Source: Candidatus Uhrbacteria bacterium
GTDB lineage: Bacteria; Patescibacteriota; Patescibacteriia; 2-12-FULL-60-25
Assembly (NCBI GenBank): GCA_020854265.1
Contig: JADZFU010000005.1
Span: 1 to 62,574, forward strand
Reading direction: 5' to 3'
Length of the DNA: 62,574 nucleotides
Below the pieces are notes generated by a model. It was not told where the DNA came from. It ran no database searches and saw nothing but the letters and a program-made list of their open reading frames with translations. The position numbers and the translations under genes are program-made. Shown one piece after another: positions 1 to 62,574 of the stretch (within the stretch, counting starts at the first letter, position 1; each line of letters begins with the position of its first letter).

Positions 1-2
1 GT

Positions 3-1850
3 ATCGATGATCTCGGAGTTGCTGGGACATGTTCGTTTAGCGGTGATACATCAATTGCGGCTGATGGAACCATTAATGCATCTGCCTTTGATATCGCCGA
101 GCTCTATGCCACGAGCACGGTGGTCGAAGCTGGCGACCTGGTCGAGCTTGATACGATCTACACATCAAATACGGTGAAATTATCGGAAGGAATCCCGTAT
201 AACCCGAATATCATGGGTGTCGTCTCCACCCGCCCTGCCTTTATGATGGGTTGGCTTGAGAATGCCGCTCCGATTGCCATCTCCGGACGTGTGCCGGTGA
301 AGATCGCCATGACCAATGGTCCGATCGAAGCAGGCGACGCCCTCACTTCTTCGGATATTCCGGGACATGCCATGAAGGCAACCAAGCCGGGCATGATTAT
401 TGGCCGCGCACTTGAAGCCGTATCCGCAACTGGCACCGTGCAGGTGTTCATGAATGTCAGCTACTGGGCTGGAGACATTTTGGCAACCGATGGCACGATC
501 TCCACATTGAATGATGCATTAACGGTCCAGCCGATCGGACTTGCCACAGCATCAACTACGGAGATGGATTCGTATGGCTTTACTTTCCGCGGAGAAGCTT
601 GGGATAGCGTTTCATCAACGGCAATTTCGTCATCCTTCACCCTTCTTAATGACATTATTAATGCCACTACTTCACGCTTCACCATTCGTTCGACATCAGG
701 AACCGGCCTGTTAACCATCGATCAAGATGGGGATGCGACCATCGCAGGAAACTTGGCGGTCGGAGGTAAGCTCTTCCCATCATCCAAAGGCGGGGGACTC
801 CAAGAAGATTGGTATATCTTTGTAGATGATACGTCTTCAACAGCTGCCTATATTTCAACCAATGCCGAAGGATGGCAGAGCCAAGATACGTATGACTTTG
901 CAGAACGATACTACTCGCCTGACGAGCTTGATTCTGGCGACCTTGTCATCGTTTCGGATAGCGGATTCACCCATGTCCAGCGAACATTGAATGAACACCA
1001 AATGGTCCTTGGTATCGTTTCTACTCGCCCTGCCTTTATTGCAGGACGTCCGGCAACTTCTACTTATCCGATCGCCTTGTCTGGACGAGTTCCGACCAAG
1101 GTTTCCAGCATAAACGGTACGATCAAAGCCGGTGATCCGCTTGCTCCGACGACTATCCCTGGTGTGGCTGCCAAAGCCGTACAAACCGGTCCGATTGTCG
1201 GTCTTGCGCTTGAAGACTTTGATTCGGCTGATGTCGGCAAGATCGAAGTGTTTGTGAACCCGGGCTGGTGGACGCATGAGGACGTGAATAGCGATGTTCA
1301 GGCAACGAATAACGAAAATACGGTGCAGAATTTCGGTTCAGCTCGACGCGGTGTTGCGAAGATCGCGTCAGGATCAAAACGCGTACGCGTCACCTTTGAT
1401 ACGCTTAATGCTTATCCGTTTGTACAAGCAACGCCGCGCGGATTGATTGTTGGAAACTGGGGTACGGATGCGTATTCGGATACCGGATTCGATATCATTT
1501 TGCAGGAAGAACAGACGTTTGATATTTACTTCTCATGGTCGGTAGAGGCATTGTCTGATGAAGACCGCCAATACAATTCAGATGGAACGGTCTCCGCCAT
1601 TGATTCGCTTACAGGACAAGATGTGGAAGTAATAGAAGAGCCTACATCAACCGAGTCAGGTGCCGATGTTCCGGAGGCAGGGGATTCTGAAGCGGTCGAG
1701 GAGCCTATTGAAACATCCGAGCCTACTCCGGAACCGCCCGTAGTTGAAGCAGAAATTCCGGCAGAAACAGAAGAGCCGACTACGCCTACTCCGGAACCGC
1801 CCGTAGTTGAAGCAGAAATTCCGGCAGAAACAGAAGAGCCGACTACATAA
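3..1850 (+). CDS. Large surface or fibre-like protein, C-terminal part (5' end outside window)
   Basis: The frame is open from base 3, so the gene begins upstream of the window; the GTG at 120 is only an internal codon. Two copies of one module are visible: nt ~90-470 (starts DIAELY, contains GVVSTRPAF, ISGRVPVK, SSDIPGHAMKA) and nt ~894-1275 (DFAERY, GIVSTRPAF, LSGRVPTK, PTTIPGVAAKA). I know this module from the C-termini of very large CPR surface proteins, where it resembles self-cleaving fibre or intramolecular-chaperone domains (Peptidase_G2-like). A beta-rich stretch follows (nt ~1276-1570), then a Pro/Glu/Thr tail ending in two 21-residue repeats. No membrane segment is visible. Function is unknown; a secreted or surface fibre is the best guess. 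Confidence 0.7.
   Translation: MDDLGVAGTCSFSGDTSIAADGTINASAFDIAELYATSTVVEAGDLVELDTIYTSNTVKLSEGIPYNPNIMGVVSTRPAFMMGWLENAAPIAISGRVPVKIAMTNGPIEAGDALTSSDIPGHAMKATKPGMIIGRALEAVSATGTVQVFMNVSYWAGDILATDGTISTLNDALTVQPIGLATASTTEMDSYGFTFRGEAWDSVSSTAISSSFTLLNDIINATTSRFTIRSTSGTGLLTIDQDGDATIAGNLAVGGKLFPSSKGGGLQEDWYIFVDDTSSTAAYISTNAEGWQSQDTYDFAERYYSPDELDSGDLVIVSDSGFTHVQRTLNEHQMVLGIVSTRPAFIAGRPATSTYPIALSGRVPTKVSSINGTIKAGDPLAPTTIPGVAAKAVQTGPIVGLALEDFDSADVGKIEVFVNPGWWTHEDVNSDVQATNNENTVQNFGSARRGVAKIASGSKRVRVTFDTLNAYPFVQATPRGLIVGNWGTDAYSDTGFDIILQEEQTFDIYFSWSVEALSDEDRQYNSDGTVSAIDSLTGQDVEVIEEPTSTESGADVPEAGDSEAVEEPIETSEPTPEPPVVEAEIPAETEEPTTPTPEPPVVEAEIPAETEEPTT
1721..1846 (+). repeat. Two perfect 63-bp tandem repeats
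   Basis: Units at 1721-1783 and 1784-1846 are identical as read and encode a 21-residue Pro/Glu-rich unit twice at the C-terminus of the surface protein. This looks like a recent in-frame duplication; copy number may vary between strains. Confidence 0.9.
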
Positions 1851-1871
1851 AATAAAGAGGCAATTATTTTG

Positions 1872-1923
1872 TGTTATACTGCTTGGGCATTATGCACACG
1901 CGTTTGAACGCGTATGTTATACT
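1872..1923 (+). promoter_or_regulatory. Two extended -10 elements upstream of the Wzy/TPR gene
   Basis: TGTTATACT occurs at 1872-1880 and again at 1915-1923; both match the extended -10 form TGnTATAAT. Neither has a clear -35. A short palindrome (ACGCGTTTGAACGCGT) lies between them. The second lies 21 nt before the ATG at 1945. Confidence 0.5.
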
Positions 1924-1944
1924 CAAACGCAAATAGCACATTTT

Positions 1945-4401
1945 ATGAGCTCTATTCTTTCCCGTTTTCAACCGTCACCGTCGGCCAGCACGCCTGAACC
2001 GGCCCAAGCATATCCTTCCGTTGTCAAAATTCTCGATCGCGTGATCGATGTTTGTTTGCACGGCGCAGTTTTCCTTATTCCGCTGTTTTTCAGCACGCTT
2101 ACGATCGATCTCCTTGAACTTAACAAGCAGACGATCTTGGTCATACTTTCATCCGTGGCTTTTTTGGCCTGGCTTGGTAAAGCATTGGCCCAAAAGCAGT
2201 TTACGGTTTCACGTAGCTGGATCCACCTCGTCGCCTTACTCTTTGGTGTAGGCTATTTGATCGTATCTTTGGTTTCAGGCGACCGCTACCTCTCAATGGT
2301 AGGTTCGCTTGGCCAGATGCCGTGGGCATTCTCAACTATCGCGGCCTTGGTTGTCTTCTATATTGTCGCGGCGAACCGCATTCGCTCGACTGCTCAGGTA
2401 TACGATTTTGTTTTCACCTTCCTGCTTAGCTCGCTCATTGCTGGTGTTTACGGATTGCTCCAGATGTTCGGAGTATTCCTGATTCCGGTCGCAGCGACCC
2501 AGGTAAAGACGTTTACCAGCATCGGATCGGTATTCAGCTTTGCGGTGTACATGACCGTTCCGCTTATCATTGCTTCGAGCCTTGCCTTCCACGGCTGCCG
2601 CAACAATGTTTGTTTGCTCGGTAGCGCAAAACCAGTCGGACAAGCGGCTCGTGTATTGCTTTGGGCTACTATCGTCGTATCGCTGATTGTCCTTATCTTG
2701 GTTGATTTTTGGGTAGCATGGGCTGCATTGCTTTTCGGTACCGTTCTGACGGTCGGTATCGGCATGCTCCGCACCCGCTCAATCGGCAAGCCGGTCAAGC
2801 TGGTTTTGCCTGCTGTCATGATCGTTGTCTCGGTATTGCTCTTGTTCTTCCGCACGCCGATCAACCTCAACTTGCCTGCCGAGGTATCACCATCCGCGAT
2901 GGCTTCAACCAATATCGCTACCGCTGCGCTTCGCGACATGCCGGTCTTTGGCTCGGGTCCGGGCACGTGGATCTACGATTACGCCAAGTATCGTGTACAG
3001 CTGGTCAACCTTTCTCCGTTCTGGAATGTCCGTTTTGACCGCGCCTTCTCGTTCTTCCTGACCTTGGTTGCTACTACAGGTATTGTCGGAGCGGCTTTGT
3101 GGCTTGTGCTCATCATCTCGGCTATCGCAAAGAGCGCCGGCCATTTGATGCGCGAATCAAATGATGATGTTTGGTATGCCTATCTGATCGTGTTTGCAGG
3201 CTGGACAACTCTCGTATTCGCCTCCTTCTTCTACAACTACAACATGGCTCATGTGTTTGCCATGTGGTTCCTGTTCTCCTTGCTCGGCGCGCTTGTCAGC
3301 CGCAATACAATTACTTGGGATGCGCGTAAGAGCACGTATGCGTTCGGTGCTTTGTCCACGGTATTCATCGTCGCATTAGTTGGCGGAATCTCCGTTGTCT
3401 GGATGACGGGTCAGCGCTATGTCGCCGATGTTAAATTCTCGGCAGCAGTTGCTGATTTCCGCGGTGGTAAATCGATAGACGAAGTGATTGCCACAATCGG
3501 CAAAGCCAAGGCTTTGAATCCGATGCTCGACATGTATGTACGTAATTTGTCGCAGGCCCATCTCATTAAAGCTGCCAACTTGATCCAAGCTCGTCCGACG
3601 GGGGATGCAGCCGTCAATCAGGTCCAGAATGAAATCAAAATGGCTGTTGACTACGGTTTGGAAGCAACGCGTGTTGCTCCTGCGAATGTAGACAATTGGT
3701 CTAACCTTGCCTTGATCTATCAAAGCGTAGCGAGCTTTACCCGCGGTGCGGATGAATTCGCTATCAAGAACTACCAAGAAGCAACGGCTCGCGAACCGCA
3801 GAATCCTGTATTCTTGAACGAAACAGGCAAGCTGTTCTTGCTCCGTGCCGATGCATACCGCACCACGCTTAATACGGGTGATGCTGCAGCACGCGCCGAA
3901 GCCCAGAAAAACGTGAACGAAAATCTTGCCTTGGCAGAACAGACCCTCAAGAAATCTATCGAAGCAAAAGCCGACTATCTCCCGGCCCGCTACCACCTTG
4001 GTATCGTGTATGAGCGCCAGGGCCGCGTGAAAGATGCGATTGGCGAATTGGAAAATGTCCTCCGCATCAACAATAAAGATCTTGGCGTTGCATTCGAGCT
4101 TGCCATTCTCTACTACCGCAATAACCAAAAAGACGAAGCGCTTGATTTGATGCGCCAGGTCTCGCAAATCGAGCCGTCGAACGTGAATGCGCGCTGGTAC
4201 CTTTCGGCCATGCTTGAGGAGCGTAATCTCATCGATGATGCCCTTTCGGTGCTTGAACCGCTCGCTAGCCAGTATCCGGACAATGCTGCCATTCAGCAGC
4301 GTGTAGCCGCACTTCGCTCACGCACCACGACCCGTGGCTTGCCTGAACCGATTCCGGAGACAATCCAAAATTCCTCCAACAGCAATCCGGTTAGCCAGTA
4401 G
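1945..4401 (+). CDS. Wzy/O-antigen-ligase-like membrane protein with TPR domain
   Basis: About 818 residues. The ATG at 1945 (MSSILSRF) is chosen because it follows the two extended -10 elements; the in-frame codons upstream overlap the previous gene and look non-coding. Roughly ten to twelve hydrophobic segments occupy the first ~480 residues, in the pattern of Wzy_C-type O-antigen ligase/polymerase proteins. The C-terminal ~330 residues are soluble and TPR-like (for example ARYHLGIVYERQGRVKDAI). In CPR such fusions are common and presumably act in surface polysaccharide or glycoprotein assembly, with the TPR part recruiting partners. The substrate cannot be told from sequence. Confidence 0.75.
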   Translation: MSSILSRFQPSPSASTPEPAQAYPSVVKILDRVIDVCLHGAVFLIPLFFSTLTIDLLELNKQTILVILSSVAFLAWLGKALAQKQFTVSRSWIHLVALLFGVGYLIVSLVSGDRYLSMVGSLGQMPWAFSTIAALVVFYIVAANRIRSTAQVYDFVFTFLLSSLIAGVYGLLQMFGVFLIPVAATQVKTFTSIGSVFSFAVYMTVPLIIASSLAFHGCRNNVCLLGSAKPVGQAARVLLWATIVVSLIVLILVDFWVAWAALLFGTVLTVGIGMLRTRSIGKPVKLVLPAVMIVVSVLLLFFRTPINLNLPAEVSPSAMASTNIATAALRDMPVFGSGPGTWIYDYAKYRVQLVNLSPFWNVRFDRAFSFFLTLVATTGIVGAALWLVLIISAIAKSAGHLMRESNDDVWYAYLIVFAGWTTLVFASFFYNYNMAHVFAMWFLFSLLGALVSRNTITWDARKSTYAFGALSTVFIVALVGGISVVWMTGQRYVADVKFSAAVADFRGGKSIDEVIATIGKAKALNPMLDMYVRNLSQAHLIKAANLIQARPTGDAAVNQVQNEIKMAVDYGLEATRVAPANVDNWSNLALIYQSVASFTRGADEFAIKNYQEATAREPQNPVFLNETGKLFLLRADAYRTTLNTGDAAARAEAQKNVNENLALAEQTLKKSIEAKADYLPARYHLGIVYERQGRVKDAIGELENVLRINNKDLGVAFELAILYYRNNQKDEALDLMRQVSQIEPSNVNARWYLSAMLEERNLIDDALSVLEPLASQYPDNAAIQQRVAALRSRTTTRGLPEPIPETIQNSSNSNPVSQ

Positions 4402-4420
4402 AACGTGGTACGCTTGATGT

Positions 4421-5188
4421 ATGCGCCAGCCAAAAGCCCTGCTCAAGCGGCTCACTCAATACATTGAAACCCATTTGGCTGATGATCCGTATCTTGGTAC
4501 GGCACCAGCCCATGACAGCCGGCCGGAAGCCCAGCGCATCCGGCGGCTGTTTTTGGCTGAAGCAGAAACACTACGCCAATATTTGACCGAGGCCATGAAG
4601 GGCCACAACCAATTGCTCGTAGAGATGATTACGGCTTTAAAACGCAATACAGACGAGCAGCTGCGTGATGATGCATCAGAACTGCATAATGACCTTATCG
4701 CCATCCGTAGGGCCTTGTATCGCCTTTTACTAGCCCGCCAGGCAAGAACCGAGCTTCTCTCAGAGTGGAATGATTGGAAACGGCATGCCGAGTTCTCCGG
4801 AGAGCGCGTTTTTCGTCCTCGTGAAGAACGTCAGGAGATGCTGGCGTCGGAGCTGCGCTTGCGCGGTGTCCGAATCCCGGGATACGTCATGGACGAGCCA
4901 TATATTCCGCTCGATGAGGCTGTCAGAAATAGCCCAACGATTATTCCGGTGATTCGTGAAGAGGATAAAGTTACCATTTCCGAACCAAAAGATTCGCTTC
5001 AATCGGATTGGCATGAAGTGCTGGAATCTTTTGAAAATACTTTGCCTGAAAGCGAGTGGGAGGATGTGATCGAAGCCTGTCTTTCACCTGCGGCTCATCC
5101 GCGTTCGGCGAGTGCCGTACTTCGCTCCGCTCGCAGACACCAAGGACATCAAGCGAAACGGAAGCGGAAACAAGCATTGAAGCATTGA
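4421..5188 (+). CDS. Hypothetical helical protein, 255 aa
   Basis: It starts 19 nt after the Wzy/TPR gene and is probably co-transcribed. The N-terminal half is charged and rich in Leu, Ala and Arg (for example around HNDLIAIRRALYRLLLARQ), suggesting long helices. The C-terminus is strongly basic (Arg/His/Lys-rich last 30 residues) and may bind nucleic acid or membrane. There is no signal peptide, membrane segment or family motif I recognise. Confidence 0.6.
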   Translation: MRQPKALLKRLTQYIETHLADDPYLGTAPAHDSRPEAQRIRRLFLAEAETLRQYLTEAMKGHNQLLVEMITALKRNTDEQLRDDASELHNDLIAIRRALYRLLLARQARTELLSEWNDWKRHAEFSGERVFRPREERQEMLASELRLRGVRIPGYVMDEPYIPLDEAVRNSPTIIPVIREEDKVTISEPKDSLQSDWHEVLESFENTLPESEWEDVIEACLSPAAHPRSASAVLRSARRHQGHQAKRKRKQALKH

Positions 5189-5239
5189 CGGGATGGGGCT
5201 ATTTGTGGCATTCTTTGCGGGCAAAACTGAAAGGAATAC

Positions 5240-5315
5240 GGGCTCTTAGCTCAGCTGGTAGAGCGCTTCCATGGCATGGAAGAGGTCAGCGGTTCGATCC
5301 CGCTAGGGTCCACCA
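5240..5315 (+). tRNA. tRNA-Ala (anticodon GGC)
   Basis: The 76-nt sequence folds as a cloverleaf: acceptor GGGCTCT/AGGGTCC with wobble pairs, D-arm GCTC/GAGC, anticodon stem CTTCC/GGAAG with loop ATGGCAT (anticodon GGC), and a T-arm with GTTCGAT. The 3' CCA is encoded. The two-gene cyclase/TIR unit lies downstream, making this tRNA a candidate integration target. Confidence 0.95.
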
Positions 5316-5317
5316 TA

Positions 5318-5354
5318 AATGATCCCCGCCGAAATGGCGGGGATCATTTTGTTT
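5318..5354 (+). terminator. Intrinsic terminator of tRNA-Ala
   Basis: Perfect stem ATGATCCCCGCC/GGCGGGGATCAT (5319-5330 with 5336-5347), followed by a T-rich tract. Confidence 0.9.
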
Positions 5355-5487
5355 TCTTGTGCGAGCAGTGTGTGTAATCGCCTGCATTCGATCACTTTGG
5401 CATCATTAAGATGGTTCGAACCGCTCTCGATCATTTTCCGCTCAACTTAGCTATTCTCATCTTTTTCTCCGGTTCAAACCGTCGACT

Positions 5488-5655
5488 ATGCCATCTGAAA
5501 TGCGTAATCGAATGCCCAAGAAGCTCGTCGAAGAGTATGCGGCCATATTGCGAGACCATTATGGCGAGGAGTTTTCGTACGATGAAGCTCAGATGGAGGC
5601 TGAGCTATTCCTGCGTGGCCTCGTTCGGATTCTAAGAGACACAGAGTCGTCGTGA
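5488..5655 (+). CDS. Small conserved-looking protein, 55 aa
   Basis: An ATG-to-TGA frame of 55 residues, starting MPSEMRNRMPKKLVEEY and containing HYGEEFSYDEAQMEAELFL. It is acidic and helical and resembles the ~50-60 residue proteins often seen in CPR genomes that carry a Y-x-x-x-(F/Y)G-x-x-(I/F)S-x-x-E/D-A pattern. Their function is unknown. An overlapping frame (5411-5635) is rich in Cys, Ser and Arg and looks like a shadow. The gene sits between tRNA-Ala and the promoter of the cyclase/TIR unit. Confidence 0.55.
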   Translation: MPSEMRNRMPKKLVEEYAAILRDHYGEEFSYDEAQMEAELFLRGLVRILRDTESS

Positions 5656-5682
5656 ATGGCTATTTCCGTGGACGAAATAGTC

Positions 5683-5712
5683 TTGTGTTCGCTTTTAGTT
5701 CCATGTTATACT
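5683..5712 (+). promoter_or_regulatory. Promoter of the Pycsar-like unit
   Basis: TTGTGT (5683-5688), an 18-bp spacer and TATACT (5707-5712) preceded by TG (extended -10, TGTTATACT). It predicts a transcript with a leader of about 200 nt before the first gene. Confidence 0.6.
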
Positions 5713-5913
5713 ACGTCTAGTCGCGATCCCTGCCACGACTGAATCGCAGTTCCGCCTCCAGAGCGCCCCCCGGAACGCAGTGGAAATGGTTCCGCTCTGC
5801 ATTTTACAGCTCGGATAGCACGATCGACCGCGTCCTCGTGGTAGTCGTTTTGCGGAACACCCGAGCATAGACCCAATTCTCCGCAAGACGAGGACGTCGT
5901 CTTGCTTCACCTT
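5713..5913 (+). promoter_or_regulatory. Untranslated leader with hairpin before the CNB-TIR start
   Basis: About 200 nt without a credible gene. It ends with a perfect 9-bp hairpin, GCAAGACGA (5883-5891) with TCGTCTTGC (5897-5905), only 8 nt before the ATG at 5914. No Shine-Dalgarno sequence is free at the usual distance, so the hairpin probably restrains translation of the effector. A second weaker GGAAC/GTTCC pairing lies near 5770-5795. Confidence 0.45.
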
Positions 5914-6813
5914 ATGATTAGCCGGTTTCAAGGCGCCGATGGGCGCCGCAGGCTCGTGGATGCCTTGTGTTCGCAGAATATTGTCGGAGGAAATCAGGCC
6001 ATAGCAGACGCTCTTGCTGAGGTTGCTCAGTTGCTAGAGCTCAAACCCAAGGACGTCCTCATCGAACAAGGCGGTTCGGACGACGACCTCTATTTGATTC
6101 TCTCTGGATCTCTGACGGTGATCATTAACGGCCGTGCGTTGCGCACTCGCGTCGCAGGTGATCACGTTGGTGAAATGGCGATGCTTGACCCAGGCGCAAG
6201 GCGCAGCGCAACCATTATCGCAGCGGAGTCAGCGCTCGTAGCCAAGATCTCTGAATCGAACTTCACCAAAGTCGCTCAGCATCATCCGCAGCTCTGGCGC
6301 GCCTTTGCGGTCGAGCTCGCGGAACGTCTGCGACAGCGCACACCTCTCATCCGCCCTCCTAATGAGAAAGCGGTTGTCTTCATCGGCTCCTCAAAGGAAG
6401 CGCTGCCAATTGCTTCCAAACTCAAGGAGGGCCTCGCGGCCGCTGATGTCATCACGCTTGTATGGAAGGATGGCATATTCGGACCATCACGATACACCAT
6501 GGAAGACCTTGAAGCTCAGCTGAGCGCTGCTGATTTTGCGGTTCTGGTCGCTGCGCCAGATGATGTCGTCATTAGCCGCGGTGAAGAACGTGGCGCACCT
6601 CGTGACAATGTTATCTTTGAACTTGGATTATTCATGGGCGCGCTCTCACGAAGTCGTGCTTTCATGGTCGTGCCAAGGGATTACGACGCAAAGATCCCGA
6701 GCGATCTGCTCGGTCTTCTGCCGGTCCGCTATGGCGGCGGAACACAAGATGCCGACGTCGAAGCAGTCTGTGCGACCCTTACTCAGGCTATCGCCAAGCT
6801 GGGTCCTCGATAA
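5914..6813 (+). CDS. Cyclic-nucleotide-binding + TIR-like effector (PycTIR-type)
   Basis: A 299-residue protein. The ATG at 5914 is preferred over the TTG at 5902 because family members as I recall them begin M-I-x-R-F and the hairpin ends just upstream. Residues ~25-140 form a cyclic-nucleotide-binding domain with a phosphate-binding cassette HVGEMAMLDPGARRSAT (Gly86, Glu87, Arg96/97). Residues ~150-299 match the TIR-like domain of predicted nucleotide-binding proteins (VVFIGSS, then APRDNVIFELGLFMGAL); Glu236 in IFELG fits the catalytic glutamate of NAD-cleaving TIRs. In Pycsar immunity such effectors are switched on by cCMP or cUMP and destroy NAD+. It lies 5 bp before the cyclase gene. 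The assignment is by domain logic; activity is untested. Confidence 0.88.
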   Translation: MISRFQGADGRRRLVDALCSQNIVGGNQAIADALAEVAQLLELKPKDVLIEQGGSDDDLYLILSGSLTVIINGRALRTRVAGDHVGEMAMLDPGARRSATIIAAESALVAKISESNFTKVAQHHPQLWRAFAVELAERLRQRTPLIRPPNEKAVVFIGSSKEALPIASKLKEGLAAADVITLVWKDGIFGPSRYTMEDLEAQLSAADFAVLVAAPDDVVISRGEERGAPRDNVIFELGLFMGALSRSRAFMVVPRDYDAKIPSDLLGLLPVRYGGGTQDADVEAVCATLTQAIAKLGPR

Positions 6814-6818
6814 CTTCT

Positions 6819-7511
6819 ATGGCTCTTAATGACGAATTACGATACGAGGTTCGAGCAATCTTCAAAAAGACTTGGACAACTCGTGACGGCATTGTTGTAC
6901 CTGAACCCGCTGATCTCTTGTTGGGTAATGACGCAGTCAACTTAGAAGCGACCGTCTTGTATGCCGACATGGACGGATCCACATCCTTGGTGGACGCATA
7001 CGCGCCCAAGTTCGCAGCAGAAGTCTATAAGGCTTACCTCCACTGCGCCGCAAAGGTAATTCGCAGCGAGGATGGTGTCATTACCGCATACGATGGCGAC
7101 CGAATCATGGGGGTGTTCACGGGCAACTTCAAGAACTCTAACGCAGTTTGTGCAGGGCTAAAGATTCAGTGGTGCGTCGATGAAATAATCAACCCGGCGA
7201 TACGGGCCCAGTACCCTGAAAAGATCTACGCGCTGAAGCAGACGGTTGGGATTGATACCGGTAAGCTTCTGGTTGCCCGCACAGGTGTACGAGGATCGAA
7301 TGATTTGGTTTGGGTGGGACGAGCGGCGAACTACGCCGCGAAACTCACCGACTTAGATGAAGGATTCTCGACGTGGATAACCGACTCTGTTTACAAGAAA
7401 CTGAACGATGGCGCGAAGTACTCTAACGGGATCAATATGTGGGAGGAAAGGTCGTGGACCAAGATGGGTAACATGCGCGTGTACCGCTCAAACTATCGCT
7501 GGCCGGCCTAG
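6819..7511 (+). CDS. Class III nucleotide cyclase (PycC-like pyrimidine cyclase candidate)
   Basis: A 230-residue soluble protein consisting of one class III cyclase domain. The metal-binding aspartates appear as Asp50 (LYADMDGST) and Asp94 (YDGDRIMGVF). The late motif reads VGRAANYAAKL, with Asn171 in place but Lys175 where most class III enzymes have the transition-state Arg. There is no membrane or receptor domain, as in Pycsar cyclases (PycC), which make cCMP or cUMP on phage infection. ATG 6819 follows the effector stop by 5 bp, so the two are one transcription unit. It could instead make cAMP or cGMP; the partner with CNB and TIR domains favours the defence role. Confidence 0.85.
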   Translation: MALNDELRYEVRAIFKKTWTTRDGIVVPEPADLLLGNDAVNLEATVLYADMDGSTSLVDAYAPKFAAEVYKAYLHCAAKVIRSEDGVITAYDGDRIMGVFTGNFKNSNAVCAGLKIQWCVDEIINPAIRAQYPEKIYALKQTVGIDTGKLLVARTGVRGSNDLVWVGRAANYAAKLTDLDEGFSTWITDSVYKKLNDGAKYSNGINMWEERSWTKMGNMRVYRSNYRWPA

Positions 7512-7522
7512 TCTCCCTCCTC

Positions 7523-7558
7523 TATTGGTTCGAATAGCAACCAACTTGAGCCACCATA
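7523..7558 (+). other. Possible degenerate tRNA 3'-end copy (att-like remnant)
   Basis: Just after the cyclase stop, GGTTCGA (7527-7533) and CCACCATA (7551-7558) recur in the same order as in the 3' end of tRNA-Ala (GGTTCGA at 5291, CCACCATA at 5311), and again a terminator follows. The rest of the T-arm does not fold properly, so this is not a working tRNA. TTGGTT/AACCAA here also forms a 6-bp hairpin. It may mark the far edge of a tRNA-targeted insertion. Confidence 0.35.
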
Positions 7559-7559
7559 C

Positions 7560-7587
7560 AAAACACCCGCCGATTGGCGGGTGTTTT
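7560..7587. terminator. Bidirectional terminator
   Basis: AAAACACCCGCC (7560-7571), loop GATT, GGCGGGTGTTTT (7576-7587). It ends the cyclase unit and the converging peptidase gene. Confidence 0.9.
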
Positions 7588-7593
7588 GAATTG

Positions 7594-9012
7594 TTAGCGG
7601 GTGTAGGCGAGCGGATTGACGCGCTTGTTATTGATATAGACTTCGTAGTGCAAGTGCGTACCCGTGGAACGGCCGGTGGTACCGACCATAGCGATGACTT
7701 GTCCGCGTTTTACCTTGTCTCCTGCCTTCACGAACATTTTTGAGGCGTGGGCATAGCGTGTTTTGGTGCCGCCGCCATGGGTGATTACGATTTGGAGACC
7801 GTAGCCGCCTGAGTTCCAGCCGGCGGTTTCAACCGTACCGTCTTCGGAGGCATAGATTGGGTCGGTATAGTCGCCATCGAGGTCGACTCCGGTATGCTTC
7901 CAGCCATAATACTGGTTGATTACGCGCTGTTTGGTAGGCCAGAGCAGCTTGGATTTGTTGGCTGCCTCGGTTTCTTTGACGTCTTCCGGTTTGGCACGGT
8001 TATCATTTTTTCCAGCGAGTTCTTGGTAGATATCGGTTGCCTTGTTGGCGATACGACTGATCGGTACATCCGGACGAGTTGCCACAGGTTGGCGGCTTAC
8101 GATGGGTGCCGTGGCCGGAGGCGTGCCTCCCGGAACGGTGATCTCTTCTCCGATGCGCAAAGTTCCTTCAGAGGTCAGCTTGTTGAATGCCAAAATACTT
8201 TCTTCGCTTGAGCCGTATTTGGCGGCAATGCGCGAGATGGTATCACCTTTTTGAACGGTATGAAGAACGCCTGAAACCGCTGGAATACGGAGGGTTGTGC
8301 CAGGTCGGATCGTGGAGCGGGCCGTTAAATTGTTGGCCCAGAGAACGGTACCGATGTTTACGCCAAACTTATGGGCGATGGTGCTGATAGTATCGCCTGA
8401 TTCAACCGTATAGGTTTCGGTTTGAGTACGTTCGACCGCAACTTGTCCCGGGATACCAGGTTGCTCGGCGCCCGGAATGGCCGTGATCGAGCCTGGGATA
8501 TGTACGCCGGTAATTGGCAGATCAGCATCCTCGTCATAGTCGAAATCGATGCTTGGGACGGCGGTAAGGACGTCGGAACCGAGATAATGGGCGTCCTTCA
8601 CAAAGACTTCCGGACGGATGTCTTCTTGGACCATGGCCTGCTGACCGTCAGTTACCAAGGCGTATAGCAAGCTGCGCTGGCCGGCATCGAGAGCGGTTGC
8701 GTTTTTGGTTTGGAGCTGGGTACCAACGGCGACCAAGCCGATAACAGCGACCACCATGTGGAAGACGTAACGATTGGTAAAGAAAACAAAGGCGAAGCCA
8801 CGAGCCGAGAGCATTAAGCGGCCAAAGCGCAAACGGAGCATTAAAAACGCCCGATAAATCGGTAAAATCAGGTAATTTACGAGGATTTTTGAAATTCGGC
8901 TAAACAAGGGCGCAACCGGTTTTGACCAACGGCCAAGCGCTTTCCACAAACCAGAAAGACCGCGCAAGAATGCGAGGGCAAATCGGACAAAAATGGAAGT
9001 AATACTAGCCAT
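7594..9012 (-). CDS. LysM-M23 peptidoglycan endopeptidase, membrane-anchored
   Basis: 472 residues. The basic N-terminus carries hydrophobic stretches around residues 45-60 and 85-100 (HMVVAVIGLVAVG) that anchor it in the membrane. Two LysM domains follow (VESGDTISTIAHKFGV and VQKGDTISRIAAKYGS), then a linker and a C-terminal M23 (LytM) domain with zinc-site motifs HTGVDLDG and GTHLHYEV. LysM binds peptidoglycan glycan and M23 cuts peptide cross-links, so this is a cell-wall remodelling enzyme or, if the sites are weak, an amidase activator. It has its own promoter and palindrome upstream and shares the bidirectional terminator with the cyclase unit. Confidence 0.93.
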   Translation of the reverse strand: MASITSIFVRFALAFLRGLSGLWKALGRWSKPVAPLFSRISKILVNYLILPIYRAFLMLRLRFGRLMLSARGFAFVFFTNRYVFHMVVAVIGLVAVGTQLQTKNATALDAGQRSLLYALVTDGQQAMVQEDIRPEVFVKDAHYLGSDVLTAVPSIDFDYDEDADLPITGVHIPGSITAIPGAEQPGIPGQVAVERTQTETYTVESGDTISTIAHKFGVNIGTVLWANNLTARSTIRPGTTLRIPAVSGVLHTVQKGDTISRIAAKYGSSEESILAFNKLTSEGTLRIGEEITVPGGTPPATAPIVSRQPVATRPDVPISRIANKATDIYQELAGKNDNRAKPEDVKETEAANKSKLLWPTKQRVINQYYGWKHTGVDLDGDYTDPIYASEDGTVETAGWNSGGYGLQIVITHGGGTKTRYAHASKMFVKAGDKVKRGQVIAMVGTTGRSTGTHLHYEVYINNKRVNPLAYTR

Positions 9013-9026
9013 GTTTTCTGGTAAAT

Positions 9027-9099
9027 TTTCGCTTAGTTAAGCGAAATAGTTTCTATTCCAGAGCTTAGGTACTTTAGCAAAAAATCGGGGAAAAGTCAA
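9027..9099 (-). promoter_or_regulatory. Promoter and palindrome of the M23 peptidase gene
   Basis: On the minus strand TTGACT (9099-9094), a 17-bp spacer and TAAAGT (9076-9071). Downstream in the leader is a perfect 9-bp palindrome TTTCGCTTA-GT-TAAGCGAAA (9027-9046), close to the ATG at 9012. It could be an operator or an mRNA hairpin. Confidence 0.55.
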
Positions 9100-9138
9100 T
9101 CAATGGGAAGTTCATTTCCTCTTGTCCGCAAGAGAGTG

Positions 9139-10659
9139 TCAAGTCCATCCGTCAAGACGGTAGGTGAGGGCTTCGGCGATGTGTTCGGCCGATATTTTTT
9201 CATCTTCGGAGAGATCGGCAATGGTACGGGCAACTTTTACGATCCGGAAATAGGATCGGGCAGAGAGTTTGTATCGATCAACAGCATTTCGGAGTAATGC
9301 CCTGCCCTCGGAGCGGATGTCTATCATGGTTCGGACAAGCTCGCTCGACATTTCCGAGTTGGTTGAGAGTTTGAGCGCTGCAAGGCGTTGGGTTTGTCGG
9401 TCACGAGCCGTTTGGACTCGTTGTCTGACCTGGGCGCTCGACTCATTGGCGTGGGGGTCGGCCAGCTCATTGGTGGATACTTTTGGAACTTCCAAAAACA
9501 GATCTATACGGTCGAGTAACGGACCGCTTAACCGTTTTCGATATTTGGCCATTTGTATTGGTGAGCAAATACAGGTGCGGTCGGGGTCGGTGGCATATCC
9601 GCAAGGGCAAGGATTCATGGCACCAACCAGGCTGAAACGCGCCGGAAAGGTTACGGTTCCGCCGACGCGGCTTACCGTGACGGTCCCGTCTTCGAGCGGC
9701 TGGCGAAGCGACTCGAGTACATGTCTTGGAAACTCGAGGAATTCATCAAGAAACAGTACGCCGCGATGGGCGAGCGAGATTTCTCCTGGTTTGGGAATGG
9801 TCCCGCCCCCAACGAGAGACACGGAGCTTGCGCTGTGATGGGGAGACCTGAATGGTCTTTGGGTTACGACGCCATCAGGCGAGAGCAGGCCGGCAACAGA
9901 GTGGATACGAGTTGCTTCGAGTGCTTCGCTGGTTGTGAGATGGGGAAGGATTCCCGGGAAGGCGCGGGCGAGTAAGGTTTTTCCGGAGCCGGGCGGTCCT
10001 TGCATGAGTAAGTTGTGACCGCCGGCTGCTGCGATCTCTAGAGCCCGTCTTGCTTGATTTTGTCCGCGTATTCCGGCGAGGTCCGGGTATGACCAAGTTT
10101 GGTTTTCGTTGTTTCCGATTGTGCGGAATGGGAAAACCGGAAGTTTTTCTGTGTCTTGTAGATGCCTTATGACGGAGGCGAGATTTTGACCGGCAAATAC
10201 CGTTAATCCTTCAACCAAGCCTGCCTCCGGAGCGTTTGCCTCAGGCACGATAATGGATGAAAAACCATCCAGTTTAGCCTGCATGGCAATGGAAAGCATG
10301 CCATGGACCGGCCGAAGCGAGCCGTCCAAACCCAGTTCGCCTACAAAAATTGTATTATGGCAGGCTGATTGAGGTATTGCCCCAGACTCGGTTAAAACAG
10401 CGAGAGCTATTGGAAGATCAAACGGTGTTCCGGATTTTTTAACATCGGCTGGAGCCAGATTTACGGTTACTCGGTGCCGCGGGAACTCTTCACCGGTGTG
10501 TTTGATGGCGCTTTTTACCCGCTCGCGCGCTTCTTGGACGGCGGTATCTGGTAAGCCGACGACGGAAAACGCCGATAAGCCGGCAGAAATATCTGCCTCA
10601 ACATCGATCCAGACTGCATCAAGTCCAATGACGGTAGCGGTTTTTAAATGTGAAGCCAT
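9139..10659 (-). CDS. comM: YifB/ComM-family Mg-chelatase-like AAA+ ATPase
   Basis: 506 residues, the usual full length. The N-terminal ChlI-like domain (residues ~1-180) starts TATVIGLDAVWIDVEAD. A Mg-chelatase-type AAA+ core follows with Walker A MQGPPGSGKTLLARA and Walker B LFLDEF, then the C-terminal ChlI domain. In other bacteria ComM/YifB promotes integration of incoming DNA during natural transformation, acting as a hexameric branch-migration helicase. It is the last gene of a dksA-like/lspA/comM operon, 2 nt after lspA. All key motifs are intact. Confidence 0.95.
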   Translation of the reverse strand: MASHLKTATVIGLDAVWIDVEADISAGLSAFSVVGLPDTAVQEARERVKSAIKHTGEEFPRHRVTVNLAPADVKKSGTPFDLPIALAVLTESGAIPQSACHNTIFVGELGLDGSLRPVHGMLSIAMQAKLDGFSSIIVPEANAPEAGLVEGLTVFAGQNLASVIRHLQDTEKLPVFPFRTIGNNENQTWSYPDLAGIRGQNQARRALEIAAAGGHNLLMQGPPGSGKTLLARAFPGILPHLTTSEALEATRIHSVAGLLSPDGVVTQRPFRSPHHSASSVSLVGGGTIPKPGEISLAHRGVLFLDEFLEFPRHVLESLRQPLEDGTVTVSRVGGTVTFPARFSLVGAMNPCPCGYATDPDRTCICSPIQMAKYRKRLSGPLLDRIDLFLEVPKVSTNELADPHANESSAQVRQRVQTARDRQTQRLAALKLSTNSEMSSELVRTMIDIRSEGRALLRNAVDRYKLSARSYFRIVKVARTIADLSEDEKISAEHIAEALTYRLDGWT

Positions 10660-10661
10660 TC

Positions 10662-11108
10662 CTACCCCGTTCCACTTTTTTTGCGTTGTGTCAAGAGTAT
10701 ATAGCCGATCAATCCCAATAAAATAGCTCCATCGGCAAGATTTACCGCCGATCGTCCAAATAAAAGCAGCCAGTCATGCACATAACCAAATACCAAGCGG
10801 TCAGTTAAATTACCGAGAACACCGCCGATGAATATGCCGAGGAGGGGTGCGGTCATTATCGGAGTTTGCGCGGATAGTTTCCAAAGGGTGTACATGGCCC
10901 AGGCGAGAGCAGCGACTGCGATTATTACCGTAAGCCAGAGCGGGAGCGGGATATTGAAACTGATTCCGTAATTTTTATGGGCAATAATGAAGCTGCCCGG
11001 ATCAGTTTCGCCCCAGGCGAAGAAAACCGCTTTTGTCCACGCATCCATAACGAAAACAACAGCACTCAAAAGGAGTGCTGTTGAAATATGACGAAACCTG
11101 ACACCCAT
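10662..11108 (-). CDS. lspA: Lipoprotein signal peptidase (signal peptidase II)
   Basis: 148 residues with four membrane segments. The two catalytic aspartates of family A8 are in GNLTDR and NLADG, as expected. It cleaves prolipoprotein signal peptides before the lipid-modified cysteine; substrates in this window would include the lipobox proteins at 19.7, 24.8, 25.6 and 54.3 kb. The ATG overlaps the stop of the upstream dksA-like gene by one base (TAATG), which implies translational coupling. Confidence 0.95.
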   Translation of the reverse strand: MGVRFRHISTALLLSAVVFVMDAWTKAVFFAWGETDPGSFIIAHKNYGISFNIPLPLWLTVIIAVAALAWAMYTLWKLSAQTPIMTAPLLGIFIGGVLGNLTDRLVFGYVHDWLLLFGRSAVNLADGAILLGLIGYILLTQRKKSGTG

Positions 11109-11497
11109 TAGAGCTCTTGGGTGAGGGTCTTTTTGGCCTCCACCGAGGTGAGGGATGTTGGACGGGCTTCGAGACGGCGAATATCGATAGGCTTGCCAGT
11201 GTATTTGCAGATGCCGTATGTACCGTCTTCCATGGCTTTGAGAGCTTTATTTACATCGCCAAGTTCTTTTTGGAGACGCTCTTCGATAGCTACCAAATCG
11301 GCCATTTCGGAGATTTCTGATGCATTATCGTCATCAGAAGATCCGCCGCTTTCGATTTTGTTGTAGTCGACAGCAAATTTCCCGGTTTTGTCTTTATTGC
11401 CGAGATGTTCGAGCTCTTCGGTAAGGCGTTTTTTGTCCGAAAGTAAGCGATTTTTGAAGTATTCCAGCTGCTCCTGGGTAAGGGGACTGTTCGACAT
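11108..11497 (-). CDS. DksA/TraR-family protein with degenerate zinc finger
   Basis: 129 residues. The N-terminal half is coiled-coil and acidic; the C-terminus has the DksA signature (DGTYGICKYTGKPI...RRLEARP). Only one of the four zinc-binding cysteines remains (GICKYTG; the second pair reads SVEAKKT), so metal is probably not bound. Family members bind the RNA polymerase secondary channel and tune transcription during starvation; cysteine-poor versions exist. The gene heads the operon with lspA and comM and lies downstream of an RNA-like region on the same strand. Confidence 0.85.
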   Translation of the reverse strand: MSNSPLTQEQLEYFKNRLLSDKKRLTEELEHLGNKDKTGKFAVDYNKIESGGSSDDDNASEISEMADLVAIEERLQKELGDVNKALKAMEDGTYGICKYTGKPIDIRRLEARPTSLTSVEAKKTLTQEL

Positions 11498-11549
11498 ATG
11501 CCCACAGATTAGCTTTTTTTAATGAAAATTGGAAGAGATATGAAAAAAT

Positions 11550-12045
11550 CAGGAAATTTAAAAGGGCCGCAGGAGCGCCCGTATTGCGAGAAGCATATAT
11601 GTGGCGGTGCGGCCCTTGGGCCTTAACGCGCGGTCTGGTCCGTGCAGGATGCACGGGGTTGACACGGCTGTGTGTTGAGGTCCGAAGACGACTTCTTCTA
11701 CCCTGCCCTGGCAAGAGCCCCTGAATCCCGAAGGATTCGAAAAATTGAGGAGTGCCGAAAGGTACTTTGGATTTTATTTTTGTTTTCCATGTGCCGCGTA
11801 GCGGCTAACTGGGCGGAGTGGAAGAATGGAATCGACTTCCGTACGAGACGGGAGTCGGTCTTGTAAGTCGTTTTAAGGTGCGAAGGATCGAATGGGCGGT
11901 GAAGCCCTTGGTCGGCCGCGTGAAGCGGTCCCGTGAAAAGAAGGTGCTCGGCTGAGCTCAGCGGTCGCATTTAGCGATGATGAGGGCCGTAAAAAGAACG
12001 GAGAAAAGGGAAAAGGTGCGAGACTCGATGAGAGTCACTATTAGT
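11550..12045 (-). ncRNA. Candidate large structured RNA, identity unknown
   Basis: About 490 nt without a convincing gene but full of perfect hairpins: GACTC/GAGTC near 12025, CGACT..CCGT/ACGG..AGTCG near 11835-11857, GCCGC/GCGGC near 11795, GAATCC-CGAA-GGATTC near 11723-11738, and AAGGGCCGCA (11562-11571) with TGCGGCCCTT. On the minus strand an extended -10 TGCTATACT (about 12051-12043) precedes it, and the last stem is followed by a T-rich tract, so minus-strand transcription is preferred. Some loops (GAAA, GTGA) would be GNRA loops only on the plus strand. I could not match it to RNase P RNA, tmRNA, SRP RNA or 6S RNA. It could also be the long leader of the dksA-like operon. Confidence 0.5.
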
Positions 12046-12051
12046 ATAGCA

Positions 12052-12178
12052 TGAATATTGAATAACAAGTATTAAATAGCAAAAAATGTAAAAAGTGCTT
12101 TAAATAACTTATTTTTATTGGTTGCTTTAATTGTTTTTTGAATTTCAATTGCCGTATAACCTGTGGATTGTTTGTGGA
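12052..12178. other. A+T-rich spacer, nothing recognised
   Basis: A strongly A+T-rich stretch between the structured RNA region and the end of the membrane-protein gene at 12179. It probably holds the -35 region for the minus-strand RNA promoter; no gene or clear terminator is seen. Confidence 0.5.
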
Positions 12179-13330
12179 TTATTCAAAACAGACAGCGATT
12201 TTGTTGTTTATTGTTCCGATCTGTAAGGCTCGAAGTTGTTCGGCGGAAACTTTCCAGCCGATATCGGTCAGGGTGGTAGAGAGAGCCCGACTGCTCAAGC
12301 GTATCCAAGGGCCTTGTACCCCGCAGTTCTCAGCCGGCTGAATATCCCATGTTCCGGTTGTTGAAGAGATTTGTAGTTCGTTGGCAGAAAGGCGCAAGGA
12401 TTCATTTCGATCGTTTTTTCGTTCACCGAAAAGGGAGGTGCTGGTTGAGGCGCTGGGGGTGAAACGTTCGATGGAAATCGTTCCATCTGGCAAGGTGAAT
12501 GCTTTGCGCTCGGTCACTGAAAAGATTCCTAAAACGGCAGCCGCTTGGTTTTCGGAGAGCGGATGCGAAAACTCGAATCGACGCCGGGCAAAGCCTTTCC
12601 CATTCAGCCATACTTCATAGCGGGAGATATCGGGGAGATTGCGAAGCTTGGGTAAATCTCCAAGGCTTGAGGCCAAAGCGATTTCCGGCTGTGTAGCCGC
12701 TTTGCGGCTGTCTGCAGAAAACCCGGTGCTTAAGTCAGCTGACGAAGCGCGCGATGTGCCAGGCATGTTCCAAGCCATATCGGAGACGAGCTGTTTTCCG
12801 TTCCAACGCAAATGGATTTTTTCGCCATTCGACCAGCGCATGGCCGGTGCGCGCTCGAGTCCCCGCCAAGACAAGGCTTCGGAATAGGTGAGTTTTTCTT
12901 CTTCGAATACGAGACCCGTCTCGCCAAGATACGCTGATAGGCCGGCGGTTTGTCGGGTTTCACCATCCGGCACGAGCCAACGCGGTCCAATGATAAACGC
13001 GCGCATTTGACCGTCTTCATTGGCTAAACCATATACCAGCGGCCATGTGCTTTTTATCGAAAGCGTGCGTTTCCATGTATCGGGCAAGGCGTTTAATACA
13101 TTTGGCGGAAAGATTTGCTGGGCCGCCTCCGAGGAGATGACTCCTAAAAAGAATGTGCCTCGCGGCAGAGGGAGCGGACGCGATAGGGCAAGCCAAAGCA
13201 AAAAGGCGAGCGTGCCCGTCAGGATCAAGGCGAGCAGGGACCACATCAACCATGAACCGAAAAAGGCCGGACGACGGCCTTCAGCCAGAATGATCTGGCT
13301 TTCTCGGTTCAGGATGATTTCGGTAGACAT
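12179..13330 (-). CDS. Hypothetical single-pass membrane protein, 383 aa
   Basis: One hydrophobic segment at residues ~29-49 (SLLALILTGTLAFLLWLAL) after a short cytoplasmic N-terminus; the remaining ~330 residues should lie outside the membrane. No catalytic motif is recognised. The start abuts the pnp stop directly (0 bp), so it is the last gene of the rpsO-NYN-pnp operon. The sequence is even in composition, with two cysteines near the C-terminus. Confidence 0.65.
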   Translation of the reverse strand: MSTEIILNRESQIILAEGRRPAFFGSWLMWSLLALILTGTLAFLLWLALSRPLPLPRGTFFLGVISSEAAQQIFPPNVLNALPDTWKRTLSIKSTWPLVYGLANEDGQMRAFIIGPRWLVPDGETRQTAGLSAYLGETGLVFEEEKLTYSEALSWRGLERAPAMRWSNGEKIHLRWNGKQLVSDMAWNMPGTSRASSADLSTGFSADSRKAATQPEIALASSLGDLPKLRNLPDISRYEVWLNGKGFARRRFEFSHPLSENQAAAVLGIFSVTERKAFTLPDGTISIERFTPSASTSTSLFGERKNDRNESLRLSANELQISSTTGTWDIQPAENCGVQGPWIRLSSRALSTTLTDIGWKVSAEQLRALQIGTINNKIAVCFE

Positions 13331-15556
13331 TTAGTGGTCGCGGTTGCCGCGGAATGGGCGGCCGCCATGGCTCGGTTTGTCGCCGCGCAGAGGCTTGGTG
13401 TCGCGTTCGGACGGTTTGTAGTCTTCGGCGAGGCGTTTCATCGAGAGGTTGATACGGCCCTGACCGTCGATTTCGTAGACGACGACTTTAACTTTGTCGC
13501 CGATATTCACGACGTCTTCAACTTGTTCGGTCCGGCCTTGGGCCAATTCAGAAATGTGTACCAGCCCATCAACCTTGGGGAGAATGTTTACAAAGGCGCC
13601 AAACGGCATAATACGAACAACTTGGCCTTCGAATACTTCGCCCACCTCGACTTCGCGCGTCAGGGACTGGATCCATTTCACTGCCTTGTCCATGGACTCG
13701 GCATTGTTGGATGTCACCATTACCAAGCCGCTATCTTCGATATCGATTTCCACCTTGTGCGCATCAATGATTTCGTTGATGACCTTGCCGCCCGGACCAA
13801 TAACATCGCGGATTTTCTCCGGATTGATCATGAAGGAGACAATGCGCGGTGCGTATTTGGACATTTCGGCACGCGGAGCCGGAATTGCTTTTTTGATTTC
13901 ATCCAAAATCTGCAGGCGGGCTTTTTTGGCCTGTTCAAGCGTTTCGGTGACGACATTCCACGGTAATCCGGAGGTTTTTGTATCCAGCTGGATGGCAGTA
14001 ATGCCGTTTTTTGTACCGGCAATCTTGAAATCCATGCCGCCGTTTCCGTCTTCCAAGTCCTGCAAATCGGTAATGACTTGGTAGCGTCCGGCTTTTTCAT
14101 CGGATGCCAAGCCCATAGCAATGCCGGCAACGGGTTCAGAGATAGGAACGCCAGCGTCCATCAAGGCGAGGGTCGAACCGCAAGTTGCGCCCATGGATGA
14201 AGACCCGTTGGAGCCGAGAACTTCGGATACCACGCGGATTGTGTAAGGGAAGGTTTCTTTGGGAGGAAGAACCGGCATGAGCGCGCGCTCGGCCAATGCT
14301 CCGTGGCCGATTTCACGACGGCCCGGACCGCGTCCGCCGCCTTTGGTTTCGCCTACGGCATAGCCCGGGACATTATAGTGATGGAAGTAGCGTTTCGTCC
14401 CTTGGAATTCCATGGTATCGAGCTCCTGCTCCATGCCCGGAGAGCCGAGAGTTGCGGCCGACAATACTTGAGTTGCGCCACGTTCAAATAAACCGGAGCC
14501 ATGTGCGCGCGGCAAAAGGCCGACCATGGTTCCGAGCGGACGGATCTCATCGAGCGCACGGCCATCGGCACGGCGTTTTTCATCCAGAATCATCTTGGTT
14601 ACTTCGCTATCAACGAATTCGTCCAAGATCGATTCAGCTTTTTTTCGATCATCTTTCGAGATGCCAAGCGATTCCAAGTTTTCTTCCAGTTCCCGCTTCA
14701 AGCGGTTTACACCGGCTTTGCGGTCGGCCTTGGTTTTGAGCTGTTCGGAGAAGAGGACGCCGCGTTTTGTCTCCAAAAAACTCCAGGCTTTTTGACGGAT
14801 ATCTTCAATTGCAGCACGTTTTGCGGCCTCTTCATCATTTTTCGGCTTCATTGGATCGCTCTTGGTTTTTCCGACGGCTTTTACGACTTGATTGATCAAA
14901 TCGATGACGGGTTTGAGATTTTGATGAGCGAGCTGCATGGCCTCAAGCATGTCGGACTCGGTCATTTGCTTGGCTCCAGCCTCGACCATGATGGTTTTGT
15001 CCGAAGTGCCGGAAACGACCAGATCCAGATCACCGGAATTGGTTTCGTCATAGCTCGGCATCACAATGAATTTTCCGTCTTTTTTGCCGATGCGAATAGC
15101 GGCGACCGGACCGTTCCACGGAATGTCGGAAATAGCGAGCGCACAGGCCGTGCCGATCAAAGCCGGGACATCAGCATCATTGTCTGAATCAAGCGAAAAG
15201 ACCGTGGTAGTTACGGCTACTTCGTTTTTGAAGTGTTCCGGAAATAATGGACGCACGGCGCGATCTACCAAGCGTCCGGAGAGGATGGCTTCGTCGGTTG
15301 GGCGTCCCTCGCGTTTTACAAAGCGCGAGCCTTTGATACGGCCGGCGGCATACATGCGCTCCTCATAGTCGACCATGAGCGGGAAGTGGTCGTAGTCTTC
15401 TTTGTATTCGCCCATGACAGCCGTGCAGAGCACGACGGTTTCACCGTAGCGGACCGTGCAGGCTCCATTGGCCTGTTGGGCCAATTGTCCGGTACCGATG
15501 GTGAGTTTGCGTCCTGCCCAATCAATCGAGAACTCTTTTTGTGGTGAAATAGCCAT
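13331..15556 (-). CDS. pnp: Polynucleotide phosphorylase
   Basis: 741 residues from the ATG at 15556 (MAISPQKEFSI); an upstream in-frame GTG at 15580 would add eight residues that do not look like the family. Order: two RNase PH domains separated by a helical linker, a KH domain (ending ~80 residues before the tail, with GPGGKVINEI) and an S1 domain (EVFEGQVVRIMPFGAFV), then a basic tail. It degrades RNA 3' to 5' with phosphate. The rpsO-pnp neighbourhood is classic, here with an NYN nuclease gene between them. Confidence 0.97.
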   Translation of the reverse strand: MAISPQKEFSIDWAGRKLTIGTGQLAQQANGACTVRYGETVVLCTAVMGEYKEDYDHFPLMVDYEERMYAAGRIKGSRFVKREGRPTDEAILSGRLVDRAVRPLFPEHFKNEVAVTTTVFSLDSDNDADVPALIGTACALAISDIPWNGPVAAIRIGKKDGKFIVMPSYDETNSGDLDLVVSGTSDKTIMVEAGAKQMTESDMLEAMQLAHQNLKPVIDLINQVVKAVGKTKSDPMKPKNDEEAAKRAAIEDIRQKAWSFLETKRGVLFSEQLKTKADRKAGVNRLKRELEENLESLGISKDDRKKAESILDEFVDSEVTKMILDEKRRADGRALDEIRPLGTMVGLLPRAHGSGLFERGATQVLSAATLGSPGMEQELDTMEFQGTKRYFHHYNVPGYAVGETKGGGRGPGRREIGHGALAERALMPVLPPKETFPYTIRVVSEVLGSNGSSSMGATCGSTLALMDAGVPISEPVAGIAMGLASDEKAGRYQVITDLQDLEDGNGGMDFKIAGTKNGITAIQLDTKTSGLPWNVVTETLEQAKKARLQILDEIKKAIPAPRAEMSKYAPRIVSFMINPEKIRDVIGPGGKVINEIIDAHKVEIDIEDSGLVMVTSNNAESMDKAVKWIQSLTREVEVGEVFEGQVVRIMPFGAFVNILPKVDGLVHISELAQGRTEQVEDVVNIGDKVKVVVYEIDGQGRINLSMKRLAEDYKPSERDTKPLRGDKPSHGGRPFRGNRDH

Positions 15557-15633
15557 AAAATAAGGATTTTTTAGCCTCACCCGAAGACGAAAGCGGCTTG
15601 GCCGATCAGCGTCTGCGGGCGAGATGACTAGAT

Positions 15634-16227
15634 TTAGTAGGTAATTCGGATATTGCGCAAGCCTGCAGGCTTTTCATTGTCCGAAGCTTTGCTTTTGGAG
15701 GTTTTGCTGCGGCTCGCCGGCTTTCGAGCCATGATCAAAAAACGCTCCGGTTCGGCAGAGAGATCCAAAAGGGCATCAGCGACTTCTTTGAGCTGGGCAT
15801 TGGTTGATTCGGAGAAAGAGGCGACTTCGCAGATCACGCCTTGAGCTTTTAGGTAATGGACCAACGGAACAAAATCCCCGTCGCCGGTGGCAAGGACAAT
15901 GACATCCACCTTGGAAGCGATGGCAATCGCATCAACCGCCATGGCAACATCGAAATCGGCTTTTTTTGCACCGCTTGAAAACTCTTGGACATCTTTAATT
16001 TTTAATTCGATACCGTTTTGGAGCAGAGCTTCGAAGAAGGCGGTCTCCTCACCGGTTTTTGATTTTGCGACGTAGGCGATGGCACGCGAGAGCATGCGGG
16101 CTCCGACTACGCCTTCAACCAAAGAAGGGAAATTTACTTTTGCATTAAAAATATTTTTTGCACTGTGATACATGTTTTGCGTATCGATAAAAACAGCGAC
16201 GCGCTGGTCCGGACGTTGAATCATCAT
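15634..16227 (-). CDS. NYN-domain protein (LabA/DUF88 PIN-like)
   Basis: 197 residues. The PIN-like NYN signature is clear: FIDTQNMY near the N-terminus, KADFDVAMAVDAI and ATGDGDFVPLV with the acidic residues expected for metal binding. A basic Lys/Ser-rich tail follows. NYN domains are putative RNases in RNA turnover; sitting between rpsO and pnp supports a role in RNA processing. Two consecutive Met codons open the gene (16227 or 16224). Confidence 0.85.
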   Translation of the reverse strand: MMIQRPDQRVAVFIDTQNMYHSAKNIFNAKVNFPSLVEGVVGARMLSRAIAYVAKSKTGEETAFFEALLQNGIELKIKDVQEFSSGAKKADFDVAMAVDAIAIASKVDVIVLATGDGDFVPLVHYLKAQGVICEVASFSESTNAQLKEVADALLDLSAEPERFLIMARKPASRSKTSKSKASDNEKPAGLRNIRITY

Positions 16228-16311
16228 AAAACGTAAGTGTAGAAGAGAAGCGTCAAAAAACCAACAAAGACGCTATCAAAATGAATGAGTAGATACAGTA
16301 TACATCCAAAT

Positions 16312-16336
16312 AAAAACCCCCGCAAATGCGGGGGAA
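16312..16336 (-). terminator. Terminator after rpsO
   Basis: CCCCCGC (16317-16323), loop AAAT, GCGGGGG (16328-16334); on the minus strand the stem is followed by TTTTTA. It lies between rpsO and the NYN gene, so pnp expression needs read-through or another promoter. Confidence 0.85.
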
Positions 16337-16343
16337 TTTATTT

Positions 16344-16604
16344 TTAGATTTTGAGCTTACCCATCAAATCGTCGTAGGCTTTGGCGTCTTCGCGTTTGAG
16401 GTACTTCATCAAGCGGCGGCGTTCGCCAACTTTTTTAATGAGACCGCGGCGCGAGGAAAAATCTTTTTTGTGGCCTTTCAAGTGTTCCGAAAGGTCTTTG
16501 ATTTCTTCCGTGAGGATGGCGATCTGGACTTGCGGGGAGCCCGTATCGGTCGCATGTGTTTTGAATTTTTCAATAATGCGTTTCTTTTTGTCCTGCGGCA
16601 ACAT
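16344..16604 (-). CDS. rpsO: 30S ribosomal protein S15
   Basis: 86 residues, normal length. Conserved S15 features include THATDTGSPQVQIAILTEEI, the LSEHLKGHKKDFSSRRGL segment that contacts 16S rRNA, and RRRLMKYL. It is first in the rpsO-NYN-pnp order. Its leader (16605-16720) can form G/C-rich hairpins and may carry S15 autoregulation, as in other bacteria. Confidence 0.98.
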   Translation of the reverse strand: MLPQDKKKRIIEKFKTHATDTGSPQVQIAILTEEIKDLSEHLKGHKKDFSSRRGLIKKVGERRRLMKYLKREDAKAYDDLMGKLKI

Positions 16605-16779
16605 AGTTGGTCGGCGTCTTTCGGCCCCAATGCATCCTTGCGAATGGCATTCGGGCCGGAAGGGCCGGATTCGCGCGCTAACCAGAAATCCGGTCAGGCG
16701 TAGTAATTAGCGAGATGAACCTATCAGAAAGCTGGATTTTAGACAAGAGTCGCTGTAAGGTAGCACTCATCCTATATAT
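16605..16779. promoter_or_regulatory. Divergent rpsO / leuS control region
   Basis: For rpsO on the minus strand, TTGTCT then 17 bp then TAGGTT (around 16731-16703) is a plausible promoter; its leader holds repeated GGCC-containing arms (CCGGCCC and GGGGCCG) near 16622-16672. For leuS no clear consensus promoter is visible beyond the A+T-rich TATATATATG just at the ATG. Confidence 0.35.
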
Positions 16780-19689
16780 ATGAGTAAGCGTGACTTTCGG
16801 GGTGTTGAGGCCAAATGGCAGAAGAAATGGGAAGAGGATGGCGTCTATCAAGCCAAGGATCATGCCAAAAACGAAAAGTTTTATGGCCTGATCGAGTTTC
16901 CCTACCCATCGGGGGAAGGGCTGCATGTGGGGCATCCGCGGTCGTATACGGCCATAGATGCAGTTACCCGAAAACAGCGTATGTCAGGCAAAAATGTTCT
17001 GTTTCCCATTGGTTGGGATGCATTCGGTTTGCCGACGGAAAACTTTGCCATCAAGAACAAAATCAAGCCGCAGGAAGCAACGAAAAAAAATATTGCCAAT
17101 TTTACGCGCCAGCTCAAATCGATCGGGTTTGGTTTTGATTGGTCGCGCGAAATTGATACGACGGATCCAACATACTACAAATGGACGCAGTGGCAGTTTT
17201 TAAAATTCTTCAATAGTTTTTACGACGAACAGGAGCAGCGTGCTCGCCCGATTGAAGAATTGCCGGCTCATCTTGATAAAGACGAACATCGCATGGCGTA
17301 TAAGGCCGCATCGACGATCAACTGGTGTCCGCGCTGTAAAATCGGTTTGGCAAACGAGGAGGCTATCGGAGGAGTGTGCGAGCGCTGCGGCAATCCGACC
17401 GAAAAGCGCGAGAAGGCACAATGGATGATCCGTATCACAAAATATGCAGAACGCCTGATCAAAGATTTGGATTCGGTGGATTATCTCGACAAGATCAAGG
17501 CACAGCAAATCAATTGGATCGGAAAAAGCGAGGGAGCATTTGTTGATTTTCAAGTTGGTAAAGACACGGTTACGGTTTTCACTACGCGACCAGATACATT
17601 GTTCGGTGCAACGTATTTAGTGATGGCCCCGGAGCATCCGCTTGTCCAACGCTGGGTAGAGGACGGAAGCATAATGAATCAAGACGAGGTTCGGTCATAT
17701 CAAGCCGAAACTGCAAGCAAAAGCGAGATAGAACGAGGGGATGAATCGAAAGACAAGACGGGAGTGGAACTCAAAGGTGTTCAGGCCGTGAACCCTGCAA
17801 ATGGAGAAAAAATTCCGGTCTGGATTTCGGATTATGTTCTTGCGACGTATGGCACAGGATCGATCATGGCTGTTCCTGCGCATGACGAACGCGATCATGC
17901 ATTCGCAAAAAAATTCGGATTGCCGATCGATATCGTAGTCGAACCGGTAACTGGCGAACCTCGCGAGAACGAAGAGTTCCGACGCAGCATTGTCGCGATT
18001 GTCCGCAATCCGAAAAACGGGAAACTCCTCTCCATCAATTGGGGCAAGAAGGGCGGAAGTCTTTTTGTCGGCGGGGGATTAGAGGATGGCGAGGATCCGG
18101 AGACGTGTGCGGTACGCGAGATCCGCGAAGAAACGGGATATAAAAATGTGAAGTTTATCGAAAAGTCTGAAACGGTCCATCACCATTACTTTGCCGCATC
18201 CAAAAATGTCGCACGGAATATCGAAGCAGTCGGACTTCTATTTGAGTTATCAGATGAAGAGCGGGACGAAGCCGTTTTGGAAAAAGACGAACAAGGACAG
18301 TTTACCGTCGAGTGGTTAACCGAAGCTCAAGCCGAAAAACAGGTGATAGACGGACTGCACGGCTACCTGTTCCAGAAATTCATCCAAGGTACATGCTACT
18401 CCGAACCGGGGATTGCCACGAATTCAGATTTTTTGGACGGACTGCCGACGTGGAAAGCCAAGGATGACATGATTTCTTGGCTAAATGAACAAGGAAAAGG
18501 CGAAAAAGCGACAACATATAAGCTGCGCGATTGGGTATTCTCACGACAGCGCTATTGGGGCGAACCGATTCCGATTATCCATTGCCCGAAATGCGGGCAG
18601 GTCGGAGTTCCGGAGAACGAATTGCCGCTCATGTTACCGGACGTGGATGCATACCAGCCGACTGATTCCGGGGAGTCGCCGCTTGCAGCTATCCGCGAAT
18701 GGGTAGAAGTGAAATGTCCGAATTGCGGCGGCAAAGCCGAACGCGAAACCGATACCATGCCAAATTGGGCGGGTTCAAGCTGGTACTTTTTGCGCTATTG
18801 CGATCCGCATAATGACAAAGCCCTGGCAGATCCGGAGAAACTCAAATATTGGATGCCTGTAAATCTGTATAACGGAGGCATGGAGCACACCACGCTGCAT
18901 CTTTTGTATTCGCGTTTCTGGTACAAGTTTTTGTGGGATATGGGCATTGTTCCGGAGGAGTGCGGGAGCGAACCGTATGCCAAACGCCGTTCACATGGCC
19001 TGATTTTGGCAGAAGGCGGAGAAAAGATGTCCAAATCAAAAGGGAATGTGGTGAATCCTGACGATGTGGTTGAAGCGTACGGTGCGGATGTGTTTCGCGT
19101 GTACGAGATGTTCATGGGACCGTTTGACCAGCCTGTGCCGTGGGATACGAACGGGATTGAGGGCGTGCGAAAATTCTTGGAAAAGGTTTGGAACCTGTAC
19201 GGACTGGATTCCAGCCTTCGCGGGAATGACAATCCGGAGTTGGTGACGTTGTATCACCAGACAATCAAGAAAGTTACGGACGGCATCGATCATCTCCAAT
19301 TCAACACCTGTATTTCACAGATGATGATTTTGGCGAATGCGTTTCAAGATGCCGGCAGCGTTCCCGAATCCATGAAAGAAGGATTCTTGAAAATCCTTGC
19401 TCCATTCGCTCCGCATATGGCGGAAGAGATATGGGAGCATTTGGGAATGAAGGGATCGATCCATGTTTCTGGATGGCCAACGTATGATCCAGAAAAATTG
19501 AAGGCTGCGACATTCGAATTGGTCGTTCAGGTAAATGGCAAGGTACGCGCAAAGATCACGGTGGATTCGGACATTTCCGAAGAAGATGCCAAGAGCAAGG
19601 CGCTTGAATCTGCGAGTAAATGGATTGAAGGAAAGACGCCCAAGCAGATCATTTACGTAACGGGAAAGCTGGTCAGCATCGTGGCTTGA
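16780..19689 (+). CDS. leuS: Leucyl-tRNA synthetase with a Nudix domain inserted in the editing domain
   Basis: 969 residues, longer than the usual ~850. The HIGH motif is HVGH (49-52), the zinc knuckle WCPRC/CERCG (182-203), and KMSKS at 749-753. The CP1 editing domain has TTRPDTLFG (268-276) and HDERD with Asp372, matching the editing aspartate. Residues ~401-535 (nt ~17980-18384) are a Nudix domain with an intact box: GG..GEDPE then REIREETG (Glu/Arg positions all present). It interrupts the editing domain before the SEPGIATNSDFLDGL segment. Aminoacylation and editing motifs are all kept, so the enzyme should work; what the Nudix domain hydrolyses is unknown. A further in-frame insertion of repeat origin lies at residues 808-817. 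Confidence 0.96.
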   Translation: MSKRDFRGVEAKWQKKWEEDGVYQAKDHAKNEKFYGLIEFPYPSGEGLHVGHPRSYTAIDAVTRKQRMSGKNVLFPIGWDAFGLPTENFAIKNKIKPQEATKKNIANFTRQLKSIGFGFDWSREIDTTDPTYYKWTQWQFLKFFNSFYDEQEQRARPIEELPAHLDKDEHRMAYKAASTINWCPRCKIGLANEEAIGGVCERCGNPTEKREKAQWMIRITKYAERLIKDLDSVDYLDKIKAQQINWIGKSEGAFVDFQVGKDTVTVFTTRPDTLFGATYLVMAPEHPLVQRWVEDGSIMNQDEVRSYQAETASKSEIERGDESKDKTGVELKGVQAVNPANGEKIPVWISDYVLATYGTGSIMAVPAHDERDHAFAKKFGLPIDIVVEPVTGEPRENEEFRRSIVAIVRNPKNGKLLSINWGKKGGSLFVGGGLEDGEDPETCAVREIREETGYKNVKFIEKSETVHHHYFAASKNVARNIEAVGLLFELSDEERDEAVLEKDEQGQFTVEWLTEAQAEKQVIDGLHGYLFQKFIQGTCYSEPGIATNSDFLDGLPTWKAKDDMISWLNEQGKGEKATTYKLRDWVFSRQRYWGEPIPIIHCPKCGQVGVPENELPLMLPDVDAYQPTDSGESPLAAIREWVEVKCPNCGGKAERETDTMPNWAGSSWYFLRYCDPHNDKALADPEKLKYWMPVNLYNGGMEHTTLHLLYSRFWYKFLWDMGIVPEECGSEPYAKRRSHGLILAEGGEKMSKSKGNVVNPDDVVEAYGADVFRVYEMFMGPFDQPVPWDTNGIEGVRKFLEKVWNLYGLDSSLRGNDNPELVTLYHQTIKKVTDGIDHLQFNTCISQMMILANAFQDAGSVPESMKEGFLKILAPFAPHMAEEIWEHLGMKGSIHVSGWPTYDPEKLKAATFELVVQVNGKVRAKITVDSDISEEDAKSKALESASKWIEGKTPKQIIYVTGKLVSIVA
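19202..19231 (+). repeat. REP-like palindromic element inside leuS
   Basis: The DNA encoding GLDSSLRGND contains the hairpin ATTCC-(a)-GC..GC-GGGAAT. It resembles the dispersed palindromes of many bacterial genomes that translate as GLDSRLRGND on one strand and VIPAKAGIQ on the other (here IVIPAKAGIQS on the minus strand). It sits in frame in a variable loop of the anticodon-binding domain. No second copy was noticed in this window. Confidence 0.6.
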
Positions 19690-19700
19690 GAAAATGTGAT

Positions 19701-19736
19701 AAAATCGACCCATATGAACATGGGTCGATTTTTTAA
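19701..19736 (+). terminator. leuS terminator hairpin containing the next gene's start codon
   Basis: A perfect 13-bp stem AAAATCGACCCAT (19701-19713) with ATGGGTCGATTTT (19720-19732), six-base loop ATGAAC, then more T. The ATG in the loop (19714) or at the base of the right arm (19720) is the likely start of the next gene, so termination and translation initiation compete. Confidence 0.75.
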
Positions 19737-21129
19737 ACGGTTCCTTGCATTCTTCGCCGTACTCTCCTTGGTTGGCCAAGGCTGTACAACCATCCCCTCG
19801 GGCGATGCCCAGCGCGCAGCACAGCCAGCTACGTTAAATGTCTGGGGAGTAGTGGATGATATAGATGCGTACTCGCAAGTTTTTGCCGATTACCGCGTGG
19901 CGCATCCGAATGTAACCTTTATCTATAAACGTTTCCGTTTGGAAGAGTATGAAGACGAGCTTTTGAACGCTTTAGCGGAGGACCGCGGACCGGATATCTT
20001 CATGATCCATAACACATGGACGGGGGAGTACATGTCCAAGATCAATCCGATGCCGAGACAAACCAAAACGGCGCATCGCGTCCTTTCGAGCGGACTCAAA
20101 AAGGAGCTGACATGGGAGCTGCAAACCGAGCCAACGATCAGCCTAAATGAGTTTAAAAATCAATTCGCGGATGTCGTACAGAATGACATTTTGCGCACGA
20201 TTAATGTTTCAACCAATCCGGATACCAAGGATTTCCAGCAAAGGCCAATGGGCGTGCCCGTCGGTATAGATACGCTGGCCTTGTACTACAATAAGGACAT
20301 CCTGAACGCAGCCGGTATCCCGACTCCACCGGAGAATTGGACCCAGTTTGCCGACCAAGTAAAACGCATTACCAAAATCGATACGGCCGGAGATTTGCAG
20401 CAGACCGCCGCGGGTATTGGAACGGCTACGAATGTTGATAGGGCTACCGATATTCTCACCATTCTCATGATCCAAAACGGGCAGGTTATGGCCGATGATG
20501 CCGGTTACCCGCAGTTCAACCGCATACCGGCTGCGCTTTCCGGCGTACGCGAGAGCCCGCCCTCGTATCAGGCACTCGAGTTTTATACAGATTTTGCGAA
20601 TCCGAACAAAGAAACCTATACGTGGAATGAGAACCAGCCTAATTCAATCGATGCGTTTGTGCAGGGGAGAACGGCTTTCTTCTTTGGATATGCCTACCAT
20701 TACGACACGATTCGCGCGCGTGCTCCAAAATTGAATATGGCGATTTCCCAGTTGCCACAAATCGAGGGAAATCCAACGCGTAACTTTGCCAATTATTGGT
20801 ATTTCGCGGTAGCAAAGAAATCAAAGCATCAAGACCTCGCTTGGAATTTTTTGAACTCATTGACGCAGGCCGATGCTGCCAAAAAAGTGTTGACGGCGGC
20901 ACGCCGCCCGGCGGCACGCAAATCGCTCTTGGGCGACCAGCTCAATGACGAGCGCGTAGGGGTTTTTGCCTCGCAAGTATTAACCGCAACGAGCTGGTAC
21001 CGAGGGACAAATGCCACGGCGATGGAGCGTGCTTTGAGCGACATGATATCCGATGTGATTACCGGTACGCGTCCTATCAATCAAGCGGTCAGATTTGCAA
21101 ACGATACCATTGCCCAGACCATTCAATAA
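19714..21129 (+). CDS. ABC-type sugar/solute-binding lipoprotein (family 1)
   Basis: About 471 residues from ATG 19714 (MNMGRFFKRF). A lipoprotein signal ends in LVGQGC, so the mature protein is lipid-anchored outside the membrane. The body matches family 1 extracellular solute-binding proteins: TLNVWGVVDD at the N-terminus, GPDIFMIHNTW, and PMGVPVGIDTLALYYNKDIL. Such proteins deliver sugars or oligosaccharides to ABC permeases, but no permease or ATPase gene is next to it. The pilin-like genes follow 17 bp after the stop. Confidence 0.85.
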   Translation: MNMGRFFKRFLAFFAVLSLVGQGCTTIPSGDAQRAAQPATLNVWGVVDDIDAYSQVFADYRVAHPNVTFIYKRFRLEEYEDELLNALAEDRGPDIFMIHNTWTGEYMSKINPMPRQTKTAHRVLSSGLKKELTWELQTEPTISLNEFKNQFADVVQNDILRTINVSTNPDTKDFQQRPMGVPVGIDTLALYYNKDILNAAGIPTPPENWTQFADQVKRITKIDTAGDLQQTAAGIGTATNVDRATDILTILMIQNGQVMADDAGYPQFNRIPAALSGVRESPPSYQALEFYTDFANPNKETYTWNENQPNSIDAFVQGRTAFFFGYAYHYDTIRARAPKLNMAISQLPQIEGNPTRNFANYWYFAVAKKSKHQDLAWNFLNSLTQADAAKKVLTAARRPAARKSLLGDQLNDERVGVFASQVLTATSWYRGTNATAMERALSDMISDVITGTRPINQAVRFANDTIAQTIQ

Positions 21130-21146
21130 TCTGGTATCATATAGGT

Positions 21147-21959
21147 ATGCCGTATCGTTTGCTCGTTTTAGGAAGTCTTTTCTTGAGCCTTTTTGTTTCC
21201 CCGACTCCGGCCTTGGCTGTGGGTGACGGATGCGGAACAGCAGCGGGCATATCCGCAACCAAGCGCGCCGAGTTATCGAGTAAGGCATCCGAAGCTGGCA
21301 CAACGGTAGACGAGTTCTCCTGCCAACGTCTTTCGGATACAAAAAAAACAAGCACAGACCGATGCGTCACTGGTCTTTGTCCGACGTATTCTTCGACCGA
21401 AGTCCGCTGCTGCGCGCCTGGCACCGGAGGTGCTCCCGGAGCGCCCGACCGATCTGCGGATGCGGGGGGAGGGACGGGTTCGGGTGGAGCGGCGACCTCG
21501 CTTGTATTGCCGGCATGTGTTTCAAGCGGCGATTGCGAATTAGATGATATTGTTCAGACAGGAGTCAATTTTGCCAATTTTTTGTTTGGTATCTCGGGAG
21601 CCGTTTTTCTCGCGATTTTTGTGTATGCCGGTTTCAAATATATTTGGAATTCATCCAATGCCGGAGAAATTTCCAAGGCGAAAACTATGTTGGTGAATGC
21701 CACGGTCGGCATGCTGCTCATTGTCGGAGCCGGAATTTTGGTCAATTTTGTGTATCAAGCCATTATTGCCACAGGCGGCGGCGAAGCCACGGAGAATACC
21801 TGCGAACGCAATCATGCCGGATTTACGTGCGTACCGCTTTCGTCAGATTCGACAACACGAAATCGTGAAATCACCGAGCGCGGATGCGTACGCAACCAAT
21901 GTCTGGCTTCTCCGGACAATGTCGTGTGCTGTCCGAGCGAGCCGGCTCCATCTCCTTAA
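21147..21959 (+). CDS. Type IV secretion pilin-like protein 1, cysteine-rich
   Basis: 270 residues: signal peptide (to PALA), a cysteine-rich extracellular region with about ten Cys, then two hydrophobic helices (around FLFGISGAVFLAIFVYAGFKY and NATVGMLLIVGAGILVNFVY) joined by a short basic loop, then a second cysteine-rich tail. The two-helix core is that of the VirB2/TrbC-like family of CPR T4SS pilins. It is the largest member of a run of six such genes and probably has a specialised tip or cap role; that is inference. Confidence 0.75.
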   Translation: MPYRLLVLGSLFLSLFVSPTPALAVGDGCGTAAGISATKRAELSSKASEAGTTVDEFSCQRLSDTKKTSTDRCVTGLCPTYSSTEVRCCAPGTGGAPGAPDRSADAGGGTGSGGAATSLVLPACVSSGDCELDDIVQTGVNFANFLFGISGAVFLAIFVYAGFKYIWNSSNAGEISKAKTMLVNATVGMLLIVGAGILVNFVYQAIIATGGGEATENTCERNHAGFTCVPLSSDSTTRNREITERGCVRNQCLASPDNVVCCPSEPAPSP

Positions 21960-21962
21960 TAT

Positions 21963-22562
21963 ATGAAACTCGCTTTGCGCCTCTTCATGGTTTTGACCGG
22001 TTTTGGAATGCTGTTTGGCTCTGCACTGCCTGTTTTGGCTGTCGATAATTGCTGGTGCCGCAAACCGGATTCAACCTGCGAACACCATACGCGCAATGCG
22101 TCCGGAACCGAGATCGACTGCGGATCGAGCGGCGCCGCTTCGTGTACGGCGTACTGCACAAGCCGCGGTTGGACGGCTGCTTTCTGCGATCCGGATACGT
22201 TTATCGAGCGCGGAGCAGGCGGTGGGTCAGCCGGTGCAGCGGGAACATGTCCGAGGTCATCCGATGCAGCCACGGGGGAGACCGATACACCAACAACGAC
22301 CGAGCCAACACGACTTTATAATCCGTTGGGTGATATTACGGTTCCAGAGTTTATCGCCCGAGGTATCCGCGCCGTCGTGGGTATTATTGGCGCATTGGCG
22401 CTTTTAATGATGGTGGCTGGCGGCGTTATTTGGATGACGGCGGGCGATAGCGACCGCGTCAAAATGGCGAAGAGCATGATTGTGAATTCGGTGATCGGGC
22501 TTTTGCTCATCTTCTTTTCGTATAGCATTATCTCGATTTTCTTCAGTATTTTACGCGCGTAA
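21963..22562 (+). CDS. Type IV secretion pilin-like protein 2
   Basis: 199 residues, 3 nt after the previous stop. Signal peptide (LPVLAVDN), seven-odd cysteines in the N-terminal domain (NCWCRKPDSTCEHH), then the two-helix core (VGIIGALALLMMVAGGVIWMT; SVIGLLLIFFSYSIISIFF) with the loop GDSDRVKMAKSMI. Same family as its neighbours. Confidence 0.75.
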   Translation: MKLALRLFMVLTGFGMLFGSALPVLAVDNCWCRKPDSTCEHHTRNASGTEIDCGSSGAASCTAYCTSRGWTAAFCDPDTFIERGAGGGSAGAAGTCPRSSDAATGETDTPTTTEPTRLYNPLGDITVPEFIARGIRAVVGIIGALALLMMVAGGVIWMTAGDSDRVKMAKSMIVNSVIGLLLIFFSYSIISIFFSILRA

Positions 22563-22563
22563 T

Positions 22564-23214
22564 ATGAAACAGTTTATTGTTTTTCTCCAAATTATCTCGT
22601 TATTTTTCAGTCTTGGATCCCCAGTCGCTTTCGCTGCCGGACCCGATGAGGGTCCGTGTACCGAGGGTGCAGCTGAATGTAATGAAGGGGATTGTGCAGA
22701 TGCAACAATCGGATGTTTTTGTGCGGGTTTAATCGCAGGACCGACAGGTACGTGCCAGCGTAGAGGCTCGGCAGGAGACGGATGCGTTGAAGATGCTTCT
22801 TGCCGTCCGGGTCTGGTTTGCCCGCTCGCCGGTGAAAGCCGCGGTCGTTGCTCAACACCGCCTCCCGTGGAAGAGCCAGCGAGTACGATCGGAGATGAAG
22901 AAAGCGGGCCACCAGCCAGAACCGACTACTCTCCTGCAAGTTTCGGATACGTGAATCCATTGGGTACAACAAGTGTTCCTGAATTGATTAGCCGTTTGAT
23001 CCGAGCTGTGCTGGGCGTCGTGGGTGCACTGTTTTTAGCCATGTTCGTATACGGAGGCGTGCTTTGGACAACGGCAGGAGGCGATGCAAAGAAAGTTCAA
23101 AATGCAAAAACTACTTTGATCAATGCTGTCATAGGTATCATGATCATTGCCTTTTCCTATGCGATAGTCAGCACGATTTTAGGGTTTGCCAGCCTTGTTA
23201 CGACAAGCTCTTGA
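22564..23214 (+). CDS. Type IV secretion pilin-like protein 3
   Basis: 216 residues starting one base after the previous stop. Signal peptide (SPVAFAAG), a Cys-rich segment (EGAAECNEGDCADATIGCFC), a Pro/Glu linker, then the two-helix core with loop GGDAKKVQNAKTTLINAVIG. The first three family members all carry Cys-rich ectodomains and form one tight operon. Confidence 0.75.
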   Translation: MKQFIVFLQIISLFFSLGSPVAFAAGPDEGPCTEGAAECNEGDCADATIGCFCAGLIAGPTGTCQRRGSAGDGCVEDASCRPGLVCPLAGESRGRCSTPPPVEEPASTIGDEESGPPARTDYSPASFGYVNPLGTTSVPELISRLIRAVLGVVGALFLAMFVYGGVLWTTAGGDAKKVQNAKTTLINAVIGIMIIAFSYAIVSTILGFASLVTTSS

Positions 23215-23239
23215 TGTTCCACACGAATGCGGCTGCTTG

Positions 23240-23303
23240 TGCTATACTGCTTTCATCGTTCGCTAACTGAACGATGCCCATCTTACATGAGAAAGGAGGT
23301 GAC
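23240..23303 (+). promoter_or_regulatory. Promoter, leader hairpin and strong Shine-Dalgarno of pilin 4
   Basis: Extended -10 TGCTATACT (23240-23248), leader hairpin CATCGTTC/GAACGATG (about 23254-23276), and a near-perfect Shine-Dalgarno AAAGGAGGTGA (23293-23303) six bases before ATG 23310. The strength of this site suggests the major pilin is made from here. Confidence 0.7.
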
Positions 23304-23309
23304 ATTCGC

Positions 23310-23708
23310 ATGACTACCCGTATGAAAAAGTTCGTCGGGTTTGCTGCTACGGCCGCTATTGCAGCCGCTACGGCCCTGCCCGCCGTCACCTTCGCGCAAG
23401 GTACGCTCAATGCCAATGATCTTGGTGTCGGAGCAATCTCAAACGATATTAAACTCGGTGGTGGAGACGTTCGTCAGACAGCTGCCCGCATCATCAACGT
23501 AGCTCTTGGTTTCCTCGGTATTATCGCCGTGGTGATCGTTCTCGTCGGTGGTTTCAAGTACATGGTTTCCGGAGGCAATGAAGACAAAACGACCGAAGCC
23601 AAGAACCTTATCGTTTCAGGCATCATCGGTTTGGCAATTATTCTTTCCGCTTGGGCCATTACAAGTTTCGTTATCAGCAACCTCCTGTCGGCAACGCAGG
23701 ACTCGTAA
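23310..23708 (+). CDS. Type IV secretion pilin-like protein 4 (probable major pilin)
   Basis: 132 residues from ATG 23310; the Shine-Dalgarno sequence rules out the upstream in-frame ATG at 23274. Signal peptide cut after TFAQ, a ~35-residue spacer, then two helices (VALGFLGIIAVVIVLVGGFKYM and GIIGLAIILSAWAITSFVI) joined by a polar loop SGGNEDKTTEAKN. It has no extra cysteine domain. It is short, separately promoted and has the best ribosome-binding site seen here, so it is the likely main subunit. Confidence 0.8.
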   Translation: MTTRMKKFVGFAATAAIAAATALPAVTFAQGTLNANDLGVGAISNDIKLGGGDVRQTAARIINVALGFLGIIAVVIVLVGGFKYMVSGGNEDKTTEAKNLIVSGIIGLAIILSAWAITSFVISNLLSATQDS

Positions 23709-23744
23709 TTCGTTCATCCGACGTCAATCGTCGGCATAAATCCC

Positions 23745-24260
23745 ATGAAACGCTTGTTCCAAAACATGATAGCCGCGTTTATGGCGGCGACCTTTGTCGC
23801 CATGCCGGCGGTTGCGTTGGCTCAACTTACGCCGGAGAAAACCGGTCTCAAGACCGCTGCCTCGAGGACCGGCCTTGAAACCGGATGCACCGGTACGGAA
23901 TGTCTGACAACGATTATCGGCAATACTATTAATGTCGTGCTTGGTTTTTTGGGTGTTGTCCTCTTAGCCATGCTGCTCTTTGCAGGATGGAAGTGGATGA
24001 CTGCTGGTGGAGACATGAAGCAAGTCCAGGAAGCCAAAACCATGATCTTTAATGCGATTGCCGGTATGGTGATTATCGCGGCTTCGTATGCCATCTCTAC
24101 CTTTGTGCTCGACAGTCTTTCGACCATTACCTCAAGCGGTGCTGGCGGAGGCGAAGGAGCCGGGGCAGCAGGCGCAGGGAGCTGTACAGTCTCAGCAGAC
24201 TGTGCGGATCCGCTGGCAACATGCGAAGCGGGGGTATGTACGAGCGTCATCGCTCCCTAG
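23745..24260 (+). CDS. Type IV secretion pilin-like protein 5
   Basis: 171 residues. Signal peptide (MPAVALAQ), a short N-terminal region with one Cys pair (TGCTGTECLT), the two-helix core (VVLGFLGVVLLAMLLFAGW; AIAGMVIIAASYAISTFVL), and a Gly/Ala-rich linker leading to a Cys-rich tail (SCTVSADCADPLATCEAGVC). The tail is small and disulphide-bonded, perhaps an adhesive end. Confidence 0.75.
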   Translation: MKRLFQNMIAAFMAATFVAMPAVALAQLTPEKTGLKTAASRTGLETGCTGTECLTTIIGNTINVVLGFLGVVLLAMLLFAGWKWMTAGGDMKQVQEAKTMIFNAIAGMVIIAASYAISTFVLDSLSTITSSGAGGGEGAGAAGAGSCTVSADCADPLATCEAGVCTSVIAP

Positions 24261-24278
24261 TTTATCTTTATCTCGTTT

Positions 24279-24683
24279 ATGAAACTTCTTAAAAATGCAT
24301 ACTACGGTCTCGGAGCCGGTATGACGGTTGCCGGCAGCATGCTGCCGCTTGCCGCCATGGCCCAGCGTCCTAGCCCGTTTGGTTCCGGTGGTGAAGCAGG
24401 TAAACTGCTTAACGACACGGGTCGCCAAGCTGGTGTCGGTGATGCCGATCTCACGGTTATCGTGGGTAATATCATCAACATTGTTCTCGGTTTCTTGGGT
24501 ATCGTTCTCTTGTTCTATCTATTGCTTGCCGGTTGGACGTGGATGTCCGCAGGTGGCGACAGCAAGAAAGTCGACGAAGCCAAGACCATGATCCGTAATG
24601 CGATCATCGGTTTGGTCATCATCGTTGCATCGTACGCGATTGCCAACTTTGTGATCACCCAGCTCGCCAATATCACGACGTAA
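24279..24683 (+). CDS. Type IV secretion pilin-like protein 6
   Basis: 134 residues, 18 bp after pilin 5. Signal peptide to AAMAQ, then the two-helix core (NIVLGFLGIVLLFYLLLAGW; AIIGLVIIVASYAIANFVI) with loop GGDSKKVDEAKTM. It closely resembles pilins 4 and 5 and has no cysteines in the mature part. It ends at a strong terminator. Confidence 0.8.
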   Translation: MKLLKNAYYGLGAGMTVAGSMLPLAAMAQRPSPFGSGGEAGKLLNDTGRQAGVGDADLTVIVGNIINIVLGFLGIVLLFYLLLAGWTWMSAGGDSKKVDEAKTMIRNAIIGLVIIVASYAIANFVITQLANITT

Positions 24684-24702
24684 TCCAGTTTTCTGGAAAC
24701 GA

Positions 24703-24737
24703 AAAGGCCCTCCGACAGAGATGTCAGAGGGCTTTTT
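24703..24737. terminator. Terminator closing the pilin cluster
   Basis: GCCCTC (24707-24712) with GAGGGC (24727-24732), extended inwards by GACA/TGTC and outwards by A/T pairs, then TTTTT. It also lies at the end of the converging lipoprotein gene. Confidence 0.85.
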
Positions 24738-24771
24738 CAGATTGTGCCTTTTCAGGCGAAGGGAAGGTGCT

Positions 24772-25512
24772 TCAGGCGCCGCGCATGTGGCGGCGGCACA
24801 TGTCGCCGGTGATGCGGGTGTAGCCGCTGGTCGACGACATGGGGATCGAGACGTTCCAGCTCGCGAAGGGCATGCTGGCGCGTCCCGAGCCTCCGGAGAG
24901 GCACATGACGGTGAGGGTCTGCGAGGGGACCATGTTGTCGAAGACGAAGTCCACGCTCATGTACGAGCGGGGGCTCATCTGGTCGGGCACGGTCGCCGGG
25001 ATGGCAGGCATAAGGCAGTAGTTGCCATCGGCCATGCGCATGGTCGCCGAGGTGGGCATGCCTCCCACGAAGTGGTGCATGACCCGTCCGTTCACCGCGA
25101 TGGCGATGGGGAACTCGCCCGAGTAGTCGATCCGGTGGCGCATGCCGCCGGTCGAAGATCCGGTGATCTCCCACGGACGGTCGCCCGAGGAGAAGCCCAT
25201 GGTCTCGGTCGTCATGCCCGTGAGGATCATGCCGCTCGAGTCCACGCCGTCGCAGGACATGATCGGGGTCCCGCCGGCGACCGTTCCCGAGACGGGAGCA
25301 ACCACCGGAACCGAGCCGCCCGAGGTACCGACGCTGGCGTCGGGATCGGTGAGGTAGCGCTCGAGCTCGCTCCGGGCCGTGGCGGCTTCGGTGCGGGCGG
25401 CGTCGCGCTCGGCGAGCAGGGTCTCGAGGGTCGAGTCGGATGTGGAGGCGCGCGAGGCGCCGCAGCCGACGAACAGGAACGAGAGGACGAGGAGCGAGAG
25501 GATGTTCTTCAT
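24772..25512 (-). CDS. Hypothetical lipoprotein, 246 aa (G+C-rich class)
   Basis: Lipoprotein signal with LFVGC at residues ~13-17, then a short heptad-like stretch (LLAERDAARTEAATARSEL), a Ser/Gly/Val linker and a ~150-residue globular region rich in Met, Gly and Ser. A GGAGG Shine-Dalgarno sits 5-6 bases before the ATG. Third codon positions are almost all C or G, unlike the pilin genes next door. It is the third gene of a minus-strand group starting near 26470. No family recognised. Confidence 0.7.
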   Translation of the reverse strand: MKNILSLLVLSFLFVGCGASRASTSDSTLETLLAERDAARTEAATARSELERYLTDPDASVGTSGGSVPVVAPVSGTVAGGTPIMSCDGVDSSGMILTGMTTETMGFSSGDRPWEITGSSTGGMRHRIDYSGEFPIAIAVNGRVMHHFVGGMPTSATMRMADGNYCLMPAIPATVPDQMSPRSYMSVDFVFDNMVPSQTLTVMCLSGGSGRASMPFASWNVSIPMSSTSGYTRITGDMCRRHMRGA

Positions 25513-25590
25513 GGAGCCTCCAAATCTGGGGAAGGGGTTTCTCTGTCTTCGTTTTGATCCGTGTTTTCCGATACGGATCCGACCGGTGTT

Positions 25591-26052
25591 TCAGTCGTCG
25601 AGCCGCTCGCGCAGCTCGTCGATGGCTTCCGTGTTGGCCAGCGTCTGGTCGACGAGGCCTCGCACGAGATCGCTGTCATCACCCCCGCTGTCGGCCCTTT
25701 CGGACTCGGGCGGGAGCGGACAGCTGGTGCCGACGCAGGTACCACCGACGACCGGGGGAACCGGCACGGCGGCGACCGCGTACGAGCTCGAGCGCGCCGC
25801 GAGGCGTGCCTGGTCGTAGGCGGCGACGGCGTAGGCCGTCCGGGGGTCGGCGGAAGTTTCGCTGTAGAGGGAGCCGCCGTAGGGCGAGATCGCACCGGTG
25901 GAACCGGGAGCGATACCGCCCATGCCGCCGACGCCGACGTAGCCGTAGGCCGAGACCCCGGCGCCGCCCGTGATGACGGGCGGGTAGGGACGGGCACAGC
26001 CGATGGAGGCGATGGCGAAGCCGAGCGCGAGAGCGAGGGTGAGGTTCTTCAT
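25591..26052 (-). CDS. Hypothetical lipoprotein, 153 aa (G+C-rich class)
   Basis: The start is set at ATG 26052 (MKNLTLALAL), with AAGGAGA about 8 bases upstream; longer in-frame starts lack a signal peptide. The signal ends in ASIGC (lipobox). The mature part is rich in Gly, Tyr, Val and Pro and ends with a short helix (ANTEAIDELRERLDD). It shares composition and arrangement with its neighbours; no function recognised. Confidence 0.65.
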   Translation of the reverse strand: MKNLTLALALGFAIASIGCARPYPPVITGGAGVSAYGYVGVGGMGGIAPGSTGAISPYGGSLYSETSADPRTAYAVAAYDQARLAARSSSYAVAAVPVPPVVGGTCVGTSCPLPPESERADSGGDDSDLVRGLVDQTLANTEAIDELRERLDD

Positions 26053-26077
26053 CTGGATGTCTCCTTGTTCTCGTTGT

Positions 26078-26470
26078 TCAGCGAACGCCAGGGGCGCCGA
26101 GACGCGGGACCGCGTACCCGAGTCCGCCAGAGACACCAATGCCTCCGCGGATGCCCATGGAGCCCATGGACGCCTGCCAGAAGCAGGTCATCTGGTCGTC
26201 GGACCAGATCCAGCTGCCGCCTTCGGCTCGCTGGGTTCGTCGGTGGGCGAGGCAGCGCTCCTCGGCAGCGACCGAAGGCGAGACATCCACCTCGGTGATC
26301 GAGGTGAACGGCGTCGCTTCGTAGTTGACCGAGGGGATGCCCGTGGTCGAGTCGCCGCGGACCGTGTAGCGGCTGTAGCAGCCGCTGCAGTAGCTCGCGA
26401 TGAGCACGGCGGCCGCGATGACCGGTACCCAGGCCAAGACGATGTAGAGCAGTCCTTCACGATTCGGCAT
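26078..26470 (-). CDS. Hypothetical membrane protein, 130 aa (G+C-rich class)
   Basis: One N-terminal membrane segment (LLYIVLAWVPVIAAAVLIA) followed by Cys residues (SYCSGC, ERCLAH, MTCFW) and a Gly-rich tail. GGAGA precedes the ATG. It is the first gene of the minus-strand trio, driven by the promoter at 26606-26578. No family recognised. Confidence 0.65.
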   Translation of the reverse strand: MPNREGLLYIVLAWVPVIAAAVLIASYCSGCYSRYTVRGDSTTGIPSVNYEATPFTSITEVDVSPSVAAEERCLAHRRTQRAEGGSWIWSDDQMTCFWQASMGSMGIRGGIGVSGGLGYAVPRLGAPGVR

Positions 26471-26577
26471 GATGTCTCCATTTCCCGGATACCGCCGGGA
26501 CGGGTTGCTTTTCGGTTTGTCGAAGCTGTTCAGACGATGTTTTTTTGTCTATTTCGATTCTCATCGTCCAACATAGT

Positions 26578-26606
26578 AATATAACACAAATAACGTGTTT
26601 TGTCAA
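26578..26606 (-). promoter_or_regulatory. Consensus promoter for the lipoprotein trio
   Basis: On the minus strand TTGACA (26606-26601), exactly 17 bp, TATATT (26583-26578). This is a near-perfect sigma70-type promoter, much better than most in the window. Confidence 0.85.
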
Positions 26607-26624
26607 GCTTATAAAGCTCTAAGG

Positions 26625-26646
26625 TTAGCCAAAATATTTTGGCTAA
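26625..26646. promoter_or_regulatory. 22-bp perfect palindrome between divergent promoters
   Basis: TTAGCCAAAAT followed directly by ATTTTGGCTAA. It lies between the two -35 boxes (26606 minus strand, 26677 plus strand), where a dimeric regulator could control both directions. No regulator gene is adjacent. Confidence 0.6.
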
Positions 26647-26676
26647 GACATGCAAAAATCCAGATGTTCATCTTGA

Positions 26677-26705
26677 TTGACAAAATGGGAAAAGTGTGCT
26701 ATATT
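26677..26705 (+). promoter_or_regulatory. Consensus promoter for the 26.8-30.1 kb genes
   Basis: TTGACA (26677-26682), 17 bp, TATATT (26700-26705) with TG one base before (extended -10). The leader then holds a small hairpin CCCGC/GCGGG (about 26743-26759) before ATG 26776. Confidence 0.88.
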
Positions 26706-26775
26706 ATTATGTTCATTCGACAACCCGAATAAACAAATTACCCCCGCAAAAAAGCGGGAGAAAGTGAGATAGAGA

Positions 26776-27903
26776 ATGGCTCGTCAACAGAACAAGCAGA
26801 GCGAGCAGAGCAAGCTCGATGCCGCGGGACCCTGGCACATCAGGATCCTGAAGAACGGTATCGAGCGCGCCATGGGCGCGGCCGGCAAGTCCGCCGCTGC
26901 CCAGCCCGCAGTCCTCTCGTTCATCGCGTTCATCGCCGGGATCGTCGACAAGGCGCTCGGCGAGGGCGCGACGATCCGAATCATGTCGAGCGAGGCTTTC
27001 AAGATCGCGGCGGCCGGCTTCACCCAGCTCCCCCGGGAGCTCGGCGTGCTCTTGGCCGCCATGCTCGGCCTTCCCCCCGAGCTCGGAAACGAGCTCAACC
27101 AGGAAGGCTGGGACAAGCTCGTGTTCGGCTTCTTCGACGATTTGCCCGCGCAGTTTGCGGGCAAGAACGCGGACCAGCAGAACCGGCTCGTCAACGAGAA
27201 GGCCGACCAGTTTGCGGGCATGCTCGCAGGCTGGGTGCGCGAGAAGAACATGGATGTTCTGAAGCCCGTGTGGGTCAAGAAGCATCCGGATGGCCGTGCA
27301 TTCATGCACATGCCGTCTTGCAGCGCCCTCTCGGCCGATGCACGCGAGGTCGGCGTCGAAGTCATCAAGAAGGCTTCGGTGCAGGCTGGACGTGCGGATC
27401 GAACGGATCGGGGAGGGGATGACCGGCCGCGTGCCGAGAGTCCGCTCACCATCTTCGAGGCCGAGCGTCTGCACCGTGCGGTCTGGACGACGGAGTGTCC
27501 GTGCGTCGGCTTCCGAGTCGATGTGCCGGGCAGCTTCTACCAGGCGCGCGAGCGTCTCTCGAATCCCGAGCGCAAGACCGTCGACGATTTGATCGTCGAG
27601 CTGGGCGCGCACGGGACCGAGATCCTCAAGAAGGGCGACGAGATCAAGACGCTGACCGCGGCCCAGCTGCGGTACGTGATCGAGATCGCGTCCAAGGACA
27701 AGGCCAAGGCGCGGGCGCGGCTTCTCCAGATCTTCAAGATCGAGGAGAAGAAGAAGCCCGATCTCGCCTCGCTGGCCGTGTCCCTCAAGGACAAGGCGCT
27801 CGAGGTGGTCACCAGTCCGGACAAGCAGCGGGGATTCGTCGGCGACGCTACCAGCGCCGCCACGGCTTCCCGCAATGCCGCCGGACGTCTCCGGCGGTTC
27901 TGA
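26776..27903 (+). CDS. Hypothetical soluble protein, 375 aa (G+C-rich class)
   Basis: No signal peptide and no certain membrane segment; residues ~40-110 are Ala/Leu-rich and helical. A Cys-containing segment around MPSCSALSADAR and WTTECPCVGFR lies mid-protein. The C-terminal third is highly charged (SKDKAKARARLLQIFKIEEK) and ends basic. Codons are strongly G/C-ending. It is first behind the consensus promoter and is followed by the large membrane protein after 66 bp. No family recognised; phage or plasmid origin and cell-structure roles are both possible. Confidence 0.7.
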   Translation: MARQQNKQSEQSKLDAAGPWHIRILKNGIERAMGAAGKSAAAQPAVLSFIAFIAGIVDKALGEGATIRIMSSEAFKIAAAGFTQLPRELGVLLAAMLGLPPELGNELNQEGWDKLVFGFFDDLPAQFAGKNADQQNRLVNEKADQFAGMLAGWVREKNMDVLKPVWVKKHPDGRAFMHMPSCSALSADAREVGVEVIKKASVQAGRADRTDRGGDDRPRAESPLTIFEAERLHRAVWTTECPCVGFRVDVPGSFYQARERLSNPERKTVDDLIVELGAHGTEILKKGDEIKTLTAAQLRYVIEIASKDKAKARARLLQIFKIEEKKKPDLASLAVSLKDKALEVVTSPDKQRGFVGDATSAATASRNAAGRLRRF

Positions 27904-27969
27904 TCCTCAACCAAGTCTCCTCCACGGCCTCCTCCTCATGTTGAGGGGGAGGTTCAAGGGAGGAGCAAG

Positions 27970-30096
27970 ATGAAGGAAACAAAGATGAACCCCATTCTCG
28001 GAGATCTGTTCGGTGCCGTCGTCTTCTGGCTCTCCGGAGCCGTGCTCAAGGACTCGATCGCCGCGGCCATCGATGCCGTCGGCGGCTTCACGTCCAAGTA
28101 TGCCGCGCGTGCCAGTCTCTGGCTGCGTCGCGACTTGGTCGCCAAGCTCAAGCCCGTGTTCTGGCTGTACGCCGGATTCGAGCTCGCGGCGCTGATCTTC
28201 GCCAATGTCTGGATCGACAGGTTGTCGGTCACGACGGCGAGCGATGCGTACTGGTACTTCGAGGGAGCAGCCTGGACCGTGTTCGGTCTGAGCGTTCTCG
28301 CGATGGTCGCTGGTACGTGGGGCGTGCAGGCTGTCAGCGATTGGCCGGCTCTCATCCGGCTGGTCAATGACGGTGAGCGCTTCGATCGCCTGATCGGCGA
28401 CATCGCCACGACGCTCCGGCTCAACCGCCTGAGCGACGAGCTGCGCGACTACCTGCGGAGCGAACGCGATACGCTCGTGGACCAGCGCGAAGAGCTGCCG
28501 GTCAACGATGCGCGCCGCGATCCCTTCAACTCGCAGATCGCGGACATCGATCTCATCCTCGCCTTCTACGGCAGCCCGGAAGACCGCACCAAGTACGCGG
28601 TCGATCGGCTGACGCGGGCGATGCAGGGAACGGCAACGCCCTTCTCGTCCCTCGATCCGGGAACCCGCCAGCGAAGCATCGATGCCGAGCTGGTCAGGCT
28701 CTCCGGCATGGAGGACGCAGTCCGCCAGCTCGTCATCGACGAGAGGGCGACGCTGCAGGCCGAGATCCGGCGCGTCGATGCCGAGATCGATGCCCTGCGG
28801 GCCGATAGCGGCCGCGGCGCAACGGGATTCGACGCCTTCGCGGTGGTCGCCTTCCTGGTCGCGCCTTTCTTCCTGGCCTTCCTCGTGCTCGGGTCCTCGC
28901 TCTGCCTCAGCATGCTGAACGGAGCGGACCTGGTCATGCTCTTCCCGATCGGTGCCAGCGCCTTCGTGCTCTTCGCTATGGGCGTCGCCGCTCTCAAGCT
29001 GGTGACTGGCCTGTTCGCAAAGGTGCTCGAGATCGCAGACACCGTCTTCGACAAGACGCTCGACGCGCTCATCAAGCCGCTGCTTGCAGCAGGACTCGTC
29101 GGTACCACGTTCTCCAACGTGGGTGACAAGTTCGGCAAGGTCGATCTCCCCATCAAGGAGGTCGGCGAGGCGGTCAAGAAGGCAACCACGCCGATCATCG
29201 ACATCGGCTGGAGCCTCTTCATCTGGTGCGTGCTCATCCCGCACTGGTACTCGTTCATTCTCGTCTTTCTTTCGGCGGTGTTCAACTACTACATCGCGCG
29301 GCGGAGGGAGTCGGTCGGTCTCGGCGACGAGGCCAAGACCCACTTGAAGAATGTGATCCGGCTCGAGCAGAAGGTGCTCACGCCGATCTACATCTTCTGG
29401 CTGGTCATGATCGGCTTCTACATCGCGTGCACGTTCGACTTCGCGCGTGCGCGTCTCAACTATGCCATCGGATGGATCAACGATCTCCTCTCGCTTGGCG
29501 GGTGGGGGATCGTCGGTTCGATCCTGTTTGGCATCGTCCTCCTGATCGTGGCCGGTACCATGAGCAAGGAGGGTGTCAGCGGGTTCTTCGGACGCGCGCT
29601 GCGTGTTCTCGGAACGGCCGGCATCATCCTTCCGCTGTTCGGCCTCGCGGCTTGGATGGCGGGACGTACGGCTCATGTGCCGACGGTCGATGAGCTTAGC
29701 CCGCGTTCGCGTCCTGCTTCGTCGGAAACGGCGGAGGAGGATGCGGCGGAGGCAGAGGGCGAAGAGCCCGATGCCTTCGACCGTGCGGAAAGCGCGGCCG
29801 GCCGGTCAGGTCCGTCGACGGGTCATCCCGAAGACGCCCTGCTCGGCGGGCACGATGCCACCGCTCTCACCGCCACCACGGTTGCGGTGATCCCGGTCAT
29901 CCCTGCCGGTTCGGTCGGGCTGCTCGGCGATACGGGCGGGCGCAGCGATGTGCCTCCCTTCCCCGGAGCCGGTACGGATCGGTCTGCGCTTGCGCGAACC
30001 GATCCTCCTCGGCACAGCACTAGTGGTGCGCGCGACTGCTCGGGACTTGTCCCGACGCTGCGTGCCGCACTCGAAGCTCGCGGAGAGTGCCGCTGA
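27970..30096 (+). CDS. Hypothetical polytopic membrane protein, 708 aa (G+C-rich class)
   Basis: AGGGAGGAG lies just before ATG 27970. Two or three membrane segments fall in residues ~60-120, followed by a ~150-residue soluble region with coiled-coil character (QLVIDERATLQAEIRRVDAEI), then about six more membrane helices (residues ~290-580), then a ~130-residue Ala/Pro/Glu/Ser-rich cytosolic or extracellular tail. A long antisense frame exists only because of the G/C-ending codons. No family recognised. A strong stem (CCTCC..CCTCA/TGAGG..GGAGG, about 27929-27953) in the intergenic gap may affect expression. Confidence 0.72.
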   Translation: MKETKMNPILGDLFGAVVFWLSGAVLKDSIAAAIDAVGGFTSKYAARASLWLRRDLVAKLKPVFWLYAGFELAALIFANVWIDRLSVTTASDAYWYFEGAAWTVFGLSVLAMVAGTWGVQAVSDWPALIRLVNDGERFDRLIGDIATTLRLNRLSDELRDYLRSERDTLVDQREELPVNDARRDPFNSQIADIDLILAFYGSPEDRTKYAVDRLTRAMQGTATPFSSLDPGTRQRSIDAELVRLSGMEDAVRQLVIDERATLQAEIRRVDAEIDALRADSGRGATGFDAFAVVAFLVAPFFLAFLVLGSSLCLSMLNGADLVMLFPIGASAFVLFAMGVAALKLVTGLFAKVLEIADTVFDKTLDALIKPLLAAGLVGTTFSNVGDKFGKVDLPIKEVGEAVKKATTPIIDIGWSLFIWCVLIPHWYSFILVFLSAVFNYYIARRRESVGLGDEAKTHLKNVIRLEQKVLTPIYIFWLVMIGFYIACTFDFARARLNYAIGWINDLLSLGGWGIVGSILFGIVLLIVAGTMSKEGVSGFFGRALRVLGTAGIILPLFGLAAWMAGRTAHVPTVDELSPRSRPASSETAEEDAAEAEGEEPDAFDRAESAAGRSGPSTGHPEDALLGGHDATALTATTVAVIPVIPAGSVGLLGDTGGRSDVPPFPGAGTDRSALARTDPPRHSTSGARDCSGLVPTLRAALEARGECR

Positions 30097-30132
30097 GCTC
30101 ACTCGTTCCTTCTCGTTCCTTCGCTTAACTCG

Positions 30133-30165
30133 AAACCGGTCCGACACACAGTCGGACCGGTTTTT
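30133..30165 (+). terminator. Terminator after the 708-aa membrane protein
   Basis: AAACCGGTCCGAC (30133-30145), loop ACACA, GTCGGACCGGTTT (30151-30163), run of five T. Confidence 0.92.
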
Positions 30166-30181
30166 CGTTATACTTGTATCC

Positions 30182-31708
30182 ATGCCGAGATATATCGCGG
30201 TCTTTGCCGTAGCGCTGGCTGTTTTCTCGTTCGTCCAGCCATGGGGAGGATTTTCTGATCCGGATGCTTTTTACCATGGGACCATGGGGGAGCTGATTGT
30301 GAGTAACGAATATCTAATATCGAATAACGAGTTTAAGTGGTTGGATTTGACTACGTTAGGTACCCACTATGTAAACCAGCATTTTCTTTTTCATGTTTCG
30401 CTTGTGCCATTCGTAGCGTTGTTTGGCACTTTGGCCGGAAACCAAGCTGCGGCCGTTGTCTTCGCTTCTTTGTTCATTACCCTTTGCTACTGGCTGCTTC
30501 GCAAGCTGGACGTGCTTTGGCCGGAGGCATGGGCCGCGATTTTGTTATTTACTCCGCCGTTATTAGTCCGTTTGAGTTTGGGCAAGGCTTCGCCTTTGGC
30601 CATCGGGTTATTCATGCTTGGTTTGGCAGGTGTCCAAAAGCGTTTTGGGTATTGGCTGATTGTCCTTGGCATAGTGTATGCGCTCACGCATGCCGGCTGG
30701 CCATTGCTTATTGCTGTTGCGGTGTTCATGGTGCTGATGGAAGCGGTATTTGGCCGATGGGTGTTTGAAACAAAGATCACGGATCTCATCGCACGCAGCA
30801 AGGCGTATCTAAAACAGATTGGGTTTTTGGTGATCGGGATTGTGATCGGCTGCGTACTGCATCCGAATCGGAGGGAGATGCTGACTTTTTTGTGGACGCA
30901 AGTATTTCAAGTGGGTGTGGCGACGCCGTATGACCGTGTAATCATGGGAAGCGAGTGGTATGGGTATGCGCCATTTGATTTGTTCCGCGGCTTGTCGCTC
31001 ATGTTCATCGGGGCTTTGGTTATTGGATATGGCCTGATCTTTACACGAGTAAAACAGCTCGATCGGGAATATGTGGTGCATATCCTGTCATGGAGTTCGG
31101 CGGCGGGAGTTTTGTGCGTCCTGACTCTCAAGAGCGCGCGTTTTGTCGAGTATCTTGTTCCGCTCGCAGTTTTTGCCATGGCTTTTGTATCGCGTCTTAT
31201 CGATCAAGAGATGTTTGTCCAAGAAGGATCAAAACAAAAACGTTGGATATTGGTTTTGTGTTCGGTTCTGATATTTTTATCGATTGGAAGGGGAGTTTGG
31301 GGCGTACACGACGAGCTTTGGAAGACGCGGAAATCATTTACACGCTTTTCTGCGGCGGTGGCTGCTATCCGGAGCGTGACGCCGGCGGGGGAACGTATTT
31401 TCCATTCGGATTGGGCGCATTTCCCGTTACTTTTTTCACAAGCCCGCGAATATTCGTATGTCGCCGGACTCGATCCGACCTTTCTTTTGTCTGCGTCTCC
31501 GGAATTGTCTGATGCATATACCGATGTAACGCTTGGAAAGAATACGACAACCGTTTACGAAGTTGTTCGTGACTTGTTTGATGCGAAAACCGTATTTGTC
31601 GAGAAGCGGGATTCATCAAAACTCTTTCAAGAAACCGTGCGTTCGGATACGCGTTTCGATTTTGTTTTTGAAAATGAAGAGGCATCGGTATTTCGAATAC
31701 GCGAGTAA
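30182..31708 (+). CDS. Polytopic membrane protein, GT-C glycosyltransferase-like
   Basis: 508 residues from ATG 30182 (MPRYIAVFAV); any upstream start would run through the terminator. About ten hydrophobic helices. The first extracellular loop has DPDAFYHG, a DxD-like acidic site typical of GT-C type transferases, and a C-terminal soluble part (HSDWAHFPLLF) as in dolichol-phosphate-mannose-type proteins. It may transfer a sugar from a lipid carrier to a surface acceptor. The short segment SNEYLISNNEF in loop 1 looks like an inserted A+T-rich repeat. Codon use returns to the host type. Confidence 0.65.
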   Translation: MPRYIAVFAVALAVFSFVQPWGGFSDPDAFYHGTMGELIVSNEYLISNNEFKWLDLTTLGTHYVNQHFLFHVSLVPFVALFGTLAGNQAAAVVFASLFITLCYWLLRKLDVLWPEAWAAILLFTPPLLVRLSLGKASPLAIGLFMLGLAGVQKRFGYWLIVLGIVYALTHAGWPLLIAVAVFMVLMEAVFGRWVFETKITDLIARSKAYLKQIGFLVIGIVIGCVLHPNRREMLTFLWTQVFQVGVATPYDRVIMGSEWYGYAPFDLFRGLSLMFIGALVIGYGLIFTRVKQLDREYVVHILSWSSAAGVLCVLTLKSARFVEYLVPLAVFAMAFVSRLIDQEMFVQEGSKQKRWILVLCSVLIFLSIGRGVWGVHDELWKTRKSFTRFSAAVAAIRSVTPAGERIFHSDWAHFPLLFSQAREYSYVAGLDPTFLLSASPELSDAYTDVTLGKNTTTVYEVVRDLFDAKTVFVEKRDSSKLFQETVRSDTRFDFVFENEEASVFRIRE

Positions 31709-31762
31709 GTTATCCACGGGAAGGATTTGACGGACGCATAAGAGGACGGTAAGACATTACGC

Positions 31763-31843
31763 ATGAACAACGGAGGCGCTACTTCTGCCCTCGCAGCCGC
31801 AACATGCGGATGTGCCTCTGACGCTCAAATTTTTCCCGCCTGA
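31763..31843 (+). CDS. Possible 26-aa peptide gene with a CGC motif
   Basis: ATG to TGA encoding a small Ala-rich peptide that starts MNNGGATSALAAATCGCAS. A promoter TTGACG-17 bp-TAAGAC (31727-31755) would start the transcript at about the ATG, so the mRNA would be leaderless. The TGA falls inside the loop of a terminator. It may instead be a non-coding small RNA: GAGGC/GCCTC and CCGC/GCGG pair inside it. Confidence 0.3.
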   Translation: MNNGGATSALAAATCGCASDAQIFPA

Positions 31844-31856
31844 GAGGGCGGGTTTT
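31835..31856 (+). terminator. Terminator of the short transcript
   Basis: CCCGCC (31835-31840), loop TGAGAG, GGCGGG (31847-31852), TTTT. Confidence 0.75.
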
Positions 31857-31864
31857 ACGTTGTC

Positions 31865-31954
31865 AGCCGGCTCGCGCGAGAAACCAGCCCATGCGTTTGT
31901 CGCGCGAGCCGGAGGATAACTCCTCCTTTCGCCGGTACCATGCTTGCCGGCGAA
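31865..31954. other. Two further strong hairpins, role unknown
   Basis: A perfect 13-bp stem CCGGCTCGCGCGA/TCGCGCGAGCCGG (about 31868-31913) and a second TTCGCCGG/CCGGCGAA (about 31928-31954). They are not followed by T-runs on the plus strand. With the neighbours they make four hairpins in under 160 bp. Confidence 0.55.
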
Positions 31955-31986
31955 ACAAAATCCCCGATCTAGGTCGGGGATTTTGT
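31955..31986. terminator. Bidirectional terminator
   Basis: ACAAAATCCCCGA (31955-31967) with TCGGGGATTTTGT (31974-31986). The stop codon of the small minus-strand gene lies in its loop. Confidence 0.88.
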
Positions 31987-32202
31987 TTGTTCGTCTTCAT
32001 CGTCGCGCAGCAAGTCTTCCAATCTCGGCTCGCCCCATAAATTGAATTCGCGCAGGGATTTGTCGATGAGATCTTCTGCCTCGTCTATGTCCATCATCTC
32101 ATCCAAAATGAGCTTATTAATGGTTTCGGCACGGACTTCGGCTTTAGGACGTACGGAACCGTCCGGATTGAAGCACAGCGCGCGTAATTGGTCTTTTGTC
32201 AT
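31969..32202 (-). CDS. Hypothetical acidic protein, 77 aa
   Basis: Starts MTKDQLRALCF and is strongly acidic and helical (DEMMDIDEAEDLIDKSLREF, ending DDEDEQ). It is transcribed divergently from the O-antigen-ligase-like gene, whose start lies 21 bp away. It shares a two-sided terminator whose loop holds its stop codon. No family recognised. Confidence 0.6.
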   Translation of the reverse strand: MTKDQLRALCFNPDGSVRPKAEVRAETINKLILDEMMDIDEAEDLIDKSLREFNLWGEPRLEDLLRDDEDEQTKSPT

Positions 32203-32223
32203 GTACGTTGTAGGCTAACAGGT

Positions 32224-33405
32224 ATGAAGCAGTGGGCACAACAGGCGGCCAGGTGGATGGCAATCGGATTGCCGGCGGCATTGCCATTCTATCTAGTTCG
32301 CTTTTCCATCGGTCCGCTACCGACCACGCTTTTGGAGATATATGTTTTGGTTTTGATCGGTCTGGCCGTGTTCGGATATGGGAGGAAGGGGATAAAGGAA
32401 GCACGAAGCATATTCCAGCCTTGGGTTTGGCCAGTCGGCTTGTTTCTGCTGGCGAGTTTAGCCGCTGTATTTTGGTCGCCAATCCCGTTTTCCGGTTTTG
32501 GATTGTGGCGCGCGTATATTTTGGAACCGCTGGCCGTGTTTTTCTTTCTGCCGATTCTTATCCGTCATATTGATGACCGACGCATGATGGAGCGGATCAT
32601 GGCGCTGGTTGTTATCGGGGTCGGGGCATGGTCAGCGGTCCAGTACGCGGGCTGGCTGCCGATTCCGAGTCCGTGGGATGTTTCCATAGATGCCGGCCGA
32701 CGTGCGACAGGACCCTTTCCATTTCCGAATGCGCTGGCTTTATTTGTGGTTCCGTTCGGTGCCTATCTTTTCCACCGCTGGATGATTGATAAAAAAGAGT
32801 GGGTGTATTTGGTTGGAACAATTGCCGCGTTTGTCTCGACCGTGCTTGCGCAGAGCGATGGAGGGATGCTGGCTCTGGCCGCGGCGATCGTATTTGTCCT
32901 TTTGCATGAGAAGAAGTTTCGAATGCCGGTTCTAGCCATCATTTTGATCGGAGTCATTGCGGCATTTACGATTCCGCATACGCGCAACAAGATTATCGAA
33001 GAAGCGACCTTCCAAAGCTGGTCGGGAAGAGTGCGCGTGTGGATGTGGGATGAAACGCGGCGCATGCTCGCTGACCATCCGATTGCCGGTGCAGGCATGG
33101 CCGGATACCCGATCGTTTTTGCTCCGTATCATGAGAAACCTTTTATTGAAGTTTTCCAGTATCCCCATAATATCGTGCTGAATTTTTGGAGCGAAACCGG
33201 TTTGGTTGGATTGATCGCTTTCGGATTGATCGTATTTGTCTGGATCAAACGGAGAAATGATTGGGTTTCGCTCGCGCCACTTTTTGCCATTTTGATCCAT
33301 GGATTGGTGGACGTGCCGTATTTCAAAAATGATTTGGCTATTGCGTTTTGGCTCTTGGTTTTTTTAACGACGGTTCATCTTGACCGAGAGCCTGTTAAGC
33401 GCTAG
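32224..33405 (+). CDS. Wzy_C/O-antigen-ligase-like membrane protein
   Basis: 393 residues from ATG 32224. Around ten membrane segments with a long loop between the later ones (residues ~245-310), which carries SWSGRVRVWMWDETRRM, GAGMAGYP and QYPHNIVLNFWSETG, the usual Wzy_C family signature. Such enzymes polymerise or ligate surface glycans. It is a shorter relative of the TPR-fused protein at 1945. tRNA-Ser follows directly. Confidence 0.82.
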   Translation: MKQWAQQAARWMAIGLPAALPFYLVRFSIGPLPTTLLEIYVLVLIGLAVFGYGRKGIKEARSIFQPWVWPVGLFLLASLAAVFWSPIPFSGFGLWRAYILEPLAVFFFLPILIRHIDDRRMMERIMALVVIGVGAWSAVQYAGWLPIPSPWDVSIDAGRRATGPFPFPNALALFVVPFGAYLFHRWMIDKKEWVYLVGTIAAFVSTVLAQSDGGMLALAAAIVFVLLHEKKFRMPVLAIILIGVIAAFTIPHTRNKIIEEATFQSWSGRVRVWMWDETRRMLADHPIAGAGMAGYPIVFAPYHEKPFIEVFQYPHNIVLNFWSETGLVGLIAFGLIVFVWIKRRNDWVSLAPLFAILIHGLVDVPYFKNDLAIAFWLLVFLTTVHLDREPVKR

Positions 33406-33424
33406 GATTTGCTCGCGTTTTTAC

Positions 33425-33514
33425 GGAGAGGTGGCAGAGTGGTCGAACGCGCCGGACTCGAAATCCGGTATACCTTTACGGGTATCGAGGGTTCGAATCC
33501 CTCCTTCTCCGCCA
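33425..33514 (+). tRNA. tRNA-Ser (anticodon CGA)
   Basis: 90 nt, class II. Acceptor GGAGAGG/CTTCTCC, anticodon stem CCGGA/TCCGG with loop CTCGAAA (anticodon CGA), variable arm TACC..GGTA, T-arm GAGGG-TTCGAAT-CCCTC, encoded CCA. Confidence 0.96.
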
Positions 33515-33516
33515 TA

Positions 33517-33550
33517 CAAAAAGCTTCCGCACACGCGGGAGCTTTTTGTA
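33517..33550 (+). terminator. Terminator of tRNA-Ser
   Basis: CAAAAAGCTTCCGC (33517-33530), loop ACAC, GCGGGAGCTTTTTG (33535-33548). Confidence 0.88.
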
Positions 33551-33595
33551 ATTGTGTTACGTATTTTGTTGTTTTGTGAAAGGTACTGTATAGGT

Positions 33596-33624
33596 TTGCG
33601 TATACCTAGGGGGGAGGTTATAAT
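33596..33624 (+). promoter_or_regulatory. Copper-operon promoter with CsoR-like operator
   Basis: TTGCGT (33596-33601), 17 bp, TATAAT (33619-33624). The spacer is a G-tract flanked by inverted half-sites, TATACC (33601-33606) and GGTTATA (33616-33622), as in CsoR-type operators, which are pseudo-palindromes with a G/C tract. The csoR gene is second in the operon, so negative autoregulation released by copper is likely. Confidence 0.65.
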
Positions 33625-33645
33625 ACGCAAAGATCTACCTTTTTT

Positions 33646-34245
33646 ATGTCCAAAAATACTGCCATTATTTCCATTATTGTCACTGGTTTCATAGGCCTCT
33701 TTATTGGATGGAGTGTGGGACAACAACCGTTACCGTTTTATCGTGTAGGCATGTCGATGGGGGGAGGTATGATGGGGCATGGCGCATCCATCAGAAACGA
33801 TGCAGATTTTTTAATGGAGATGATTCCCCATCATCAAGAAGCGGTTGAGACATCTAGATACGTTTTATCCCGTACCAATGATGCGGAGTTAATGGGTTTT
33901 TTGCAGGGGATTATCGATGCGCAGACCACAGAAATCGAACAGATGAAACGCTGGCATAAAGAATGGTTCGGAACCGAGTATAAAGATGACGGCCGTTATC
34001 GTTCGATGATGCCCAATTTGAACGGATTAACGGACAAGCAACTGGCACCGGCTTATCTTCAAGGGATGATTATGCATCACATGGGCGCAATCGATATGGC
34101 GCGGACGATCACCTCTATTACTAACCGTCAGGAGTTGAAAGATTTTTCGGCTACGATTATCCGCGTCCAGTCCGATGAAATTGAAGCCATGCTGGGCTGG
34201 CTCTCGGGATTTGCCGGAGGAGCCATGCCGATGATGGTCCACTAG
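33646..34245 (+). CDS. DUF305 (CopM-like) membrane-anchored copper protein
   Basis: 199 residues. N-terminal membrane anchor (AIISIIVTGFIGLFIGWSVG), a Met/Gly/His-rich segment (MSMGGGMMGHG), and two DUF305 helical motifs: FLMEMIPHHQEAVETSR and YLQGMIMHHMGAIDMAR. The Met and His pairs are of the kind that bind Cu(I); CopM of cyanobacteria is a characterised relative. It heads the copper operon and probably buffers copper outside the membrane. Confidence 0.88.
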   Translation: MSKNTAIISIIVTGFIGLFIGWSVGQQPLPFYRVGMSMGGGMMGHGASIRNDADFLMEMIPHHQEAVETSRYVLSRTNDAELMGFLQGIIDAQTTEIEQMKRWHKEWFGTEYKDDGRYRSMMPNLNGLTDKQLAPAYLQGMIMHHMGAIDMARTITSITNRQELKDFSATIIRVQSDEIEAMLGWLSGFAGGAMPMMVH

Positions 34246-34249
34246 TTTT

Positions 34250-34522
34250 ATGAATACACGTAAGAAACGAGCCTTGGTAGCGGCAAAAAAAGCCCGAACG
34301 CACATTGAAAAAGTCATCGGGATGCTTGAAGCCGACCATTATTGTATCGATGTCCTGCAACAAGCGTTAGCGATACAGGGATTATGGAAAGGCGCGATAC
34401 GGAATATCCTGCTTAACCATATCGAGACTTGTGTCAGCGACGCACTAACATCGAAAGACGAAATACGACGCGAGCGTACATTTAAAGAGTTGGAAAAAGT
34501 TATGGAATTAGCCGACCGATAA
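34250..34522 (+). CDS. csoR: CsoR-family copper-sensing repressor
   Basis: 90 residues, all-helical. The Cu(I) ligand set Cys-His-Cys is present: Cys32 (DHYCIDVLQQ), His57 and Cys61 (LNHIETCV). CsoR tetramers bind a pseudo-palindrome and let go when Cu(I) binds. It begins 4 bp after the DUF305 stop and is followed 1 bp later by the TauE-like gene, so it is inside the operon it should control. Confidence 0.9.
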   Translation: MNTRKKRALVAAKKARTHIEKVIGMLEADHYCIDVLQQALAIQGLWKGAIRNILLNHIETCVSDALTSKDEIRRERTFKELEKVMELADR

Positions 34523-34523
34523 T

Positions 34524-35633
34524 ATGTCGACTCCGATTACTTGCGAGAACTGTATAAAGCCGCGCACGTCGCTCAAACGGCGACTGTTTATTGCCGGATG
34601 TGCGATCGGAGCTGTTTTTCTTGTCTGGCAATTCGTTCTGAATCCATTGCTGGCGTTCGTCCCAACTGCAACGGTTGCCCCGAGTTTTGCTGCCATGTTT
34701 TTGCTCGGTATCGTCGCAAGCGTTTCTACTTGTCTGGCTTCAACTGGAGCATTTCTCCTTGCGTATGGAGGGGCGTCCAGCAACTCGCATATCTTTTTTG
34801 TTCAAACGGGACGTCTGGCTGCTTTTGCCGCAGGCGGAGCCTTGCTCGGAATGGTCGGCGGGGCATTTGCTGCTACCGGATGGCTGTACGGGATTATCGG
34901 ACTTTTTCTCGGAGTAGTTTTTGTCCTTACCGGACTGCATCTCCTTGATCTGCTGCCGTCGAATGCTATCCGTCTTCCGAAAGGATTTCGCGCGTTTGCC
35001 GATGGTATTGCAGAAAAGCAGGGGAGACGAATTCCATTTTTGGTCGGGGCTATTACTTTTGTTTTGCCATGCGGATTTACACAGGTTGCCCAGGCATTTG
35101 CGTTGTCTTCCGGTTCGGCTTTGAGTGGAGCGATGTATCTGACGGCCTTTGCCTTAGGTACATTGCCGGTTTTGCTTGGCGTTTCGTTCTTTGGGGCGGT
35201 TTTGGCGCAACGTCTGCGGCCAATGCAATTGGCAGCGGGAGCCATGCTTTTCCTGTTTTCGATTGGCCAAATAGACGGCGGCCTCACCGTGCTCGGATCG
35301 CCTTTAACCATAGGCGGAACGGTTTCAACTCTGTCCGGCTTGGTTATGCCCGCACCAGCCAAAGCTCAAGAACAGATTATCAGCATGCGCGTGGCATACG
35401 GCGTGTTTACCCCGAGCCGCTTTGTCATCAAGCGCGGCGTGCCGGTCCGTTGGGAAATTGATGGTGTTGATATTGCCGGATGCGCAAATACGATCGTCGC
35501 TCCTACCATTGGCGTGAACCAGAGTCTGGTTATCGGGAAAAACTTGGTGCAATTTACTCCAGCCAAGACAGGCACGATTCCATTCTCCTGTTCGATGGGA
35601 ATGATTCGGGGTTCGTTTACCGTAGTTGAATGA
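34524..35633 (+). CDS. DsbD/TauE-like membrane protein fused to a cupredoxin domain
   Basis: 369 residues. A short N-terminal CENC motif precedes the first helix; about seven membrane helices form a sulfite-exporter (TauE/SafE, CcdA-like) domain with conserved [10 protein letters not shown] and FVLPCGFTQ cysteine/proline segments. The last ~95 residues are a cupredoxin-like domain ([20 protein letters not shown]; Cys at GCANTI and [10 protein letters not shown]). Proteins of this kind accompany CsoR and CopA in many bacteria and may handle copper or thiol redox across the membrane. Transport direction is unknown. Confidence 0.85.
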
Positions 35634-35634
35634 T

Positions 35635-37761
35635 ATGGCAACAACAAAGCTTAAAATTCACGGAATGCATTGCGCGAGCTGCGCCGTGACAACCGAACAG
35701 GCGTTAAAAAAAGTGCCGGGCGTAACCCATGCGAACGTGAACTACGCGACACAGCGGGCACATATCGAGCATACGGGTCATGTACCCACAGAAAGGCTCG
35801 TTCAAGCAGTAAAAGATAATGGCTACGAGGCCTCGGACGAGTCTTCAGCGGCCAGTCATTTAACGCATGGAGGATATATTGATACGCGCGGGCTTGCGGT
35901 GGCTGGCGTCTTGAGTTTGCCGCTCATTGCGAGCATGTTTTTCATGCTGCCTGCCGTTCTGCTGGCGTTTTGTGCGTGGGTATTAGTTGTTGTGCTCGGC
36001 TGGAAATTTCACGTCGGTACATGGAGCGAACTCAGGCATGGCCGGGCCAATATGGATACTCTGGTTACGGTGGGTACAGGCTCTGCATTGCTTTGGAGCA
36101 CGTACGCCATGTTTGCAGGAGGCGAGGTGTATTTCGAAGTCGCAGGAATTATCGTGTTTTTCCTCTTGCTTGGAAAATGGCTTGAGGCGAGACAGCGTGC
36201 AAAAGCGGGTGAATCGATCGAGAAGCTGCTATCGCTGCATGCCAAGCTTGCACATCGGGTCAAAGGTGATGGCTCGACCGAGGATGTCGATCCACAAGCG
36301 CTCAAACCGGGCGACCGATGTTTGGTAAAAAGCGGAGAGCGTGTGCCCATGGATGGCAAAATTATTTCAGGAAGTTCATCCGTGGATGAATCGATGCTGA
36401 CAGGCGAATCTATCCCTGTCGAAAAACATGTCGGCGATAACGTGTTCGGCGCGACAGTTAATAAAACCGGTACCTTTACTATGGAGGTCACCGTAGAGGC
36501 GGGGAAGTCTGCATTAGATGCGATTGTGGCAACTGTTGAGCATGCTCTAGCGATAAAATCTCCGGTAGAGAAACTGGTCGACCGTATTTCCGGCGTATTT
36601 GTGCCGGTCGTTATCTTTTTGGCCATCGTGACATTCGGTGTTTGGCTGTGGGTGATGGGCTCCAGTATCGGGGAGGCGGTCCGACATGCTGTGGCTGTGC
36701 TCATTGTGGCTTGTCCATGCGCCATGGGGCTGGCTACGCCAGCGGCTATCATGGTCGGAACGGGAGCCGGAGCAAAGCGCGGCATCTTGGTGAAAGACGG
36801 GTCGGCTTTGGAGGCGGCCCGCAAGATTGATTTGGTGATTTTTGATAAAACGGGAACCCTGACCGAAGGAAGACCGAGCGTGACGGACATCGTTCCGGCG
36901 GACGGCACGGATGAACGCGAGCTCTTATCGCTAGCCGCGGGACTTGAAATCGCTTCCGAACATCCGCTCGCGAGCGCCGTGCTTGCTGCTGCAACTGATA
37001 AGAGCGTTCCGGTTGCCAGCGTGGATGATTTTGAAGCCGTGCCAGGAAAAGGCATCCAGGCAATGCAAGATGGTTTTGTGGTGCGGCTCGGTACGGAAGC
37101 TTTTTTGGAATCAGCAGGTATACGGATTCCGGAAAAAGAGGCTGGCAAACTGGCCGAACTGCGCCAATCGGCAAAAACTGTCATTTTGATCGCGAAAGAG
37201 AATCGATATCTCGGAGCGATTGCCGCTAGAGACAAGATAAAAGCTGATGCTGCTCATGCGGTCAAAGCTCTGCAAACCTACGGCGTGGAAGTCGGACTCA
37301 TCACGGGCGATCATCGTCTTACGGCGCAGGCAGTGGGTGAAGCATTGGGAATACCGACCGTCCTTTTTGAAGTTTCACCGAATGGAAAAGCCGAAGAAGT
37401 GAAACGTATACAAGCAACGGGCAAGCGGGTGGCTTTTGTTGGCGACGGTCTCAATGATGCTCCAGCTTTGGCGCAATCGAATTTAGGTATTGCGATCGGC
37501 ACGGGATCGGATGTCGCCATTTCGACGGGCCAGATTGTGCTTATGGGCGGAACGCCGTCGAAAGCGGCCGAAGCGCTGATGCTCGCCCGCCGAACCTTCG
37601 ATGCAATCAAGCAAAATTTATTTTGGGCATTTGCGTATAATATTGTACTCATTCCTCTCGCAATGCTGGGTATCGTTAATCCGATTTTTGCCGGAGCAGC
37701 AATGGCTTTGTCGAGCGTGAGCGTCTTGGCAAATAGCTTGAGAATTGCTAGAACGCTATAA
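35635..37761 (+). CDS. copA: Copper-translocating P1B-type ATPase
   Basis: 708 residues from ATG 35635 ([10 protein letters not shown]), with the start just after the previous stop. One N-terminal HMA domain (GMHCASC, Cys13/Cys16), six to eight membrane helices with the ion-site VACPCAMG, the phosphorylation site DKTGTLTEG, the actuator TGES and hinge GDGLNDAP. It exports Cu(I) using ATP. The operon context (DUF305, CsoR, TauE-cupredoxin) confirms copper as substrate. Confidence 0.97.
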
Positions 37762-37771
37762 ACGTTAATTT

Positions 37772-38227
37772 ATGATCAATAAAATCAAACCGCTGCTTGT
37801 ACCCGCATCCTTACTGGTTGCTGTTATCGCCATGGCAGGAAGTCTGTACTTCAGCGAGGTCCAGCTGCTTGTACCGTGCGTATTGTGTTGGTACCAGCGT
37901 TTGACGATTTATCCGCTGGTTGCTGTTTTCTTGGTTTCTTTATTTCGAAACGATGAGAAAGTGTATGACTATGCGTGGCCGTTTTTGATTGTCGGCATCG
38001 CTATCTCCATGTATCACAATATCCTCTATTACGCGGTGAACTGGGGGATGCGTCCGGATTGGAGCGGTCCGTGTGTCGCTGGCGTTTCTTGCACGACCCG
38101 CTATATCGAATGGTTCGGATTCGTGACCATTCCGCTCATGTCGCTCTTGGCCCACTTATTCATCGCGGTTTGTATGCTGCTGCTCTGGAAGTGGAACAAG
38201 GCAAAAGGATTGACAAAAACGACCTAA
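37772..38227 (+). CDS. DsbB/BdbC-type disulfide bond formation protein
   Basis: 151 residues, four membrane helices. First-loop Cys pair PCVLC (Cys36, Cys39) followed by WYQR, the DsbB signature; second Cys pair CVAGVSC. It reoxidises a DsbA-type thiol oxidase using quinone. No DsbA gene is in this window. The many Cys-rich exported proteins here (pilins, the repeat protein at 51.5 kb) are plausible clients. It starts 10 bp after copA. Confidence 0.9.
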   Translation: MINKIKPLLVPASLLVAVIAMAGSLYFSEVQLLVPCVLCWYQRLTIYPLVAVFLVSLFRNDEKVYDYAWPFLIVGIAISMYHNILYYAVNWGMRPDWSGPCVAGVSCTTRYIEWFGFVTIPLMSLLAHLFIAVCMLLLWKWNKAKGLTKTT

Positions 38228-38260
38228 AGCACTAAATTCCTAGCCATAAGCTAGGAATTT
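38210..38260 (+). promoter_or_regulatory. Promoter and palindromic operator of the Fe-S operon
   Basis: TTGACA (38210-38215) inside the end of the DsbB gene, 17 bp, TAAATT (38233-38238). A 27-bp palindrome AAATTCCTAG-N7-CTAGGAATTT (38234-38260) covers the -10 and start region and touches the GTG start at 38261. Its position fits autorepression by the Rrf2 protein. Confidence 0.75.
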
Positions 38261-38662
38261 GTGAATTCACTTTTTCGCGTTTCCGAACGCAACCATTTCG
38301 GACTGATTTTCATGACCCAGCTGGCGGCTTTGCCAGAGGGCGGGTTTTTGACGGTTAAAGACGCTGCTGAAGACATGGGCATGTCCGAAGGGTATTTGGA
38401 GGAGATCGCATCCAGTCTCAAAAAGCACCGCTTGATTGCCGGACGCCAAGGTCCGGGAGGCGGGTATCGTTTGGCAAAGGATGCAAAAGAGATTAGTGCC
38501 AAAGAAATCGTCGAAGCTCTCGAAGGACCGGTTTCGCTTGTGCCGTGCATGGATGACCACGCATGTCCGGTTGCATCAAAGTGCAAAAGCAAAAAATTGT
38601 GGGGGTTTTTGCAAAAAGATGTTGTAGAAACACTCGCGAATACAACGCTTTCCCAAATATGA
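38261..38662 (+). CDS. Rrf2/IscR-family Fe-S-sensing regulator
   Basis: 133 residues with a GTG start; no in-frame ATG lies ahead. Winged helix-turn-helix (FLTVKDAAEDMGMSEGYLEEI) and wing GRQGPGGGYRLAKD. Three cysteines C96-x5-C102-x5-C108 match the [2Fe-2S] ligands of IscR. It is first in the operon with iscS, and its stop overlaps the iscS start (ATGA). It probably represses this operon when Fe-S clusters are plentiful. Confidence 0.9.
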   Translation: MNSLFRVSERNHFGLIFMTQLAALPEGGFLTVKDAAEDMGMSEGYLEEIASSLKKHRLIAGRQGPGGGYRLAKDAKEISAKEIVEALEGPVSLVPCMDDHACPVASKCKSKKLWGFLQKDVVETLANTTLSQI

Positions 38663-39870
38663 AGAAACCGGAACATCTGATTTATCTCGATCATGCGGCC
38701 ACGACACCGCTTGATCCTCGCGTTCTTCAAGCCATGCAGCCGTTTTTTTCGGATGATTTTGGGAATCCTTCCTCTTTCCATGCGCTTGGCGTGCGCGCAA
38801 AAGATGCGGTCAGCGAAGCGCGTGAAACCGTCGCAGTGCTTTTGGGTGCGCATGCGGACGAAATCATTTTTACGTCGGGCGGAACAGAATCAAATAATTT
38901 AGCGATTTCCGGCGTGATCAAGCGCTGGCAAGGAGAGGGTATACCGCACGTCATTACGAGTGCCGTCGAGCATCATTCGGTGCTTGAGCCGCTGATGTCC
39001 ATGGACAGAAAAAAAGAAATCGAACTTACGATTCTTGGAGTCGATCGTACCGGAAAAGTCTCGGTGGAAGATGCAGCAAAGGCGTTGAAATCAAATACGG
39101 TTTTGATTTCGATCATGATTGCGAATAATGAAATCGGGACCATCCAGCCGATTGCCGATATAGGCCGTGAAATTTTGAAGTGGCGCAAAGCGCATGCGTC
39201 TCTTTATCCGTATCTGCATACCGATGCCTGCCAAGCGACCGGGTTTCTCGATCTGAATGTCGACAAGCTGCATGCCGATCTTTTGACGTTGAACGGTTCC
39301 AAAATCTATGGCCCGAAAGGGGTTGGAGCATTATATGTACGCCGCGGAACCAAGCTGCAACCTTTCTTTATCGGGGGAGGACAGGAGCGCAATATCCGTC
39401 CGGGAACAGAGAATGTTCCGGGAATCGCGGGTTTAGCCAAAGCATTCGAGCTTGTCCAAGCAGACCGCGAACGCGAATCTGCCCGCCTTACCGCATTACG
39501 CGACAAATTGGCTTTCGGTCTGCTTCAGATTCCCAAAACCGTACTTAATGGACACCCGATTGATCGTTTGCCGAATAGCGTAAATATTTCCTTTATTGAT
39601 ATCGAGGGCGAGGCGGCCGTTTTGTATCTCGATGCCGAAGGCATCATGGCTTCAACCGGCTCGGCTTGCGCATCTGCGTCGCTTGATCCGTCACACGTTA
39701 TTCTTGCGACTGGGCTGTCGTATGAGGGGGCGCATGGTTCCATCCGTTTTACTCTTGGTCATTCAACGACCGAAGCGGATATTGATAAAGTCATCGAAGT
39801 CATGCCAGGAATCGTCAAACGTCTGCGTGAAATGAGTCCGGTCAATCTAGACATGAAATACTTCTCCTAA
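38659..39870 (+). CDS. iscS: Cysteine desulfurase
   Basis: 403 residues from ATG 38659, which overlaps the regulator stop by four bases. PLP lysine Lys215 (LNGSKIYGPKG), His105/106 in SAVEHHSV, and the active Cys337 in GSACASAS with a flexible loop typical of group I (IscS/NifS) enzymes. It takes sulfur from cysteine for the scaffold protein encoded next. Confidence 0.96.
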   Translation: MKKPEHLIYLDHAATTPLDPRVLQAMQPFFSDDFGNPSSFHALGVRAKDAVSEARETVAVLLGAHADEIIFTSGGTESNNLAISGVIKRWQGEGIPHVITSAVEHHSVLEPLMSMDRKKEIELTILGVDRTGKVSVEDAAKALKSNTVLISIMIANNEIGTIQPIADIGREILKWRKAHASLYPYLHTDACQATGFLDLNVDKLHADLLTLNGSKIYGPKGVGALYVRRGTKLQPFFIGGGQERNIRPGTENVPGIAGLAKAFELVQADRERESARLTALRDKLAFGLLQIPKTVLNGHPIDRLPNSVNISFIDIEGEAAVLYLDAEGIMASTGSACASASLDPSHVILATGLSYEGAHGSIRFTLGHSTTEADIDKVIEVMPGIVKRLREMSPVNLDMKYFS

Positions 39871-39871
39871 T

Positions 39872-40543
39872 ATGCAAGATCCAATCGCAAAAGCGACGAA
39901 TGAAGCCCGTAAAGGCGATGTCGTCGCGCCGACCAAAGAAAAGGGCTGGTTCTACACCGATACGGTGAAAGAACATTTTTTCCATCCAAAAAACTTTTTG
40001 GAAGATGAGGCTTCGTATGGCGAGGCATATCTCGGTATGGTCGGATCGCCGGCTTGCGGAGATGCCATGAAGGTCTGGCTTAAAATCGAAGATAACAGGA
40101 TCAAGGATTTCAAATGGAAGACCTTTGGCTGTGCATCGGCAATTGCCTCGACATCCATGCTTTCCGTTATGGTTACAGAGAATGGCGGGATGCCGGTCGA
40201 AGATGCTCTCAAGCTCCGTCCGCAGGACATTATGGCGCGTTTGGGAGGCTTGCCGGCCCGCAAAGTCCATTGCTCGGTTTTGGGTGACAAGGCTTTGCGC
40301 AGTGCGGTGAATGATTACTATCGTAAAACCAACCAGGTCGATAAGATCGAGGTGGAGGCCGGACGCATTATCGATAAGGTGCTGAAAATCACGGATCACG
40401 ATATCGAAGAAGCGGTTTTGGAAGGCGCGGATACCTTGGAAAAGCTCCAGCAGCGGACCAAGGTGGGCACGGGCGATCCGTCCTGCATTCCAGAAGTCGA
40501 ACAGCTTATCCGGTTTTACAAAGAGAAGTATTTTGGCGCATAA
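39872..40543 (+). CDS. iscU: IscU/NifU-type Fe-S scaffold with C-terminal extension
   Basis: 223 residues, longer than IscU (~128). The three scaffold cysteines are present: GSPACGD, FGCASAIAS and KVHCSVLG. The extra ~80 residues (HDIEEAVLEGADTLEKLQQR) resemble the BFD-like middle domain of NifU but keep only one cysteine, so a second stable cluster is unlikely. It begins 1 bp after iscS. Confidence 0.93.
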   Translation: MQDPIAKATNEARKGDVVAPTKEKGWFYTDTVKEHFFHPKNFLEDEASYGEAYLGMVGSPACGDAMKVWLKIEDNRIKDFKWKTFGCASAIASTSMLSVMVTENGGMPVEDALKLRPQDIMARLGGLPARKVHCSVLGDKALRSAVNDYYRKTNQVDKIEVEAGRIIDKVLKITDHDIEEAVLEGADTLEKLQQRTKVGTGDPSCIPEVEQLIRFYKEKYFGA

Positions 40544-40554
40544 TCAGGCGGTCT

Positions 40555-40782
40555 ATGAATATCCAAGAAACGCTTGAACAATCGCTGTCCCATCTCAAGC
40601 CGATGCTGGATGCGGCTGGCCGAGCGATCGAAGTCCAAGAAGTAACAGATACTTCTTGCACTATCGTCCTGAAGGGATTTTGCGGAGATTGCGCATGCTC
40701 GGGTTCGTATATGGAGGGGATTGAAGAGATTTTGGCCGAACAGGCCCCGCAGGTGAAAGAAATCAAGTTTATCCAAGTATGA
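40555..40782 (+). CDS. NifU C-terminal (Nfu) domain protein
   Basis: 75 residues. Contains the Nfu motif with Cys-x2-Cys: GFCGDCACSGSYMEGIEEIL. It carries assembled clusters to targets. With the scaffold gene just upstream it rebuilds a NifU split over two genes. The stop overlaps the ferredoxin start (ATGA). Confidence 0.92.
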   Translation: MNIQETLEQSLSHLKPMLDAAGRAIEVQEVTDTSCTIVLKGFCGDCACSGSYMEGIEEILAEQAPQVKEIKFIQV

Positions 40783-40997
40783 AGATTTCAAAAATCGTGG
40801 TGGACCGCGACTTGTGCATCGGCGCGGCACCGTGCGTTACGGTTGCTCCGGGCGTCTTTCAGCTAGACGAGGAGAATAAAGCGTATGTCGTGGATCCAAA
40901 AGCGGCCGATGATGAAACGATTTTGCTCGCCGCTCAAGCATGTCCGGTGCAAGCCATTATTTTGTACGACGAAGAAGGCAAGCAGATCTATCCGTAA
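40779..40997 (+). CDS. Small ferredoxin, single cluster with three Cys
   Basis: 72 residues. Cysteines at 13 and 19 (LCIGAAPCV) and a third in QACPVQAI. The position normally held by the second Cys of C-x2-C-x2-C is Ala16, so a [3Fe-4S] cluster or a three-Cys [4Fe-4S] cluster is expected. It is the last gene of the Fe-S operon and likely supplies electrons for cluster assembly. Confidence 0.9.
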   Translation: MKISKIVVDRDLCIGAAPCVTVAPGVFQLDEENKAYVVDPKAADDETILLAAQACPVQAIILYDEEGKQIYP

Positions 40998-41002
40998 ACA
41001 AG

Positions 41003-41040
41003 AAAACACCCCGCCGGAGTTACCGTGCGGGGTGTTTTGA
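41003..41040. terminator. Bidirectional terminator after the Fe-S operon
   Basis: AAAACACCCCGC (41003-41014) with GCGGGGTGTTTT (41027-41038). It also serves the converging coiled-coil gene. Confidence 0.9.
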
Positions 41041-41059
41041 TGCGCCTGAGGCGCACAGG

Positions 41060-41929
41060 TCAGGGCTTCTTGCCCCGTGTGTAGAGGATGGTGAGCGCCT
41101 CTTGGGCTTGCTTGACCCAATCGGCATTGCCGGAGGCCATCATGCGTTCGAGGATGGGAGCGAGTGCGTAGAGGTTGGCTTGCTCCATGCGGAGTCTCGA
41201 TAGCTCACGGGAGCGTTCTTCGAGGGTTTCCTCGGTTTCCTCGACGGCTTGCTTGTAGAGCTCGAGGATGTTGGCCGCCGACTGGACCTCGCGGCTCTTG
41301 TGGTCGAGCTCGCGCGTGAGCCGTTGCACGTGCTTGGCAATGCGGGTGTTGTCGATGATCTTCTCCTCGAGATCCCGTTCCCTCGCGCGAAGCTTGGAAT
41401 CGAGCTCGTGCTTCATGCCGTCATGCATGCCTTGCAGGGCATCGATGGCGTCCATGAGCTCGAGGATCTTGGCATCGCGTTCGACCAGCCGCCGGCGAAC
41501 ATCGGTGCTGCGCTTACGCGCGGCCTCGATGATGTAGGTCCTGGTCTTGTCGCGAAGCATGGCGCTCGCTGATGCGAGCGATGCGGCATCGATCACGGCG
41601 ACGGTCAGATCCGTCAGCGCTTCGACGCGCACGGTCTCTTCGAGACCGATGACGTCTTTCGGGCCGAGCTCGATGCGGTCGGCATCCGGTTCTCCGGCAT
41701 GCGAGATCGCGTATTCGGCGGCGCGGCCGGTGAGGATGACGTAGCATCCCTGGAACTCCTCGGTGTCGAGGATCAGGCAGCCCATTGCGAAGCTGCGGGT
41801 CGGCAGGGCAAGAAGCATGCCGAGCTCGCTGTCGACTGCGTCGACGAGCGTATCGCGGGACTCGGGGTCGCTTTCCTTTCCGGTTGGCGGGTGCACCAAG
41901 CGGAGAGGAGGAACGGGACTCTTTCCCAT
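41060..41929 (-). CDS. CNB-like domain + coiled-coil protein, 289 aa (G+C-rich class)
   Basis: Residues ~35-130 have the pattern of a cyclic-nucleotide-binding/cupin beta-roll (GCYVILTGRAAEYAIS, IELGPKDVIGLEETV, LTDLTVAVIDAASL), but the phosphate-binding Arg is not obvious. Residues ~135-265 are a long coiled coil (RDLEEKIIDNTRIAKHVQRL). No membrane segment. AGGAGA precedes the ATG, and on the minus strand TTGACA with a 17-bp spacer to TACAGT (about 42009-41981) is the promoter. Codons are G/C-ending. A sensory or structural role is possible; function unknown. Confidence 0.6.
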   Translation of the reverse strand: MGKSPVPPLRLVHPPTGKESDPESRDTLVDAVDSELGMLLALPTRSFAMGCLILDTEEFQGCYVILTGRAAEYAISHAGEPDADRIELGPKDVIGLEETVRVEALTDLTVAVIDAASLASASAMLRDKTRTYIIEAARKRSTDVRRRLVERDAKILELMDAIDALQGMHDGMKHELDSKLRARERDLEEKIIDNTRIAKHVQRLTRELDHKSREVQSAANILELYKQAVEETEETLEERSRELSRLRMEQANLYALAPILERMMASGNADWVKQAQEALTILYTRGKKP

Positions 41930-42004
41930 ACAATCTCCTGTGAAGGTGCGCTCCGAACACTATATCCGGAGAACCGATCACTGTATACGAAAAATGTTCA
42001 ATTG

Positions 42005-43159
42005 TCAACCCTTTTTCTCTAAAATGATGATATTTCTGCGGATATTTTGGTCTGGACGGGCGTAACCGTATTCTGCCAATAACACGTATCCGGATGCTTC
42101 AGCTTTGGGCAGGCAGTTTACGTGCGCAACGCCATGTGCCGATTTCATGCTTGGCCAAATACAAACCAGACGGCTTCCAGCTGGTTGAAGCTCGGACAGA
42201 ATCGGGAGCGAATCATTCCAGACTGCTTCAACATCGCGTTTGTTTTGATCGAGCTGCAGCTGGGTCTCATGTCCGTTCAGCGGCTTGCCAAGATAACCTT
42301 CGGTTACAATGGTATTTATGGATTCGTGGATATGGCTGTCGATTTTTTGGACAGGGGACACAATCCATTGCGTGCGAGCCAGATCTTCTGTACGCAAAAA
42401 GTTGTGCGCAACCAACCATTCATTGTTGCGCATGGCGCCTGCAACTTGTTTGGCATCGATATCGGAACCGATGAGTTTGAGTTCGGGAAATAACATACCC
42501 GCCTCCATAAGCACGGTGCCTCCGCCGCAAAATGGATCGAGCAATACCCCATGCGGACGGCTTAAATTCAACATGATTCGTGCGAGTTTTGGCGGCAGCA
42601 TGCCGGTTTTTGCATCGCGAAATGGACGGCCAAAATCACGCTCGCTCCAAGCGTCGATGTTTTGGACATGCGTGGTCATGCCGACGGAAGCATCATCGCC
42701 ATGGATAAATACGTTCAAGTCATACCCTTCGGTATCCAAATGCATTTTGGAAATAGCAGCGCCTGCAATCTCTCCCTTTTCACCCGTGATCCAGCGGACG
42801 GATTTTCCGCGGGATTGAAGCTCGCGTTTGAGTTGAATCGGAAGATTCTTGAGCGTCTTGCGTTTGGTCGGGGAACCGCCGTGGACGGTGAGGCCAAAAA
42901 GTATACGGTCGGCACGGGGATGTTGGTCGATAAAATCGGCAAGCTGTACGGCAGTTAATTGCGTGACTGGTATTGAAAAAATGATGTCACCAAGTTTTAT
43001 GGTTCCGGCCAAGCGGTTTTGGAGGACGGCGCCATCCCAGTCCTGAACGGCACAAATTGCACCCGGACCTGACAAAATAGGCTGTATATCGCCAAGAACG
43101 GCTTTTGCTTCGGCCAAGCTCAAATCCGGGTGGGTGCCGAATACTAAAAAATGTTTCAT
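42005..43159 (-). CDS. Trm11-like tRNA (guanine-N2) methyltransferase
   Basis: 384 residues. C-terminal Rossmann methyltransferase with SAM motif LLDPFCGGGTVLMEAG and the acidic loop IGSDIDAKQV; the catalytic motif reads TEGYLGKP (TEPYLG-like, with Gly for Pro). The N-terminal ~150 residues look THUMP-like. Relatives methylate G10 in tRNA in archaea and eukaryotes and occur scattered in CPR. It lies alone between two G+C-rich genes, with host-type codon use. Confidence 0.8.
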   Translation of the reverse strand: MKHFLVFGTHPDLSLAEAKAVLGDIQPILSGPGAICAVQDWDGAVLQNRLAGTIKLGDIIFSIPVTQLTAVQLADFIDQHPRADRILFGLTVHGGSPTKRKTLKNLPIQLKRELQSRGKSVRWITGEKGEIAGAAISKMHLDTEGYDLNVFIHGDDASVGMTTHVQNIDAWSERDFGRPFRDAKTGMLPPKLARIMLNLSRPHGVLLDPFCGGGTVLMEAGMLFPELKLIGSDIDAKQVAGAMRNNEWLVAHNFLRTEDLARTQWIVSPVQKIDSHIHESINTIVTEGYLGKPLNGHETQLQLDQNKRDVEAVWNDSLPILSELQPAGSRLVCIWPSMKSAHGVAHVNCLPKAEASGYVLLAEYGYARPDQNIRRNIIILEKKG

Positions 43160-43298
43160 CTTAGCGATATTTTAGACATAAACTTGCGGAGGATGCAACC
43201 TTGACAAAACTTATAATGTATGATGAGCTTGGCTGTCGCTCCGCATGGGCGGAAGCGACGGTTGCGAACCTTCGCAAATCGAGAAAGAAAGGGTCGCC

Positions 43299-45482
43299 AT
43301 GTCCCGTTTCTTGGCACTCATGTTCGTGTTCACCGCCAGTCTGCTGATGCCGGCAACCCGTGCCGAAGCCCAGAGACTTCCGTTGCCGAGCAGGGGAGAA
43401 ACCCTCCCGCTCGCTTCGGATGATCCGCGTTGTGATGAAGGCTACCGCTGCTACATGATCGGGGCTTGGGTCCCGGGTGTCAGCCGGTCGCTCCAGAGCC
43501 TGATCGACGAGGTCAATGCCGATCTCCCGGAAGGCTCCCAGGTCACTTGGGCGCAGTTCGAGGAAGCCAACTCCTGCCAGATCATCTATCGGCGTCGTGA
43601 AGGCGACCGGATGATCTGGAGGCACAATGGCTCCTGCGGAACCAATCCCACGGAAGAGCCCGTGACCTATGCATCGTTCTGCGGAGCAGGAACTTCCTGC
43701 GACGTGTGGTCGATTTCTACTCCGCGGACCATCTATCGGATCCCGGCTGCTCCCCGGCTCACGCCGACGGAAGAGGCCGAGCAGATGATCAGCGAGATCC
43801 GCGAAGCGCCCACCACTCCCACGGTGAATGCACCGGAGTGGATCGCTCCGCGGATGGCGCGCATGCGCGCCCTCCTGAACTCGGACTATCCACCGAGCGA
43901 AGAGCTTCAGGCGGCGTTCTACGAAGCCGTCGAGCAGGCCTTGGCCAGCACGCCCCAGACCACGGGAGCGGCAGAGCCGCCTCCGGACATGGTCTTCGAC
44001 GAGCCGGCATCGGCGCCTACAAGCGTACCCGAGGTGCGTGTGGTTCCGGTGGAAACACCGTTCTACACCTACGTCTGGTACGTCGTGGTACTGATCGCGC
44101 TGTGCATCATCGCCTTCCTCATCGGACGCAAGACCGGATCGGTCACAGCGCCTGATGACGGCACGGCATCCGATGCCGCGCAGGAAGAGATCAGCCGACT
44201 TCGCGGGAAGCTCGCCGGCGAAAACACCAAGTGGATGGCGCAAGAAGAGCGCTACAAGGACGAGATTCGCGAGCTCAAGCACGCGAAGGGTGAGCTCACG
44301 ACCCAGCTCAACAGCAAGCGCGCGAACGAGGCGGCCGAAACCGCCACGAACCGCGAGAATGCCGAGCTGGTCGACCTGATCCGGGTGCGCTGGGGACGAT
44401 TCGCCAGCCAGGTCAAGGCCGACGTGAAGCTCAACGTGAACAACATCAACAGGATGTTCGCCGATCTCGAACAGTTCCAGGTCCTGCGGTCCGTGTGGCC
44501 GTCGGATTTCGGACTTCTCGACCGTACGAATTTCACGGCGGTCATCGGCGATGCCGCGGAGTTCAGGACCCGTCCTGACCCGAGCCAGGCCCTCAAGAAC
44601 CGGATTACCGATCTCGAGCGCGAGATCGCGACTCTGAAGAACGAGCTTCGTACGTCGGCTCTCAAGGCCGAAGGCGACGAGGCGCTGATCTCGGAGAAGT
44701 CGGCAAAGATCGAGGAGCTCGGCCAGACGGTCGGGAGACTCGAGATCGAGTGCCGCGAGAGGCTGACCGAGGTCGAGAAGGAGCGCAAGGACCGCGAAGA
44801 GGCGCAATCCAAGAGCTCCCTGCTCGAGGCGACGAACTTTAACTTGGTAGCCGCCCTCAAGACGGTCACCGACGACACGCTCGCCATGCTCTCGCCTTAC
44901 CGCGAGAAGCACGAGCACAGTCCGACGTGGGCCTTGTCCGCCAAGACGACCATCGATGCGATCGAGGCGCTCATCGAGGAGCACCTGGCTCCCTTCAAGG
45001 AGCTGTTCGATACGATGTTCGGCGAGAACGGCATGGTTCCGGCCGCGGCGGCTCCGCTCGGCGGAGAGGTGACTCAGATCGCCTCGGTGTCGGGTCTCGA
45101 AGAGTCGGCAGGCAAGCGCAAGAAGCGCGGACGAAGGGATACCGCCTCGTTCGCGCGCGACAAGGTCAAGGCCAAGCCCAATGGCAATGGGTCCGCTGTC
45201 GAGAGAGAACCGTCGTGGGGAAGCGATCCTCCTCCGGCGGCCAAGCACAAGGGGACCTTGCCCCCGGGAGCCGGAACCGGGCTTTTCGGCCCGTCGAAGG
45301 TTTCCGAAAGCGATCGCGAGTCGCTGGTGCCGCCGGGTGTACCCCGCGTTGCAACCAGCGAAGAATATGGCACGGAGCCCGAGGTAGCTCCGCCCGCCGC
45401 ACCTTCATCCGAGGGCTCGTCCCTCGGTACCACCTCGATTTTCGATGGGGTTAGCGATGACCCCACGAAGCGGCTCGAATAA
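43299..45482 (+). CDS. Signal peptide-TM-coiled-coil protein, 727 aa (G+C-rich class)
   Basis: Start ATG 43299 (MSRFLALMFV) with AAAGGG upstream; the longer frame from 43245 lacks a signal peptide. Cleavage near RAEAQ, then an ectodomain of ~230 residues with several Cys (RCDEGYRCYM, GSCGTN, GAGTSCDVW), one membrane helix (VWYVVVLIALCIIAFLIG), ~350 residues of coiled coil and a polar tail. Thus a short outside part is tied to a long inside coiled coil. The next gene has the same plan. No family recognised; an envelope-linked cytoskeletal or sensory role is possible. Confidence 0.7.
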   Translation: MSRFLALMFVFTASLLMPATRAEAQRLPLPSRGETLPLASDDPRCDEGYRCYMIGAWVPGVSRSLQSLIDEVNADLPEGSQVTWAQFEEANSCQIIYRRREGDRMIWRHNGSCGTNPTEEPVTYASFCGAGTSCDVWSISTPRTIYRIPAAPRLTPTEEAEQMISEIREAPTTPTVNAPEWIAPRMARMRALLNSDYPPSEELQAAFYEAVEQALASTPQTTGAAEPPPDMVFDEPASAPTSVPEVRVVPVETPFYTYVWYVVVLIALCIIAFLIGRKTGSVTAPDDGTASDAAQEEISRLRGKLAGENTKWMAQEERYKDEIRELKHAKGELTTQLNSKRANEAAETATNRENAELVDLIRVRWGRFASQVKADVKLNVNNINRMFADLEQFQVLRSVWPSDFGLLDRTNFTAVIGDAAEFRTRPDPSQALKNRITDLEREIATLKNELRTSALKAEGDEALISEKSAKIEELGQTVGRLEIECRERLTEVEKERKDREEAQSKSSLLEATNFNLVAALKTVTDDTLAMLSPYREKHEHSPTWALSAKTTIDAIEALIEEHLAPFKELFDTMFGENGMVPAAAAPLGGEVTQIASVSGLEESAGKRKKRGRRDTASFARDKVKAKPNGNGSAVEREPSWGSDPPPAAKHKGTLPPGAGTGLFGPSKVSESDRESLVPPGVPRVATSEEYGTEPEVAPPAAPSSEGSSLGTTSIFDGVSDDPTKRLE

Positions 45483-45514
45483 TCGGCCGCTCCCTCCATC
45501 GCTCTGAACGTTTA

Positions 45515-45546
45515 CAGCCCCGATCAACCGATCGGGGCTTTGTATT
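45515..45546 (+). terminator. Terminator between the two coiled-coil genes
   Basis: CAGCCCCGATC with GATCGGGGCTTTG (45515-45542), loop AACC, then a T-rich stretch. Confidence 0.88.
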
Positions 45547-45624
45547 TTCCCTTGACTTTTATTACAAAATCCGCCTCAATAGCATGAGCTCATTCGTCAA
45601 TACGAGAGCGGAAGGTAGAGTTTC

Positions 45625-47472
45625 ATGGCCCGTTTCGTTGCGCTCGCCATGTTGCTGTGTGCTTCGACTGCTTCGGCCCAACATGTCGAAGTCGTCCGTT
45701 CCGACGCAATGCAAGCCGAAGTGCTTGTGTCGCGAGGCGGGACGTATCGCGAGCTGCTCGAGGTTTTGATGCCGGTGCTTCCGGCTGGATCTCGCGCACC
45801 GAGCCGCGATTTGATCGCCGAGCGCAATCCGAACCGGATGCGCTTCGTGTGCTATGAGGCCGGACGCCATGCGCGTCCGAGCATCCGTCGAGAGCGTTCG
45901 TTCTATGATGCGTGCGAAGATTATCCCCGCGGTATCTGGTTCGTCGCGGGACAGACCTATACGGTCCCGTTCATCCTGCCGTCTCCAGTCGAACCGGAGA
46001 CGCCTGCCGCGGAAACTGCAGACGATGCAGAAGCCGCCAGGCTCCGAATCACGGCTGATACGCTTGGCGAGCGCCTGCTGGCCCTTGGACACCAGATTCG
46101 TCAACTCGAGCTTTCGGCGAGGGACGCAGAGGTGGAGCATGAGGCTGCTTTGGCTCGTGAGCGCGAACGCGTACGAAGGGCAGAAACGAATGCGAGGAGC
46201 GCTGTATGGCGCATCGCCATTTTCTGTCTTGTCCTGATTCTCCTGCTCGCCGCGTGCGTGCTCGTATACCGCCGTCAGCGGCGCGTCATCAAGCGTGCAA
46301 TGCGGGCGATCCACAAAGCCATCGAGCTGCGCGACAAGCAGCTGAGCAAACAGCGGCGCGAGCTCCACTTGCTGCGCGAGAAGCTGGGCGTCGAACAGAC
46401 GCAGGTTGCAGGTCATCGGGAATTGCTCGAGAGCTCCCAAAAGGAGATCGAACGGGCGCGAGGCGAGGCCGAGGACTTGAAAAAGTCCTATGCCGAACGC
46501 AAACGCCAGATTTCGGAACTGCTCGAGCGCAAAGCCGAGCTCCGGCCGCTCGAGATCAGGGCCATGCAGCTGCGCGATCGCGTCGAGCTCTTGAAGCGTC
46601 TGAAGCGGGAAACGCCCGAGGATGACATCAAGCAGTTCACGGATCCGGCGTACGACAAGCTCATCGAAGAGGCGCAAGCCGGACTTGATGCTTTGGAACG
46701 CCCGTACGAAGACGTGATCAAGGAGGCCGGAGAGATCCGTGCCGAATTGGCTGCGCTCTTGGAACAGGCGACCGGATTCCGCGATGACATGGTGGCGGTG
46801 GACAGCGATCTCGCCCACAAGCGGGAGCAATTGTCCGATGCCAAGGCGCGTGCCGCCATGGAGGAGCAGCTGTACAAGCGGCTTCGCGTCGATCTCAAGA
46901 AGGCGTTGGATGACGCCGATGTTACCCTCAAATCCGCCAAGTCTACGGCTGAGCTCCTCGAGGAGGAGCGGGCATCCATCAAGGCCGAGCGAACGGCCTA
47001 CGAAGACGAGATCAAGCGGTACAAGCAGCAGGTCGATGGCAAGACTCGAGAACTGGGCGATCTGAAGATCAGCTACCAGAAGCTCGATGGAAAATACACG
47101 GCCCAGCTGTTTGCCGGAGCGCTCGGAGAAACCGAAGCGATGGCAACGCTTGAAGGGCAACTGCGCGGACTCCGTTCGCTGGTTACCGATCAAAATGATC
47201 TGCTCGAAGAGACGCGTAAAGCGATCGAGAGCAAATACCATGAACTCGCCGAGGTTCGCCGGAACCTCGAACGAGCCAATCAAGATCTATCCGGCAAACA
47301 AAACGAGATCCTTTTGAAGGATTCTCGTATCCGCGAGCTTGAGCAGCAGCTCGGTCTCGCCCGACATTCGCAAATCGCTACGCGCAGCGATCCCGACCAA
47401 ACCAGACCTTTGAGGCGCGGCCCCACCGGGGAGCTCGAGGTCCGAGGATACGACGAAGGCACCAAGCGCTGA
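45625..47472 (+). CDS. Signal peptide-TM-coiled-coil protein, 615 aa (G+C-rich class)
   Basis: Signal peptide to ASAQ, a ~110-residue ectodomain with two Cys (RFVCYEAG, YDACEDYP), one membrane helix (IAIFCLVLILLLAACVLVYR), then ~370 residues of nearly continuous coiled coil (KRAMRAIHKAIELRDKQLSK and onward). Codons are strongly G/C-ending. It has the same layout as the gene before it but little obvious sequence identity. It has its own terminator, so it is probably an independent unit of the same set. Confidence 0.7.
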   Translation: MARFVALAMLLCASTASAQHVEVVRSDAMQAEVLVSRGGTYRELLEVLMPVLPAGSRAPSRDLIAERNPNRMRFVCYEAGRHARPSIRRERSFYDACEDYPRGIWFVAGQTYTVPFILPSPVEPETPAAETADDAEAARLRITADTLGERLLALGHQIRQLELSARDAEVEHEAALARERERVRRAETNARSAVWRIAIFCLVLILLLAACVLVYRRQRRVIKRAMRAIHKAIELRDKQLSKQRRELHLLREKLGVEQTQVAGHRELLESSQKEIERARGEAEDLKKSYAERKRQISELLERKAELRPLEIRAMQLRDRVELLKRLKRETPEDDIKQFTDPAYDKLIEEAQAGLDALERPYEDVIKEAGEIRAELAALLEQATGFRDDMVAVDSDLAHKREQLSDAKARAAMEEQLYKRLRVDLKKALDDADVTLKSAKSTAELLEEERASIKAERTAYEDEIKRYKQQVDGKTRELGDLKISYQKLDGKYTAQLFAGALGETEAMATLEGQLRGLRSLVTDQNDLLEETRKAIESKYHELAEVRRNLERANQDLSGKQNEILLKDSRIRELEQQLGLARHSQIATRSDPDQTRPLRRGPTGELEVRGYDEGTKR

Positions 47473-47486
47473 CGTCGACTACTGAT

Positions 47487-47517
47487 ACGCCCGATTCTTG
47501 ACGAATCGGGCGTTTTT
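47487..47517 (+). terminator. Terminator before rpsF
   Basis: ACGCCCGATTC (47487-47497), loop TTGAC, GAATCGGGCGT (47503-47513), TTTT. Confidence 0.9.
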
Positions 47518-47539
47518 CGTTAGGGTTCCGCTACTTAAC

Positions 47540-47604
47540 TATTGTCATAGCCGGCCTATCCCGACCCTTGGTCGGGGCCCCGAACAGGGGACGTGCTATC
47601 AAAT
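47540..47604 (+). promoter_or_regulatory. rpsF leader with hairpins
   Basis: CCCGACC/GGTCGGGG and CCCC/GGGG hairpins lie in the ~60 bases before ATG 47605. S6:S18 leaders in other bacteria carry a G/C-rich hairpin with a CCG bulge; this may be the local form. Confidence 0.3.
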
Positions 47605-48090
47605 ATGTCCGAAACCAACGCCGCCGTGCGTTACGAGCTGCTCTATATCATCCCGACGACCTTTACCGAGGAAGAAGCGGGTACGATCGAGCAAAAAGTC
47701 GCCGCGCTTATCGCCAAATATGGCGGAACGCTCGAAGACGCCAAGCGCTTGGGCAAACTCAAGTTTGCCTATGAGGTCAAAAATCAGCGCCATGGCTTTT
47801 ATGTCCTGGTCCATTTCACAGCCGACCGTGCCTCGCTTGCCAAAATCGACGAGAACCTGCGCATTACGCCGGAGGTGCTCCGTCATATTGTCTTGCGCGC
47901 CGAGGAAGCGGGTGATGATGGCAAATACGAATTGATCGAGTTCCGCGAAGTGAACCTCGACAATAAGGAGGACAAGCCGCGCCGCCGCTTGGCCGACAAA
48001 CCGGAAGCCTCCAAAGAGGATGCTCCAAAAGACGAGACTGCCAAGGAAGAGCCGAAAGAGGCCTTGAAGGAAGAAGCATCAGGCGTGTAA
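47605..48090 (+). CDS. rpsF: 30S ribosomal protein S6, acidic C-terminal extension
   Basis: 161 residues from ATG 47605 (MSETNAAVRYELLY). The first ~100 residues are S6 (YIIPTTFTEEEAGTIEQKV, GKLKFAYEVKNQRHGFYVLVHF). The last ~50 are Lys/Glu/Asp/Ala-rich and low-complexity, longer than most S6. It begins the rpsF-ssb-rpsR set. Confidence 0.97.
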   Translation: MSETNAAVRYELLYIIPTTFTEEEAGTIEQKVAALIAKYGGTLEDAKRLGKLKFAYEVKNQRHGFYVLVHFTADRASLAKIDENLRITPEVLRHIVLRAEEAGDDGKYELIEFREVNLDNKEDKPRRRLADKPEASKEDAPKDETAKEEPKEALKEEASGV

Positions 48091-48102
48091 GATCGCCGGC
48101 AT

Positions 48103-48561
48103 ATGGATCTCAACCGCGCCATGATTATCGGGAACGTGACCCGCGATCCGGAACTCCGGACCACGACCACGGGCCAAAATGTCTGCTCCTTTGGCATCGC
48201 CACTAATCAAACGTGGACTGATGCCCAGGGTGCAAAACAGCAGCGCGCCGAGTACCACAATATCGTCGCTTGGGGGAAGCTCGCCGAGATCTGCGGTCAA
48301 TATCTGGCCAAGGGCCGAAAAGTCTACGTGGAGGGTCGTCTGCAAACCCGCGAATGGGAAGCGCAAGACGGAGCAAAGCGTAACCGTACCGAGATCGTAG
48401 CCGACAATATGATCCTGCTTGACCGCAAGGAAGGTGCAGGATCAGCGCCCCGACCGACAGGAGCGGCACCGTCGGCGCCGTCAGCCAATGAGCCCACCGT
48501 CACGCCGATCGAAAAAGGCATGGGCGACAATGAAATCCGTTTGGAAGATATTCCGTTCTAA
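48103..48561 (+). CDS. ssb: Single-stranded DNA-binding protein
   Basis: 152 residues. OB-fold start DLNRAMIIGNVTRDPELR, core YHNIVAWGKLAEICGQYLAKG, a flexible Ala/Pro linker and acidic tip ending DIPF that recruits replication and repair partners. It sits between rpsF and rpsR, the usual bacterial arrangement. Confidence 0.97.
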   Translation: MDLNRAMIIGNVTRDPELRTTTTGQNVCSFGIATNQTWTDAQGAKQQRAEYHNIVAWGKLAEICGQYLAKGRKVYVEGRLQTREWEAQDGAKRNRTEIVADNMILLDRKEGAGSAPRPTGAAPSAPSANEPTVTPIEKGMGDNEIRLEDIPF

Positions 48562-48619
48562 ATTAACCCAATTCATCCCGCGCGTATCCGATTGAACTAT
48601 TCCACACGCGCCAATATCT

Positions 48620-48841
48620 ATGATCAACAAGAACCGCAAAGAGAAGGGCTGCTATTTCTGCCAGAACAATATTAACGAGATCAATTACAAGGACACGAAT
48701 ACGCTTCGCCGCTATCTGTCATCCTTTGGAAAGATCGTGCCGCGCAAGCGCTCCGGCGTGTGTGCATGGCACCAGCGCAAATTAGCCAATGCCATCAAGC
48801 GCGCTCGTTTCATGGCCTTGCTCCCTTACCTCGTCCGCTAA
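48620..48841 (+). CDS. rpsR: 30S ribosomal protein S18
   Basis: 73 residues. [15 protein letters not shown] and [39 protein letters not shown] are the S18 signature; the cysteine pattern suggests the zinc-type form or a relict of it. It ends the rpsF-ssb-rpsR unit. Confidence 0.97.
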
Positions 48842-48843
48842 GA

Positions 48844-48873
48844 ACAAAACCCCCGCACAACGGGGGATTTTGT
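48844..48873 (+). terminator. Terminator after rpsR
   Basis: ACAAAACCCCCG (48844-48855), loop CACAA, CGGGGGATTTTGT (48861-48873). Confidence 0.9.
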
Positions 48874-48885
48874 TAGACTTCTTCT

Positions 48886-49833
48886 ATGAATCCGGATTTT
48901 ATCCAAGCCCGATCTAAAATCGTAAAACAGATACGACGGTTTTTTGACGATCGCGGATACATCGAGATGCAGACGCCGCGGCTGGTTGGGCTTCCGGGTC
49001 AGGAACCCTATTTGGAACCGCTTTGGTCCGAGATAAAAGAAGCGGATGGAACATCGCATCGGGGAGCATTGATCACGAGTCCGGAGTATGCGATGAAGCG
49101 TTTACTCGCATCCGGTTTGGATAAGATTTATGATTTGGGTCCGTGCTTTCGGAATGGGGAACCATGGGACGGGACGCACGATGTCGAGTTTTTGATGATC
49201 GAGTGGTATCGCAAAGGAATTACCATCCATCAGTTGATGGATGAAACCGAAGAGATGACACGTTCCGTCCTGTCAGATTTGCCGAAGTTTCGCCGACTGA
49301 CCGTCGAGCAAGCCATGAAGGAATACGCGGGAGTTGAACTGGATGTCCTTTTAGGCGATAGAGAGGCTATGGCGGCCGTTTGTCGCGAACATCATCAGAC
49401 GGTGAATGAAGGTGAGACGTGGGACGATTTGTTTTTTAAGATTTTTTTGAGCGAGGTCGAGCCGAAATTGGGAGAGGTGCCCACGTTTTTGTGGCGTTAT
49501 CCGGTCTCAATGGCGGCCTTGGCACAAAAAGATCCGGATGATCCGCGTTTTGCTTTGCGTGTCGAGTTATATGTTGGCGGTTTGGAGCTTGCCAACGGTT
49601 TTGTCGAGCTTACGGATCCCATCGAACAGCGGGCTCGGTTCGAAGAGGAGCAGGAACTTCGTCGAAGTCTTGGAAAAGAAGTGTGGCCGATTGATGAACG
49701 GTTCATGGAGGCTTTGCCGAATATGGGGCAGGCGGCGGGGATTGCGTTTGGAGTGGATCGCTTGGTAATGCTGGTCACCGGTGCCAAATCCATCGGCGAC
49801 ATAATGCCGATACCGGTCGGGGAGCGGTTTTGA
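48886..49833 (+). CDS. epmA: EpmA/GenX-like class II LysRS paralogue (EF-P modifying)
   Basis: 315 residues, the size of EpmA and much shorter than LysRS; there is no anticodon-binding domain. Class II motifs: motif 2 region YDLGPCFRNGE and motif 3 GIAFGVDRLVML, with the adenylate-binding LITSPEYAMKRLL. EpmA attaches beta-lysine to a lysine of EF-P. The efp gene lies 1 kb downstream and keeps that lysine, which supports the function; EpmB is not in the window, so the substrate might be another amino acid. Confidence 0.88.
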   Translation: MNPDFIQARSKIVKQIRRFFDDRGYIEMQTPRLVGLPGQEPYLEPLWSEIKEADGTSHRGALITSPEYAMKRLLASGLDKIYDLGPCFRNGEPWDGTHDVEFLMIEWYRKGITIHQLMDETEEMTRSVLSDLPKFRRLTVEQAMKEYAGVELDVLLGDREAMAAVCREHHQTVNEGETWDDLFFKIFLSEVEPKLGEVPTFLWRYPVSMAALAQKDPDDPRFALRVELYVGGLELANGFVELTDPIEQRARFEEEQELRRSLGKEVWPIDERFMEALPNMGQAAGIAFGVDRLVMLVTGAKSIGDIMPIPVGERF

Positions 49834-49857
49834 GGCCAATCGTGTATTCTGAAGTGC

Positions 49858-50820
49858 ATGGAAAAGACTTGGGCCAATCATGAACGATACCAGTCGGACG
49901 ATGAAGGGCTGCAGAGGTCCCGGGTTTTCTTGGAGAAAGAGGGTTTCGACGTCCTCGGACTTATCAAAAGCCAGAGACGGCATCACATATTCAAGACCCG
50001 GTCTTCAGAAGGCGAGCTGCGTTTTGTGAAAGTGGCACAAGATCCGGGCGAGTATATTTTTCTGGAAAATGAAGTGCGGGCAAACGATTTTTTGCGGCCG
50101 CTTACCGAGGGTTTGCGCCTGCGTATTCCGAATGGGGAGTATCTCCAAAGAAAAGACGGAGCATATGCGGATTTCGAGTTTGTCGAAGGCGAGCGGCTGG
50201 CAGACGAAGGTGAGTTGCGCCGGGCTTTCACGGATCATGAATTGGAAACCCTATTCCAATTTCTTATGGCCAAGCGTGGATTGAAAGAAGCTGATGTTCC
50301 GGAATTCTTTTTGAAGCGTGCCAAGAGCGAATTTGCCGATGCGGTCATGGTGCAGAAACTCGAGTATGCATATTTGGCGCCGGCGATTGGACCCGTCATC
50401 ACCAATGACCAGGCGGAGAGCATCAAGCGCGTGTTTATCGAGACCGGATTCAGACGCGAATTCGATCATCATGATTTCGTAGCATGGAATATGCTGCGCG
50501 ATACACAGGGAAATCTTGTGCTGACCGATCCGGAGCATGCCCGATGGGGAATGAAGTGGTATGACATCGCCTATAATTTTCTCCAAACGCATGTGTTGTT
50601 GAACGAGCCCGAGCAAGCTAAGCGGCAACTGGCGTTTTTTCTCAAACGGTTCAAGGAAGCACTGCCGAATGAGCCGATTGAACAGGAGATTATTCATCCA
50701 TTAGCCTATTGGAGCGGCGCCTGTGCTTTTCACGCAACCCAGAAACCGGAATTGGTCCCCGTGGTCAGAGAAGTAATTCAGAATGTCTTGTCAGGCGATC
50801 TAGAGGGGCTACTTGGTTGA
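49858..50820 (+). CDS. Aminoglycoside-phosphotransferase-like kinase-fold protein
   Basis: 320 residues. The catalytic loop HHDFVAWNML (His-x-Asp..Asn) and the metal aspartate LTDPEHARWG mark the protein-kinase-like fold of the APH/choline-kinase group. A possible ATP-binding lysine is in LRFVKVAQD. It starts 24 bp after the epmA-like gene and ends 35 bp before efp, so the three are one unit. Its substrate is unknown. Confidence 0.75.
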   Translation: MEKTWANHERYQSDDEGLQRSRVFLEKEGFDVLGLIKSQRRHHIFKTRSSEGELRFVKVAQDPGEYIFLENEVRANDFLRPLTEGLRLRIPNGEYLQRKDGAYADFEFVEGERLADEGELRRAFTDHELETLFQFLMAKRGLKEADVPEFFLKRAKSEFADAVMVQKLEYAYLAPAIGPVITNDQAESIKRVFIETGFRREFDHHDFVAWNMLRDTQGNLVLTDPEHARWGMKWYDIAYNFLQTHVLLNEPEQAKRQLAFFLKRFKEALPNEPIEQEIIHPLAYWSGACAFHATQKPELVPVVREVIQNVLSGDLEGLLG

Positions 50821-50855
50821 CGTTTTCCGCTTCATTTGGCATCCTCCGGCCATCT

Positions 50856-51422
50856 ATGGCATCCCCAAACGACATCAAGAAAGGCGTAGTCATCCGCGAT
50901 CCGCAGGGGTTGTGGGTGGTCGTCGAATTTCAGCATGTGAATCCGGGCAAGGGCGCGGCTTTTGTGCGTACGCGCATCCGCAATCTCCAAACGGGAAAAG
51001 TGCTGGAGACAACCTTTAAGACGTCAGAAACAATCGATCTTGTTTCGGTCGAATACCGCAAAATGCAATTTTTGTACCATGACAATACGGGCTATACCTT
51101 TATGGACCAGGGCTCGTATGATCAGGTGACGATGTCGGATGAAGAGATCGGCGATCAGGGAAAATATCTGCGCGATGGCATGGAAGTAAACATCACTACC
51201 TACGAAGGTCGTCCGTTGGCCATGGAGCTCCCGCGTAAAATGGTGTTCAAGGTTACGGAAGCGATGGACGCGGCAGCGGGCAATACGGTATCTGGAGGTA
51301 ATCTTACCAAGGAGGTTACGGTGGAAGGCGGTATGAAGGTCCACGTACCGCTGTTCATTAAGCAGGGCGAGGATATCATCATTAATACGGAAACGGGTGA
51401 ATACGTCGAACGCTCGAAATAA
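50856..51422 (+). CDS. efp: Elongation factor P
   Basis: 188 residues from ATG 50856 (MASPNDIKKG); longer frames overlap the kinase gene. Three beta-barrel domains; the loop that reaches the ribosome is NPGKGAAF with Lys32 at the modified position. EF-P relieves stalling at polyproline; this window encodes several Pro-rich proteins. The EpmA-like ligase upstream is the likely modifier. Confidence 0.96.
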   Translation: MASPNDIKKGVVIRDPQGLWVVVEFQHVNPGKGAAFVRTRIRNLQTGKVLETTFKTSETIDLVSVEYRKMQFLYHDNTGYTFMDQGSYDQVTMSDEEIGDQGKYLRDGMEVNITTYEGRPLAMELPRKMVFKVTEAMDAAAGNTVSGGNLTKEVTVEGGMKVHVPLFIKQGEDIIINTETGEYVERSK

Positions 51423-51423
51423 C

Positions 51424-51452
51424 AAAAAAGACCCCGCGTGGGGTCTTTTTTG
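51424..51452. terminator. Bidirectional terminator efp / repeat protein
   Basis: AAAAAAGACCCC (51424-51435), loop GCGT, GGGGTCTTTTTT (51440-51451). Confidence 0.93.
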
Positions 51453-51460
51453 TTTGCCGT

Positions 51461-54208
51461 TTAATTGGCGATGAGGTTGATGCGGCTTGTTTCGATCGTA
51501 TTACTGCGATCGGTGGCGGAGAACTGCGCATAGGTGCGCGTATTCACGCCGGACGGACCGATTTGGAAGGGGAGCGAGCAGACGGTGACGCCGTTGCAGG
51601 TTCCGAGCAAGCCATTTGATTCGGTGTAGACGCGGATGATCATGTTCTGAACGGCCGTAGACGGATTCAGGACACTCGCCGTGACATAGACCGTGTTATT
51701 CGGACGCAAGTTGGACGACGGAGACACGTAGATGTCGGTCGTACCGGTGAGCGTCGTGCCGGTTCCTGTGCCAGTGCCGCCCGTCGAGCCGGTGCCTGTG
51801 AAGGCGATGACCGGTCCAAATTGACGAGCGATTTCTGCACCGTTCAAATTTTTGAGGACGGCGTAGAACTGGGCATTGGTTTCATCGGAGTTGCGGCGAG
51901 AGACTATGATCGAGATCGGACAGACCGAGGTATTCGAGCAGGAGCCTGCCAGACTGCCAGTGCGGTTGTCGTAGATTTCAAGGCGGGTGTCGTAGGCCGC
52001 GTTGAATGAGCGGGCTGTCAACGTGACGGTTTCGCCACTCGTAATGCTCGTGCGGTTGCTCTCGAGGGTGACTGAGGCGGAGCCGGTATTGGTATTGCCG
52101 CCGTTCGACGTTGAACCGGAGACATAGATCACCGGTCCGTTCTGAGTCAGCACAAGGCGGTTTAAGCGGTCCCAGATACGGGCTTCGTATTGGGCGATGC
52201 CATCCATTCCGTAGACCGGAAGGCTGATCGTACACCAGCTCTGATCGCTACATGTCTTTACGACATTGAAGCCGTTGCGGACGTCGCGGATTTCGATGCG
52301 GTTGCCGATATAGCTCCAGTTGCCGACATTGAAGGCATTGGCCGTGAGCGTTACCGAGTCGCCGCGGTTGATATTTGTGCGATCCGCCTGAAGCGTAAGA
52401 CCGTTGATGTAGTTTACGCCGTCGTTTTCGTACGGGCCCGAGGTGGTTCCGCCGATATTGATAACCGGACCGTACTGGGTGCCAACAATTGAGTTACCTG
52501 ATGCGTTTACGACGGTGACATAGTACTGGTCGATGGTCATGCCAGCGTCAGCACGAGGATATACCGTGATATTACAGCTAGAGTTGTAGCAAGTGGTTAC
52601 GATTTCATTGCTGCGATCACGTTTGATTTCAAGACGTCCGCCGCTCGGGAGCGTGCCGGAATAGCTGGCGTAGAGGGTTACGGCTTGTCCTGCGGTAATC
52701 GACGTGCGGTCTGCCGTGAGCGTAAGCGATCCAGTCTGATTGTTTCCATCGAAGTAGATAACCGGACCATTCATGGAGACGATCAGAGAGCCGGAGCTGT
52801 TCAAGACATTCGCTACGTACTGGGTCGACGTGTAACCGCTGGCTTGGGTCGGATAGACAGTTGCCGAGCAGGTTGAGCTGTCGTAGCAGGCTTTTACAAG
52901 ATTGCCCGTGCGGATCTCTTTGAGCTCGATACGTCCGCCGCTCGGAAGATTCGTATTGTACGTAGCCGAGAGGTATACCGCCTGGCCGCTGGTGATATTG
53001 GTGCGGTCGGAAGTGAAGGCGAGCGTACCGGTACCCGTGCTGTAGAGACTGATAAGCGGGAAAATTTCATCTGCAACCAAGGCACCGCTAGCATCGAATA
53101 AGCGGGCACGGAAGTTCACGCTCGACTGGCCGCTCGGCAATGAGATATTGGTCGAGATTTGGCAGTAGGACGTGTTCCAGCAGTTGTGGAGAGCCGTGTT
53201 ATTACGCGGATCCTGGATTTCAATGCGGTAGTTTGAGGTAAGTCCGTTCTGGTTGGTGAGTTGAGCCGTCAAGGTAACGGAATCGCCATGGTTGGCCGTT
53301 GTACGGCTGACCGTGGTGATGAAGCGCGTACCGGTGAAGGTAGAGCTTGAACCGCTGGTCGTGCTGAAATAAATGACCGGACCAAAGGCAGAAGAAATAC
53401 GGTTTCCGTTTACATCAAGCAAGCGGACTTCGTATTGGACTTGGGTGTCTCCCGTATTGATACGCTGCGGGTAAACAGTCTGGTTGCAGGACGATGCGTA
53501 TGAGTACGTCGTGCAGGAAGCGATCTGCGTACCGTTACGCAGATCGTAGATCCGGACATATCCGTTCGCATATCCGGCCGGAACCGAAGCAACGAGGTTT
53601 ACGGCTTGGCCCGGATTGATGGACGTGCGGTCTGCCGTAAGATTTAACAAGCCGTTTTGCGTACCATTTCCGATATTCGTACGGAACGAGTCCGCCGGAT
53701 TAGAGACGCTGTTGTACTCCGTGCCGACAAAATAGTCGGAAGCCGAATAGATCGGTGAGCCAACCGTATAGTTGGTGAAGAATTCAACAGGAACGTCGTG
53801 GACGTTCAGATTCCAATCCTGGCCATAGAGCTGGATGGCGAGCGATTCGCTCGTGACATGGCGAAGGACGCCGCCCTTGGAGACAGCGTAGACTTTGGGA
53901 TCAGAAACAATTTTTACGAGCTTGGCACCAGGACGGTAGGTGATGTTTTGGTTGCCGAGCGGGATGGAGGCCAATTCGGCATCGGTCAAATTGATGACCG
54001 TGTCGAAAGAGGGGAGCCACGTAAAATACGTATTTGCGTTCGGGAACGTGTAACGCTTGCCGTCATTGGCATACCAGTAGACGGTGAGCTGGGACTGTCC
54101 GCGAATCGCGGTGTTAATGGTTGCGGCTTGTGCCGTCGGAGCTGCGAAGCTAAACATTGGTGCAGCAGCGACCAAGACGAGCAGCAAACTGGAGAAGGTC
54201 TTACGCAT
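51461..54208 (-). CDS. Secreted seven-repeat Ig-like surface protein (S-layer-like candidate)
   Basis: 915 residues from the ATG at 54208 (MRKTFSSLLL); the upstream in-frame codons precede a proper signal peptide. After AQA the N-terminal domain (residues ~25-170) contains the CPR-common pattern YPNGKRYTFP-like NDGKRYTFPNANTYFTW and KVYAVSKGGVLRHV. Seven ~95-residue Ig-like repeats follow, each with LTADRTSI.AGQAV-like start, one Cys pair (for example CYNSSC, CWNTSYC, CSDQSWC) and a GPVI end. There is no C-terminal anchor motif. It is probably an abundant cell-surface layer or adhesin protein; the Cys pairs may need the DsbB system. Confidence 0.8.
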   Translation of the reverse strand: MRKTFSSLLLVLVAAAPMFSFAAPTAQAATINTAIRGQSQLTVYWYANDGKRYTFPNANTYFTWLPSFDTVINLTDAELASIPLGNQNITYRPGAKLVKIVSDPKVYAVSKGGVLRHVTSESLAIQLYGQDWNLNVHDVPVEFFTNYTVGSPIYSASDYFVGTEYNSVSNPADSFRTNIGNGTQNGLLNLTADRTSINPGQAVNLVASVPAGYANGYVRIYDLRNGTQIASCTTYSYASSCNQTVYPQRINTGDTQVQYEVRLLDVNGNRISSAFGPVIYFSTTSGSSSTFTGTRFITTVSRTTANHGDSVTLTAQLTNQNGLTSNYRIEIQDPRNNTALHNCWNTSYCQISTNISLPSGQSSVNFRARLFDASGALVADEIFPLISLYSTGTGTLAFTSDRTNITSGQAVYLSATYNTNLPSGGRIELKEIRTGNLVKACYDSSTCSATVYPTQASGYTSTQYVANVLNSSGSLIVSMNGPVIYFDGNNQTGSLTLTADRTSITAGQAVTLYASYSGTLPSGGRLEIKRDRSNEIVTTCYNSSCNITVYPRADAGMTIDQYYVTVVNASGNSIVGTQYGPVINIGGTTSGPYENDGVNYINGLTLQADRTNINRGDSVTLTANAFNVGNWSYIGNRIEIRDVRNGFNVVKTCSDQSWCTISLPVYGMDGIAQYEARIWDRLNRLVLTQNGPVIYVSGSTSNGGNTNTGSASVTLESNRTSITSGETVTLTARSFNAAYDTRLEIYDNRTGSLAGSCSNTSVCPISIIVSRRNSDETNAQFYAVLKNLNGAEIARQFGPVIAFTGTGSTGGTGTGTGTTLTGTTDIYVSPSSNLRPNNTVYVTASVLNPSTAVQNMIIRVYTESNGLLGTCNGVTVCSLPFQIGPSGVNTRTYAQFSATDRSNTIETSRINLIAN

Positions 54209-54276
54209 AAGGGTGTTGATTTGTGGGCTTAACTTAGCATAATTTATTAAATTTGTCAATGGTTTTATGCTGGATC

Positions 54277-54285
54277 TGGTATACT
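54277..54285 (+). promoter_or_regulatory. Extended -10 promoter of the DM13 lipoprotein
   Basis: TGGTATACT (54277-54285) lies 9 bases before ATG 54295; no good -35 at the standard distance. The minus-strand repeat-protein gene starts divergently at 54208. Confidence 0.5.
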
Positions 54286-54294
54286 CTCCAACGT

Positions 54295-54813
54295 ATGAAA
54301 ATTTCTGCTGTGACAAGCCTTGTTTTGACCCTCGCGCTATTGGGTGCAGGTTGTTTTGGACCCCGAATGTACTCGACCGAAGAGCTTCAGGAGATGACGG
54401 ATGACGAGAAAAAGGCAGCCATGGAGGAGATGCTCCAGGATTACCCGGCTCCGGAATTTACCAAAGACCAGCAAAAAAACGAGCAGAAGGACATGATTAA
54501 TGTCATGGCAAATGGAACGCCGGAACGCATGGCGGATTTTGTCCCGCAAAATCTGCACGATGTAACAGGCAAGGCGCGTATTGTGAAAAACGGGGAGCGT
54601 TACCAAGTTGTTTTTTCTGAAGATTTTACCGTGACGCCTGGTCCGTATCTTGTCGTGCGTATCGGAGGCAAGGAGATCGGCAAATTACAGTCTGTTTCCG
54701 GAGCCCAAGTGTACGACTTGCCGGCGGACTTCTCCTTGACGCAAGCGACCGACGTGAATATCTTCTGTAAGCCATTCCAGGTCGTATTTGCGATTGCGAG
54801 CTTTGGTAATTAG
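54295..54813 (+). CDS. DM13-domain lipoprotein
   Basis: 172 residues from ATG 54295 (MKISAVTSLV). Lipobox LLGAGC. After an acidic helical stretch comes a DM13-type domain (residues ~85-172: HDVTGKARIVKNG, VFSEDFTVTPGPYLVVRI, ADFSLTQATDVNIFCKPF) with one cysteine. DM13 domains may hold a redox-active Cys and act in extracytoplasmic electron transfer. The stop codon's last base is also the first base of tRNA-Leu. Confidence 0.85.
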   Translation: MKISAVTSLVLTLALLGAGCFGPRMYSTEELQEMTDDEKKAAMEEMLQDYPAPEFTKDQQKNEQKDMINVMANGTPERMADFVPQNLHDVTGKARIVKNGERYQVVFSEDFTVTPGPYLVVRIGGKEIGKLQSVSGAQVYDLPADFSLTQATDVNIFCKPFQVVFAIASFGN

Positions 54814-54899
54814 CCGAGATGGCGGAACTGGTATACGCAGCAGGCTTAGGACCTGTCACCCGAAAGGGTTTGAGAGTTCGAGTCTCTCTCTCGGCACCA
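54813..54899 (+). tRNA. tRNA-Leu (anticodon TAG)
   Basis: 87 nt, class II. Acceptor GCCGAGA/TCTCGGC, anticodon stem GCAGG/CCTGT with loop CTTAGGA (anticodon UAG), variable arm with ACCC/GGGT, T-arm GAGAG-TTCGAGT-CTCTC, encoded CCA. It overlaps the lipoprotein stop codon by one base. Confidence 0.95.
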
Positions 54900-54906
54900 T
54901 CATCAG

Positions 54907-54932
54907 AAGCCGCTTTTCCAAGGCGGCTTTTG
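54907..54932 (+). terminator. Terminator of tRNA-Leu
   Basis: AAGCCGC (54907-54913) with GCGGCTT (54923-54929), then TTG. Confidence 0.75.
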
Positions 54933-54949
54933 TGTTACAGTGACTGCGT

Positions 54950-55318
54950 ATGAAGCAGATGGATGCGAAGTCTTTACAGCGGGTCTATGCCTATAAGTTT
55001 GCAAGCATTTATCCGTTGTACGTCACAAAAATCGAAAGGAAAGGGCGTGCCAAGGATGAGCTCGACGAAACGCTGCGTTGGCTTACCGGGTATAGCCAGA
55101 AACGATTGGAATCCCAGATAAAGAAAGAAGTGGATCTTGAAACATTTTTTGCAGAAGCGCCAAAAATGAATCCTGCCCGCTCACTCATCACGGGCGTGGT
55201 TTGCGGCGTACGGGTAGAAAATATCAAAGAGCCTCTCATGCGGGAGATCCGCTATATGGATAAGCTGGTGGACGAGCTTGCCAAAGGAAAAACAATGGAG
55301 AAGATTTTACGAACTTAG
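54950..55318 (+). CDS. DUF2200 family protein
   Basis: 122 residues. Conserved features of the family are present: [42 protein letters not shown] and [13 protein letters not shown]. Function is unknown in all bacteria; it is soluble and often located near small accessory genes. The YdeI-like gene follows after 4 bp. Confidence 0.85.
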
Positions 55319-55322
55319 TCAT

Positions 55323-55631
55323 ATGCCAAAGACCACACAAAAAATCGCAACCGGAGTCGTGCACACCGTGCCCGCAGATTTACGGAAAGCTCTTACTGCT
55401 GATTCCGAGGTGCTTGCAAAATGGAATGATCTCACTCCGCTCGCTCGCAATGAGTGGATTTGCTGGGTTACCTATGTGAAGCAAGCAAAAACAAGACAAG
55501 AACATGTCGAGCGAGCTATCTCGCAGCTAAAAGAAGGCGAGCGCCGGCCTTGCTGCTGGCCGGGCTGTCCCCATCGCAATGCAAATGCAAAAAAATGGTT
55601 TGAACCACGAAAGAAAAAACTCTCCACCTGA
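55323..55631 (+). CDS. YdeI/OmpD-associated family protein
   Basis: 102 residues from ATG 55323. The C-terminal YdeI/OmdA helix set is present (VPADLRKALTADSEVLAKW, LARNEWICWVTYVKQAKTR, RAISQLKEGERRPCCWPGC). Family members were linked to bacteriocin or antimicrobial-peptide tolerance in enteric bacteria. The Cys pair CCWPGC near the end is common in small members. The stop codon lies inside the terminator. Confidence 0.8.
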   Translation: MPKTTQKIATGVVHTVPADLRKALTADSEVLAKWNDLTPLARNEWICWVTYVKQAKTRQEHVERAISQLKEGERRPCCWPGCPHRNANAKKWFEPRKKKLST

Positions 55632-55646
55632 GGTGGAGAGTTTTTG
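55615..55646. terminator. Bidirectional terminator
   Basis: AAAAACTCTCCACC (55615-55628), loop TGA, GGTGGAGAGTTTTT (55632-55645). Confidence 0.9.
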
Positions 55647-55653
55647 ATTGTGC

Positions 55654-56157
55654 TTAGCTTCCGCAATTTGTGAAGCAGGTTTCGTAAGTTGTTTTGCATG
55701 TCGCATACGCCTTCACATTGCCTCCAGCTTGTTTGGCACAGACATTGAATGTGTCTTCGCATGTTTGTTTACATGTGATGGATCCTTCGGTTACTGGCTC
55801 AGTCTTAGTTGTTTCGAAATTTTGCGTGGTATTGGTATTGGTTGCCGGAGTCGGAGCGGTTTGGACCGGCGTTTCCAGTAATTGGACAATGCGGTCTGCT
55901 TTGCGGTTTACCGCGTCGATTTTTTCGCTCAATTGGCGAAGGAGACAGCGGATACCGGCAATACTGTTTTGATTGCAGACGGCAGGGGTCGAGGTTTGTG
56001 CCATGGCCGTAAGCGTCATTGAAGAGCCAGAGAATACCAGAGCGAGTACGGCAAGCCATGCGACATTGTGCCACGCGGCGCCATGTCCCTTTTTGGACGG
56101 GATGGGAGTTGCCGCGACTGGTTTTTTTGTAACTTTTTTGGGGGAAGCAATGGGCAT
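55654..56157 (-). CDS. Cysteine-rich type II membrane protein, 167 aa
   Basis: Basic N-terminus (~28 residues), one membrane helix (WHNVAWLAVLALVFSGSSMTL) then AMAQ, a Cys pair (VCNQNSIAGIRCLLRQL), a Pro/Thr linker and a second Cys-rich end (TCKQTCEDTFNVC, CKTTYETCFTNC). It is a shorter homologue of the next gene. The exported, disulphide-rich part may bind partners at the cell surface. No family recognised. Confidence 0.7.
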   Translation of the reverse strand: MPIASPKKVTKKPVAATPIPSKKGHGAAWHNVAWLAVLALVFSGSSMTLTAMAQTSTPAVCNQNSIAGIRCLLRQLSEKIDAVNRKADRIVQLLETPVQTAPTPATNTNTTQNFETTKTEPVTEGSITCKQTCEDTFNVCAKQAGGNVKAYATCKTTYETCFTNCGS

Positions 56158-56166
56158 ATATTTGGT

Positions 56167-57072
56167 TTATTGGGTTGGGGCTATGCTATTTGGATTCCAG
56201 GCGCGGCATTGGGCGCGGCATTCATTGTCCTTCTCTACGGCACACAGTCTTAATTCATCGAAGTAGGCTTGCGGGGGAACTGATTTGGGGCTTGTGACGT
56301 TGTATTTGATTTTTGCTGCCTTGAAGCAAAGTGCCATTTGCGTCCTGCATTTGAGCAGACAGGTTTGTGCTTCGGATTCAATCGGCGGTACGGGAGGCTT
56401 GGTAACGACCGGGCTTTGGTACCAGTCTTTGCAGAGTGGTACGCATTCGTTTACATGGTTCCATTCGCACAACGGATCGACGCCCTGGTAGCCAGTAGTA
56501 ACCGGTGTTTCGTTTGTTGCGTTTACACAGTTATCGTACCTCGCTGTGCATTGTACTTTGCACGTTTCGTAATTTTGTTCTTTTTGTGGGTCGGGTTGCG
56601 GATTTGGTTGTGGATTTGGCGATGGGGTTGGCTGGGAATTTGGATCTACGTTTTGGACCGGAGGCGGACTGGATGGTGGATTTTCGTCGGTTTGTTGAGA
56701 CGGTGGAGGGGAGTCCTGTGGTTGAGAGGCTGTATCGCCGCCACGCTGTTCACCTGCTTCCATTTCTGATGCTGCGGTACTTGCGAAAGGGCGGCACCCG
56801 GCTTCTGAATCTGTACATTGTTCGGTTTTGGCCAATGCCAGATCAAATTTTGTGTTTATCGTGTCCATGACACCGCCAAGATCACGCGAGATGCAGCGGA
56901 GGCTGGCATAGCTGCTTCGGTTGCATTCTGCGGAGCCGGTGCTTTGCGCCATGGCAGCCAGAGTGATTGTTGTTCCCGAGAAGACCAGAGTTAAGACGGC
57001 GAGCCAGCCTAACGCAGGACCAGCTGTTCCATAGCCTTTCATTGGAGATTTTTTGGAAGGGACACTAGACAT
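56167..57072 (-). CDS. Cysteine-rich type II membrane protein, ~301 aa
   Basis: The start is ATG 57072 (MSSVPSKKSP) or 57081. Same plan as its downstream neighbour: basic N-terminus, one helix (LGWLAVLTLVFSGTTITLAAMAQ), Cys pair (ECNRSSYASLRC), a long Pro/Gln/Ser linker and Cys-rich C-terminus (YETCKVQCTARYDNC, CLLKCRTQMALC, CRAQCRAW). The two are 9 bp apart and clearly duplicates that diverged. EF-P would help translate the Pro-rich linker. Confidence 0.7.
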   Translation of the reverse strand: MSSVPSKKSPMKGYGTAGPALGWLAVLTLVFSGTTITLAAMAQSTGSAECNRSSYASLRCISRDLGGVMDTINTKFDLALAKTEQCTDSEAGCRPFASTAASEMEAGEQRGGDTASQPQDSPPPSQQTDENPPSSPPPVQNVDPNSQPTPSPNPQPNPQPDPQKEQNYETCKVQCTARYDNCVNATNETPVTTGYQGVDPLCEWNHVNECVPLCKDWYQSPVVTKPPVPPIESEAQTCLLKCRTQMALCFKAAKIKYNVTSPKSVPPQAYFDELRLCAVEKDNECRAQCRAWNPNSIAPTQ

Positions 57073-57110
57073 AAGGTGCATCGGTCAATAATTGCTGAAA
57101 GTATATCACA

Positions 57111-58124
57111 TCAGTTTATTTTCATCACGACAGCCGTAATGTCGTCCGGCTTGCTTCGAGGATGCGTGCCGTCTTTGGAACGCATGGAGGCACGGATACG
57201 TAGCATTTTTGATGCGGATTCGGCATCGCCTGCTTGGGCAAGGGTTTCCGCAATTTCGTCGTCGGTTAAATTATCCGATATGCCGTCGGAAACGGCGATG
57301 ACCATGTCGCCGGGTTCGGTGTCGTACGTTGACGTGTCTGGCATTTCACCATGTTGAAGGCCGCCAGTTACAAAATGGCGTATTTCTTCTATAGAAGCGT
57401 TTTTCATCCCTTCACCTTTCATGAAGTTGGAAAGACTTTTAAAATTTCCGCTTTTCTGTGCCCGTTTCTCAACCGTTTCAAGGTCAAAACGTCTCGTTAC
57501 ATCTTTATCATCCACTATTGGTTTGCCGTCCGTATCTGAAAGACCCTCCTGCATCAGGTTTTCCAACAGGCTTTGGTCGCGCGTGAGTCTGTCGAGTCTG
57601 CCTTTTCTGAAGCGGTATATGCGGCTATCTCCGAGATTCGCAACCGACAATTGGCGTCGGCCACGATTGTCGGTCCAGAGTTTTGCCAGCGAGATGGTCG
57701 TGTCGCCCCCGCCTCCTTGAGAGCGGACCCGGCCGCCAGCGACTCCGTATATATATTCTTTCAGACGGTTTTCAACCGAGACCCGGTCATGGTCTTCTAG
57801 CTTCTTATCCGGAGCCGAGTTTATAATTTCTTGATATTTTAAAACCTTGGTTGCTTTCACCGCATCAGTTGCCAGGCTCTCGATGGCGGCTTTGGATGCC
57901 ATTCCTGCATTGCGCGTTCCGCCCATTCCATCTGCCACGCACAGGAGCCCGCGCGAAGCATCAAACATGTACGCGTCTTCATTGTTGGCACGTCCCTCTT
58001 TTCCTTCGCTAGTCCCTGCTATATCGAGCTTCAAGCCCGATTCCTTTTTTTCAATGATAAACGGATTCGGCTTTGGCGGTTCAGGCGACGGCTTCCAACG
58101 GTCAATCGGGCGCTCGGCGGGCAT
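57111..58124 (-). CDS. PP2C-family protein phosphatase, 337 aa
   Basis: PP2C metal and catalytic motifs are in order: NNEDAYMF, CVADGMGGTRNAG, GGDTTISLA, VANLGDSRIYR, VIAVSDGISDNL and PDDITAVV. There is an insertion of ~60 residues between the middle motifs. It removes phosphate from Ser/Thr; no cognate kinase gene is in the window apart from the kinase-fold protein at 49.9 kb. The N-terminus is Pro-rich. A second PP2C gene lies 1 kb away. Confidence 0.92.
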   Translation of the reverse strand: MPAERPIDRWKPSPEPPKPNPFIIEKKESGLKLDIAGTSEGKEGRANNEDAYMFDASRGLLCVADGMGGTRNAGMASKAAIESLATDAVKATKVLKYQEIINSAPDKKLEDHDRVSVENRLKEYIYGVAGGRVRSQGGGGDTTISLAKLWTDNRGRRQLSVANLGDSRIYRFRKGRLDRLTRDQSLLENLMQEGLSDTDGKPIVDDKDVTRRFDLETVEKRAQKSGNFKSLSNFMKGEGMKNASIEEIRHFVTGGLQHGEMPDTSTYDTEPGDMVIAVSDGISDNLTDDEIAETLAQAGDAESASKMLRIRASMRSKDGTHPRSKPDDITAVVMKIN

Positions 58125-58146
58125 GGGGGTATTATAGCAAGCGGGG

Positions 58147-58181
58147 TTGACAGGAATGGTATTTTGATATAATCAGTCCGT
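58147..58181 (+). promoter_or_regulatory. Promoter and Shine-Dalgarno of the 132-aa gene
   Basis: TTGACA at about 58147, a short 15-bp spacer and TATAAT at about 58168, then AAAGGAGTG just before ATG 58194. Both are strong compared with nearby host genes. Confidence 0.6.
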
Positions 58182-58193
58182 GAAAGGAGTGTC

Positions 58194-58592
58194 ATGGCCA
58201 TCGATATTTTTCGAGGCAAGCATTCCGAGTACCTCCATTCCATCGAACGCATCTGGGCGCGTTACGAACCGCGCCGCAACAGCCTCGTGCTCTACCTCCA
58301 GGCAAGTATCCGCTTGCCTCCTGCGTGGATCCACAGCCGACTCAAGATCCAGGCCTGCGATCTGAATGGGAGCCACCTGACGGAGCTCGCCATGGTCTGG
58401 ACCAATGTGAACGGTTCGCCGCTCCACGGCGAGGCGGTTTGTCCGAGCGAGCTTCGCCCCTCGGCAGACAAGCGTTTTCTCGTCCGCATCGGAGACTTCG
58501 TGCTCCATGCAGGGGAGTCTGAACGCATCCTGCCCAATGACCAGCCCGCACTGCAGACTGCGTTCGACCCGCGGGACGACAGGCGTCTGTAG
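58194..58592 (+). CDS. Hypothetical protein, 132 aa, member of a pair (G+C-rich class)
   Basis: No signal or membrane segment. It aligns with the next gene: AxDIF at the start, a segment ending RLPPAW then S-x-LK and L-x-x-x-W-T downstream. Looks like a compact beta-rich protein. Codons are strongly G/C-ending. It is flanked by its own promoter and terminator. No family recognised. Confidence 0.7.
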   Translation: MAIDIFRGKHSEYLHSIERIWARYEPRRNSLVLYLQASIRLPPAWIHSRLKIQACDLNGSHLTELAMVWTNVNGSPLHGEAVCPSELRPSADKRFLVRIGDFVLHAGESERILPNDQPALQTAFDPRDDRRL

Positions 58593-58597
58593 CTCTC

Positions 58598-58624
58598 AAG
58601 CCCTCCGATTGATCGGAGGGCTTT
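58598..58624 (+). terminator. Terminator of the 132-aa gene
   Basis: AAGCCCTCCGAT (58598-58609), loop TG, ATCGGAGGGCTT (58612-58623). Confidence 0.88.
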
Positions 58625-58682
58625 GTGTTTTGGGTTGACAAATTTCATATTTTAATGTAAGACTCAAACCGAGGTACGTCGC

Positions 58683-59060
58683 ATGCCGACCGATATCTTT
58701 GTCCGTTCACACGAGAAGTTTCTGGCCACGCTGAAGAATGCCAGATTCCGCTATCAAGCGGATGACGATTCGCTGCTCTTCTTCATCGAACGCAGCGGGG
58801 AGGAGCTCCCTCCGGCCTGGGTCCGATCCCTGAAGGTCGAGATCGTGAACGACATGGGCCGTAACCGCACGGCCCTGAAGCTCGACTGGATTGGCACCGA
58901 CGAATCGCTGATGACAGCGTTCTGCGGATGCCCGAAGGATTACCAGCCGCTCGACTTTTCGCAGGACTTCCTGCCGATCAGCGAGATCATCCTGACAGCC
59001 GGCGGCTGCATGCGCCGCCTGCCGAATGGGAGCTCGCGGGAGAGCTTCATGCGGCGCTGA
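58683..59060 (+). CDS. Hypothetical protein, 125 aa, paralogue of the previous (G+C-rich class)
   Basis: TTGACA with 17 bp to TAAGAC (about 58634-58662) and GAGG before ATG 58683. It shares TDIF..HEKFL, ELPPAWVRSLKVEI and a W-x-G-T segment with the 132-aa protein. Two Cys (FCGCPKD) and one near the end. Cytosolic; no family recognised. The pair sits between two PP2C genes on the other strand. Confidence 0.7.
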   Translation: MPTDIFVRSHEKFLATLKNARFRYQADDDSLLFFIERSGEELPPAWVRSLKVEIVNDMGRNRTALKLDWIGTDESLMTAFCGCPKDYQPLDFSQDFLPISEIILTAGGCMRRLPNGSSRESFMRR

Positions 59061-59064
59061 ATGC

Positions 59065-59094
59065 AACACCCCACCGGGACTCGGTGGGGTGTTT
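59065..59094. terminator. Bidirectional terminator
   Basis: AACACCCCACCG (59065-59076), loop GGACT, CGGTGGGGTGTT (59082-59093). Confidence 0.88.
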
Positions 59095-59098
59095 ATGT

Positions 59099-60454
59099 TC
59101 AGGCTTTTCCGTTTTTGGTGTAGCGGGTGATCAGGGCCGTGACATCGTCTTTTTTGGCGCGGGCGTTTATGGTTTTTCCTTTGATTGAACGTTCGGTGGC
59201 AGCTTGCTGGAGTTTTTGGGCAGCTTCGAGCGGATTGTCGTCATGGAGCATGAGAATCGCTTGGATTTCGGAATCGGTGAGATTATCGATGACGCCGTCG
59301 GAGGCGGTGAGGATTACATCCCCATCTTCCAGGTCCACGGTTTTGACGTACGGGGTGAACTCCACTCCGTACTGGCGCTTCATCATCTCTCCGACGCCGG
59401 CCGCCATGGTAATGCGGTTGCGGATGGAGTCGAGAGAGACGGTCGGTCCCTCGGTGCGGACGAGGCTCGGAATAAGCGCTTTGATTTCGGGATACTTTGG
59501 TTCAAGCGCCATGATGGCTTGTTTATCGATTTGTGCCGTGACATCCTCATCGTTTTTTAGAAGGCCTTCATCGACAAGAATTTGGACATGCGAGCTGTCT
59601 TTTGAGAGTTTTTCCAGATTGCCTTTGCGCAGGCGATAGGTGCGGCTGTCACCGACATTCCCAATGGTCAGCTTGTCTTTCCCATCCGGACCTTTCCAGA
59701 TTTTGGACATGGAAACCGTGCAGCCAATGGATTTGAGCAGACCATCCATTACCTGTTTGTGTTGGGTATTGTCCGGATCATAGGTTTGACCGACTTCTTT
59801 TTCAAAATATTCTGCTGCTTTGGATTTGACGGTTTCGTCGCCTTGATTGAATTTCACGATCTCATCATTCATTTGTTTGATGATGGCGCTGACGGCGTTT
59901 TCAACATTCTTTTGATCCTGGACTTCTTCGCGGCCAGCCATCAAGACCTCACGAACACCCTGACTGGCCTTTTCCAAGCCCGGGCGGGTCAGCTGTTCGG
60001 CTGCTTTGGCGCTGGCAAAGTCGCCGGCCGGTACGCCGCCCATGCCATCCGCAACAAATTGCAGACCGCGTTTAGCACTGTAAAAGGCAGCATCCTCGTT
60101 GCGATCGGGATGTTCGGGTGAAGCCTCGGTTGCCATGCCGTATTTAAGGTCGGTTTCTTTTTCACGCGATTCTACGACACGGTACTCCGCACGGCGCATG
60201 GTGCCGCTTTGCGGTACGGGTATTTCTTCGAGGTCGGCTTCGGATAGTTCGGTTTCGTCGATCTCTTCGAGGTCGGCTTCGGATAGTTCGGTCACATCTT
60301 CGCCGCGGAGTTTTTCTAATCCGGCAACTTTTTTAATTTGGGTATTTTCGCCGGGCAAATCATCCGGGTCTTCCATTGGCTGGAAGCGGGAGAGCATGTC
60401 GTCTATCTCTTGGTCTTTGGCGCTCTTGAGCGGGTTTGGGCTTTCTGGAGGCAT
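59099..60454 (-). CDS. PP2C-family protein phosphatase with acidic N-terminal repeats, 451 aa
   Basis: Motifs: PDRNEDAAFY, QFVADGMGGVPAGD, IGCTVSMSKIW, IGNVGDSRTYR, VILTASDGVIDNLTDSEI and KKDDVTALI. The N-terminal ~85 residues are acidic and contain two copies of a 13-residue unit (TELSEADLEEID/P). The mid-domain insertion is longer than in the 57.1-kb paralogue. Cytosolic Ser/Thr phosphatase; partners unknown. Confidence 0.92.
   Translation of the reverse strand: MPPESPNPLKSAKDQEIDDMLSRFQPMEDPDDLPGENTQIKKVAGLEKLRGEDVTELSEADLEEIDETELSEADLEEIPVPQSGTMRRAEYRVVESREKETDLKYGMATEASPEHPDRNEDAAFYSAKRGLQFVADGMGGVPAGDFASAKAAEQLTRPGLEKASQGVREVLMAGREEVQDQKNVENAVSAIIKQMNDEIVKFNQGDETVKSKAAEYFEKEVGQTYDPDNTQHKQVMDGLLKSIGCTVSMSKIWKGPDGKDKLTIGNVGDSRTYRLRKGNLEKLSKDSSHVQILVDEGLLKNDEDVTAQIDKQAIMALEPKYPEIKALIPSLVRTEGPTVSLDSIRNRITMAAGVGEMMKRQYGVEFTPYVKTVDLEDGDVILTASDGVIDNLTDSEIQAILMLHDDNPLEAAQKLQQAATERSIKGKTINARAKKDDVTALITRYTKNGKA
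60225..60292 (-). repeat. 39-bp tandem duplication in the PP2C gene
   Basis: The segment TCTTCGAGGTCGGCTTCGGA and what follows up to TCGGT occurs twice, 39 bases apart, giving the two 13-residue acidic units. Confidence 0.8.
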
Positions 60455-60470
60455 ATGGGGAAAGGATACA

Positions 60471-60944
60471 CTATTTATGATATTCTTTGCCGCTTAGAAT
60501 GGTTGCGGTGCGGTAGAGCTGTTCGAGCAATACAATTCTGGCGAGATTGTGTGGGAGAGTTTGTTTGCCGAATGAGATGGTGAGTGCGGCGCGGTCGCGG
60601 ACGCTTTTGTCCAAGCCCCATGAACCGCCGATCAAAAAGACGAGAGGCTGGCCGGAGGAGGAGAGGGTGTCGAGCTTGCGTGCCAAAGCGATTGAATCAA
60701 AATTGTGTCCGGTTTCGTCGAGGGCAATAAGCACAGCATTGTCCGGAATGCTTTTGAGGAGGGTTTCGGCTTCGGTTTTACGGGTTTTGTCCGCATCCGG
60801 CTTTGCCGATCCGCCATGGCCTTCTTTCAACTCCACGATATCGACCTTGGAAAAGGTATTCAGGCGCTTGAGATAGGTCTCGGCGGCCTCGGTTTGCCAT
60901 GCTTCGGTAGGCTTCCCGATTGCACGTATGTGGATGGCTTTCAT
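60471..60944 (-). CDS. rlmH: 23S rRNA (pseudouridine1915-N3)-methyltransferase
   Basis: 157 residues from ATG 60944 (MKAIHIRAIG), the normal length; an in-frame upstream ATG would add 26 unrelated residues. SPOUT-fold features: FLIGGSWGLDKSVRDRA (cofactor knot) and LPHNLARIVLLEQLYRT. It methylates pseudouridine 1915 of 23S rRNA. It happens to lie next to the 23S gene, transcribed away from it. Confidence 0.95.
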   Translation of the reverse strand: MKAIHIRAIGKPTEAWQTEAAETYLKRLNTFSKVDIVELKEGHGGSAKPDADKTRKTEAETLLKSIPDNAVLIALDETGHNFDSIALARKLDTLSSSGQPLVFLIGGSWGLDKSVRDRAALTISFGKQTLPHNLARIVLLEQLYRTATILSGKEYHK

Positions 60945-60973
60945 ATGCGCCATTTTCCGCTCAACCACGACAC

Positions 60974-61184
60974 TTGACAAGGGTTCAAGCTTTCTATAAA
61001 GTATCGGCACTTCAAAACCCATGTCCCTCGATTCGGCACGATCAGTTACGGGACCTCTGGAGATTTCCTACATGAGCTATTCAACCCTTTCACTCCGCGT
61101 CGCGGAGCACACGGTCTAAGCCCTCACGGATCTCCATGATTTCGAGAGGTGTTTGGCCGGCGGCCAAGCACCTCTTCTTTTTTA
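60974..61184 (+). ncRNA. Short promoter-to-terminator unit of unknown role
   Basis: TTGACA (60974-60979), then TATAAA after 15 bp or TAAAGT after 17 bp, and 140 bases later a strong terminator (GAGAGGTGTTTGGCC with GGCCAAGCACCTCTTC, 61144-61184, followed by T6). A small frame 61021-61119 (32 aa, MSLDSARSVTG...) and a nested one at 61072 behind TGGAG could be translated. It may be a small RNA or a micropeptide gene. Confidence 0.4.
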
Positions 61185-61481
61185 CACGAACGCACGAGAC
61201 TGACACGGTTCGCTTCCGATCATCGATCGAATGCGAGCCGTGTCCGGCTCTTCCCACGAGCGGATGGATGTATCGTCCAACGCAACGGGTTGCAAGTACG
61301 GACTGCCTTTTCACAACCAGAGTGAGTGTATGTATCAACAATTCAATTGTGATACGTGCAAGGCATAATCAAAACACTTGTAACTTGTAATTGTAAGATA
61401 AATGTAAAACGCCAAGAGTACTTATTGTAAGTAAGTATTTAAGTGATCACCATCCGGAACCAACATCGTGTTGGCGCTCTG
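61185..61481 (+). promoter_or_regulatory. 23S rRNA upstream region
   Basis: No gene. It contains a near-perfect palindrome (GTATCAACAATT.AATTGTGATAC, about 61332-61354), A+T-rich direct-repeat-like stretches (CTTGTAACTTGTAATTGTAAG) that may hold the rRNA promoter, and a hairpin CATCC..CCAAC/GTTGG..GGATG (about 61450-61486) that is likely part of the 23S processing stem. No 16S gene or spacer tRNA is present. Confidence 0.4.

Positions 61482-62574
<1,093 letters not shown>

Follow-up and report, generated by a model that had tools for sequence, protein, structure and literature searches.

Complex non-coding RNAs of several hundred nucleotides are rare in bacteria, and several of the known ones have proved to be ribozymes or large assemblies of RNA. 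OLE RNA (ornate large extremophilic RNA) is encoded beside a membrane-protein gene. With the GOLLD, ROOL and raiA RNAs, it shares a set of traits that recur in the RNA described here: a length of several hundred nucleotides, many helices, a single copy, an intergenic position and fixed neighbour genes. RNase P RNA and tmRNA are similar to it in size and in the number of helices. 6S RNA is likewise a stable RNA of the housekeeping type with its own promoter, and our RNA adjoins a gene for a DksA/TraR-like protein, the kind of protein that binds RNA polymerase. Here, we analyzed one stretch of DNA, the window (62,574 nucleotides), from Candidatus Uhrbacteria, a very small and uncultured bacterium, whose class we take to be ABY1. 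The window carries what is almost certainly a member of a real, undescribed RNA family. The novelty lies in the family, which resembles no described one; large structured RNAs as such are already known.

The RNA gene and its sense strand

The region 11550-12051 is flanked by two protein genes (Table 1). In the window, pnp lies upstream of the membrane-protein gene and lspA and comM follow traR, giving the order pnp, membrane protein, RNA, traR, lspA. No conserved gene was found within 11550-12051; the overlapping open reading frames of 64-106 aa are all unconserved, which agrees with the preliminary description of a region lacking a real gene. The stems, the terminal G/C stem followed by a T-rich tract, and the minus-strand extended -10 element that it reported are all present. 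Its extent of ~490 nt was right to within ~15 nt, the difference arising because the likely start is near 12037.

The window copy folds more stably than expected on either strand. Against dinucleotide shuffles, the fold z-score is -4.25 for the minus strand and -7.2 for the plus strand, and none of 100 shuffles was as stable in either case. Since both strands fold beyond chance, the sense strand had to come from comparison with relatives. The plus strand, which is favored by its stronger single-sequence fold and by its purine content, was ruled out by G-U pairs, promoters, terminators and alignment energies. The cells of the long-range helix Pb are paired in 90% of cases in the minus sense versus 76% in the plus sense, and the alignment of family f46 has an energy of -48.6 kcal/mol as minus versus -39.5 kcal/mol as plus. 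In the minus sense, TTGANN-N17-TANNNT precedes the RNA in most relatives, for example in the form TTGACC-N17-TATACT. At least 10 of the 12 consensus bases are matched in 26 of 43 regions, with a mean of 9.5 versus 8.4 in shuffles. At the other end, a hairpin and a U tract close the RNA in the relatives. Together, G-U pairs, promoters and terminators establish the minus strand as the sense strand.

In the window, the RNA gene has a weak -35 element and depends on its extended -10, read as TGC-TATACT at 12051-12043 of the minus strand. A simple consensus scanner called neither the promoter (weak -35) nor the terminator (long loop) of the window, although both are clear by eye and many relatives have a canonical promoter. 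As far as can be read from the letters, the RNA has a promoter and a terminator of its own, as a structured RNA gene should.

Table 1. Features of the RNA locus in the window (all on the minus strand; listed from 5' to 3' of the RNA sense)
Feature	Position	Strand	Basis or remark
Membrane-protein gene, 383 aa	12179-13330	minus	upstream of the RNA
Extended -10 promoter element TGCTATACT	12043..12051	minus	sequence reading; also in G001, G002 and G011
Whole RNA gene, ~480 nt	11556..12037	minus	ends inferred from promoter and terminator; conserved in relatives
5' hairpin GACUC-UCAUC-GAGUC	12022..12036	minus	fold; conserved in the genus
Outer helix Pa, 5' strand CGACUU	11865..11870	minus	pairs with 11689-11694 in the minimum-energy fold
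Hairpin H1	11831..11860	minus	fold
Core helix Pb, 5' strand	11811..11824	minus	covarying long-range helix; minimum-energy folds of 41 homologues
Hairpin H2, family-specific	11793..11805	minus	fold
Conserved A-rich single strand GAAAACAAAAAUAAAAUCCAA	11767..11787	minus	conserved in all families; mostly unpaired
P3/P4 stem (GGCA/UGCC, CUCC/GGGG) and C(UUCG)G-capped hairpin	11710..11756	minus	fold, covariation
Core helix Pb, 3' strand GGGCAGGGUAGAAGAAG	11692..11708	minus	minimum-energy folds, covariation
Outer helix Pa, 3' strand AAGUCG	11689..11694	minus	minimum-energy fold
Long 3' hairpin	11618..11683	minus	fold; its f46 counterpart shows covariation
Intrinsic terminator: G+C-rich terminal stem (internal loop) and the U tract after it	11554..11615	minus	sequence, fold; equivalent terminators in relatives; stem GGGCCGCACCGCC...CUCCUGCGGCCC at 11615-11564, with UUUUAAAUUU next on the minus strand
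traR/dksA-like gene	11108-11497	minus	downstream of the RNA

Core structure and covariation

Comparative folding of the homologues gave strong covariation in the minus-strand sense. The long-range helix Pb is found at the same place in the minimum-energy folds of essentially all 41 homologues, and 39 of them share the 12-bp register. Its two strands differ between families while keeping their pairing: UGACUCGACCC/GGGUUGGGUCGA in f1, CUCUACUCAUCC/GGAUAGGUAGAG in f40 and CAUCUACUGUUC/GAAUGGUAGAUG in f46. Within a genome, the strands form 10.83 of the 12 pairs, versus a mean of 9.35 and a maximum of 9.68 with the 3' strands of other genomes (200 permutations); because the best 12-mer placement had been picked for the own strands, it was picked in the same way for the foreign ones. 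The most conserved stretch of all, the A-rich strand AAANCAAAAAACAAAA, lies inside Pb. The 5' strand of the outer helix Pa reads CUGC in most family members in place of the window sequence. An earlier model, in which CUGC/GCAG and GACC/GGUC formed one helix, was replaced by Pa and Pb once all homologues were folded. By eye, family f1 also seemed to hold a pseudoknot in which AGG ahead of the 3' core strand pairs with CCU behind it, but neither f40 nor f46 keeps it.

The covariation was counted in alignment A5, which contains 22 sequences and from which the stretch between the Pb 5' strand and the A-rich strand was cut out. A5 replaced A4, a cross-family alignment with natural spacing in which the 5' strand was misaligned. 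Over the 20 pairs of Pb, P3 and P4, 88.6% of the A5 cells are paired. Both sides of a pair are changed in 71 cells, compared with 25.5 +/- 3.8 in shuffled and 9-17 in slid controls; the number of further pair types is 38, versus 28.3 when shuffled. A U-G wobble within the ACU/GGU step is present in all 22 sequences. In 11 sequences outside the training set, in an alignment fitted to the model, there are 23 cells changed on both sides versus 7.9 shuffled and 0-5 slid. Unconstrained RNAalifold on family f46 recovered Pb, P3, P4 and the hairpin above it, together with one 5' and one 3' hairpin, with both-side changes kept in 26 of 65 pairs. The regions of P4 and H2 shift between families. The A-rich strand has a mean unpaired probability of 0.87 versus 0.39 elsewhere in the RNA. 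Such compensatory base changes among homologues mark the region, in terms of comparative sequence analysis, as a structured non-coding RNA.

Relatives and known RNA families

With blastn, pieces of the RNA turned up in two congeneric genomes and in two further genera of the family, nearly always with the same neighbours. Searches with the neighbouring proteins then placed it at this position in the majority of the family's genomes. Two covariance models extended this range. R1, trained on the window's own family, matched 40 of 380 class genomes at E <= 0.05, other families included. R2, trained over several families, matched 44 of the 380 at E <= 0.001, against a chance expectation of less than one; its match in the window is 11691-11805. 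E-values of such home-made models are rough, and matches above about E = 0.001 are individually unreliable. The R2 matches fall in families f1, f6, f8, f40, f46 and f55; f15 was reached by R1, and f13 by a weaker match with the right neighbours. On these searches, homologues are present in at least seven families of the class (Patescibacteria). Outside the class, nothing exceeded chance, with one match of E = 0.003 among 381 genomes. Many families within the class gave no model match, and their missing copies could reflect loss or divergence. In the congeneric genome G002, the RNA gene is truncated: a deletion has taken its 3' third, including the Pb partner strand and the terminator (L003/L054, C12 about 25935-26290). 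Some genomes may thus be able to do without the RNA, or the G002 copy may be decaying.

The gene directly upstream is in nearly every case of the same kind, encoding a membrane protein of about 400 aa (~350-480 aa) with a short, similar C-terminus. The RNA usually lies upstream of traR/dksA, followed by lspA. The product of the window gene at 12179-13330 (minus strand, 383 aa) has a single transmembrane segment and no Pfam match, and its homologues have a conserved tail at the N-terminus, one example being GSAILAYG in some members of f1.

Known RNAs were searched for with cmscan against Rfam 15 (4227 families). The window region had no match at gathering thresholds and only chance-level matches up to E = 10. 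The 36 homologous loci likewise matched no Rfam family, all scores being far below gathering scores. RNase P RNA (RF00010) has no match in the region, and the genome's own copy is at C3:82566-82974 (173.8 bits). For tmRNA (RF00023), neither ARAGORN nor cmscan found a copy in the region, and the genome's own is at C3:147836-148241 (102.9 bits). Both of these copies score above the curated cut-off and lie on another contig than the RNA. 6S RNA (RF00013) gave no match up to E = 10, and the RNA folds in a multi-branched form. SRP RNA (RF00169) was considered because the class has no RF00169 matches and because family f1 contains the letters CAGG..AGCAGCA; these letters belong to covarying helices and are absent from other families. 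The poor fit to RNase P RNA, tmRNA, SRP RNA and 6S RNA that had been noted by inspection thus holds under cmscan, with no match to any of them in the region. The preliminary description had left a choice between an unusual form of a known RNA and a new class. The former is not upheld, given the lack of a cmscan match, the RNase P RNA and tmRNA located elsewhere and the placement of the SRP-like letters, and the covariation of the homologues speaks for the latter. No description of such an RNA was found in the open-access papers searched; one elsewhere is possible.

Neither this genome nor any of 96 genomes of the class gave a match to SRP RNA itself (RF00169); the search was positive in 12-13 of 14 control genomes. 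The Ffh M domain (PF02978) was not found in this complete genome. The SRP may be absent from the class or have been replaced. The open-access papers searched offered nothing relevant on SRP RNA in CPR bacteria. In the same window, the start of the 23S rRNA gene (61486-62574, plus strand) shows insertions relative to the bacterial consensus in the cmscan alignment, with at least two stretches of ~60 nt. ARAGORN also called a second tRNA-Ala(GGC) at 29460-29539 (plus strand) besides the one at 5240-5315; the Rfam tRNA model does not support it and it is probably false.

Possible roles and comparison with described RNAs

The comparisons above support an independent RNA gene that carries signals of its own for start and end, a conserved multi-branched core and an exposed A-rich strand. 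We consider it fairly probable, with considerable room for doubt, that this gene independently encodes a stable, non-coding member of an undescribed ABY1 RNA family, acting in trans as a scaffold. Granted that the family is real and undescribed, the scaffold reading stands somewhat better than even. Transcription would run from ~12037 to 11556 on the minus strand, from the RNA's own sigma-70-type promoter to its own intrinsic terminator. Comparative analysis supports a fold around the 12-bp long-range helix with its invariant ACU/GGU (U-G) step. This helix closes a junction that holds the P3/P4 hairpin and the unpaired, strongly conserved A-rich strand, and the long hairpin and then the terminator hairpin lie 3' of the core. 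The multi-helix core may display its A-rich strand, possibly together with the U-G step, so that a protein or a tertiary contact, such as one in the RNA's own minor groove, can engage it. Such a scaffold would build a ribonucleoprotein in trans, instead of serving as the leader of the next gene. The shape of the RNA follows from the comparative data; its function is most likely that of an RNA-protein scaffold with an A-rich loop. Counted against this reading are the more stable plus strand in the window, the weak -35, the loss of the 3' third in G002 and the many families of the class without a model match.

Several other explanations were weighed against the scaffold. One is a cis-acting leader (an attenuator, a riboswitch or a T-box-like element) that controls traR/dksA; in its favor, the RNA finishes with a terminator and in most genomes precedes traR on the same strand. 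However, the RNA is kept in at least seven genomes in which other genes follow (G014, G036, G028, G037, G005, G039 and G172), which makes cis control of traR unlikely as its main role. The gap between the RNA end and traR also varies widely, in several genomes traR is served by a TATACT-like box of its own, and no Rfam riboswitch or leader model exceeds its threshold; we regard a traR leader as quite unlikely. The linkage to the upstream gene is the tightest, and a partnership with that membrane protein is therefore possible. By analogy with OLE RNA and its membrane protein, the RNA might be paired with this single-TM protein, since the upstream gene is nearly always of the same kind even where the downstream gene differs. 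Most of the protein, however, seems to be located outside the cell membrane, no Pfam family matches it, and the gene order may simply be old, so that such a pair is an unlikely, if conceivable, explanation.

A highly divergent SRP RNA would account for the lack of any recognizable one in this genome and in the 96 class genomes, and in f1 the run CAGG-N10-AGCAGCA is collinear with helix 8 of SRP RNA. Yet those letters form covarying long-range helices, other families have GGUAGAG instead, no helix 8 capped by GGAA/GNRA is present, and the M domain of Ffh, its binder, was not found in this genome; this identity is very improbable. The RNA could also form the heart of a ribonucleoprotein (or a ribozyme) specific to the class, with a housekeeping task in ABY1, perhaps even one left by an apparently missing or unrecognizable SRP, given that searches of this genome returned neither SRP RNA nor an Ffh M domain; we rate it as distinctly unlikely. 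Finally, the overlapping unconserved reading frames and the truncated copy in G002 could be taken to mean that there is no RNA gene here, and that the region is a fossil, a repeat-rich spacer or an unrecognized small protein gene. Compensatory changes in independent data sets contradict this, and a conserved reading frame is unlikely because the homologues differ by indels of many lengths. This last explanation is hardly credible.

The presence of the RNA in several families of a deep bacterial class, its fixed gene neighbourhood and its strictly kept A-rich strand suggest that it is probably under strong selection in organisms with very small genomes. The RNA offers a tangible entry point into the unusual biology of Patescibacteria and, with the models and coordinates given, can be tested in existing metatranscriptomes.

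In relation to described RNAs, SRP RNA resembles the ABY1 RNA through a short run of letters in one family that is similar to helix 8, but this run sits in other covarying helices, and the ABY1 RNA has neither the helix 8 fold nor a match to the SRP model. 6S RNA is a single hairpin of ~180 nt with a central bubble, whereas the ABY1 RNA is 400-600 nt long and multi-branched. From OLE, GOLLD, ROOL and raiA RNAs, it differs in lacking an Rfam 15 match, in its hosts and in its architecture, the core of which is built of the 12-bp helix and the A-rich strand.
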